From IMG/VR virus record IMGVR_UViG_3300025674_000191, positions 1 to 33,188 of that record: DNA of 33,188 bases. The stretch is one strand, 5' to 3'. The first letter of the stretch is position 1. Each line of letters begins with the position of its first letter. The notes below the pieces were generated by a model that was given only the letters and a program-made list of their open reading frames with translations, searched no databases and had not been told where the DNA came from. Below are positions 1 through 33,188 of this stretch, piece after piece. Origin of the DNA: a virus. The translations under genes and the position numbers were made by a program.

Positions 1-551
1 TCTAAAGCATGTTCCCACTGATTACCAGCACCCCACTCTTGTGCTGCTCGTAGGAAGTCATCATAAGCATGAGTAACAGACTTTGCCCGTGAGAGGATCT
101 TCTCGTCGTCTAGGATCTTGTCAAAGACATCAGAGGGGTCAGCATACACATTCTTGATGATGTGGGTGTAGGAGCGACTGTGGACCATCTCCATGGTCTG
201 CCAGATATTCATGGCACCTTCAAGCTCAGGTAGTGAGCAGTATGGCATAAAAGCCATCCCAGGACCACGCCCTTGTACAGAGTCAAGGAGAATCTGGTAT
301 TTAAGATTACTAGTGAAAATGTGTTTCTGGGCATCATTTAGAACTTGATAGTCAGCACGATCTTTCTGAAGAGAAACTTCTTCAGGTCTCCAAAAGTATC
401 CAAGTTGTTGCTGAGTCAGTTTATCAAACACAGGATACTTAAACTTATCGTATCTCTGGACCCCAAGAGGGGGTCCGAAGAACATCTTTTGTTTTGTGCT
501 ATCCAATTGACTAGTGTTAAATACTGTCATTCCATCTACTTTACTACTCAT
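1..551 (-). CDS. nrdB: Ribonucleotide reductase class Ia beta subunit, 3' end cut by window
   Basis: Small subunit of aerobic ribonucleotide reductase; it holds the diiron-tyrosyl radical that NrdA uses to make deoxyribonucleotides. Only the first 183 residues are inside the window. Aligned by eye with E. coli NrdB, W54 (in YFWRPEEV), iron ligand D90 (in LLDSVQGR), E121 and H124 (in TMEMVHSRSYTH) match the conserved residues. The radical tyrosine should be at or beyond the edge. The ATG at 549-551 lies 16 bases after the nrdA stop, so the two are cotranscribed. It fits the T4-like order nrdA-nrdB. No frameshift is seen in the visible part. Confidence 0.95.
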   Translation of the reverse strand, partial: MSSKVDGMTVFNTSQLDSTKQKMFFGPPLGVQRYDKFKYPVFDKLTQQQLGYFWRPEEVSLQKDRADYQVLNDAQKHIFTSNLKYQILLDSVQGRGPGMAFMPYCSLPELEGAMNIWQTMEMVHSRSYTHIIKNVYADPSDVFDKILDDEKILSRAKSVTHAYDDFLRAAQEWGAGNQWEHAL

Positions 552-567
552 TAGTTCGCCGTTTGTT

Positions 568-2889
568 CTAAATTTTGCAACTGTCACAATCTTCCTCCTC
601 TGCACTAAAAATGTCGTCTAATAGATCTTGAATAGATTCTTTCTTCTCCTCTGTTAGTTCTGGTTCATCTCCTCTGCGATCATAAGTATTTTGATAGTAA
701 CTTGTTTTCCATCCATACTTGTAAGTTTTCAGGAAATCATTTGCCATGACAGATACTGGCACCTCATTGTTCTCATAATTCTCTGGATTATAACTCCAGT
801 TGCCAGAAATTGCCTGGTCAAAGAACTTCTGCATTACAGCAACAACTTTGATGTACCCATCATTATCTTTCATGTCCCAAAGAAGAGTGTAGTTATTCTT
901 GAGAGTACCATACTGAGGAACGATTTGCTTGAGTGGTCCCTTCTTTGATTTCTTAACGGACATGTATGCTCTAGGAGGTTCAATTCCATTTGTTGCGTTT
1001 GACACAACGGAACTGCTCTCCGATGGCATCTGTGCGGACAATGTGCTATGTCGCAATCCATATGTTTGAATCTCGGAACGTAAAGTATCCCAATCATAGT
1101 TCAACTCTGTTCCACAAAACTCGTCAATGTCACGTTTGTAAGTATCAATAGGAAGTATGCCGTCAGAATATTTAGTACGATTAAAATATTCACATGCACC
1201 TTTTTCTTTTGCTACTGCATTACTAGACTTAAGTAGATAGTACTGGAAAGCTTCAGACAATTCATGAACTAATTTCCATGCAGTTGGATCATCGTAGTGT
1301 TCTCCGTGCTTGGCAAGATAATGTGCAAGTCCGATATAACCAATACCAAGAGAACGGCGAGCAAGAGTAGAACGTCTTGCTGCTTCTACTGGATAATTTT
1401 GATAGTCAATAAGTTCTTCCAGACCACGGACTGCGAGATCACAGAGACTCTCTAATTCATCAAGTTTATTCAGTTTTCCAACGTTAATAGCAGAGAGAAT
1501 GCACAGAGCAATCTCACCTTCCTTATCATCAATGTGGTTGATAGGATCAGTAGGAAGAGTAATCTCTTGACAAAGGTTACTCATGTTTACCTTATCTTTG
1601 AAAGACGAGTGTGAGTTGCAGTGATCAATATTCATAATGTAAATACGACCAGTCTCTGCTCTCTCTTTTAGGAGATCCAGAATGAGTTCTTGAGCTCCAA
1701 TAGTCTTTCTTGGAAGAGACTGATCTCGTTCATAAGACTCATATAGACTGTCAAATCCAGGAGTGCCAAAAGCATCATACAAACCAGGAACGTCGTGTGG
1801 AGAGAATAGTGAAATCTCTCTATCTTGGATAAATCGTTCATAGAATAGTTTGCTGATTTGAATGCTATAGTCTAACTTACGAACTCTATTATCTTCAGTT
1901 CCTTTATTGTTCTTTAGAACTAAGATGTCTTGGATTTCTTGGTGCCAGATTGGGAAGTGGACAGTTGCGCTTCCACCTCGTATGCCATTTTGAGTGCAGC
2001 ATCTGACAGTGCTCTCAAATTTTTTGAGGAATGGTACAACGCCTGTATGTTGAACTTCTCCACCTCTGATCTTACTGTTGATGCCACGGATTCTGCCTGC
2101 GTTGATACCGATACCCGCCCTTTGTGCAACGTATCTGCCAATAGCCATATCACTGCTAAAGATGCTATCGAGGGTGTCATCAGAATCAATAAGAACACAG
2201 CTAGCAAATTGTCGCAATGGAGTTCGCACTCCCGCCATGATAGGTGTGGGAATGTTGATTTTGTGCTTTGAGATTGCGTCGTAGTATCGTTTGACATAGT
2301 AGAGACGATTGTTATCAGAATAGTTTTGAAATAGAGTGACAGCAATCATCATGTACATATATTGAGGAGTTTCATACACCTCACCACTGCTACGATCCTG
2401 AACCAAATACTTATCAACTACTTGACGAAGACCAGCATAAGTGAATAACATATCACGATCATGGTCTAACCAGGTATCAATTTTTGCCCACTCTTCTGAA
2501 GTATATTTACCAATAATATCTTTATCGTAAACTCTTTTGTCAACACAATTGTTACAATGATCAAGAATACTAGGATGACCATTTACCCAATCAGGTCCAA
2601 ACACTTGCTTACGAACTGCAAACAGCAGCAGGCGAGCAGCAACAAATTGATAGTTAGGATTGTCCAGACTAATAAGGTCACTAGCAGAACGCACCAGGAT
2701 CTCCTGGATGTCCTTCGTTTCAATCCCATCAAAGAACTGCAGACCAGAGTTCATCTCCACCTGAGAGGCGCTCACACCGCTCCCTAGACCCTCACATGCC
2801 TCTTCTACCATCTTGTGGATCTTATCCAGGTTCAGCGCCTCTACAGCGCCATTACGCTTCTTTACTTTAATACTATGCCCGTTTGTCAT
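568..2889 (-). CDS. nrdA: Ribonucleotide reductase class Ia alpha subunit
   Basis: Catalytic subunit that reduces ribonucleoside diphosphates, feeding phage DNA synthesis. The 773 residues are full length for the family. An ATP-cone-like segment sits at about 6-95. The catalytic set is complete: redox pair C231 and C463, the N438-C440-E442 site in SNLCQEI with C440 as the thiyl-radical cysteine, the conserved NATNGIEPPR loop, the radical-transfer tyrosine pair Y731-Y732 in SYYQNT, and the C-terminal thiol shuttle C768/C771. The start overlaps the primase stop by 4 bases (ATGA). Presence of the N-terminal cone suggests ATP/dATP overall-activity control, though whether it still responds cannot be told from sequence. 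Confidence 0.97.
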   Translation of the reverse strand: MTNGHSIKVKKRNGAVEALNLDKIHKMVEEACEGLGSGVSASQVEMNSGLQFFDGIETKDIQEILVRSASDLISLDNPNYQFVAARLLLFAVRKQVFGPDWVNGHPSILDHCNNCVDKRVYDKDIIGKYTSEEWAKIDTWLDHDRDMLFTYAGLRQVVDKYLVQDRSSGEVYETPQYMYMMIAVTLFQNYSDNNRLYYVKRYYDAISKHKINIPTPIMAGVRTPLRQFASCVLIDSDDTLDSIFSSDMAIGRYVAQRAGIGINAGRIRGINSKIRGGEVQHTGVVPFLKKFESTVRCCTQNGIRGGSATVHFPIWHQEIQDILVLKNNKGTEDNRVRKLDYSIQISKLFYERFIQDREISLFSPHDVPGLYDAFGTPGFDSLYESYERDQSLPRKTIGAQELILDLLKERAETGRIYIMNIDHCNSHSSFKDKVNMSNLCQEITLPTDPINHIDDKEGEIALCILSAINVGKLNKLDELESLCDLAVRGLEELIDYQNYPVEAARRSTLARRSLGIGYIGLAHYLAKHGEHYDDPTAWKLVHELSEAFQYYLLKSSNAVAKEKGACEYFNRTKYSDGILPIDTYKRDIDEFCGTELNYDWDTLRSEIQTYGLRHSTLSAQMPSESSSVVSNATNGIEPPRAYMSVKKSKKGPLKQIVPQYGTLKNNYTLLWDMKDNDGYIKVVAVMQKFFDQAISGNWSYNPENYENNEVPVSVMANDFLKTYKYGWKTSYYQNTYDRRGDEPELTEEKKESIQDLLDDIFSAEEEDCDSCKI

Positions 2890-3875
2890 ACTTTCTTCCA
2901 GTCGTTAAATTTAAGGGTTGCTTCTAATCCACTGTAGACATTAGAGTCTACCACATCTTGAACTTTATGTCCAGCAAGGACCATATCATTGATATCCTTT
3001 TGTTGTATTTTCTTTGGCCAAATAACTATCTTATCTCCTTTATCAATGACTTTAGAAATACGTGAGACGATCTCTCTATTGCGTGGTTCATTATCAAATA
3101 TCCAAACATAATTGCTCCAACCAAAAGTTCTAACATCAACATCAGAACCAGCCATAGCAACAGAGTTTTTTAAGAACATAGAATCAAATGGACCTTCAAC
3201 AATATAGACTGGATCTTCTTCTTTTATTCTATCCAGACCAAAGATTTTAGGTTTTTCTTCATCTAGCATGATCGTGATATAGCGTAGTTTTGCTTTAGGA
3301 GCAAGCGATCTGCCTTGATATCCGAAGAGGTTACCTTCTTTATCTTTGAATGGAATAATAATACGGGGACTATCTTGACGCAAAGTATCAAACATCTTCT
3401 TTTGTTTATTTGTCCACTCTTTAAACTTAGGACAATAGTAGAAGTAATCTAGATCTTTGATACCACGTTGCTCAAGATATTCTCTCGCTGGGTGAGAAAT
3501 ATTTAGGTCTGAAATTTTTTCTAGACCAGTATCAGTTTTTACAAAATTAGGTTTTTTAAACACAAAGTTTGGATTTGGAACTGTAGTTCCTTTTCCAGTA
3601 TTGCCATCCTTAAACTTCTCCATGACATATTGATCATGGAGATGGGTATCTTGATCTTTCAAAAAGTTTGCAAGTGTTCTTCCAGCCCCACAATTGTGAC
3701 ACTTAAATACAAAGTTATTCTTAATCTTAAAAATATAACCTCTCGCTTTGTTCTTACGTTTTTGACTATCTCCGCAATATGGACATCTGAAGTTATACAG
3801 ATCTGCCTTCTTGCGAGTAAAAAGAACTAGACGAGAAGATACTAATTGAATATACTTTACGTCAATAAATGACAT
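2886..3875 (-). CDS. 61: DNA primase, T4 gp61-like
   Basis: Makes RNA primers for lagging-strand synthesis together with helicase gp41. A 329-residue protein with an N-terminal zinc ribbon (C31, C34, C59, C62) followed by a Toprim domain: the catalytic glutamate is in YIVEGPFDS (E227) and the acidic FDNE stretch is near 260-263, followed by KDINDM near 293. The order zinc-finger then Toprim is that of phage and bacterial primases. Stop overlaps the nrdA start (ATGA); the 3' end of the upstream membrane-protein gene is 3 bases away. In T4 this gene is also near 41, but here nine genes separate them. Confidence 0.95.
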   Translation of the reverse strand: MSFIDVKYIQLVSSRLVLFTRKKADLYNFRCPYCGDSQKRKNKARGYIFKIKNNFVFKCHNCGAGRTLANFLKDQDTHLHDQYVMEKFKDGNTGKGTTVPNPNFVFKKPNFVKTDTGLEKISDLNISHPAREYLEQRGIKDLDYFYYCPKFKEWTNKQKKMFDTLRQDSPRIIIPFKDKEGNLFGYQGRSLAPKAKLRYITIMLDEEKPKIFGLDRIKEEDPVYIVEGPFDSMFLKNSVAMAGSDVDVRTFGWSNYVWIFDNEPRNREIVSRISKVIDKGDKIVIWPKKIQQKDINDMVLAGHKVQDVVDSNVYSGLEATLKFNDWKKV

Positions 3876-3878
3876 GCA

Positions 3879-4298
3879 TCACAAATAATTCACTGACTCT
3901 ATACTAGCAGTTGTAAGATGTGGTGTCAACACTTTGACTATAGGAGGAACCACTTGCAATACTGTCACAAGAGTTGCTAATACAGCACTGACGCCAATAA
4001 CAAATTTTTGATTTTGATCTACTTTCTTTTGAATTTTATCAATTCTATCACTGGTCTTGGCATGATCTCTACGATTTTCTTCACGTAACTCTTCAATCAT
4101 TTTAATAATAAGTTTGTCCGATCTTTCGTTTTCATCTAAACGATTCTCATGACGTTCCAAAACTATAGCAATCTTATTACTATTTTCAGAAATAGTAGTA
4201 ACTGCTCGTTCAAGTTTGTCAAGCATCTCTTTAGAGAGATCTTCATAAATATCCAGTTTACTTTCTAAAACTGCAAGTTTACCAAGACCCAATGCCAT
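3879..4298 (-). CDS. Hypothetical coiled-coil protein with C-terminal membrane segment
   Basis: Not recognised by name. The 139 residues fall into a charged, heptad-like helical region (about 10-95) and a single hydrophobic segment at about 98-124 (FVIGVSAVLATLVTVLQVVP), then a short polar tail. This long-helix-plus-one-TM plan resembles small phage membrane proteins such as the XhlA-type haemolysin family, but no diagnostic residue proves it. The ATG at 4298 has a good ribosome binding site (AGAGGA, 5-6 bases upstream) and lies 11 bases after the previous gene. A role at the cell membrane is inference only. Confidence 0.8.
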   Translation of the reverse strand: MALGLGKLAVLESKLDIYEDLSKEMLDKLERAVTTISENSNKIAIVLERHENRLDENERSDKLIIKMIEELREENRRDHAKTSDRIDKIQKKVDQNQKFVIGVSAVLATLVTVLQVVPPIVKVLTPHLTTASIESVNYL

Positions 4299-4309
4299 TG
4301 TTTTTCCTC

Positions 4310-5020
4310 TCAGACGTTGCGAATAGCAAAGTCAAGAGCAGATTGATACGTAGAAGCATCTTTGTTCAACATGTATTGGAACTGTTGCTTATGCGTGTCA
4401 TCTAACTGAGCATAACAAGCAGCAATACGTTTTGCTGAGAAGTTATCTAGATTTTGAACTCCGCCATCAGAGAATTGAATCTTTGCAAAAGAACCTTCAC
4501 CTTGTGGATTGAGTTCAGAAGTTGCAACATCCAAAGCAACTTGAATTACATCTTGATTTTCTGTCATAATATTACCTGTTGGTTCAAATGAATTTTTTTG
4601 TTGGACTTTTTTCTGCTGTTCTTTTTCTTTCTTTTTAAAGTCTGAAAGACGAGCTTTCATAAGAGTGTCCATCTCTTTAGTCTTGTTCATCATTTTTTCT
4701 TTTGCTTCTTTGCGTTTCTGCTGAAGCTCTTTTTGACGACCAAGTTTTTTACCTTGTTGAATTTGACGCTGTGCCCTTTCTGTATCGGACACAATAGCCT
4801 CATCAATTTGAGTCTCTATTTGTTCTTTCATTTTTCTACTTTGAATACGATTAAAAAGGGCACGTGCACCTTTAGTGCGACCATCTACTTTATCTTGATT
4901 AGATTTCTTATACTTACGATGTTGTCTTGGATTTACCATAACAAAAGCAGGTGGCAACTGAAGACCAGAACCATCTCCAGCAACCATTTCGTTTAAATTA
5001 AATTTAGACTCTTTAGACAT
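4310..5020 (-). CDS. Hypothetical protein, Lys/Gln-rich helical
   Basis: Not recognised. 236 residues: a proline-containing N-terminus, then a long, strongly charged Lys/Gln/Glu region (about 30-150) likely to form extended helix or coiled coil, then a compact C-terminal part (about 155-236) rich in Ala, Asp and Gln. No catalytic motif, signal peptide or membrane segment is visible. The start overlaps the end of the upstream gene by 28 bases. The late-region neighbourhood (Ig-domain virion protein just upstream) makes a structural or assembly role possible, but nothing in the sequence shows it. Confidence 0.8.
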   Translation of the reverse strand: MSKESKFNLNEMVAGDGSGLQLPPAFVMVNPRQHRKYKKSNQDKVDGRTKGARALFNRIQSRKMKEQIETQIDEAIVSDTERAQRQIQQGKKLGRQKELQQKRKEAKEKMMNKTKEMDTLMKARLSDFKKKEKEQQKKVQQKNSFEPTGNIMTENQDVIQVALDVATSELNPQGEGSFAKIQFSDGGVQNLDNFSAKRIAACYAQLDDTHKQQFQYMLNKDASTYQSALDFAIRNV

Positions 5021-5349
5021 TCTTCGTCAACATCCTCTTTAAGTAAAGGTGGTAATCTATTTAGAAATAACATAAATGCCTTTATTTGAGACCAGTATGT
5101 TGCTTCTGTTTTATAAAAAAGCAGCGGTGTTGCTGCTTCATCAAACACATTATACAATACAATCACATGATTTAGAATAAGGTGGGTCTTCAATTCACCC
5201 GTCGTCTCGTATCTTTTTAGTAGTCTTTTGATGTATTTGAACCTTTTCAGGTCTTCTTCAAAATCACTGTAAGTTACTGACGACGGGTTATTGTAGTTTT
5301 GAATAGCAAAGAAGAGCCAGTTGTCTGGCGTCAATTCATTGAAGTTCAT
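4993..5349 (-). CDS. Hypothetical protein, 118 aa
   Basis: Not assigned to a family. Predicted mainly helical, with aromatic residues early (NWLFFAIQNY) and a central hydrophobic helix (HVIVLYNVFDEAATPLLFY) too polar for a clear membrane span. It lies 5 bases after the Ig-domain protein gene and overlaps the next gene by 28 bases, so it is probably cotranscribed from the late promoter at 6081-6088. No strong ribosome binding site precedes ATG 5349, which fits translational coupling to the upstream gene. Confidence 0.78.
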   Translation of the reverse strand: MNFNELTPDNWLFFAIQNYNNPSSVTYSDFEEDLKRFKYIKRLLKRYETTGELKTHLILNHVIVLYNVFDEAATPLLFYKTEATYWSQIKAFMLFLNRLPPLLKEDVDEECLKSLNLI

Positions 5350-5354
5350 TCAGA

Positions 5355-6041
5355 TCATGCGAAGGTTAGTGTTGCTGCGTCAGAGATAACTTCCTCAGCA
5401 CCAGTGGTTGAGGTAATCTTAACGCGGAACTTATAACCATTCCAGTCTGCCTTAGCAGCAGCAGTAAGTGTAAGGATAGCAGTTGTTGCTCCACTGAATA
5501 CACCAGCGTCGGAAACATTGGTCCAACGTGTGCCACTTGGGGTTTGACGCTGCCACTGATAGAGACCTGTTCCAGAGGAGAAGGTAACAGCAGCACCAGA
5601 AACATCAAATGTTCCAGTGAATGGATCAGCAGCACCAGCAACATCAGCAGGTTGAGTGTTGATGGTGATGGAAGCAGCAGCATCAGCAGCAACTGTATCA
5701 TCAGTATCAGCAACATTAGCAGGAGCATCTTTGAATGCCGCTAGGTGTTGACACTTATGGCGGGTCTCACCAGAAGCATCAGTGTATGAAGTATACTGCC
5801 ACCAACCAGGAGCAGTAAGACCACGCTCCTTATTCTCAGCAAGAGTTGCTTCTACATCATCAATAAAAACAACTCTACTTTGAATTGTTGCATTACCTTC
5901 AGCACCAGCAGTAGCATTGGTATTACCATCATGTGCTACAAGGGTCCCGTCAGACTCGTACTTGGCAACGGAAGCCTTCTCAGTAGTGTTCAAAACTTTA
6001 ATTGATTGTGCTTGCGTTTCAGCACGACTATACAGGGACAT
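5355..6041 (-). CDS. Virion structural protein with C-terminal Ig-like domain
   Basis: 228 residues. The N-terminal half (1-115) looks like a small beta-rich phage structural module. The C-terminal part (about 123-228) reads as an Ig-like domain: ITINTQPAD strand, the YQWQRQ core tryptophan, LTLTAA, then GYKFRVKITSTTG before the last strand. This order is common in phage decoration and tail proteins, where the domain is thought to bind surfaces. A T4-type late promoter (TATAAATA) lies 39 bases upstream and a GGAG ribosome binding site 9-12 bases before the ATG, supporting late expression. The hinge at about 100-140 is Ala/Asp/Thr-rich and coded by repetitive DNA. Virion location is inferred. 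Confidence 0.85.
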   Translation of the reverse strand: MSLYSRAETQAQSIKVLNTTEKASVAKYESDGTLVAHDGNTNATAGAEGNATIQSRVVFIDDVEATLAENKERGLTAPGWWQYTSYTDASGETRHKCQHLAAFKDAPANVADTDDTVAADAAASITINTQPADVAGAADPFTGTFDVSGAAVTFSSGTGLYQWQRQTPSGTRWTNVSDAGVFSGATTAILTLTAAAKADWNGYKFRVKITSTTGAEEVISDAATLTFA

Positions 6042-6080
6042 GGATTCTTACTCCAGTTAATAAACTATTTTTCTAAAATT

Positions 6081-6088
6081 TATTTATA
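6081..6088 (-). promoter_or_regulatory. T4-type late promoter (TATAAATA)
   Basis: Read on the minus strand this is an exact TATAAATA, the T4 late -10 box recognised by gp55-bearing RNA polymerase. It is 39 bases before the ATG of the Ig-domain virion protein. Gene 55 and the clamp gene 45, both needed for late transcription in T4, are in this window. Confidence 0.75.
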
Positions 6089-6091
6089 TTC

Positions 6092-6295
6092 TCAAGCTTC
6101 TTCGCGCTTGAGAATTGCTTTTTCAACTACAGCAAGTAGTTGATCATCCATGTCAGTCTTGGTTAGCGTTACTGCTTTTTTAAGAATAAGGATACAAATT
6201 TCTACGAGTTTTTCTCCAAGTTCTTCATTCTCAGGAATCTTAGCAACAGCGTCTGAAATAATTTTTGATGCAAGTGGTAGTAGAAATGCGAGCAT
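6092..6295 (-). CDS. Small late hypothetical protein, 67 aa
   Basis: Not recognised. A small helical protein with a hydrophobic N-terminus (MLAFLLPLASKII) and a second amphipathic stretch (KLVEICILILKKAV) followed by an acidic and then basic C-terminus. It is too short to call a holin, and no clear full-length membrane span is seen. A late-promoter-like AATAAATA is 24 bases upstream and TTGGAAG provides a ribosome binding site, so expression late in infection is likely. The stop codon lies in a 7-bp inverted repeat (6091-6112). Confidence 0.7.
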   Translation of the reverse strand: MLAFLLPLASKIISDAVAKIPENEELGEKLVEICILILKKAVTLTKTDMDDQLLAVVEKAILKREEA

Positions 6296-6319
6296 GGTAT
6301 GACTTCCAATGAGCTATAC

Positions 6320-6327
6320 TATTTATT
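6320..6327 (-). promoter_or_regulatory. Candidate late promoter (AATAAATA)
   Basis: The minus strand reads AATAAATA, one base from the T4 late consensus TATAAATA, 24 bases before the ATG of the 67-residue gene and overlapping the stop codon of the gene upstream. Placement like the other late boxes here supports it. Confidence 0.55.
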
Positions 6328-6709
6328 TCTTATCTTTCTTTTTTTCAGGCAGTCCTTTATGCTTAGTAGATGCAAAATCTTTTACATCTTTTTTCTTCAT
6401 GCTGGAAGCAACTTTGGCAACCTCAGGCGATGACGGTCCCTCACCTTTTTGAGCAGCTCTAACCATACCCATAAATTTTTGTTGCTTTTTTGATACTGCC
6501 TTTTCAGCAATAACAAGATCAGGATGTTTTGCATACAAAGGACCTTTGTAATTACCTGCAAAAACTACACTTTCATTATTAGGTTTTGTAGTCATACCAG
6601 TTTCACCATCTCTGATGGTGGGCATAACTTCTACATTTCCTTTTTTCTTTGACTTACGTGCTTTATCTTTGCAACCGCACTCTTCTCTGAATTGTTTGAA
6701 TGTCTTCAT
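6323..6709 (-). CDS. DUF3008-like basic protein with capsid-targeting-like N-terminus
   Basis: 128 residues, very Lys-rich. The C-terminal half (about 73-125: SKKQQKFMGMVRAAQKGE, then SSMKKKDVKDFASTKHKGLP) matches what I know of the DUF3008 family, common in marine phages and of unknown function. The first ten residues, MKTFKQFREE, line up one-to-one with the T4 internal-protein targeting peptide MKTYQEFIAE that gp21 protease removes after the glutamate. With its basic character this suggests a DNA-associated protein packaged inside the head; that is inference. The CGC following residue 10 is unusual. Start overlaps the upstream stop by 4 bases (ATGA). Confidence 0.8.
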   Translation of the reverse strand: MKTFKQFREECGCKDKARKSKKKGNVEVMPTIRDGETGMTTKPNNESVVFAGNYKGPLYAKHPDLVIAEKAVSKKQQKFMGMVRAAQKGEGPSSPEVAKVASSMKKKDVKDFASTKHKGLPEKKKDKK

Positions 6710-7305
6710 TTCTTACCCTTCATAGAAATAATCTTGCTGACTTTCTTACGACGCATGTGGAGATACTTGTCAGACTTATCTACATCGCCATCGTTGTCAA
6801 TATCTTTATCCTTTCTATCAGCGTGATCACCCTTTAGTTCTTTGTGATTTACAGGATCTAATTTTTTCTCTGCGAGTTCTTCACCATCATGTGTTAGTTC
6901 GTCACCTGCCTTGACACAATCATCAACTTTCTTGCCGCCCTTCATCTTAGTGCCAGCATACTTATAACCTTTCCAGCAAGCCTTGCCGTCTAGACCCTTG
7001 ACCTTCTCAATGACATAGGTCTCGCCGTCAACCTCATACTCTTCACGCTCAAGAACTTCTACTTCCTCATTCTTGGGAGAACTTTCTTGACCGACATATC
7101 CACCCTTCTTTGCAGTCTTCTTACGCTTTGTAGTATCTTCAATCTCAGCACCATTTGACTGAGGATCCATACCATCAAATGGTGCTTCGCTGATTATAGT
7201 ATTTTGGAAGGTTTCTCCTCCCATCCATCTACCATAAGCTTCCATCAACCCAGACGAAAACTCATCGTTGCTGTTGACGTTATTAATTGGCTTCTGATAT
7301 TTCAT
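6706..7305 (-). CDS. Hypothetical protein with EF-hand-like loop and CWKGY motif
   Basis: 199 residues, function unknown. Two recognisable stretches: around 127-152 a CWKGYKYAGTKMKGGKKVDD segment ending in a second cysteine, a pattern I recall in other marine T4-like phage proteins, and near 170-182 a calcium-loop-like DIDNDGDVDKSDKYL (alternating acidic residues as in EF-hand or dockerin loops), followed by a basic tail. The N-terminus has GLMEAYG, which fits an L-x-E|A prohead-protease site, but is not at the usual position. An exact late promoter lies 27 bases upstream. Structural or head-internal role is only inferred. Confidence 0.78.
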   Translation of the reverse strand: MKYQKPINNVNSNDEFSSGLMEAYGRWMGGETFQNTIISEAPFDGMDPQSNGAEIEDTTKRKKTAKKGGYVGQESSPKNEEVEVLEREEYEVDGETYVIEKVKGLDGKACWKGYKYAGTKMKGGKKVDDCVKAGDELTHDGEELAEKKLDPVNHKELKGDHADRKDKDIDNDGDVDKSDKYLHMRRKKVSKIISMKGKK

Positions 7306-7537
7306 CGTTTAGTAGGGACGTTCTTCTCGTATTATTTATAGATCTAATATTCTTAATCCACTCTCGGAACATCTCACCATCCTCAGAAATAACAATTGCA
7401 TAATTACCACCTACCCTATGGATGTGTCCCTTGTCTCCTGTGCGTGAAGACATAACAGCATCACCTTCACGAAAGACAAGTTGCTGTCTTTGTTGTTGGC
7501 GTAGTGCTTCCTCACGTAGTTTTTTGAAATCTTTCAT
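7283..7537 (-). CDS. Small KOW/SH3-like protein with capsid-targeting-like N-terminus
   Basis: 84 residues. The first ten, MKDFKKLREE, followed by Ala, align with the T4 internal-protein leader MKTYQEFIAE|A. After a Gln-rich linker (residues 12-20), the core FREGDAVMSSRTGDKGHIHR with GGNYAIVISEDGEMFREW behind it looks like a small KOW or SH3-like barrel, a fold often used for nucleic acid or protein binding. Start overlaps the upstream stop by 4 bases; its own end overlaps the next gene by 23. A late promoter is embedded in its 3' half. Function unknown. Confidence 0.78.
   Translation of the reverse strand: MKDFKKLREEALRQQQRQQLVFREGDAVMSSRTGDKGHIHRVGGNYAIVISEDGEMFREWIKNIRSINNTRRTSLLNDEISEAN
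7333..7340 (-). promoter_or_regulatory. T4-type late promoter (TATAAATA)
   Basis: Exact TATAAATA on the minus strand, 27 bases before the ATG of the 199-residue protein and inside the coding region of the gene upstream. It would express the 199-residue and DUF3008-like genes separately from the upstream large genes. Confidence 0.7.
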
Positions 7538-9405
7538 GGATTCATTCCTAAAGTATCTTGTAAGTTAAACGCATTATTCTTGGATCTCAAATCAACCCAC
7601 TTCTTATATCTACTCATATTAACAGTAGAGATAAACTTATACTCCAATTCCATTCCACTAGTAGATGTTTTTTCATACATCACAGAATAGAGAATTTGTT
7701 TTTTACTTAACACATTATCATAAAACAATTTCCAAAAATTTATTCTACTAGATCCATCATTCTTTGAAGTTTTTACCACAGCTTTCTCACAAAGATAACC
7801 AAAATTGTTTAGTGCAAAAGGATATCTCTTTTCAGATAAATCATGATCTTCGGACACTTCATAAGCTACTTTAGTTATAGAACCTTTTTTTGAAAAAAAT
7901 TCAATCTTCTTTGAAATTACATTCCTCTCAGCAAAATCAATATACTTTCTCTTTTGAGATGGATTATTGTGCGGAATATTGTAAGCAATTAATAGCTTAA
8001 CATACTTCAATTCTTCGTCAGTTAAATTAAAGATACCATCTATTGGAACATGTCTTTCCGAAACAGATGAAGTATGAATTTTGCTATCTACTTTCTTTAG
8101 TATAGTTTTAAGCGTTTGTAGATTCAATCCTATGGGAACTTCTAAAACAGATTTAAAATCTCTCCAAGTTGCTGAAGCAAACTTACCATCATTCAACAAA
8201 TTATACAATGCCCTGATGGGATACAACGTAGTTCTACCTCCTCCCTTTGAACTATATTCTAAAGCAGTTTTAGATATAATTTTCTGTCCAATAGCACTCT
8301 TGGATCCTTTCATTTTAGATGTCAGTCCATCAAACCATTGCTGAACTTCTTCCTCATCATCAAACACAGTATGAAATTTTACTGTCGCTGGGTTTGAGGA
8401 TAATCTAGATTTAACACTAACTTTAATACTATTGTTTCTATTGTAATAAACTTCATAATCCATCAATGCTTCGTTGGCAGATTTTGGAAGGAAGATACGA
8501 ATATACGATGGGTCTATTGCGCTAATCTGCTCATCATTCCATCCAAGATTTTGTTTCAGGAATGAAGTATTTCTCATCTCAATATTTCTTGCCAACTTTA
8601 ACGGAGAAAGAACTTCAAACAATTCGGAACTAAAATCAGAAGCTCCCACACTAGGAACTTTCAAATTAGTATTGCCGTAGGCATGTTCAAGAGCATCAAG
8701 AAAAGTTTTCTTGGATGCTACTGATATCTTTTGAATGTTGATATATTTTTGAACAAGCAACTTAAAGTTTCTACTGCTCAATTTATTGCCGAGCAATCTT
8801 GGAACTTGTTTTGGTTTGAATTTCTTAAATGGCGTCTCGTTAGTTTCTGCTTTATCCGAAGTTGATTTCAAAAATAATCTAAGTATTACAGAGATATCTT
8901 TTTTTTCCTTTTTTCCTGTTTTTCTATTCAACACCATCTTGTCATATTTTATTTGAATTTCAATTCTTGGTTTGCCACCATTAGACTGAGAATTGAATGT
9001 CACATATCCATTCTTCAATCCATACTTCATCAAATTAGAATATGACTTTATCTTTTGAATAAGTTTAGTAATAAACTGTGCTCTAATAGATCTAGCTCTA
9101 AGATCAGGAACAGACCCATCATCAACATACAGTTTATATTCTACTGGAGTAGGTTTATTAATCTTCACTCCATTAAAATGCTGGTTAAATTCAGAACCCT
9201 GAATATATCCACCACGCTTATTGATTGGAATTTTAGCACCAGTATCATCTAGGGAGAACTTAAATCCAGAATTGGTTTCATACATCTCATTAAAAACTTC
9301 ACCAGACAAATGCTCAATAGCATGAATGGTGTAGATAAATCTAGAAAACTTTGAAGATAGATTGTTTTTTAATTTTTCGTCTAGTTGTGCTCTGGATATT
9401 ATCAT
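7534..9405 (-). CDS. Large hypothetical protein, 623 aa, partner of nucleotidyltransferase fusion
   Basis: No family recognised. Rich in Lys, Ser and Asn, mixed alpha/beta, no signal peptide or membrane segment. One stretch, D316 in LMDYEVYY followed by SIKVSVKSR (S330, K332), has the spacing of a PD-(D/E)xK nuclease core with Ser in place of the acidic residue; this is weak. Its ATG overlaps the stop of the nucleotidyltransferase fusion by 4 bases, and its own stop overlaps the next start by 4, so it is translated as part of that operon. Fixed pairing suggests joint action with the upstream enzyme, on RNA or DNA ends, but this is inference. Confidence 0.85.
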   Translation of the reverse strand: MIISRAQLDEKLKNNLSSKFSRFIYTIHAIEHLSGEVFNEMYETNSGFKFSLDDTGAKIPINKRGGYIQGSEFNQHFNGVKINKPTPVEYKLYVDDGSVPDLRARSIRAQFITKLIQKIKSYSNLMKYGLKNGYVTFNSQSNGGKPRIEIQIKYDKMVLNRKTGKKEKKDISVILRLFLKSTSDKAETNETPFKKFKPKQVPRLLGNKLSSRNFKLLVQKYINIQKISVASKKTFLDALEHAYGNTNLKVPSVGASDFSSELFEVLSPLKLARNIEMRNTSFLKQNLGWNDEQISAIDPSYIRIFLPKSANEALMDYEVYYNRNNSIKVSVKSRLSSNPATVKFHTVFDDEEEVQQWFDGLTSKMKGSKSAIGQKIISKTALEYSSKGGGRTTLYPIRALYNLLNDGKFASATWRDFKSVLEVPIGLNLQTLKTILKKVDSKIHTSSVSERHVPIDGIFNLTDEELKYVKLLIAYNIPHNNPSQKRKYIDFAERNVISKKIEFFSKKGSITKVAYEVSEDHDLSEKRYPFALNNFGYLCEKAVVKTSKNDGSSRINFWKLFYDNVLSKKQILYSVMYEKTSTSGMELEYKFISTVNMSRYKKWVDLRSKNNAFNLQDTLGMNP

Positions 9406-11177
9406 GACATCCCCGACAATACAGTATCTATATACATCTCAACAAATTCATCATCTCGCTTTACGCTGTCTGGCAATCCACTCTTGATAGTTTTTACATC
9501 ACCATCAACAGCCGCCTGCCTCATTTTACTTGCAGACATACCAGAAACATCATCAGCATCTGGATCACGCTGACCAGCACTCTTTATCTCAACAGTATTC
9601 ATGTTATAGTCTTTTCCATTATATTTTTTGATGAACTGGAAGGCAGGGACACGATCAGAACCCACCACAAAGATAGCATCAGTATATCCCTTTCCTTCCA
9701 ACCACTTCAAAGCTTTAATAGCATCACGAATAGTTTCATCTAAGATAACGTTATCCTTATGAGAAGGAAACATCATCTTCATGAAAGATACTTTTTGAGC
9801 AGCAGTCAAAGGGTTCTTTCCTTTTTTGTCTACAGTATGACTAGGGAACACGTAGTAGTCATTACCAGCAGCATACTCCTTAACTTTATTTATTAGTAAC
9901 TCATGTCCCGTGGTAGGAGGATTGAACCTACCAAACGTGAATACAGCAACCTTAGCGCCATCACCAGCAGGAGGACGCCAAGACTTCTCCAACGTAAAGT
10001 TGGCACGAGAGAACTCAAGACGATCAACGATCTTGACTGCCTTGCCATCAACGATAGCAACGAAACCTTCAGGCTTCGTCACCACAAAGTTGTCACCGCT
10101 ACGAAGGAATACTTTAGTGTCGCTGAGACCAGCAAGCTTCAGGTTGATGAGGTTCTTGGCATTCGTGAAAGAGTTATACATCACGATGAATGCCTTGAAT
10201 GCTCGCTTATTATCTTCTAGGTAAGATATACCATTAGCGAGAGTGTCACGATACTGTGCCTTAGACTTCTCAGTTTTCAGACTCTCTACCTTCTCAACCA
10301 GAGACTTCTCAAACGCTTTGGTAAAACCGCTGATGAAAGCATTCACGTTTGTGATAGTCTTACCTTCTTTTACATAAGAGTTTGTAAAACGCTTCATCGT
10401 ATAACCAAGAGTAAATTGCTTGGTTGCGTTATGTGCAATCAGTTCTAAGAACTCTTTAGCAGTAGAAGCATTACGATCAACAACAGAAACAACAGCTTTT
10501 AAAATACGCTCTTCGGAAGTGGTAAGACCAGAATTTGCACTAATATTATCTACAGTAGCAGTTGCCAGAAATACATTACGAGTGGATTTCAGGCGAAACT
10601 GGTCAACACCAAACCCAGCAGACAACGTATTGACTGGACCAGTACCGCTGTAATACGTGTGAAATACAGCACCGATCTTAGCGGTATTGACTGCTTTGCC
10701 CAGATCGCTATCTACAGGCCAAGCATACGTCAGAGTGTTAGGAGTAGCAGTATAGAAACGATCACCATCAATATTTTTAGTTTGAACATCCTCATCAGTA
10801 AAGAGAAGATCTCCCTGTATAACTCCGTTGATCTTCAGTTCAGGAAAATACTTCAAACAATACTTTAGTTTCTTAGCGAGGTCAGGGATCTCGCCATGGT
10901 TCTTATCAATATCTTCTTCAGTAAAATTTACTTTAGGTTCTTTTTTATTAAATACAGACTTAGTACCAACAAAGAAATTGCCGCTCTCTGGGTCAATGCC
11001 ACAAACCACAGCAGGAGCTCCATCCCATTTGGTAGTCACCTTGATATTGCCTGCAGGGCGACCGCCAAGCTCGTCTATAAATCCTTGTATGAGGTCTCTA
11101 GAAGCAACATAACCATTATATCCATAGTTGATCAACTCGTCTTCAAGGTGCTCCAGGTGCTTGTTCTGGGTTGCCAT
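9402..11177 (-). CDS. Ligase-like KxDG nucleotidyltransferase fused to HxGH-type cytidylyltransferase-like domain
   Basis: 591 residues, two enzymes in one chain. Residues about 40-400 carry the motifs of the DNA/RNA ligase and capping-enzyme fold: K50-W-D-G (motif I lysine), GNFFVGTKSVFNK at 66-78, GVIQGDLLF at 118-126 (motif IV) and EGFVAIVDGKAVKIVDR at 370-386 (motif V), with a helical insert at about 180-350. Residues about 408-590 form a nucleotidylyltransferase of the HxGH superfamily: GRFNPPTTGH at 416-425, VGSDRV near 505-510 and SGMSASKMR at 545-553. Such domains make NAD, FAD, CoA or CDP-linked products. Cyanophage homologues are usually called 'cytidylyltransferase'; the substrate is unknown. 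ATG 11177 lies just after a 5' hairpin and has no visible ribosome binding site. Confidence 0.85.
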   Translation of the reverse strand: MATQNKHLEHLEDELINYGYNGYVASRDLIQGFIDELGGRPAGNIKVTTKWDGAPAVVCGIDPESGNFFVGTKSVFNKKEPKVNFTEEDIDKNHGEIPDLAKKLKYCLKYFPELKINGVIQGDLLFTDEDVQTKNIDGDRFYTATPNTLTYAWPVDSDLGKAVNTAKIGAVFHTYYSGTGPVNTLSAGFGVDQFRLKSTRNVFLATATVDNISANSGLTTSEERILKAVVSVVDRNASTAKEFLELIAHNATKQFTLGYTMKRFTNSYVKEGKTITNVNAFISGFTKAFEKSLVEKVESLKTEKSKAQYRDTLANGISYLEDNKRAFKAFIVMYNSFTNAKNLINLKLAGLSDTKVFLRSGDNFVVTKPEGFVAIVDGKAVKIVDRLEFSRANFTLEKSWRPPAGDGAKVAVFTFGRFNPPTTGHELLINKVKEYAAGNDYYVFPSHTVDKKGKNPLTAAQKVSFMKMMFPSHKDNVILDETIRDAIKALKWLEGKGYTDAIFVVGSDRVPAFQFIKKYNGKDYNMNTVEIKSAGQRDPDADDVSGMSASKMRQAAVDGDVKTIKSGLPDSVKRDDEFVEMYIDTVLSGMS

Positions 11178-11183
11178 CTACAG

Positions 11184-11215
11184 AAAAAGGGGGACACCCT
11201 TATTTAGGTTCCCCC
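11184..11215 (-). terminator. Hairpin plus T-tract: terminator or 5' leader attenuator
   Basis: On the minus strand GGGGGA pairs with TCCCCC (11189-11194 with 11210-11215), with inner ACC/GGT pairing, followed by TTTTT. It can end the mazG-side operon (stop at 11229). However, the promoter at 11218-11245 would start transcription at about 11211, so the same hairpin would be the very 5' end of the next operon's mRNA. Confidence 0.7.
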
Positions 11216-11217
11216 AT

Positions 11218-11245
11218 ATCATAGCACATCACTTGATGCTGTCAA
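11218..11245 (-). promoter_or_regulatory. Sigma-70-type promoter with extended -10
   Basis: Minus strand: TTGACA (11240-11245), 16-base spacer ending in TGC, TATGAT (11218-11223). The -35 is perfect and the -10 has one mismatch plus an extended TGn. It overlaps the last codons of the upstream 64-residue gene and would serve the ligase-like/HxGH operon. Confidence 0.65.
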
Positions 11246-11423
11246 GGTAATCTTTCTCAGTCTGATACGGGTGGGTCTTGCCTGTCTTGAGTTCCCATGC
11301 GTAGATAAGATCTGGGATCAACCACTGGTCCACCCGATAGCAATACTTCCAGTTGACAGGTTGAATACAATTCATCACAACAACTTGGAAGAATGCTACT
11401 AGGTGGATCCAGAAACTATACAT
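11229..11423 (-). CDS. Small hypothetical protein, 64 aa
   Basis: Not recognised. Tryptophan- and tyrosine-rich, with a hydrophobic N-terminal stretch (FWIHLVAFFQVVVM) that could be a short membrane-associated helix, then a polar C-terminus. Last gene of the uvsX-41-mazG run: it begins 6 bases after the preceding gene and is followed directly by a hairpin with a T-tract. Its final codons contain the -35 box of the next operon's promoter. Length and position fit the small conserved genes typical of cyanomyovirus genomes. Confidence 0.65.
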   Translation of the reverse strand: MYSFWIHLVAFFQVVVMNCIQPVNWKYCYRVDQWLIPDLIYAWELKTGKTHPYQTEKDYLDSIK

Positions 11424-11429
11424 CGTTGT

Positions 11430-11636
11430 TCAGTCATTTTGCGTCTTCTTATTAAATCCAAATGGAGAGAGTTTATCTTCTAAAGCTAGTTTTAGAGCAA
11501 CTCCACCAATTGCTTCCATAACCTTGAGGACTTGCTCTGGTTTGGCATCTTCCCCAAGTTCTTTAGCGATGTACCAATACTTAGGCCAAAATGTTTCTCC
11601 TGCCTTTTTGTAATCTTCTAGTGTAAGAATTTTCAT
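11430..11636 (-). CDS. Small hypothetical protein, 68 aa
   Basis: Not recognised. A soluble, mostly helical acidic/basic protein (residues 5-60 amphipathic; KYWYIAKELGEDAKPEQVL). Start overlaps the mazG stop by 4 bases (ATGA), a sign of coupled translation with mazG. No catalytic motif is visible. A role linked to nucleotide metabolism is possible only by position. Confidence 0.72.
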   Translation of the reverse strand: MKILTLEDYKKAGETFWPKYWYIAKELGEDAKPEQVLKVMEAIGGVALKLALEDKLSPFGFNKKTQND

Positions 11637-12034
11637 CGGTCACCTACCTGACGATTTTCAGAATAATAAGAGTCAAATGTTCCTTCAGGATAACGCTTGG
11701 ACAACTTACGGATATTAGTATCTAGAACTTCTTCCATGCTAATCTCAAGCGCTTGGGTTGCTTGTGCAGCATACCACATAATATCACCAAGTTCAATAAT
11801 CAAATGCTCTCGGTTATCTTCGTTCCAAGGTTTACCTTGAAAAATCATTTTCTTAATAATCTCAAGGAACTCACCACCTTCAGCATTAATCCCAACGCCA
11901 GCAGTAAGGAGACGCTCAATATTGGCACCCTTACGATCCAACTCGCCAATACGATCAGCGAAGTCAACAAAGTTTGTTGAAGTATTTGAAGTAACTTGTC
12001 CAACAAATTCTTCATATTTATTAAAATCAATCAT
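11633..12034 (-). CDS. mazG: MazG-like nucleotide pyrophosphohydrolase
   Basis: 133 residues of the all-alpha NTP pyrophosphatase fold. The metal-binding acidic residues are in EGGEFLEIIKK and, one helix later, in IIELGDIMWY (E-x-x-D). Cyanophage MazG was first thought to lower ppGpp to keep the host growing; biochemical work on a cyanophage enzyme instead reported preference for dGTP and dCTP, fitting recycling of host GC-rich nucleotides. I chose ATG 12034, which overlaps the helicase stop by 4 bases, over ATG 12043 three codons upstream; both are in frame. It sits directly behind replicative helicase, so it is expressed with replication genes. Confidence 0.93.
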   Translation of the reverse strand: MIDFNKYEEFVGQVTSNTSTNFVDFADRIGELDRKGANIERLLTAGVGINAEGGEFLEIIKKMIFQGKPWNEDNREHLIIELGDIMWYAAQATQALEISMEEVLDTNIRKLSKRYPEGTFDSYYSENRQVGDR

Positions 12035-13419
12035 ACGTTCCATTCAGTAAATTTAGATAATCGGTTTTGTGTTTCAGCGAACTGAGAGAATTGTTCTCCC
12101 ACATCGTCATTGTCGATGCTGATTTCGGAAGCATCATCCGCTACATCATACAGCTTCATTTTTGATCTGTCAATTCCCACCATGAATTTTCGTGAGGCAG
12201 CGGTTTCATTGTATCTGTTTTTAAGTTGTTTGACCATGATGCGACCTTGTTGTTCCAACTCCTCAGTAGAGATAAGGGCAAACATAAGATCAGCAGTGGC
12301 AGGCAAACCAAAAGACTCAGAAGTATCGGTAAGATCAGGATCAGAATTACCAAAGCCGCTGCGAGTAGTTTGAGTAGCTGAGACAATAGGAACATTACAT
12401 TCCACAGCAAGACCGCGAAGCTCCTCAGCAATCGCCTTGACATACGTGTAAGAATTAACAATCGCACCTTTATACCTCGCACTAGCACATATATTAAGAT
12501 AGTCCACAAAAATAATGTCAGGTTTGAAATCTTTCTTCAAAGAAAGATCACTCAAGAGCGCTTTGAAGTGTCCTGCATGGGCAGACGCTGTAGGGTATTC
12601 TTTGATAATAAGTTTTCCCTGAGTTTTTCTAGCGATCTCTTGTACCTTAGAAGTGAAGAGAACTTCAGGTAGTTCAATAATATCATTAACATTTACATTC
12701 AGAAGGTTTGCGTCAATTCGCTCAGCAATTTTTTCTTCTGCCATTTCACATGTAATGTAGAGAACGTTGTAGTTCTGAGTGAGCGCGGCAGCAGCCGCAT
12801 GGCACATGAATAAAGATTTGCCGACACCTGGACCAGCAAGAGCGACATTGAGAGTCTTGTTAGAGAGACCACCTTTTGTGATAAAATTAAACTTTTCCAA
12901 ATCAAAGGGAATCTTATCTTCTTTTCTATGGTAGAAATCATATCTATCTTCTGCTTGTTCAATGTAATCGTGTCCTATGTGTTCATCAAAAGATACTGCT
13001 AGTGCTTCTTGTAGAATGCTTGGTATCGCATCTTTTGATAGTTTTTTATCACCTCCATCTGCGATCTTGATAGATTGCATGAGGGCAAGGTATATAGCTC
13101 TGTCTTGACACCATTTTTCTGTGGCGTCAAGGAGCCATTCATAGTCAACCCATTGGTCTGAAAGTCCTTGTATTGTCTGTAACGAATCTTTGTATGTTTC
13201 GTCAGTAAGGTCATTACGATTTTGGATGTTAATCGCCAAGACTTCTTGAGTAGGTATTTTGTCATACTTACTAGCGAAGTCAGCAATCTCTTCAAAGATA
13301 ATTTTTTCATGATATTCTTGGAAATAATTTGCTTTCAAAAATGGAACTACTTTGCGGTAATACTCCTCAGTAAAGAGAAGATTACGAAGAATAGTTTGCT
13401 CAATACGCTCAGTTGCCAT
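12031..13419 (-). CDS. 41: Replicative DNA helicase, T4 gp41-like (DnaB family)
   Basis: Hexameric helicase that unwinds the fork and activates primase gp61. 462 residues from ATG 13419 (MATERIEQ...). The frame stays open to a TTG at 13449, but that would add [10 protein letters not shown] with no family support. Walker A GPGVGKS is at 196-202, Walker [11 protein letters not shown] has D306, and the later QLKNRYNE region supplies the hexamer-interface arginine zone. Overlaps the uvsX stop by 11 bases and mazG by 4. The uvsX-41 adjacency is standard in T4-like cyanophages. Confidence 0.95.
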
Positions 13420-14425
13420 AAGAAAATTCTTTTTTTGCTGCTTCTTCAAGTTGTTCCATCACTTCGGGGGTGAAGTATTTTTCGGGATCAGCCAAAATAG
13501 CAGAAGGATAAACAGAGGATTCGTTAACAATGATACGATTACCGTTGCGTTTGAATACTCCGTACTCTTCACCCAGTTCCAGTAATCCGTAGTATTTGTC
13601 AAGACCTCGCTCGTCAAAAAATAGGCGTGTTGCAACTTTACTTCCCTCAATAGTTAAACGAGACTTCTTTGCCTCGCATTTAATAATGTTACCAACAACT
13701 TCTTTTTTGCTATCACGTTCTTTAGATTTACTTAGATAGATGATAGTAGAAGCAGCATACTTTAGTCCTGTACCGCCACCCATCTCCTTTGTAGGAACAT
13801 AGGAACCAATCACATCATATGTATGATTAGTAACAATCATAGGAACTTGTGCTTGACCCAGTTTCAATGTTAGCACACGGAAGGCACCTTTGATCAACTG
13901 AGATTTGGTCATGTCACGAACCTGCTTATCGTTGGCAACGTCTTCCATCTCTTTATTTGTAGAAAGCATACCCAGAGAGTCTAGCACAAACATCATAGGT
14001 TCACGATCTTCTTTAGGTTCTTTCAGATACTTATCAAGAATACGACAAGCCTGAGTTCTAAACTCTTCAATAGTAGCAACTGGCATGATAATCATACGAT
14101 TACCATCAATCCCACGACTTTCAATCATGTCACGGGAAATGGCGGATTCAGTTTCAAAATAAATGACTCCACCTGTAGGATTAGAATCAAGGAAATTACG
14201 AACGACACTGAGAGCAAAAAAAGTCTTCCCCGTGCTGCTCTCTCCTGCCAGAGCAGTAACTTTATTGGAAGGAAGACCTCCAAACAAAGAGCCACTAACA
14301 AGAGCATTAACAATATAACTACCAGTATCAACATAACTAGTGATATCGCCAGCAGCAATTCCTTCACTGACCAAACCAGCAAACTCATTTCCACTTTCTT
14401 TAATTACGGTATCTAGGAATCCCAT
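13409..14425 (-). CDS. uvsX: RecA-like recombinase UvsX
   Basis: Strand-exchange protein for recombination-dependent replication and repair; works with UvsY (32626-33099 here). 338 residues: Walker A GESSTGKT at 61-68, the ETE switch near 91-93, Walker B MMFVLDSL with D149, and the [14 protein letters not shown]-binding loop near 230. The ATG at 14425 lies inside the end of a 58-residue gene (13-base overlap), with GAGGAG as a rather distant ribosome binding site about 12 bases upstream. The C-terminus is acidic-to-basic, and the frame is intact. Confidence 0.97.
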
Positions 14426-14589
14426 TGATCTACTTTCTCCTCATAAAAATTGACATAGTTATATTTGTTACGTATAAGTTTAGCAAACGCAACAGCAGTA
14501 TTGTAGTCTTCAAAACACTTAATGTCTTCTGGACCTACTTGACCAACAATATGATTGGTCCAAGTGACTACAAAGATCTTCTTACTCAT
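14413..14589 (-). CDS. Small protein between DNA polymerase and uvsX, 58 aa
   Basis: An unannotatable but convincing small gene: ATG 14589 overlaps the DNA polymerase stop by 4 bases (ATGA), and its TAG overlaps the uvsX start by 13, so it fills the gap exactly. The product begins [12 protein letters not shown], contains [20 protein letters not shown] and ends EEKVDQWDS; this reads as a small alpha/beta domain. Codon use looks like the neighbours. No family is recognised. Translational coupling may link polymerase and recombinase expression. Confidence 0.75.
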
Positions 14590-17075
14590 TCAAAGAAACT
14601 CCCAATGGTAATGATTTTTTCATGTTGCCACCCAATACATTGTAGCACATTTTTGAGAGGTTCAAGAAAAGATTTTTCATATTGCGTTTGATAATCAACA
14701 TACTTTTCAATCCCAAATTCTTTAGGCAACTCTCCAAAAAAACTAATACAATTCTCGTGAATAGGGTTAGGTGTTTTAAGATACATAAACTTAATCTTTT
14801 CACCTTCTTGAATAAGAGGATGCTTATTTTCTATATTATACTTCTTCACATAGTGATTGTAAAGAAGGGCACCTCTTACATGGATTGGGGTTGCTTTTCT
14901 ATAAATCTCTGTTGGATGTCTATATTTGGCCAAGTTGTTAACTCCTCTTGGGAATGCAACTTCTTCATAAGGTCTTGTGCGCATTTCTGTTCGCACATCA
15001 TTGATAAAACAGATAAGCTCATCATTTGTCTTGCCGATAATAATCTGAAACGCTGCATATAATTTATCTCTAAAATAAGCTGGAGTAGAAGATCTAGCAG
15101 TCTCAAGACCCATAATCTTCATCTTGGGTTCTTTATATCTAACACCTTCACTATCCCAAACGTTAAGAATGTAACGCTTCTTAGCAGTCCAGATACCACG
15201 ATCAGCGATATTCTCACGCTTCATACTCATCTTTTGTTCATATGCCGAAACATAATTCGCAAGTTCCTGATAACTGGATTCGATGAATGGTTCCAACTTC
15301 TCTTGACAGATCTTATCAAGAATGGAAACAATTGCTGCTTTGTCGCCAGACTTATTACTAAAAAATTTAGAAACAAGAGGTCCAAGATTAAGATAGATTG
15401 AGTCGGTATCGCTAGCGATGACATAATCTACTGCCTCCGTTTTTAAAAGATTATTTAGATAATCGTTCATCTTGTTCTCAATCCAGCGAATTGATACTTG
15501 ACCAGACAAAGTAATTGCCTCGGCATTAGCAAGACGATAGTAACGGAAGTGTTCGTTGCCAATTGCACCATAGGCAGAGTTGAGGGAGATCTTCTTTGCC
15601 ATTTGGATATTATTACATCTAGCAATCTCTTTCACGAGTTCTACAGTAGGAGTTTTCTCATACTGCTTCTTCGCCTCAATCATCTTCTTCTTAAAAATGA
15701 CACGAGAGTCATACATCTTCTTCATCATCTGAGGAAGAAACCCATGCTTATCTTTTCTATACTGAGCACCATTAGCACACACAGCAAACTCACCGTTAAT
15801 ATCTACTTGCTTTTTAAGTATCTTATCAACGGTAGCAGTTGAGTGTCTGGTATCCTGAAGCGTCTCTGGCGAGATGTTATATTGCATAATAAGATGGGGG
15901 TACAGGCTATTAAGATCAAAACTAACCACCCAATCATAAAACCCAGGAATCGGTTCTTTGACATAAGCACCTGCATACTTCTCAGTCTTAGTCGCTTCCT
16001 TTTTCGGCGGGATAGCAATCTTACGCTTTAAAAGTTCCACGTAAATATAGTTATCCCACATCTTCACCTGACTAAACACATCTTCATAATTCACCTTAGC
16101 ATCATATGCCATAGTGTATGCAAGTTCAATCAGTTTCATCTTATCATCAAGGTTGTCAACCAGACGAACGTCATGGATGTTGTACTCAATAAACTTCTGC
16201 CAGTCTTTTTCGTAGAACTCTTTAAAAGTATCAAACTCTGAGTGATCAAGTTTTTTCTCACCAAGTTCTACAAAACAAATATGATCTAATCTATAACTCT
16301 CTTGATTTGTGTAAGTAAATTTCTTATACAATTCAAGATAATCCAAGGTAGATATACCAAGCATGTCAATAGAATAATTTCTACGACCCTGAATATAAAT
16401 CTCTCGTTTAGATACCAATCTCCATGGTGACAAAAGTTTTACAAACTTATCTCCAAGAATACGCTCAACACGATTGTGAATATATGGCAAGTCAAACATT
16501 CTGACATTCCATCCTGTAATTACATCTGGATAATTTTCTTGCCAAAATTCAAGAAAAGCACCCATCATGCTTTCTTCAGAAATAAAATGCATGTAGTCAA
16601 CCATGCTGTCCTTATTATTAAAAGGACGCGATCCAAATACTGTAATACGACCAGAAAAACTATCCTTCACACTGATAGCAAGAATCTCTTGATCTGCAAT
16701 ATCAACATTAGGGAATCCATTTTCAGCAGCAGTTTCAATGTCAATTGTAAAGACACGAATGTTGTTGCTATCAAATTTTATTTGTTCTTCAGGATGTTGT
16801 TCAGCAATGTATTGATATAAAAAACGTGAATTGCCATAAATTTTAAATTCTTCAACGTCTTTATACTGCTTTACAAAATCACGTGCTTCGCTAACAGATC
16901 CAAACTTAACAGGTTCTACACAATCACCTTCAAGTGTTCTCCATTCAGAATAATTTTTTGTAGGTAGATACATTGTGGGGTTATAAGGAACCCGCATACT
17001 GTATCTGTTACCATTTTCATAACCACGTACAAGCAGGCGGTTGCCTGCTTGCTCAACACTAGTGTAAAACTTCAT
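14586..17075 (-). CDS. 43: Family B DNA polymerase, T4 gp43-like
   Basis: Replicative polymerase with proofreading exonuclease, 829 residues (T4 gp43 is 898). Exonuclease motifs: DIE at 112-114, NVRMFDLPY with D195, and YNIHDVRLV with D302. Polymerase motifs: A in SFDLNSLYPHLIMQYN (D387), B in KKISLNSAYGAIGN (about 494-507), C in IASDTDSIYL (D556, D558). The chain is one uninterrupted frame, with no intein or gp43A/43B split. The C-terminal segment should hold the clamp-binding tail. Start overlaps the upstream gene by 4 bases. Confidence 0.98.
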   Translation of the reverse strand: MKFYTSVEQAGNRLLVRGYENGNRYSMRVPYNPTMYLPTKNYSEWRTLEGDCVEPVKFGSVSEARDFVKQYKDVEEFKIYGNSRFLYQYIAEQHPEEQIKFDSNNIRVFTIDIETAAENGFPNVDIADQEILAISVKDSFSGRITVFGSRPFNNKDSMVDYMHFISEESMMGAFLEFWQENYPDVITGWNVRMFDLPYIHNRVERILGDKFVKLLSPWRLVSKREIYIQGRRNYSIDMLGISTLDYLELYKKFTYTNQESYRLDHICFVELGEKKLDHSEFDTFKEFYEKDWQKFIEYNIHDVRLVDNLDDKMKLIELAYTMAYDAKVNYEDVFSQVKMWDNYIYVELLKRKIAIPPKKEATKTEKYAGAYVKEPIPGFYDWVVSFDLNSLYPHLIMQYNISPETLQDTRHSTATVDKILKKQVDINGEFAVCANGAQYRKDKHGFLPQMMKKMYDSRVIFKKKMIEAKKQYEKTPTVELVKEIARCNNIQMAKKISLNSAYGAIGNEHFRYYRLANAEAITLSGQVSIRWIENKMNDYLNNLLKTEAVDYVIASDTDSIYLNLGPLVSKFFSNKSGDKAAIVSILDKICQEKLEPFIESSYQELANYVSAYEQKMSMKRENIADRGIWTAKKRYILNVWDSEGVRYKEPKMKIMGLETARSSTPAYFRDKLYAAFQIIIGKTNDELICFINDVRTEMRTRPYEEVAFPRGVNNLAKYRHPTEIYRKATPIHVRGALLYNHYVKKYNIENKHPLIQEGEKIKFMYLKTPNPIHENCISFFGELPKEFGIEKYVDYQTQYEKSFLEPLKNVLQCIGWQHEKIITIGSFFE

Positions 17076-17338
17076 TCAATAGATGGCAGGGATGCAATAT
17101 AACGAGCAAGGAGTTCCTTGCTGGGGTTTACGAGAGTAGTGATATCGGTGGATCTCACCACTACCTCACGATCATCAGACCAATGAGGCCATGGGTCAAT
17201 TCCACCATCACAGTCTACCACATAAGGGTCGCGTAGGATACAGTCAGGGTCACCTGGCAAAGTATCCCCTTCAACTTCTTCTACTTGAGCGATGATCCAC
17301 TCATTCGCTAGCTTCAACAGGTTCGCTGTTATTTCCAT
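17072..17338 (-). CDS. Hypothetical acidic protein, 88 aa
   Basis: Not recognised. Strongly acidic with a Pro/Asp/Trp-rich centre (GDPDCILRDPYVVDCDGGID, then PWPHWSDD) and helical ends. Its stop overlaps the polymerase start by 4 bases, and its 5' end overlaps the Sm-like gene by 38, an unusually long overlap for this genome. It is coupled to DNA polymerase synthesis; whether it acts on the polymerase is unknown. Confidence 0.78.
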   Translation of the reverse strand: MEITANLLKLANEWIIAQVEEVEGDTLPGDPDCILRDPYVVDCDGGIDPWPHWSDDREVVVRSTDITTLVNPSKELLARYIASLPSIE

Positions 17339-17696
17339 CAGTCTCCTCAGGATAAAAAATTTGTTCTTCAGTCAACCCAACTTGCTTTAATTTATTTACA
17401 TAATTTTCAAGAATACTATTGTCTGGAAAAACAACACTAATGATATGATTACCACCCATGTTGTGTTCTTCAATTGGACTAAAAGGACACCATCTTTCGT
17501 ATTTAATTGGGAATGATCCATCTTCATTCAATTCCCCCAAGAAAAGTTTGTAGGGATAAATCATCTTATATCCTACAATATTTTTTGGGTCTTCTTGACT
17601 TGGAATTTCTCCAAAGATACAAAGGACGTTATCTCCAGTTGTAAGATTTACAACGCGGATATTATGATTTGTTTTTAAATTATTTTCTGTAGTCAT
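17301..17696 (-). CDS. Sm-like (Hfq/LSm-type) small protein, copy 1
   Basis: 131 residues. The pattern VVNLTTGDNVLCIFGEI, then a PYKLFL strand, then W69, then GGNHIISVVF and a C-terminal helix (ENYVNKLKQVG) is that expected of an Sm fold, where the G-[DE] turn and late strand build RNA-binding rings. The same order is seen in the product of 30762-31154. An Sm-like protein of putative cyanophage origin has been structurally described, so the family is known, but its RNA targets are not. It begins a transcription unit just after the hsp20 terminator; no clear ribosome binding site is visible. Confidence 0.7.
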   Translation of the reverse strand: MTTENNLKTNHNIRVVNLTTGDNVLCIFGEIPSQEDPKNIVGYKMIYPYKLFLGELNEDGSFPIKYERWCPFSPIEEHNMGGNHIISVVFPDNSILENYVNKLKQVGLTEEQIFYPEETDGNNSEPVEASE

Positions 17697-17717
17697 TTTA
17701 TCAATGCAGTTTTTTAC

Positions 17718-17746
17718 ATGTTATCATCAAAAAAGGGTGCCGTCAA
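17718..17746 (-). promoter_or_regulatory. Candidate sigma-70 promoter overlapping terminator
   Basis: Minus strand TTGACG (17741-17746), 17-base spacer, TAACAT (17718-17723). The -35 box is the loop of the preceding terminator hairpin. The predicted transcript would start about 15 bases before ATG 17696. The -10 is weak (4 of 6). Confidence 0.4.
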
Positions 17747-17752
17747 GCACCC
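17729..17752 (-). terminator. Rho-independent terminator after hsp20
   Basis: Minus strand GGGTGC - TTGACG - GCACCC followed by TTTTTT (17729-17734), 13 bases after the hsp20 stop. A compact GC-rich stem with a clean T-tract. Confidence 0.85.
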
Positions 17753-17765
17753 CCTCACTTTTTAT

Positions 17766-18170
17766 TTAGAACCAAACTTTTTTCTTTTGTTTTTCTGGCA
17801 AGTTTTTCACAAGAGTAATTATTAGAAGACCATCAACAAATTTAACTTCTTCAACTTCTACATCATCTGCCATTTGCCAGTTGCGAGAAAAAGTTCTATA
17901 AGATATTCCTCTATGAGAATATTTTCTTTCTTTATCTGGAGGTGCTTTACGAGCAGATACAGTCAAAACATTTCGTTCTGTTGTGACTTCAATATCTCCT
18001 CCTGAAAATCCTGCAAGAGCGACCTCCAATAAGGTTCTACCACCATCTCCATCCACAACATTGTAAGGTGGGTAACTTGATCCACTTCCCGCAAGAGCTT
18101 CAAGTCTGTTGAATGTTTCATTAAATCCAATTGAATAAGGGGTATAGTGTTCCCAGGTAAGATTAGTCAT
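17766..18170 (-). CDS. hsp20: Small heat-shock protein, Hsp20/alpha-crystallin
   Basis: 134-residue ATP-independent chaperone of a kind carried by most cyanomyoviruses. The alpha-crystallin domain spans about 35-122, with EVALAGFSGGDIEVTTERN, RTFSRNWQM and the signature-like FVDGLLIITL at 111-120. The C-terminal tail ends KKVWF rather than a standard I-x-I motif. I chose ATG 18170 (MTNLTWEHY) because the four extra codons would start at TTG; AAGGA just precedes it. The gene stands alone between a hairpin and a terminator, so it probably has its own regulation. The leader holds a perfect 8-bp inverted repeat. Confidence 0.95.
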   Translation of the reverse strand: MTNLTWEHYTPYSIGFNETFNRLEALAGSGSSYPPYNVVDGDGGRTLLEVALAGFSGGDIEVTTERNVLTVSARKAPPDKERKYSHRGISYRTFSRNWQMADDVEVEEVKFVDGLLIITLVKNLPEKQKKKVWF

Positions 18171-18184
18171 GTCCTTAAGCAAGC

Positions 18185-18237
18185 GACGTTTACATGTGAC
18201 CCATTTGGCATCACACTAATATTTAAAGATAAACGTC
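18185..18237. promoter_or_regulatory. Nested inverted repeat in hsp20 leader
   Basis: GACGTTTA at 18185-18192 is perfectly repeated inverted as TAAACGTC at 18230-18237. Inside lies TGTGA (18195-18199) with TCACA (18211-18215). The nested stems end 14 bases from the hsp20 ATG. Could be a structured 5' leader or an operator. A weak TTGACG / TGTGAT promoter pair overlaps the region. Confidence 0.45.
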
Positions 18238-18252
18238 AAAATTTTAAAGAGA

Positions 18253-18280
18253 GAAACCCGTATAAAAAATTACGGATTTC
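18253..18280 (-). terminator. Terminator-like hairpin after regA
   Basis: Ten-base stem on the minus strand (GAAATCCGTA with TACGGGTTTC, one T-G pair) around an 8-base loop, beginning at the regA stop. The following sequence is TCTCTTT rather than a clean T run, so termination may be partial. Confidence 0.6.
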
Positions 18281-18702
18281 TATACTTCAACTTTTTTTCT
18301 ACCAATATTGTACTTACTTTCTAGTGTCCATTCTTGCTTTTCTTTAAAAGCCAAAACTTTAATTTGATTCAAAGGAGCAAGATCAGAAATTTTATCTTCA
18401 TAAACTACTGAGATTAAACCCCAATCACTAAGAAGTTTTACAATACGATTGCGACGTTGAATATCATTTAATGACAAGTTAGTATTTTTACCATCAAGTG
18501 CAAACAACTCTTTAAAGTGTACAATATAATACTTACCTTGTTTATGTAAAATATGACAAGACTGATAGATCTTTTTTTCTTTACGAGATGCAACACCAAT
18601 ACGAGTAAGTGTTTCTCTCACTTTAAGAAAATCATCTGGTTCGCCAAGAACCACTTCAATCATATCAGATTGTTTCCACTGGATTTCTGTTTCCTCGCTC
18701 AT
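18280..18702 (-). CDS. regA: Translational repressor RegA
   Basis: Binds the start regions of early phage mRNAs and blocks their translation. The match to T4 RegA is clear by eye: VRETLTRIGVAS, YQSCHILHKQGKYYIVHFKE, LLSDWGLI and, near the end, KQEWTLESKYNIG. Starts possible: ATG 18702, preceded by AAGGGTGGA at good spacing (140 aa, used here), or ATG 18663, which aligns exactly with the first residue of T4 RegA (127 aa) and lies 1 base after the gp62 stop. GTG 18711 is less likely. The 62-regA order is as in T4. RegA could repress neighbours including clamp and clamp loader genes. Confidence 0.95.
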   Translation of the reverse strand: MSEETEIQWKQSDMIEVVLGEPDDFLKVRETLTRIGVASRKEKKIYQSCHILHKQGKYYIVHFKELFALDGKNTNLSLNDIQRRNRIVKLLSDWGLISVVYEDKISDLAPLNQIKVLAFKEKQEWTLESKYNIGRKKVEV

Positions 18703-19084
18703 TTTTTCCACCCTTATTCAATGCTTTTTTAATATGATCTAGCTGATCCTTAGTGAGAACCCTTAGAGCTTGGAGTGCTTTATCGTCATTATAACCATAA
18801 TACTCTTTTACTACTTCAAGATAATCAATAGAATCTTTACGTGCCCAAGCAGAAAATCTCTTTCTTGGTTTCACACTATTTAGTAAAAAATCGTATTGAA
18901 GTTTTTTTGGCAAATGAGAATTTTTATTCACCTCATTTGCAAACAAAATAGTATCAATAAAAGAAGAAAGGCATCGGTTAATAATGTAAGGAGGATAACC
19001 TTGCTCAGCATTGAAGTCATCATCAAGGATGCTTTTCTTGGATTGGTTGATTGAGTAAAGGTAGTCTTTTAGTTGGTACGTCAT
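18665..19084 (-). CDS. 62: Clamp loader small subunit, T4 gp62-like
   Basis: Partner of gp44 in the ATP-driven loader that puts the gp45 clamp on DNA. 139 residues, clearly shorter than T4 gp62 (187), with little obvious motif; assignment rests on position directly before regA and on the helical region with PKKLQYDFLLNSVKPRKRFS, which fits cyanophage gp62. The 5' end overlaps the upstream membrane-protein gene by 62 bases, and its 3' end overlaps the extended regA frame. ATG 19084 has no strong ribosome binding site, so coupling to the upstream gene is likely. Confidence 0.85.
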   Translation of the reverse strand: MTYQLKDYLYSINQSKKSILDDDFNAEQGYPPYIINRCLSSFIDTILFANEVNKNSHLPKKLQYDFLLNSVKPRKRFSAWARKDSIDYLEVVKEYYGYNDDKALQALRVLTKDQLDHIKKALNKGGKNERGNRNPVETI

Positions 19085-19232
19085 TCCAGTGTCTAATCAC
19101 TCCACTAATAATAAAAAAGTTGGTAACCAAGTAAGAAATAAAAATAAGGGTGCGTATGCCAGCAATAATATCTGCTTCTCTATCTGTTCGTCCATGCTTC
19201 TCCCCTAATGCTTTCGCCCAGATTCTCCACAT
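19023..19232 (-). CDS. Small single-span membrane protein, 69 aa
   Basis: Begins MWRIWAKALGEKHGR, then a charged DREADII region and one hydrophobic segment at about 27-46 (RTLIFISYLVTNFFIISGVI) ending in RHW. The tail after residue 50 overlaps gp62 in another frame. The type is familiar from cyanomyovirus genomes (same opening and RHW end), but has no known function. Its ATG overlaps the stop of the 46-residue gene by one base (TAATG). Confidence 0.75.
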   Translation of the reverse strand: MWRIWAKALGEKHGRTDREADIIAGIRTLIFISYLVTNFFIISGVIRHWNDVPTKRLPLLNQPIQEKHP

Positions 19233-19372
19233 TAGAACTTCGCAGTGACACTTACAATTTTGGCATTGGGGTTGCGAGCAAGAGCGACCTCACGAGCATC
19301 CTGATAGTCACGAGCATAGACTTCCTCTTTGAAGACCTTGCCAGAAACATAGAGAGTAACTTCACACTTCAT
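19232..19372 (-). CDS. Small hypothetical protein, 46 aa
   Basis: Reads MKCEVTLYVSGKVFKEEVYA, then RDYQDAREVALARNPNAKIV and SVTAKF. A neat beta-alpha-beta pattern with no low-complexity sequence. ATG 19372 overlaps the dam gene's last codons by 11 bases, and the TAA overlaps the next ATG by one base (TAATG). This tight fit and the ordered composition argue for a real gene despite the length. Function unknown. Confidence 0.75.
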   Translation of the reverse strand: MKCEVTLYVSGKVFKEEVYARDYQDAREVALARNPNAKIVSVTAKF

Positions 19373-20225
19373 TTGCTAATACCGTTGCGTAGTTGGTGAG
19401 AACGAGTTCCTTGCGGCTCGCTTGATCTGTATTATAACTCCCCACAGAGCGCATGGTGTATGTATGTGCAAATTCTCCAACTGTCCACCCGTTGAAACGA
19501 TCACGGATCAGTTGCGACGAATTGTAACTGATCAACTGAGGACCAATAAAGCGATCACACTTGGTAGCAAAAAAGTCATGGTTGAAACTTTTATGCATAT
19601 TGCCACGCTTACCATAAAGATTGCTTCCAATCTCATAAGGAGGATCTAGATACGTGAAAACATCTTTACAATCAGTCAACAAGTATTCGTATGACTTATT
19701 TGTAATAGTCCAGTTAGCAATCAGTTTTTGATACTCTGGCAGTCGGTCAATTCCTGCAAAAGAGAAGTTGCTGTCACTTGCTTGGGGAGAGAAGGAACTT
19801 GATTCACTGAGTCCCGAGAAAGAACACTTATTAACAATATAGAAGGAAACGGCACGATGAAAGTTTTTAGTTTCTTCCAAAGGTCTTCCAAGATATTCTT
19901 TTGCACTATCAAACAAAGTTCTGGCAGATGCTTGATCAATATGTCTTTGTTTGAGTTGGACAAGTTCATCTCTAAGTGCTTGTCCATGGTCCTGTAGTTC
20001 TCGCCAGAAGTTATAGAGTGGTTCGTAAAGATCGTTGACCCAGATATTCAAATGAGGATAACGCTTAGACACTTCAAGTGCTACGCTACCACCACCCAAG
20101 AAGGGTTCACGATACTCAGTGTAGTCCTTGAGGTCAGGAATATATTGGAAGAGTTTACTGAGTGCTCTGGACTTACCACCTGGGTAACGAATTGGTGTCT
20201 TAAGAGACTTCAAAGTCTGAGGCAT
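19362..20225 (-). CDS. dam: DNA adenine methyltransferase (Dam family)
   Basis: N6-adenine methylase, probably acting at GATC. 287 residues with the class features: PIRYPGGKSRAL at the N-terminus (SAM site), REPFLGGGSVAL at 39-50 (motif I), SFSGLS near 135-140, and the catalytic TYLDPPYEIG (DPPY at 194-197). I start at ATG 20225 rather than GTG 20243 because the family's N-terminus begins a few residues before PIRYPGGK. It could protect phage DNA from host nucleases or mark it for repair. The start overlaps the upstream small gene by 26 bases. No cognate restriction gene is present. Confidence 0.93.
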   Translation of the reverse strand: MPQTLKSLKTPIRYPGGKSRALSKLFQYIPDLKDYTEYREPFLGGGSVALEVSKRYPHLNIWVNDLYEPLYNFWRELQDHGQALRDELVQLKQRHIDQASARTLFDSAKEYLGRPLEETKNFHRAVSFYIVNKCSFSGLSESSSFSPQASDSNFSFAGIDRLPEYQKLIANWTITNKSYEYLLTDCKDVFTYLDPPYEIGSNLYGKRGNMHKSFNHDFFATKCDRFIGPQLISYNSSQLIRDRFNGWTVGEFAHTYTMRSVGSYNTDQASRKELVLTNYATVLANEV

Positions 20226-20409
20226 GGTATTTAAGGTATTCACGAAAGGTCATTTTCATCTCTTTTTGCGTCATGCCACAATGAGCAGCAGCAGCAGGTA
20301 GATTCATTGTAGCACGAAACAATGCTTCATGTGCTTCTTTTACATTCTCTGGCGTTGTTTTTACATATCCACTTGTATTGTCTTTCAGGTTCTTTTTCAA
20401 GGCGTTCAA
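20200..20409 (-). CDS. Small helix-turn-helix-like protein, TTG start, 69 aa
   Basis: Product begins MNALKKNLKDNTSGYVKTTP and contains PENVKEAHEALFRATMNLPA followed by AAAHCGMTQKEMKMTFREYLK, which reads as a helix-turn-helix (AAAHCGMTQKEMK). There is no ATG upstream of M35, but a TTG at 20409 is preceded by GGAGGAG four bases away, the best ribosome binding site in the area, and the N-terminal residues look natural. It would be a small DNA-binding regulator; the target is unknown. The 3' end overlaps dam by 26 bases, and its 5' part overlaps a 46-codon frame coupled to gene 44. Confidence 0.7.
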   Translation of the reverse strand: MNALKKNLKDNTSGYVKTTPENVKEAHEALFRATMNLPAAAAHCGMTQKEMKMTFREYLKYHASDFEVS

Positions 20410-20467
20410 GCATCTCCTCCATCATAATAAATTTAGGTTCTTTCTCAATGAATTTTAGTAGGGTCAT
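20327..20467 (-). CDS. Possible 46-aa ORF coupled to gene 44
   Basis: ATG 20467 overlaps the gene 44 stop by 4 bases, the coupling used at most junctions here. The frame reads MTLLKFIEKEPKFIMMEEML then ERLEKEPERQYKW and ends after 46 residues. The first 28 residues form a plausible amphipathic helix; the rest overlaps the TTG-started gene in another frame and may be incidental. It could be a real micro-protein or a leader that carries ribosomes to the strong GGAGGAG site within it. Confidence 0.42.
   Translation of the reverse strand: MTLLKFIEKEPKFIMMEEMLERLEKEPERQYKWICKNNARECKRST
20414..20420 (-). promoter_or_regulatory. Ribosome binding site deciding a TTG start
   Basis: GGAGGAG on the minus strand, four bases before TTG 20409. 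It supports TTG as the start of the 69-residue gene, as no other start gives the conserved-looking N-terminus. Confidence 0.6.
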
Positions 20468-21408
20468 TTAAATTCACAACTAATCATGATCTCTGTCAAG
20501 CAAGCAAGCATATTTACTTCCTGATCAGGAACAATAGCAATGTCACGCATATACTTAGCGATGATAAGAACTGCTTCAGGAATAGAAGAAGGTTTTAGAA
20601 CACCATACAGATTATCATAGATCTTACGCATCACCATGCTGGGATCATTGTCCAAATGCTGAACTACCCAGTTCTTTACTGTCGTGAATTCTTTTTTCTT
20701 GAGAGAAGATAAGAGAGAATCAAGATTAACATCAGCCACATCAACAAGTATGGCAGAAGATATGTTACCAGTGGCAGCATAGCGTTGACACTCATTGATA
20801 AGACGGCGCCAATCAGGATAATAACGCTTAACAAGCTTAGCGAGAACTTTGTCTTCATAATCAATATTCTCGTGAGTAAGAATAGATTTGAGGCGAGTAA
20901 AAAACTCTCCTTGTAACTTAACTGCTTGCTCTGGTTTAATACGAAAATCAATAACCGTGCATCGCGAATGCAATGGTTCAATGATCTTGTTAATGAAGTT
21001 GCAAGTAAAGATGAAACGGCAGTTGCCGTGAAACTCCTCTACGGCAGTTCTGAGGGACAGCTGCACGTCGTTGGTGGTGTTGTCTGCCTCATCAATGATA
21101 ACGACCTTGTGGGACGCTCCAGAGGTCAGAGAGACGGTGCTGGCGAACTGGCGGATGCGATTACGCACAGTGTCTAGGAAGCGCCCCTCATCAGACCCGT
21201 TAATGACGATGTAAGACGCACCGATTTCCTCACACATCGCCTTGGCAATAGTGGTCTTACCAACGCCTGCAGTGCCAGTCAGTAGCAGGTTAGGCAGCTC
21301 CCCTTGGTCAACAAAACCCTGGAACACTTCTTTGGTGCTCACAGGGAGGATGCAGTCTTCAACAATGCTTGGGCGGTATTTCTCCACCCACAGAAATTCT
21401 TTGCTCAT
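20464..21408 (-). CDS. 44: Clamp loader ATPase subunit, T4 gp44-like
   Basis: RFC-type AAA+ ATPase loading the gp45 clamp with gp62. 314 residues: Walker A GTAGVGKT at 45-52, Walker B VVIIDEAD with DEAD at 106-109, and the trans-acting arginine in the SRC motif at 148-150 (HSRC). The C-terminal third is the helical collar region. It is coupled by 4-base overlaps to speD upstream and a 46-codon frame downstream. Placement close to 45 and 62 keeps the sliding-clamp machinery together. Confidence 0.96.
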   Translation of the reverse strand: MSKEFLWVEKYRPSIVEDCILPVSTKEVFQGFVDQGELPNLLLTGTAGVGKTTIAKAMCEEIGASYIVINGSDEGRFLDTVRNRIRQFASTVSLTSGASHKVVIIDEADNTTNDVQLSLRTAVEEFHGNCRFIFTCNFINKIIEPLHSRCTVIDFRIKPEQAVKLQGEFFTRLKSILTHENIDYEDKVLAKLVKRYYPDWRRLINECQRYAATGNISSAILVDVADVNLDSLLSSLKKKEFTTVKNWVVQHLDNDPSMVMRKIYDNLYGVLKPSSIPEAVLIIAKYMRDIAIVPDQEVNMLACLTEIMISCEFK

Positions 21409-21740
21409 TCTAAAGGTCGCTTAAAAGATTTACAAATGATGTCCTTGGCATCAAACATCAGTTTCATATATTCTACACCCTTCTTGGGTTTAGTATGTTC
21501 TCCACAAGTAAAGATATCACAAACTGCCATACGCTTCTCTGGCCAAGTATGAATGCTAATATGACTTTCAGCAAGCATAGCGACACAAGTTACACCTTGA
21601 GGATTAAACTTTTGTGAGTGCAACGCAAGCAAAGTTGAGTTGCACTTATCTGCTGTAGCATAAACAATATCTCTTACAAACTTTTCATCATCTAAAAGAT
21701 GAGTGTTTGCTTCTTTTAGCGTAAAAAGAATGTGTTTCAT
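21405..21740 (-). CDS. speD: S-adenosylmethionine decarboxylase proenzyme
   Basis: Makes decarboxylated SAM for spermidine synthesis; polyamines may help condense phage DNA or support the host. 111 residues of the short bacterial type. The self-cleavage site is E58-S59 in LAESHISIHTWPE, the serine becoming the pyruvoyl group; H64 and C79 (in CDIFTCGE) keep the same spacing from the serine as in the Thermotoga enzyme. All key residues are present. It is a host-like metabolic gene set between sliding clamp and clamp loader with 4-base overlaps on both sides, so it is expressed with the replisome. No spermidine synthase gene is in the window. Confidence 0.96.
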   Translation of the reverse strand: MKHILFTLKEANTHLLDDEKFVRDIVYATADKCNSTLLALHSQKFNPQGVTCVAMLAESHISIHTWPEKRMAVCDIFTCGEHTKPKKGVEYMKLMFDAKDIICKSFKRPLE

Positions 21741-22414
21741 TTAATTGGCTCTAATGCAATATAGTAAGTCAAGTCAAGATTTGTATTTGTCCATTCAGAA
21801 ATAAGGTGCTTAGAAACCTTAACACTATAATCACCAGGAAGAACACGAATATTCTCAATCTTAAGATCAAGTGAATAATTCCCAGTACTACAACCAGAAA
21901 TGGATTGCTCGTAAGTATTGCTGGTATCATTCTCTTTGTCACTAAGGACGAGTTTAATTACATTCTCTCCTTCTACAGATTCAAATGAAAGATCTGGAAG
22001 ACTGTAAACAGCAGATGCTTTTTGAAGTTGAATTAGATCTTCACCAGAAAGATTAAACTGCAAATCAGCACCAGGAAACTTTACATTTTTTTCTGGGGCA
22101 GACTTGAGCGTAATTTCTGGATCAGAAAAGTAATAGCGAGCAGACTGACGACCGCCACGAATGTTGACAAAATTTTCGTTGTCAAACTCAAGCTGAGGGT
22201 TGCTAAACAGAGAGATCCCAGAAAGGAACTGACTAAGATCATAGATAGCGAAGTCAGTTGGGAATACTTCTTCGCCAGTAAACTTTGCAAGAATGTTCTC
22301 TGCATTAGAAATAGTTCTAACTGTGGATCCTTTACGGAAGACAATAGAGGAATTGATGGTGGAAAAATTTTTGAGGACATCAAGGGTCTTTTTAGATAGG
22401 ATAACTTTACTCAT
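21737..22414 (-). CDS. 45: DNA polymerase sliding clamp, T4 gp45-like
   Basis: Ring-shaped processivity factor for gp43; in T4 it also activates late promoters with gp55 and gp33. 225 residues against 228 in T4, with the expected beta-rich two-domain pattern (SKKTLDVLKNFSTINSSIVF at the start, IYDLSQFLSGISLF near 80, LPGDYSVKVSKHLISEW near the end). There is no catalytic motif, as usual. Coupled by 4-base overlaps to the DUF3310 gene upstream and speD downstream. Assignment rests on length, pattern and neighbourhood with 44 and 62. Confidence 0.95.
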   Translation of the reverse strand: MSKVILSKKTLDVLKNFSTINSSIVFRKGSTVRTISNAENILAKFTGEEVFPTDFAIYDLSQFLSGISLFSNPQLEFDNENFVNIRGGRQSARYYFSDPEITLKSAPEKNVKFPGADLQFNLSGEDLIQLQKASAVYSLPDLSFESVEGENVIKLVLSDKENDTSNTYEQSISGCSTGNYSLDLKIENIRVLPGDYSVKVSKHLISEWTNTNLDLTYYIALEPIK

Positions 22415-22698
22415 TGAGGATAGGTTTCACGGGTAGCGTTTTTGTCATTAAAGTGAAGCAAGAGGAGACCGTAGTGAAGGATCTTAATGATATCACGACG
22501 GGCAGATCCTTTCTTGTCATAGCGAGAAGCATACTTTAGAATATTGCTTCGGCAAAATGCCTCAGCGTCACCACATGCTTCAATCAAATCTAACGTTTGA
22601 ATGCTGTCGTTACCAGCAGAGTAGTGTTGTCCATAGGTTCCAGAAATGTAATCACGTAGTTCTGTTAATAGAACATCTTCATTATATTTGTTTGCCAT
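22411..22698 (-). CDS. DUF3310-like protein
   Basis: 95 residues from ATG 22698, which overlaps the previous stop by one base (TGATG); an in-frame ATG at 22710 would add four residues. The pattern HYSAGNDSIQTLDLIEACGD followed by FCRSNILKYASRYDKKG and DIIKILHYGLLLLH fits DUF3310, a small all-helical phage family sometimes annotated as a nucleotide kinase without firm proof. It ends in a 4-base overlap with clamp gene 45. A role in nucleotide supply would fit the neighbourhood but is not shown. Confidence 0.85.
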   Translation of the reverse strand: MANKYNEDVLLTELRDYISGTYGQHYSAGNDSIQTLDLIEACGDAEAFCRSNILKYASRYDKKGSARRDIIKILHYGLLLLHFNDKNATRETYPQ

Positions 22699-22859
22699 CA
22701 CTTGTTCCATATAAATTTAATATTATCATAGTAACATTCTTGAACATTGCCGTCAAGATCTTTTACATAAAATTTGAAATTGTTGAAATCCAAGATCTTG
22801 ACAGTCTTGCCATTATTAAGAACGGCAAGACTATCAACGTATTCACGAGTCTGATTCAT
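22698..22859 (-). CDS. Small hypothetical protein, 53 aa
   Basis: Begins MNQTREYVDSLAVLNNGKTV and continues as a run of short beta strands (KILDFNNFKFYVKDLDGN, then ECYYDNIKFIWNK), likely a small barrel. ATG 22859 lies within the last codons of the AAA+ gene (17-base overlap); a longer reading of the frame would only use the opposite-codon shadow of that gene. The stop overlaps the DUF3310 start (TGATG). Function unknown. Confidence 0.7.
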   Translation of the reverse strand: MNQTREYVDSLAVLNNGKTVKILDFNNFKFYVKDLDGNVQECYYDNIKFIWNK

Positions 22860-23949
22860 TTTTAGTTTCTTGATAAACGTCAGCATCAATTTTATCATAG
22901 AGTTCAATGAAAGACTGCTTGGTCTCATCATCAAAACGATTGACACAAACTTTGATTGCCTTCATGCGATCACCCCAGATAGCAAATGCTCGCATAATAT
23001 GAACAAGGCGACGAGTAGAAATTACTTCATCAATACCCCCATCTTTAAAAGTTTTACGAATAATATCTGCCCAGTTGGCAAGGTTTTCGCAGAAGTCATG
23101 ATCGTCAACAGCAAGAGAAGTAGCAACCTTCTTCAGGATTTTGCTCTCAATTGCAGGAGTAGGATACTCCTGTTCAAAAGTCAGGGCAAAACGCTCAAGG
23201 AATGCTTCGTTGAGAACATTGGTGCCAATAAAGCGACCATCATCGGAACCTTTGCCTTTGGTGTTAGCAGTAGCAATTACATTAAAACCAGCAGCAGGTT
23301 GTACATACTTACCAATCTTCTTCAGGAAAATACCCTTACCCTCAAGAATAGATTGCAGACACAGGATCTTATTGGATGCCAGGTCAACCTCGTCTAGAAG
23401 CAACACAGCTCCACGCGAAAGAGCCTCCACGACGGGTCCATTATGCCAGACAGTTTCGCCATTAACAAGACGGAACCCACCAATAAGATCATCCTCGTCA
23501 GTCTCAATGGTAATATTGACGCGAATCAACTCTCTATTTAGAGCAGCACATGCTTGCTCTACAGAGAAAGTTTTACCATTACCTGATAGACCAGTGATGA
23601 AGGTGGGGTAGAAGATACCAGACTGGATAATCTTCTTTACATCAGTAAAGTTCCCGAACGGAACATAATTGTCATCCTTGCTAGGAACAAGGTTTTGATG
23701 TTCCTGATCGGTAACAGCAATGACAGAAGCAGCAGGTGCTTGGTAAGTCTGCTCAAGCTTTTCAGCAATAGTCAAGTTCCAAGTGCTACGCTTAACATAA
23801 AAATCGCGAAGGCGTTTGGTAGCAGTAGGATAAGTCACGCCAAAGTGATCACATGCAGCACGAACGTGATCAGCATTGATATCGTTACCATAGGTCTCGG
23901 ACAGGTAAGAGGTGAGTTGGGAAGTGGTCAGGTCAGACTTGGCAGGCAT
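22843..23949 (-). CDS. cobS: AAA+ ATPase of MoxR/CobS type
   Basis: 368 residues, annotated in cyanophages as CobS, the ATPase of aerobic cobaltochelatase. Residues 1-70 form a helical N-terminal region. Walker A GLSGNGKT is at 120-127, Walker B AVLLLDEVDL at 181-190, and a sensor-type NVIATANTKGKG stretch and STRRLVHIMRAF helix follow. MoxR-family ATPases normally work with a VWA protein, and one is encoded just upstream at 24590-26749, so a chaperone-like or chelatase-like complex is likely. True cobalt insertion would also need a CobN-type subunit, not present here. ATG 23949 follows a promoter/leader element shared with the VWA gene. Confidence 0.93.
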   Translation of the reverse strand: MPAKSDLTTSQLTSYLSETYGNDINADHVRAACDHFGVTYPTATKRLRDFYVKRSTWNLTIAEKLEQTYQAPAASVIAVTDQEHQNLVPSKDDNYVPFGNFTDVKKIIQSGIFYPTFITGLSGNGKTFSVEQACAALNRELIRVNITIETDEDDLIGGFRLVNGETVWHNGPVVEALSRGAVLLLDEVDLASNKILCLQSILEGKGIFLKKIGKYVQPAAGFNVIATANTKGKGSDDGRFIGTNVLNEAFLERFALTFEQEYPTPAIESKILKKVATSLAVDDHDFCENLANWADIIRKTFKDGGIDEVISTRRLVHIMRAFAIWGDRMKAIKVCVNRFDDETKQSFIELYDKIDADVYQETKNESDS

Positions 23950-23954
23950 TGGTG

Positions 23955-23978
23955 TCTTGCGTTGATGTAGTTATTATA
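23955..23978 (-). promoter_or_regulatory. -10/leader element before cobS-like gene
   Basis: Minus strand TATAAT (23973-23978), then AA, three variable bases and CATCAACGCAAGA (23955-23967), ending five bases before the ATG. The same layout is found before the VWA gene (26755-26778); 20 of 24 bases agree. No -35 box is seen, so activator or middle-type control is possible. Confidence 0.6.
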
Positions 23979-24016
23979 AAGGGTTTAGGTCCAGCACGGA
24001 GAGTGAATGGACATTT

Positions 24017-24526
24017 TTACAAGTGGGCTTTTAGACCATCAGGAGTTTCAATATAGCGAAATTTTAATTTTTCTGATAGAGCAATAATTGTTTCAATAGA
24101 ATCATTGCAGTTTACATTAACTTTATCAACGTTGGTATGTGAATATTCAATGTTCAATTGTTCTTCCAAGCACGATGTAACTTTATTAGTTGACTTTTTT
24201 CCATATTTGTTAACATGCTCAGTGATTGATTTACAAAAAACATTCATAGAATCTTCATAAGTTTTTGAAATAAAAACATCGGTATAAGTACCATCTTCAT
24301 TTCTTTTTCTTTGTTTCCAATTTTCCAAGGGAAATTTATCTCTAAATCCTGGATAACGTGATTCAATGATATTATAAATTATTTCTTGAGATCCTCTATT
24401 GGTTTTTAATTTTTCAATTTCAGAGTAACATTTGCTTTTTAATTTTTTCATTTCCAATTTACCTACGTTGTAATGAATTCTCAAAGCATAAGAAATTGGA
24501 TTTTCTGTTTTGTTTTTGTAGCTCAT
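24017..24526 (-). CDS. AT-rich orphan hypothetical protein, 169 aa
   Basis: Not recognised. Lys-, Asn- and Ser-rich; the middle reads ESRYPGFRDKFPLENWKQRK, the C-terminus is a short alpha/beta stretch (CNDSIETIIALSEKLKFRYI). No metal-binding or nuclease motif is seen (no GIY-YIG, LAGLIDADG or HNH signature). It is visibly richer in A and T than its neighbours, uses an ATG without a ribosome binding site, has its own near-consensus promoter, and separates the two members of the MoxR-VWA pair. Together this suggests a later insertion (moron-like gene). Confidence 0.75.
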   Translation of the reverse strand: MSYKNKTENPISYALRIHYNVGKLEMKKLKSKCYSEIEKLKTNRGSQEIIYNIIESRYPGFRDKFPLENWKQRKRNEDGTYTDVFISKTYEDSMNVFCKSITEHVNKYGKKSTNKVTSCLEEQLNIEYSHTNVDKVNVNCNDSIETIIALSEKLKFRYIETPDGLKAHL

Positions 24527-24552
24527 AAAAACATTGAAGATAAATTGAATTT

Positions 24553-24560
24553 TATTTATT
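24553..24560 (-). promoter_or_regulatory. Possible late promoter (AATAAATA)
   Basis: AATAAATA on the minus strand, 26 bases before ATG 24526. The surrounding DNA is AT-rich, so chance occurrence is plausible. Confidence 0.3.
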
Positions 24561-24564
24561 TCTA

Positions 24565-24593
24565 ATTATAGAGAAATGAGGGAAAGAAGTCAA
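24565..24593 (-). promoter_or_regulatory. Near-consensus sigma-70 promoter
   Basis: Minus strand TTGACT (24588-24593), exactly 17 bases, TATAAT (24565-24570): five of six and six of six matches. Its -35 box overlaps the stop of the VWA gene. It would express the AT-rich orphan gene and possibly the AAA+ gene. Confidence 0.75.
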
Positions 24594-26749
24594 GCAATGT
24601 TTTCAATAAATGAAGAAAGCAACTTTTTATTTGTAGATTTTGAATTCAACATTTTCTTAAATGCTTTGGAGATGTCTCCTTTTTTAGCACCAGACTCAAC
24701 ATCAAATTCTACTTCTTCATCAATTGCGCTGTTTTTAATTGCATAGAGAGATGTATAACTTTTAGGGAAAGGAATAATGGCAGACTTATCTTTCTTCCAC
24801 TGCTTCTGGACTTGATCATAGTGGGCAAGACTAGCATAAGTGCTAACAAAATTAGATAGACCGCTGCCACCCATGATACGGAAACCAAGAACATTCACAC
24901 CAGCATTACGATCACGAATTTGCTGAATAAAAATATTAGTCACCTCTCCCCAACCATCATTCATAGAGTATACACGTCCAGTCTGACGATCACGAAGGAT
25001 AGTGTTACATCCAAGACGGCGAGGACGCACATAATACTCATCAGTATGGTCGTTGTAATACTTGCGACCATAAGAAGACTGACAAGCTTCACCATCAGTC
25101 AAAATACAAACATTGACCTTCTGAAGATCATTCTGTTTCTTGAACTGAGGGATGATATAGTTGAGCATCACAATACCCTCGTTCAAAGGAGTGCCAGACA
25201 GAGTTACACCAGTAGTAGTGGGATAGGCAGCATGTTTAACATAAGCATATGCCTCACGATACAGATTCAGGCACTGACGCTCATAATCCTTGGAGTTAGA
25301 GCGAGAGGAAACCATGTTCATCAGATGGAACATATCTTTCTGAAGAAAGATTTTACCTTCTTCACAATTTTTCTTAGAGAAGTATTCTTCGTTAGAGATG
25401 TATTCTTCTTTGCCTTCCTTGGCACGACGAACAGCATAGAACTCATTGGTAAAAGCATATACCTCAAATGGGATCTGAACTTTCTTACAGAAGGCAGTCA
25501 GGTTCAGCAGTTGCTTGACTGTCGCCAAGATCTCACGCTGCATAGAACCAGACCAGTCAAGTAAAAACAACAGACCATGATTCTTACCATCAGGTAGTAC
25601 AGTTACTTTCTTAAAGATGTCATCACAATACTTATAAGTATGTAACTTAGTAGTGTCAAGAACACCAGTCTTAGATTGACCAGCACGAGCGTAAGCGTCA
25701 GCAGACTTACGGCACTCAAACTCTTTAACAAGGTAGCTAACCTCCTTCTGCGATTGCTTACGAAACTCTCTATAAGATTTATCTACATCATCGTAACGAT
25801 CAGAGCGATCAATAGCATCGCCACCAGCAAGGAATACCTCACGTTGCTCATCAATCCAGTCATGGACTTCAGTCCAGTCAGCAATGTAGGTAGGAAGATC
25901 CACACTATCAGGTATCTCAATATACACAGGATTGTTAGCAAAACGATCGGTCAATTTCTCAGCAGCACGATCAAAGTTGCTCTGAGTTTCAGAACCTTCT
26001 TCGCCAGGTTCATCGCCCATCTCTTCCCCACCCTCTTGCTTCTGAGAAGACTGATTGCCAACGGGAGCATCTTCATTGGCATTACTTTCTTCGTTGGCAT
26101 TCTCTTGCTGCTCACCACCTTCTTGAGTGGATCCATTAGTGGAACCACCCACACCTTGAGTAGATTGCTGAGGTTGCATCTCAGGAGGTGCTTGCTCCTG
26201 CTGCTTCTCTTGCTTGCTGAAGTTGAACAAGTCAACAGCAATCTCACAGACCTCAGCAAAGGTCTCGGCAAGATCAGTACGAGTAACGAACACTTGCTCC
26301 TCAACAGAGAATGGAATCATGGCACTAGCACCAATCTTGAAGTGCAGGTTGATACGATCAATCAGACTAAAAGTACTGGGGTCTTCACCTTCAATACCAA
26401 AAAAGTTCATGTCATTCAGTTCTTTATAACCACCAGCAAAAGACTTACGTAGACCAGGATACTTACGCTTCATCAACTTCTCAATGCGAGCATCTTCAAT
26501 CACATTGATGAAGTCTTTAGGACAATCATGCTCAGCAGTCCAGTCTTCATTAGGAGTGAAGAGAGCATGACCTACCTCATGACCCACCAGCATGTCGTAT
26601 ACGACGCTAGAAGCGCGGTCCCAGTTAGGAAGGGTCAACACACGACGATCAACGTCAAAGGACGCTGTAGAGACCTTACGATGCTCTACGATGAGGTTCT
26701 CAGTTGCCAGCAGACGGGCAAGGTTACCTTTAATCTCTTGTGATGACAT
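24590..26749 (-). CDS. VWA-domain protein with N-terminal zincin-like HExxH
   Basis: 719 residues. The N-terminal domain has GHEVGHALF (H57, E58, H61), the zinc-protease motif, followed by NVIEDARIE (E85, D86), a likely third ligand; this is why such cyanophage proteins are called 'peptidase'. A Gln/Glu/Asn/Gly-rich linker spans about 180-260. The C-terminal VWA domain has the MIDAS motif DWSGS at 398-402, SGTPLNEG and the CILTDGEA strand. Layout (acidic linker plus VWA) resembles cobaltochelatase CobT and MoxR-associated VWA proteins; its ATPase partner is at 22843-23949. Whether the protease site is active is unknown. Confidence 0.9.
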   Translation of the reverse strand: MSSQEIKGNLARLLATENLIVEHRKVSTASFDVDRRVLTLPNWDRASSVVYDMLVGHEVGHALFTPNEDWTAEHDCPKDFINVIEDARIEKLMKRKYPGLRKSFAGGYKELNDMNFFGIEGEDPSTFSLIDRINLHFKIGASAMIPFSVEEQVFVTRTDLAETFAEVCEIAVDLFNFSKQEKQQEQAPPEMQPQQSTQGVGGSTNGSTQEGGEQQENANEESNANEDAPVGNQSSQKQEGGEEMGDEPGEEGSETQSNFDRAAEKLTDRFANNPVYIEIPDSVDLPTYIADWTEVHDWIDEQREVFLAGGDAIDRSDRYDDVDKSYREFRKQSQKEVSYLVKEFECRKSADAYARAGQSKTGVLDTTKLHTYKYCDDIFKKVTVLPDGKNHGLLFLLDWSGSMQREILATVKQLLNLTAFCKKVQIPFEVYAFTNEFYAVRRAKEGKEEYISNEEYFSKKNCEEGKIFLQKDMFHLMNMVSSRSNSKDYERQCLNLYREAYAYVKHAAYPTTTGVTLSGTPLNEGIVMLNYIIPQFKKQNDLQKVNVCILTDGEACQSSYGRKYYNDHTDEYYVRPRRLGCNTILRDRQTGRVYSMNDGWGEVTNIFIQQIRDRNAGVNVLGFRIMGGSGLSNFVSTYASLAHYDQVQKQWKKDKSAIIPFPKSYTSLYAIKNSAIDEEVEFDVESGAKKGDISKAFKKMLNSKSTNKKLLSSFIENIA

Positions 26750-26754
26750 GCTTC

Positions 26755-26778
26755 TCTTGCGTTGATGCCATTAGTATA
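26755..26778 (-). promoter_or_regulatory. -10/leader element before VWA gene
   Basis: Minus strand TATACT (26773-26778), AA, three variable bases, CATCAACGCAAGA (26755-26767), then five bases to ATG 26749. Same order and spacing as before the cobS-like gene. Confidence 0.6.
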
Positions 26779-26781
26779 CAC

Positions 26782-26808
26782 AAAAAAAGAGGTGCCCGAA
26801 GGCACCCC
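26782..26808 (-). terminator. Rho-independent terminator with UUCG loop, after gene 46
   Basis: Minus strand GGGGTGCC-TTCG-GGCACCTC followed by TTTTTTT. Eight-base stem with a stable UUCG tetraloop, starting at the gene 46 stop codon. Closes the 55-47-46 unit. Confidence 0.92.
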
Positions 26809-28538
26809 TAGTCCAGTTCTGAAACTGTCTCTTGTATGACAGAGAAGTTTTTTTCTTTTACTGCAGTAAGAGTTCTGTCAAATTTACCATCAAGATTCTC
26901 ACGATGACTGATAACATAAACATTTGATTTGTCATCAAAGTTACGAAGGATCCAACTAAGATCCATACCACCTTGTTGATCTAGAGAACTATCAAAAATC
27001 TCATCAAGAATCAAAAGATTAGTATCCACGCTATTCTTAAGTTTAGCAATAGAACGCCAAGTAAGCAAGAGAGCGATATCAATACGAGATTTTTCTCCTT
27101 CGCTGAAACTATCATAAGAAAATACGTCACGGTATCTAGATTTAATTATCTCTTCAAAGTTTTCATTCAACGTAAAATTGACATAAAAATCCATACGTTG
27201 AAGATACTGATTGATGAGTTGGTTCATTGCTGGGAGATAAGTTTTGATAATTCTAGTCTTAATCCCATTGTCTTTCAACAATTGCGATGCCACTAATAGT
27301 GTATCACGATCCTTCTTGTACTCGGCAAAGGTTTTACCAAAATCTTTTTTTTCTGTAACAAGACCTTCAAGCTTAATAAACTCTGCTTTTTTGTCTGGAT
27401 TGCTACCTTCTAGTTCTTTGATCTCTTTTTCAATGTCAGAAATATTTTTCTTGATAGAAGTAATTTGAAAATTGGACTGACTAATTGATGCATTTAGTTG
27501 CATAACTTTATCAGATAGAGTTATAAAAATTTTCTCTCGTTCTTCTTCTTTTGAAATTTCAAGAAGAAGATCTTCTATACCAGTATTCATTTTATTCAAC
27601 TGGTCAATTCCTTCATCAATTTTAGTTTGTCTAAACTCTTCATTTAAGTCTTGAGTACAGGTAGGACAAACATGATTGTCTGTAAAAAACGAATGTTCTT
27701 TTTGACAACTGTTTAACTTGGATTGTATTTTAAAAAGAAAAGTGTTTAACTTCTTTAGTTTTGTTGTACTATTAGAAACTTTTTTCATTTCTTCAGAATG
27801 ATTTTGTATTTCTGAAGTTAGACGCGCAATATCATTGTGATAATTGTTTTCATTCTGTAACAATTCAGTAATCTTATTCTCTTTACGCGATATTTCTTCC
27901 TTGGTTTTCTTCTCCAGTTCAAGCATATACTTCTTTTGGAGATCAATCTTTTCCTCAAGAATATGCAATTGATAATCAAGAGTTTTTAATTGTTCATTAT
28001 TATCTCTAACTTTATCTTTGAGGATAATATTCATTGTAGAGAATACTTGAATGTCAAGAATATCTTCAATAATTTCACGACGCTGTGCCAAAGGCAAACG
28101 CATGAAAGGAACAAATGTAGAAGATCCAAGAACAACAATTTGAGTAAATGACTTGTAGTTCATCTTGAGAACATTTGTCTCAAAGTTTTTCTGCTGATCT
28201 ACAGCAGATGCTTCTTGGTTCCAAAGTTGTCCGTTACAATAAATCTCAAACTTGTTAGGTTTGATACCACGAATCACTTTATAATCACTACGACCAATAG
28301 AAAATTCTACTTCAACAAGACAATCCTTTTCGTTGATACTATTCACAAGCATAGGCTTGTTGATCTTACGAAATGGTTTACCAAAAAGAGAAAAAGTAAG
28401 AGCATCCAAAATAGTGCTCTTACCTGCTCCGTTTGTCCCAACAATCAAATTTGTTTTTGCTATTTGCAAATCAACTTCACTAAAGACATTCCCAGTTGAG
28501 AGGAAATTGCGCCATTTAATTTTTTTAAAAGTAATCAT
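26808..28538 (-). CDS. 46: Recombination endonuclease subunit gp46 (Rad50-like)
   Basis: SMC-type ATPase which with gp47 resects DNA ends for recombination-dependent replication. 576 residues: Walker A GTNGAGKST at 34-42, a long coiled coil (about 175-440) with the zinc-hook CPTC at 291-294, the signature SEGEKSRIDIAL near 480, and Walker B LLILDEIFDSS near 520. The start overlaps the DUF3110 gene by 4 bases, and a strong terminator follows at once. All motifs are intact. Confidence 0.97.
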   Translation of the reverse strand: MITFKKIKWRNFLSTGNVFSEVDLQIAKTNLIVGTNGAGKSTILDALTFSLFGKPFRKINKPMLVNSINEKDCLVEVEFSIGRSDYKVIRGIKPNKFEIYCNGQLWNQEASAVDQQKNFETNVLKMNYKSFTQIVVLGSSTFVPFMRLPLAQRREIIEDILDIQVFSTMNIILKDKVRDNNEQLKTLDYQLHILEEKIDLQKKYMLELEKKTKEEISRKENKITELLQNENNYHNDIARLTSEIQNHSEEMKKVSNSTTKLKKLNTFLFKIQSKLNSCQKEHSFFTDNHVCPTCTQDLNEEFRQTKIDEGIDQLNKMNTGIEDLLLEISKEEEREKIFITLSDKVMQLNASISQSNFQITSIKKNISDIEKEIKELEGSNPDKKAEFIKLEGLVTEKKDFGKTFAEYKKDRDTLLVASQLLKDNGIKTRIIKTYLPAMNQLINQYLQRMDFYVNFTLNENFEEIIKSRYRDVFSYDSFSEGEKSRIDIALLLTWRSIAKLKNSVDTNLLILDEIFDSSLDQQGGMDLSWILRNFDDKSNVYVISHRENLDGKFDRTLTAVKEKNFSVIQETVSELD

Positions 28539-28798
28539 TCTAAATCGTTAGGGGGAATCAAAAAATCATCAGCAGTAATTATAGAAAACTTATGTCCTCT
28601 TTCTTCACATGCTGTAATTATAGCACTATCTTCAATCTCTACAATTTGCATAGGAGGATAATCGTCATCTTCTTGTAACATTAAAAGATATCTGTCAGCA
28701 TCATCCTCTTCCTCAAATATAGGAATAACTCTTTCTTCTTCATCATCAAAGACAGAATAGACGCCATCTGGACGATCTTCTAAGGTTACGATGTACAT
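28535..28798 (-). CDS. DUF3110-like protein between 47 and 46
   Basis: 87 residues, acidic. The pattern MYIVTLEDRPDGVYSVFDDE, then FEEEDDADRYLLMLQEDD and ITADDFLIPP fits DUF3110, a family otherwise known from cyanobacteria and plants, which suggests host origin. Function unknown. I start at ATG 28798, one base after the gene 47 stop; the longer frame would begin at TTG 28822 inside gene 47. Its stop overlaps gene 46 by 4 bases, so it is translated with the gp46/47 complex and could modulate it, but that is inference. Confidence 0.83.
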   Translation of the reverse strand: MYIVTLEDRPDGVYSVFDDEEERVIPIFEEEDDADRYLLMLQEDDDYPPMQIVEIEDSAIITACEERGHKFSIITADDFLIPPNDLE

Positions 28799-28799
28799 A

Positions 28800-29837
28800 C
28801 TATGCAACGTTGCAACTTTCAATATATAGAGATCTCATCAAACTTTTTAAGTCTGATTTATCTACGGACATCTCTACATCATCAATGTATTCATTGAGCA
28901 AAGTCAATGTATCTTTTGAGGAGATTTCAATGTCAGCCGTGTCTTCTTCAACTAGGGTTTCTACAATCTTGACATCGTGAACGCCTACGTTGTAAAGACG
29001 ATCAACCAATGTTTCAAACATTTGGTAGTCTCGTTTTTCGTTGACGACGATCTTGATGAACTTGTTTTTATAATCAGACACATCTTGTTTGTTGTAGTCC
29101 ACACTGGTGTCATCATAGAAGATTTTTTCAAAGATTTCAAACGGGTTTGGAATATACTTAAGTTTATCACTTTCAGTATCGTAGATATGGAATCCACGGC
29201 GGTCTTTATAATCATTCCAGTACATCTGATAAGGGTTGCCAAGATATTGGACGTTTCCTTTCTTTGACTTGTGATGATAATGTCCAGACCATACTCGTTT
29301 AAAACGATAAAAAAGATTTGGATCCATACCATGATCCATCTTCATACCAGGTGTTACCTCAAATCCATTGAGCTCAAGATGACCACAACAAATTTCTGCC
29401 TCACTTGTTTCAAGTAGATTCAAGACCTCATCGGAGTTCTCTTTGTTGATCCAAGGTAACATGAGAAACTTTTTGCTTCCAAGTTTAAGGTGCTTTGGTT
29501 CTGAGTAGATTGTGATATTTGAATACTGTTCCAGCAAGAGTTCTGGTGAGTTGATGCGATTGGTGTTTTTGTAATAGGTACAATGATTACCAAGAAGCAT
29601 GTGAACTTCGTAGTCTTTTAGTCGGTCAAAGTAATTTTCTTTAACACGATGATAAGTATTAAAGTCCATAGACTTTCGGTTATCAAAAGTGTCACCCAAA
29701 TCAAAGATAACATTGATACCCTCTTTTTCAAGAGTAGGAAAAAAGATTTCGTCATAAAATCTCTGAAAATAATTCCAAAAAGGTAAAGAACCTTTACGTC
29801 CATCTAGATGACAATCTGTTATCAAAGCTATTTTCAT
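28800..29837 (-). CDS. 47: Recombination endonuclease subunit gp47 (Mre11-like)
   Basis: Metallophosphoesterase nuclease working with gp46. 345 residues with the five expected motifs: D8-x-H10 in ITDCHLDG, GD near 48-49 in DLGDTFDN, GNH at 83-85 (GNHC rather than GNHD), H153 in CGHLELNG, and GHYH at 185-188. The substitution of Cys after GNH is conservative for metal binding, since the His is kept. An excellent GGAGGT ribosome binding site precedes ATG 29837, which overlaps the upstream stop by 4 bases. Confidence 0.97.
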   Translation of the reverse strand: MKIALITDCHLDGRKGSLPFWNYFQRFYDEIFFPTLEKEGINVIFDLGDTFDNRKSMDFNTYHRVKENYFDRLKDYEVHMLLGNHCTYYKNTNRINSPELLLEQYSNITIYSEPKHLKLGSKKFLMLPWINKENSDEVLNLLETSEAEICCGHLELNGFEVTPGMKMDHGMDPNLFYRFKRVWSGHYHHKSKKGNVQYLGNPYQMYWNDYKDRRGFHIYDTESDKLKYIPNPFEIFEKIFYDDTSVDYNKQDVSDYKNKFIKIVVNEKRDYQMFETLVDRLYNVGVHDVKIVETLVEEDTADIEISSKDTLTLLNEYIDDVEMSVDKSDLKSLMRSLYIESCNVA

Positions 29838-30070
29838 AATTTACCTCCAACTACTCCATCAAATTTTTTGGATGTAATACAGTTTGCCCAGTTAGTAGCG
29901 AGACCTTCCATGTGAAATCTCGTTCCTGCCATGACAACTTCTTTCGTAAGTCCTGTGATGAGAGCCTTGCCATCCTCACCAAAGCTATTCCACGTTCCAA
30001 ACCTTGACTCTGTAACTCTGAATTTTCCATAGGATGTTTCATACCATTCATAATCTTGTTCTTCACTCAT
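29834..30070 (-). CDS. Small hypothetical protein, 78 aa
   Basis: Not recognised. Aromatic and glycine-rich (YEWYETSYGKFRVTESRFGTW near the start, WANCITSKKFDGVVGGKL at the end), probably a small beta-rich fold. ATG 30070 overlaps the gene 55 stop, and its TAA region overlaps gene 47, each by 4 bases, so it is coupled between a sigma factor and a nuclease subunit. No motif suggests a function. Confidence 0.78.
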   Translation of the reverse strand: MSEEQDYEWYETSYGKFRVTESRFGTWNSFGEDGKALITGLTKEVVMAGTRFHMEGLATNWANCITSKKFDGVVGGKL

Positions 30071-30621
30071 CGGTTCATTCTAGTTTCAATATTTTCTTTG
30101 ATGCTACCCATGTCAGAGTAAGAAGCATTCATGCCTGACATACTACCATCATGAGTATCTGTATGCATCACTTCATCATGACCTGATTGTTCTAATACTT
30201 TTTGTTTAATCTCAAGTTGTTTCTTTTCTTTCTGAATACGACGAAGGAAAGCGTAGTAGATAATTTGTGTGAAGTAAGCAAAAGGATTTTTTGATTTCTC
30301 TGGATCAAAATTGAGAATGTATTGGATACAATTTTCAACTCCATCATGAATCATGTCTTCACGAAACATGTAATTAACAAAGTTTGGTTTGTAAGATAAA
30401 TGTGTAGCAATTTTATCAAAACAACTTCCTAAGTATTCATAGCATCTTTTAAATCGAACACTAGTTTTTCTATCATGATGATACCTATAGTATCTAATTG
30501 ATTCAATATGGTTTTGATGACCAATTTCTTTTCCTACAAGAAAATAATCTCGCAGTTGAATAACGGCAGCAAGAAAATCTTTATTATTTACGTAATATTC
30601 TGTTTGTTTTCTTTTTGCCAT
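30067..30621 (-). CDS. 55: Late transcription sigma factor gp55
   Basis: Sigma-70 relative that directs host RNA polymerase to TATAAATA late promoters. 184 residues from ATG 30621, almost the same as T4 gp55 (185). The region NPFAYFTQIIYYAFLRRIQK with the KEKKQLEIKQK helix is sigma region 2-like, and LRDYFLVGKEI precedes it. The open frame reaches a TTG at 30705, but that stretch contains the -10/-35 promoter at 30662-30690, so the shorter start is favoured. Exact late boxes at 6081 and 7333 are likely targets. Coupled by 4 bases to the next gene. Confidence 0.94.
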   Translation of the reverse strand: MAKRKQTEYYVNNKDFLAAVIQLRDYFLVGKEIGHQNHIESIRYYRYHHDRKTSVRFKRCYEYLGSCFDKIATHLSYKPNFVNYMFREDMIHDGVENCIQYILNFDPEKSKNPFAYFTQIIYYAFLRRIQKEKKQLEIKQKVLEQSGHDEVMHTDTHDGSMSGMNASYSDMGSIKENIETRMNR

Positions 30622-30661
30622 TACTGTATATGCCACGTTGATCTTACAATTATCTGTATCA

Positions 30662-30690
30662 AGTATAGCATCGTGTAAGTCATATGTAAA
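30662..30690 (-). promoter_or_regulatory. Sigma-70-type promoter for gene 55
   Basis: Minus strand TTTACA (30685-30690), 17 bases, TATACT (30662-30667), each five of six to consensus. Predicted start about 34 bases before ATG 30621. The rest of the gap (30622-30761) shows no gene. Confidence 0.7.
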
Positions 30691-30761
30691 GGGGGGTCTT
30701 GACAAAACCTCAGAAACTCAGTAGAATAACTCTGTTAAGGGTTCAAGAGAGGTTGTAGCTT

Positions 30762-31154
30762 TTAACTTTTCTTATAGATATCTTCTAAAGATTTTTTCAC
30801 TTCTTTAATTGATCCAAGATAACCTGCTTTACGAGATAATTTATTAATATTATCTTCATTACTTGAATTAATTTTCCTTAAAGTTTTTTCATAAAACTTT
30901 TGGATATTAATATCTAGTTCTGACATTGTAAGAATATGATCTTTATTGATAATAAACATATCATCAAAAGTTGCAGATATCCATTCTTTAAACATAAATC
31001 CAGAGATCTCTAGCTTACCTTTTTTTTGTTTTGCTAATTCTACTTGAAGAGGTTTATCTAAAATAAGTTTATCTTCATCAGGAAGATAACAGACTTTTGC
31101 TACTATCTCTTCTCCTGATATTAACTTTATTGTTGCGTAAAATTCTTCTTCCAT
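30762..31154 (-). CDS. Sm-like (Hfq/LSm-type) small protein, copy 2
   Basis: 130 residues. YATIKLISGEEIVAKVCY, the KPLQVEL strand, W58 in MFKEWISA, DHILTMSEL and the helix IQKFYEKTLRKI follow the same order as the product of 17301-17696 and fit an Sm fold; the C-terminal 40 residues are a charged tail. Proteins of this type may bind RNA as rings, but no target is known. It lies 2 bases after uvsW with an ATG at 31154 and ends before the gene 55 promoter. Confidence 0.7.
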   Translation of the reverse strand: MEEEFYATIKLISGEEIVAKVCYLPDEDKLILDKPLQVELAKQKKGKLEISGFMFKEWISATFDDMFIINKDHILTMSELDINIQKFYEKTLRKINSSNEDNINKLSRKAGYLGSIKEVKKSLEDIYKKS

Positions 31155-31156
31155 AT

Positions 31157-32629
31157 TTAATTTGCTTTAAGGTTTATTTTTATAACCTCATACTTAAAAT
31201 TTTCTTCATTGTAAATGTTTACTCTTTCATTTAAATGTTTTAATGTGTAATTTTGACCGCCAATATCATCAGCGATATCGTATAAGGTTGCAATATCTTT
31301 GCCTTCACCTTTTCTAAGTACACGTCCAATAGATTGAAGGTTACGAATACGAGATTTACTAGGTGATGCAAATATAATATTATGTAATCTTTTAATGTTA
31401 ATTCCTGTAGAGAACGTTCCGTAAGAAGCAATAATAACAGCATTGTTTTCTGTTTCAGTAATTTGCCTTACTTTTTCTCTATCCTCTACATCAGTTCCAC
31501 CATGAACAAAGAATATTTTTCTTTGTGGATCTACAACACTATTTATTAAATCAAAAAGTGGTTCTCCATGCTTTTCAATATAGTTGAATAACACAAGAGT
31601 ATTACCATCAATATCTTTAACTAAATTTTTAATGAGATTATTTCTACCTTTGTGCTCTACAAGATAATCTATTTCATCATGATATGTGTCAAAATGCTGA
31701 GAAGCATGTTTACAAAGTAGCACTTTGATCCTAAACTTACTAAGATAACCTTCTTTGATAAGATGATCAGTTTTAGTAACTTGTTTACAATTACCAAACA
31801 ATCCTTCTAATACCCATTTATGAGTCTTACTACCATCAAGTGTTCCAGTAAAACCAAATCTATATTTTGCATTATGAAGTTTTGTCATAATGCCAGTAAG
31901 TGATTTAGACTTAAACAAGTGAGCTTCATCACCAATTACGCAATCAATATCATCAAAGTATCTTTTAGGAAATTTGTAAATAGATTGCCAAGTTGAAATG
32001 ATAATAGGTTTATCAGTATTTTTATCTTTACCAGAATAAATCTTATGAACATGATCATCAGCATTCCACCCGTAATCATTAAAGTCATTGACCATCTGTT
32101 CTACGAGGGACGTAGTTGGTACGATGATCAAAGTTTTCTTATTGGTAGCAGTATAGTATCTCACGAGGGAATAGATCATGAGACTTTTTCCACTCCCAGT
32201 TGGAGAAAGTAAAAGTTTACGATTATTTTTTATTGCTTCGTATACAGCATTGTATTGATATGAACGAGGAGTAATTTCTGTCCTAGTAATTTTGTCCATA
32301 AAGGTTTTAATGCCAGCAGGAGAGACAAAATCATTTGTTTCTTCAACATCTCCATACCAATCATTTTTTTCATATTCAATTTGATAATGTCTTTCGTCTG
32401 CCCATTCCTTAAGATGTTCCATTAAACCGCCATAGAGTTCACCAGTGCCAGGTGAATACAAGCGAATAGTTCCATCCCAGTATTTGTATCTGGGATTCTT
32501 TTTCAGAAATTTTGCTTCAGGAACTTCAAACGAAAAATAGTCCGAGAGTTCATGATGAACATGAGGCTCAGCGGACTGAATGGTAACGTAAACTTCGTTC
32601 TTCTTTTTAATACTCAGAGTGGTCATCAT
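31157..32629 (-). CDS. uvsW: RNA-DNA and DNA helicase UvsW
   Basis: Superfamily 2 helicase that unwinds R-loops and branched DNA; in T4 it switches replication from origin to recombination mode. 490 residues from ATG 32629 (MMTTLSIKKK), which overlaps the uvsY stop by 4 bases; the eight-residue extension would need GTG 32653. Walker A SPTGSGKS at 142-149, DEAH at 234-237 (GDEAHLFKS), FGFTGTLDG (motif III-like), and QSIGRVLRKGEG (motif VI) are all present. Length is close to T4 UvsW. Confidence 0.96.
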   Translation of the reverse strand: MMTTLSIKKKNEVYVTIQSAEPHVHHELSDYFSFEVPEAKFLKKNPRYKYWDGTIRLYSPGTGELYGGLMEHLKEWADERHYQIEYEKNDWYGDVEETNDFVSPAGIKTFMDKITRTEITPRSYQYNAVYEAIKNNRKLLLSPTGSGKSLMIYSLVRYYTATNKKTLIIVPTTSLVEQMVNDFNDYGWNADDHVHKIYSGKDKNTDKPIIISTWQSIYKFPKRYFDDIDCVIGDEAHLFKSKSLTGIMTKLHNAKYRFGFTGTLDGSKTHKWVLEGLFGNCKQVTKTDHLIKEGYLSKFRIKVLLCKHASQHFDTYHDEIDYLVEHKGRNNLIKNLVKDIDGNTLVLFNYIEKHGEPLFDLINSVVDPQRKIFFVHGGTDVEDREKVRQITETENNAVIIASYGTFSTGINIKRLHNIIFASPSKSRIRNLQSIGRVLRKGEGKDIATLYDIADDIGGQNYTLKHLNERVNIYNEENFKYEVIKINLKAN

Positions 32630-33099
32630 TGTCCATTTACAAATTTCTCCCACTCAATGGCACTCTTGATCTGAAAACCTCTGTTAGAAATTTGCTTCAT
32701 GACTTGATCCAACCAGTACAACATCTGGTCAAGATATTTAATCTTTGCCTCAAGGTTGACAATATCATCGTCTGCCTCAAGATAAGTTTTCATTTTTTCT
32801 GAAGTCTTGATGCTTGATCCAAATGGTTTAGAGGCGTAAGTTTTTGCGTCTGCTTCGCCTGAGTAATACTCACGTTTCTCTTTCACCAACTTGCGGATCT
32901 CAAACTCTAAAGAAGTTTTGATCTGAGAAATGTCAGTGTAATGGTTTAAGTATTTATTATGTTGGAAAGGGATGTCTAACGCGAGTTGTCCCAGATCTGT
33001 GGTATACTGTTTGTTCTTAAACTGAAAGTCAACTGCGCTATCTTCTGCCCAGTCTTCTCTCAATTTTTCAAATTTATTACGAAGAGTTTCAAAATTCAT
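32626..33099 (-). CDS. uvsY: Recombination mediator UvsY
   Basis: Loads UvsX onto gp32-covered single-stranded DNA. 157 residues (T4: 137). The match is clear in the second half: KREYYSGEADA, SEKMKTYLEADDDIVNLEAK and QISNRGFQIKSAIEWEKF align with the T4 protein's DYYSGRGDG, EMKTVLSADKDVLK and AIKSRGFAIKHIQDMRAF. The N-terminal extension is acidic. Coupled to uvsW by a 4-base overlap and to an unknown gene upstream by another. Confidence 0.93.
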   Translation of the reverse strand: MNFETLRNKFEKLREDWAEDSAVDFQFKNKQYTTDLGQLALDIPFQHNKYLNHYTDISQIKTSLEFEIRKLVKEKREYYSGEADAKTYASKPFGSSIKTSEKMKTYLEADDDIVNLEAKIKYLDQMLYWLDQVMKQISNRGFQIKSAIEWEKFVNGQ

Positions 33100-33188
33100 A
33101 GAGGTTGTAAGGATTTATCACGAAGGAAAAACTGCTGGTGTTTAAATACAACTTCAGCGGTAATATATTCTACATCACTAATTGTAGC
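33096..33188 (-). CDS. 3' end of an unidentified gene (30 codons)
   Basis: An open frame enters from the window edge and stops at 33096, overlapping the uvsY ATG by 4 bases. The visible C-terminus reads ATISDVEYITAEVVFKHQQF then FLRDKSLQPL. Too short to identify; the overlap and unbroken frame make it a real coding end. Confidence 0.7.
   Translation of the reverse strand, partial: ATISDVEYITAEVVFKHQQFFLRDKSLQPL

Follow-up and report, generated by a model that had tools for sequence, protein, structure and literature searches.

A predicted ligase-type DUF6267 domain fused to a HIGH-superfamily nucleotidyltransferase in an S-PM2-like cyanophage

Results

Location and distribution of the fused gene

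The window analysed here is a 33 kb virus record (33,188 nucleotides) that is close to cyanophage S-PM2. It contains a minus-strand gene for a protein of two halves, a domain of the DUF6267 family followed by a nucleotidyltransferase domain of the HIGH superfamily (Table 1). An earlier note, made from the DNA letters alone, had claimed this open reading frame and its length of 591 residues, naming no strand. Both hold, with ATG as the start codon, and so do the motif positions that it had read from the translation: K50-W-D-G, E370-G (motif IV), K382 (motif V), G416RFNPPTTGH425 and S545GMSASKMR553. The gene adjoins those for gp41 helicase, UvsX and gp43, and some of its neighbours are annotated as virion proteins. 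The 623-aa protein encoded directly downstream has no match in Pfam, NCBIfam or PADLOC; it and the upstream genes, which evolve fast, form clusters without links between them, and no shared family was demonstrated.

Table 1. Features of the fused gene and its neighbours, with positions in the window
Feature	Position	Strand	Remarks
DUF3008 protein, starts MKTFKQFREE	6323..6709	-	T4 capsid-targeting-like start
84-aa protein MKDFKKLREE...	7283..7537	-	T4 capsid-targeting-like start; in other phages, part of the nucleotidyltransferase chain as a C-terminal module
623-aa protein	7534..9405	-	Start codon overlaps stop of fused gene (ATGA); weak PHROG match only
591-aa fused protein, DUF6267 + HIGH-superfamily nucleotidyltransferase, single ORF	9402..11177	-	ATG start; S-PM2d138 orthologue
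HIGH-superfamily nucleotidyltransferase domain, about residues 410-580	9438..9950	-	PF01467; T4-GC190 type, NMNAT-like
SGMSASKMR (SxTxxR-type motif)	9519..9545	-	S548 and R553 invariant in 11/11 aligned nucleotidyltransferase domains
GRFNPPTTGH (T/HxGH motif)	9903..9932	-	H425 invariant in 11/11 aligned nucleotidyltransferase domains
DUF6267 domain, residues 5-398, predicted divergent covalent nucleotidyltransferase (ligase/capping)	9984..11165	-	Pfam PF19782, E 5.2e-111; models
Motif V lysine K382, K-[IL]-V-x-R pattern	10032..10034	-	K382 and R386 invariant, 127/127
Motif IV, E370-G371	10065..10070	-	Invariant, 127/127
Helical insertion between motifs III and IV, about residues 212-350	10128..10544	-	Shortened in syn9/P-SSM2-type subfamily
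D123, motif III-like acidic residue	10809..10811	-	Invariant, 162/162
Motif I, K50-W-D-G53, predicted lysyl-AMP site	11019..11030	-	K50, D52 and G53 invariant, 162/162

A search for the same fusion in other phages, as the earlier note had proposed, revealed both domains in one open reading frame in 57 of the first 154 sequences examined. Among them are numerous independent contigs from metagenomes as well as S-PM2 itself, whose re-sequenced genome has the same single gene, S-PM2d138, labelled T4-GC71; an assembly artefact is therefore ruled out as the source of the single chain. A frameshift in the older S-PM2 record (L048) divides the frame into two overlapping ones; this may partly explain why only the C-terminal half is named in databases. 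Taken singly, the halves correspond to conserved genes that are widespread in cyanophages (T4-GC71 and T4-GC190). The pair seems, as had been suggested, to be undescribed as a combination, since no earlier account of it was found in the open literature searched. DUF6267 was found in 469 of 50,697 phage records and is conserved among T4-like cyanophages, nearly all of the marine ones carrying it. Only thirty loci were found in 84,980 cellular genomes, mostly on short marine MAG contigs; these are presumably binned phage sequence, and a cellular origin was rejected.

The DUF6267 domain resembles the ligase/capping superfamily

The first domain matches the whole DUF6267 profile (PF19782, positions 1-376 of 376, 372.1 bits against a cut-off of 27; also phrog_455 and T4-GC71). 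Known members of the family are mostly stand-alone proteins with no function on record, whereas the window protein is fused. Conservation was assessed in 162 homologues of less than 80% identity, drawn from about 350 loci, of which 127 cover motifs IV-V. Beyond the residues of Table 1, the full set of 162 also shares K73, F76, N147, H173 and N266 without exception, and the 127 share V373, F389 and N393. The earlier note had held that a lack of conservation at K50 and in motif V would count against a ligase-type enzyme; K50, E370, G371 and K382 prove invariant. Motif V is atypical: its first lysine (K382) is kept, while the second lysine of the usual KxK is replaced by valine or isoleucine.

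AlphaFold models of the window domain and of a 295-residue relative with a short insert reached pLDDT values of 91.7 and 92.0, respectively. The Foldseek search of PDB with the 405-residue domain gave no convincing match, only noise dominated by the helical insert, and the relative was modelled because this insert swamped the search. With the short-insert model, members of the ligase/capping superfamily made up 26 of the top 28 and 37 of the top 50 matches, two ligation-complex chains being scored as ligase from their descriptions. They comprised DNA ligases, T4 Rnl2, REL1, the yeast-type tRNA ligase Trl1, capping enzymes and NAD-dependent ligases, and no match was significant singly (best E 0.074, probability 0.63, TM <= 0.30). 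The likeness to T4 RNA ligase 2, REL1 and ATP-dependent DNA ligases (2hvr, 1s68, 1xdn, 3rr5 and 2hiv) is thus weak for each structure, and neither an OB-fold nor a C-terminal ligase domain was identified in DUF6267. In sequence comparisons, neither phmmer nor profile searches turned up a relative of this domain among PDB sequences, the window protein has no match to the ATP- or NAD-dependent DNA ligase families (PF01068 and PF01653), and a Pfam scan of 96 homologues one by one gave no recurrent ligase match, with a single member matching PF09511 at E 0.017.

Set against the other ground for refutation in the earlier note, an N-terminal fold unlike nucleotidyltransferases, the predicted fold of the short-insert relative agrees at group level with the ligase/capping superfamily claimed for residues 1-400. 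Because of this group result and the set of invariant motifs, it is very likely that the domain is a divergent member of the lysyl-NMP superfamily with an atypical motif V. The motif style appears most like that of the RNA-ligase branch. Read side by side with T4 Rnl1 (PF09511), the domain shows, in the same order and with similar spacing, a KxDG motif, the lysine of a K-S pair further along, an acidic motif III with P-N after it, and EGYVA...K: K99xDG, K117SK119, E159...PTN165 and EGYVAV...K240 in Rnl1 correspond to KxDG, K73S, D123...PN147 and EG[FY]VAI...K382 in DUF6267. However, there is no significant sequence or profile similarity between the two (hhalign E 0.06, the same as a decoy), and the window protein lacks the second motif V lysine, carries the large helical insertion and has no recognised tRNA-specific C-terminal domain.

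The same motifs and fold would also suit a lysyl-AMP enzyme that modifies rather than ligates: it would go no further than adenylylating or capping 5' ends, or adenylylating a protein or a small molecule, and would use or release what the HIGH domain makes. The PDB matches include capping guanylyltransferases, and the 295-residue relatives revealed neither a separate OB-fold nor a recognised domain for binding nucleic acid. We consider this rather unlikely: the EG[FY]VA... motif is closer in style to RNA ligases, no capping-type motif VI domain was found, and a capped product would be conjecture. Loss of the second motif V lysine and the virion annotation of some neighbours could alternatively indicate a catalytically dead or structural virion protein that merely keeps the fold, but strict invariance of K50, D123, E370, G371 and K382 across very divergent phages makes this extremely unlikely.

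The C-terminal domain is an NMNAT-like HIGH nucleotidyltransferase

The assignment of the C-terminal half to the HxGH superfamily proved sound: PF01467 (CTP_transf_like) matches residues 414-554 with 28.3 bits against a cut-off of 21, and the T/HxGH and SxSxxR motifs are conserved. The nearest named models are those of NMN/NaMN adenylyltransferases, all far below their cut-offs (TIGR00482 NadD, E 2.2e-5, 24.6 of 112.45 bits; TIGR01526, 21.2 of 341 bits), and weak matches to PDB sequences include PPAT and NMNAT. Identity with a named NAD enzyme (NadD, NadM or NadR) was accordingly rejected, and conversion of NMN to NAD is the best guess for the reaction. The bifunctional NadM and NadR likewise join a HIGH adenylyltransferase to a second nucleotide enzyme; their partner, however, is a Nudix domain or P-loop kinase instead of a ligase-like domain. 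The closest counterpart is the T4-GC190 cytidylyltransferase/NMNAT-like virion protein (S-SM1, S-SCSM1 ORF91 and S-CREM2 ORF154), which is homologous to the C-terminal domain and has the same two motifs; in those phages it stands alone, and it often has a capsid-targeting-like start and an additional module at its C-terminus.

Phage synthesis of NAD has been discussed as a counter to NADase defence (PMC9503650). In view of this and of an NMNAT-like domain that is detected in virions, the protein might be a module for NAD supply only: the HIGH domain would replenish NAD lost to host defence, and the first domain would draw on NAD+ or a related nucleotide and leave nucleic-acid ends untouched. 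Given the low NadD and NadR scores, the lack of an adjoining NadV-type partner gene and the ligase motifs that would be left unexplained, we judge this improbable.

Adjacency and fusion of the two genes

In most phages, DUF6267 and the nucleotidyltransferase are encoded by two genes. Of 128 unfused non-redundant loci with sufficient sequence for the test, 94 have the nucleotidyltransferase gene downstream in the same orientation, half of these within 150 bases, and none is found nearby in the remaining 34. A maximum-likelihood tree requires three changes for the fused state (in the S-PM2 clade, the L055/L057 lineage and L322). The two genes also have near-equal record counts in isolates of marine T4-like phages (369 and 374 for Synechococcus, 24 and 24 for Prochlorococcus); the nucleotidyltransferase occurs without DUF6267 as well, in large enterobacterial phages. 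The coupling of two activities put forward in the earlier note is backed by the three independent fusions and by synteny, and functional coupling of DUF6267 and the HIGH nucleotidyltransferase is well supported. A Pol-beta-type nucleotidyltransferase is joined to the HIGH enzyme in some relatives (L083 and L106).

Virion presence and capsid-targeting-like starts

T4-GC190, the stand-alone form of the second half, is a cyanophage core protein found in virions of S-SM1 (Sullivan et al. 2010, PMC3037559), and its relatives were found in virions of S-SCSM1 (PMC9602691) and S-CREM2 (PMC10665884), with the authors' caution about co-purification. A GC190-type protein was not detected in the S-PM2 virion study (PMC3037559), and the DUF6267 protein of S-CREM2 (gp87) is absent from the virion list of that phage, which includes a Pol-beta-type nucleotidyltransferase, ORF156 (PMC10665884). 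The packaged ORF156 and the Pol-beta-type additions to the HIGH enzyme fit a role in end repair. The GC190-type proteins of S-SM1 and S-CREM2 start with MKKFSAFLNEAE and MKNFSSFLTEAD, resembling the MKTYQEFIAEA of T4 IPII/IPIII. Starts of this kind were counted in 66 of 131 DUF6267 proteins and 58 of 107 nucleotidyltransferases, against 215 of 1827 other open reading frames, related rows and neighbouring genes not being independent in these counts, so that the p-values are too favourable. The fused protein of the window starts with MATQNKHLEHLED and lacks such a T4 capsid-targeting start; its delivery in the virion is our proposal.

Cyanophages lacking a recognisable ligase

Cyanomyoviruses are described as lacking T4 gene 30 or having unrecognised distant homologues of it, and the same review lists S-PM2_138 as a conserved cyanophage gene of unknown function (PMC2984593). 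Eleven complete phage genomes were searched for four ligase families (PF01068, PF09414, PF01653 and PF09511). All nine marine kyanoviruses lacked a match to any of them, which makes DUF6267 a candidate for the missing ligase. The other two, Vibrio phage EniLVp02 and Stenotrophomonas phage DLP6, have three ligase types and one, respectively, besides DUF6267, so a plain substitution for DNA ligase in every host is rejected. That DUF6267 directly replaces T4 gp30 as the replicative or repair DNA ligase of T4-like cyanophages would agree with these absences and with the position of the gene beside gp41 helicase, UvsX and gp43. It is nonetheless decidedly unlikely in our view, considering that these two non-cyanobacterial phages keep a true DNA ligase alongside DUF6267, that host LigA could serve and that no OB-fold domain was identified.

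Discussion

The reading that we prefer combines a lysyl-AMP, ligase-type first domain and a dinucleotide-making HIGH domain in one pathway of early nucleic-acid end repair; as a whole, this scheme stands at an even balance between right and wrong. Attack of K50 on the alpha-phosphate of ATP (or NAD+) would yield lysyl-AMP, from which the AMP would move on to the 5'-phosphate of a nucleic acid and so activate it for the sealing of strands. Residues 410-580, as an adenylyltransferase, would link AMP to a small phosphorylated molecule, perhaps NMN. We propose that the adjacency of the two genes has been kept, and that they have fused at least three times, because both enzymes serve this single pathway, to which the HIGH domain would contribute a dinucleotide such as NAD. 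The pair is probably active at an early stage of infection, mending phage or host nucleic-acid ends, since the second enzyme is present in virions of related phages and capsid-targeting-like N-termini occur on both. The predicted elements of this scheme are ligase activity, the use of NMN and the packaging of the fused form. The further suggestions of the earlier note, NAD as a product of the second domain, capping by the first and local cofactor synthesis, stand likewise as conjecture. A bolder version of it, a virion-delivered end-repair machine that supplies itself, in which NAD or another dinucleotide made by the HIGH domain is the AMP donor for the ligase-like domain of the same chain, is a long shot.

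Placement in the ligase/capping superfamily gives DUF6267, a family without an assigned function, a concrete predicted chemistry, and offers a candidate for the ligase apparently absent from T4-like cyanophages. It also ties the family to an NMNAT-like protein already seen in virions and yet unexplained. If the self-supplying version were true, ends could be sealed straight after entry even when NAD has been drained by host defence, and most marine T4-like phages would carry a new class of ligase.

Integrity and neighbors of the fused gene

The gene encoding a DUF6267 ligase-like domain fused to a HIGH-superfamily nucleotidyltransferase is intact in the S-PM2 record re-sequenced in 2015 (L066) and in metagenome contigs; in the older S-PM2 genome (L048:5983-7780), a frameshift breaks it into two overlapping frames. 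An ATGA overlap joins it to the gene for a 623-aa protein of no known family (window 7534-9405), the place of which is taken in other phages by a fast-evolving, unrelated-looking gene upstream of DUF6267. S-SCSM1 carries a 444-aa gene (L384:3310-4644), annotated as a virion protein, immediately upstream of the nucleotidyltransferase. The product of S-CREM2 ORF156 (L156:3513-4226) is listed among the proteins detected in the virions of that phage (PMC10665884 Table 3); with 21.4 bits against a cut-off of 21, it scores as a member of NTP_transf_2, a Pol-beta-type family. T4 gene 57B (L386:9953-10411), adjoining ipI, is annotated in RefSeq as 'RNA ligase' despite its length of only 152 residues.

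Fusion and fission of the small genes

The large nucleotidyltransferase proteins at three loci contain extra Pol-beta-type nucleotidyltransferase, zeta-toxin/kinase-like and protease-like segments, and are similar to polyvalent injected phage proteins.

Locations of large nucleotidyltransferase proteins and small genes
Feature	Location
Large nucleotidyltransferase protein adjoining DUF6267	L083:3092-5542
Large nucleotidyltransferase protein adjoining DUF6267	L106:4428-6632
Large nucleotidyltransferase protein adjoining DUF6267	L152:7928-10666
Three small genes (84, 199 and 128 aa)	window 6323-7537

The 84-aa protein (window 7283-7537) and its homologues, comprising small proteins and nucleotidyltransferases, form the cluster phrog_4808. 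In PHROGs, as in the records of several cyanophages, members of both kinds carry the label 'ribonucleotide reductase A'; this name is apparently a propagated mislabel. Melnitz, C48C1 and P-HM1 encode single longer polypeptides with segments that partly match the three small genes. Together with the nucleotidyltransferase, these genes constitute a cluster that repeatedly undergoes fusion and fission.
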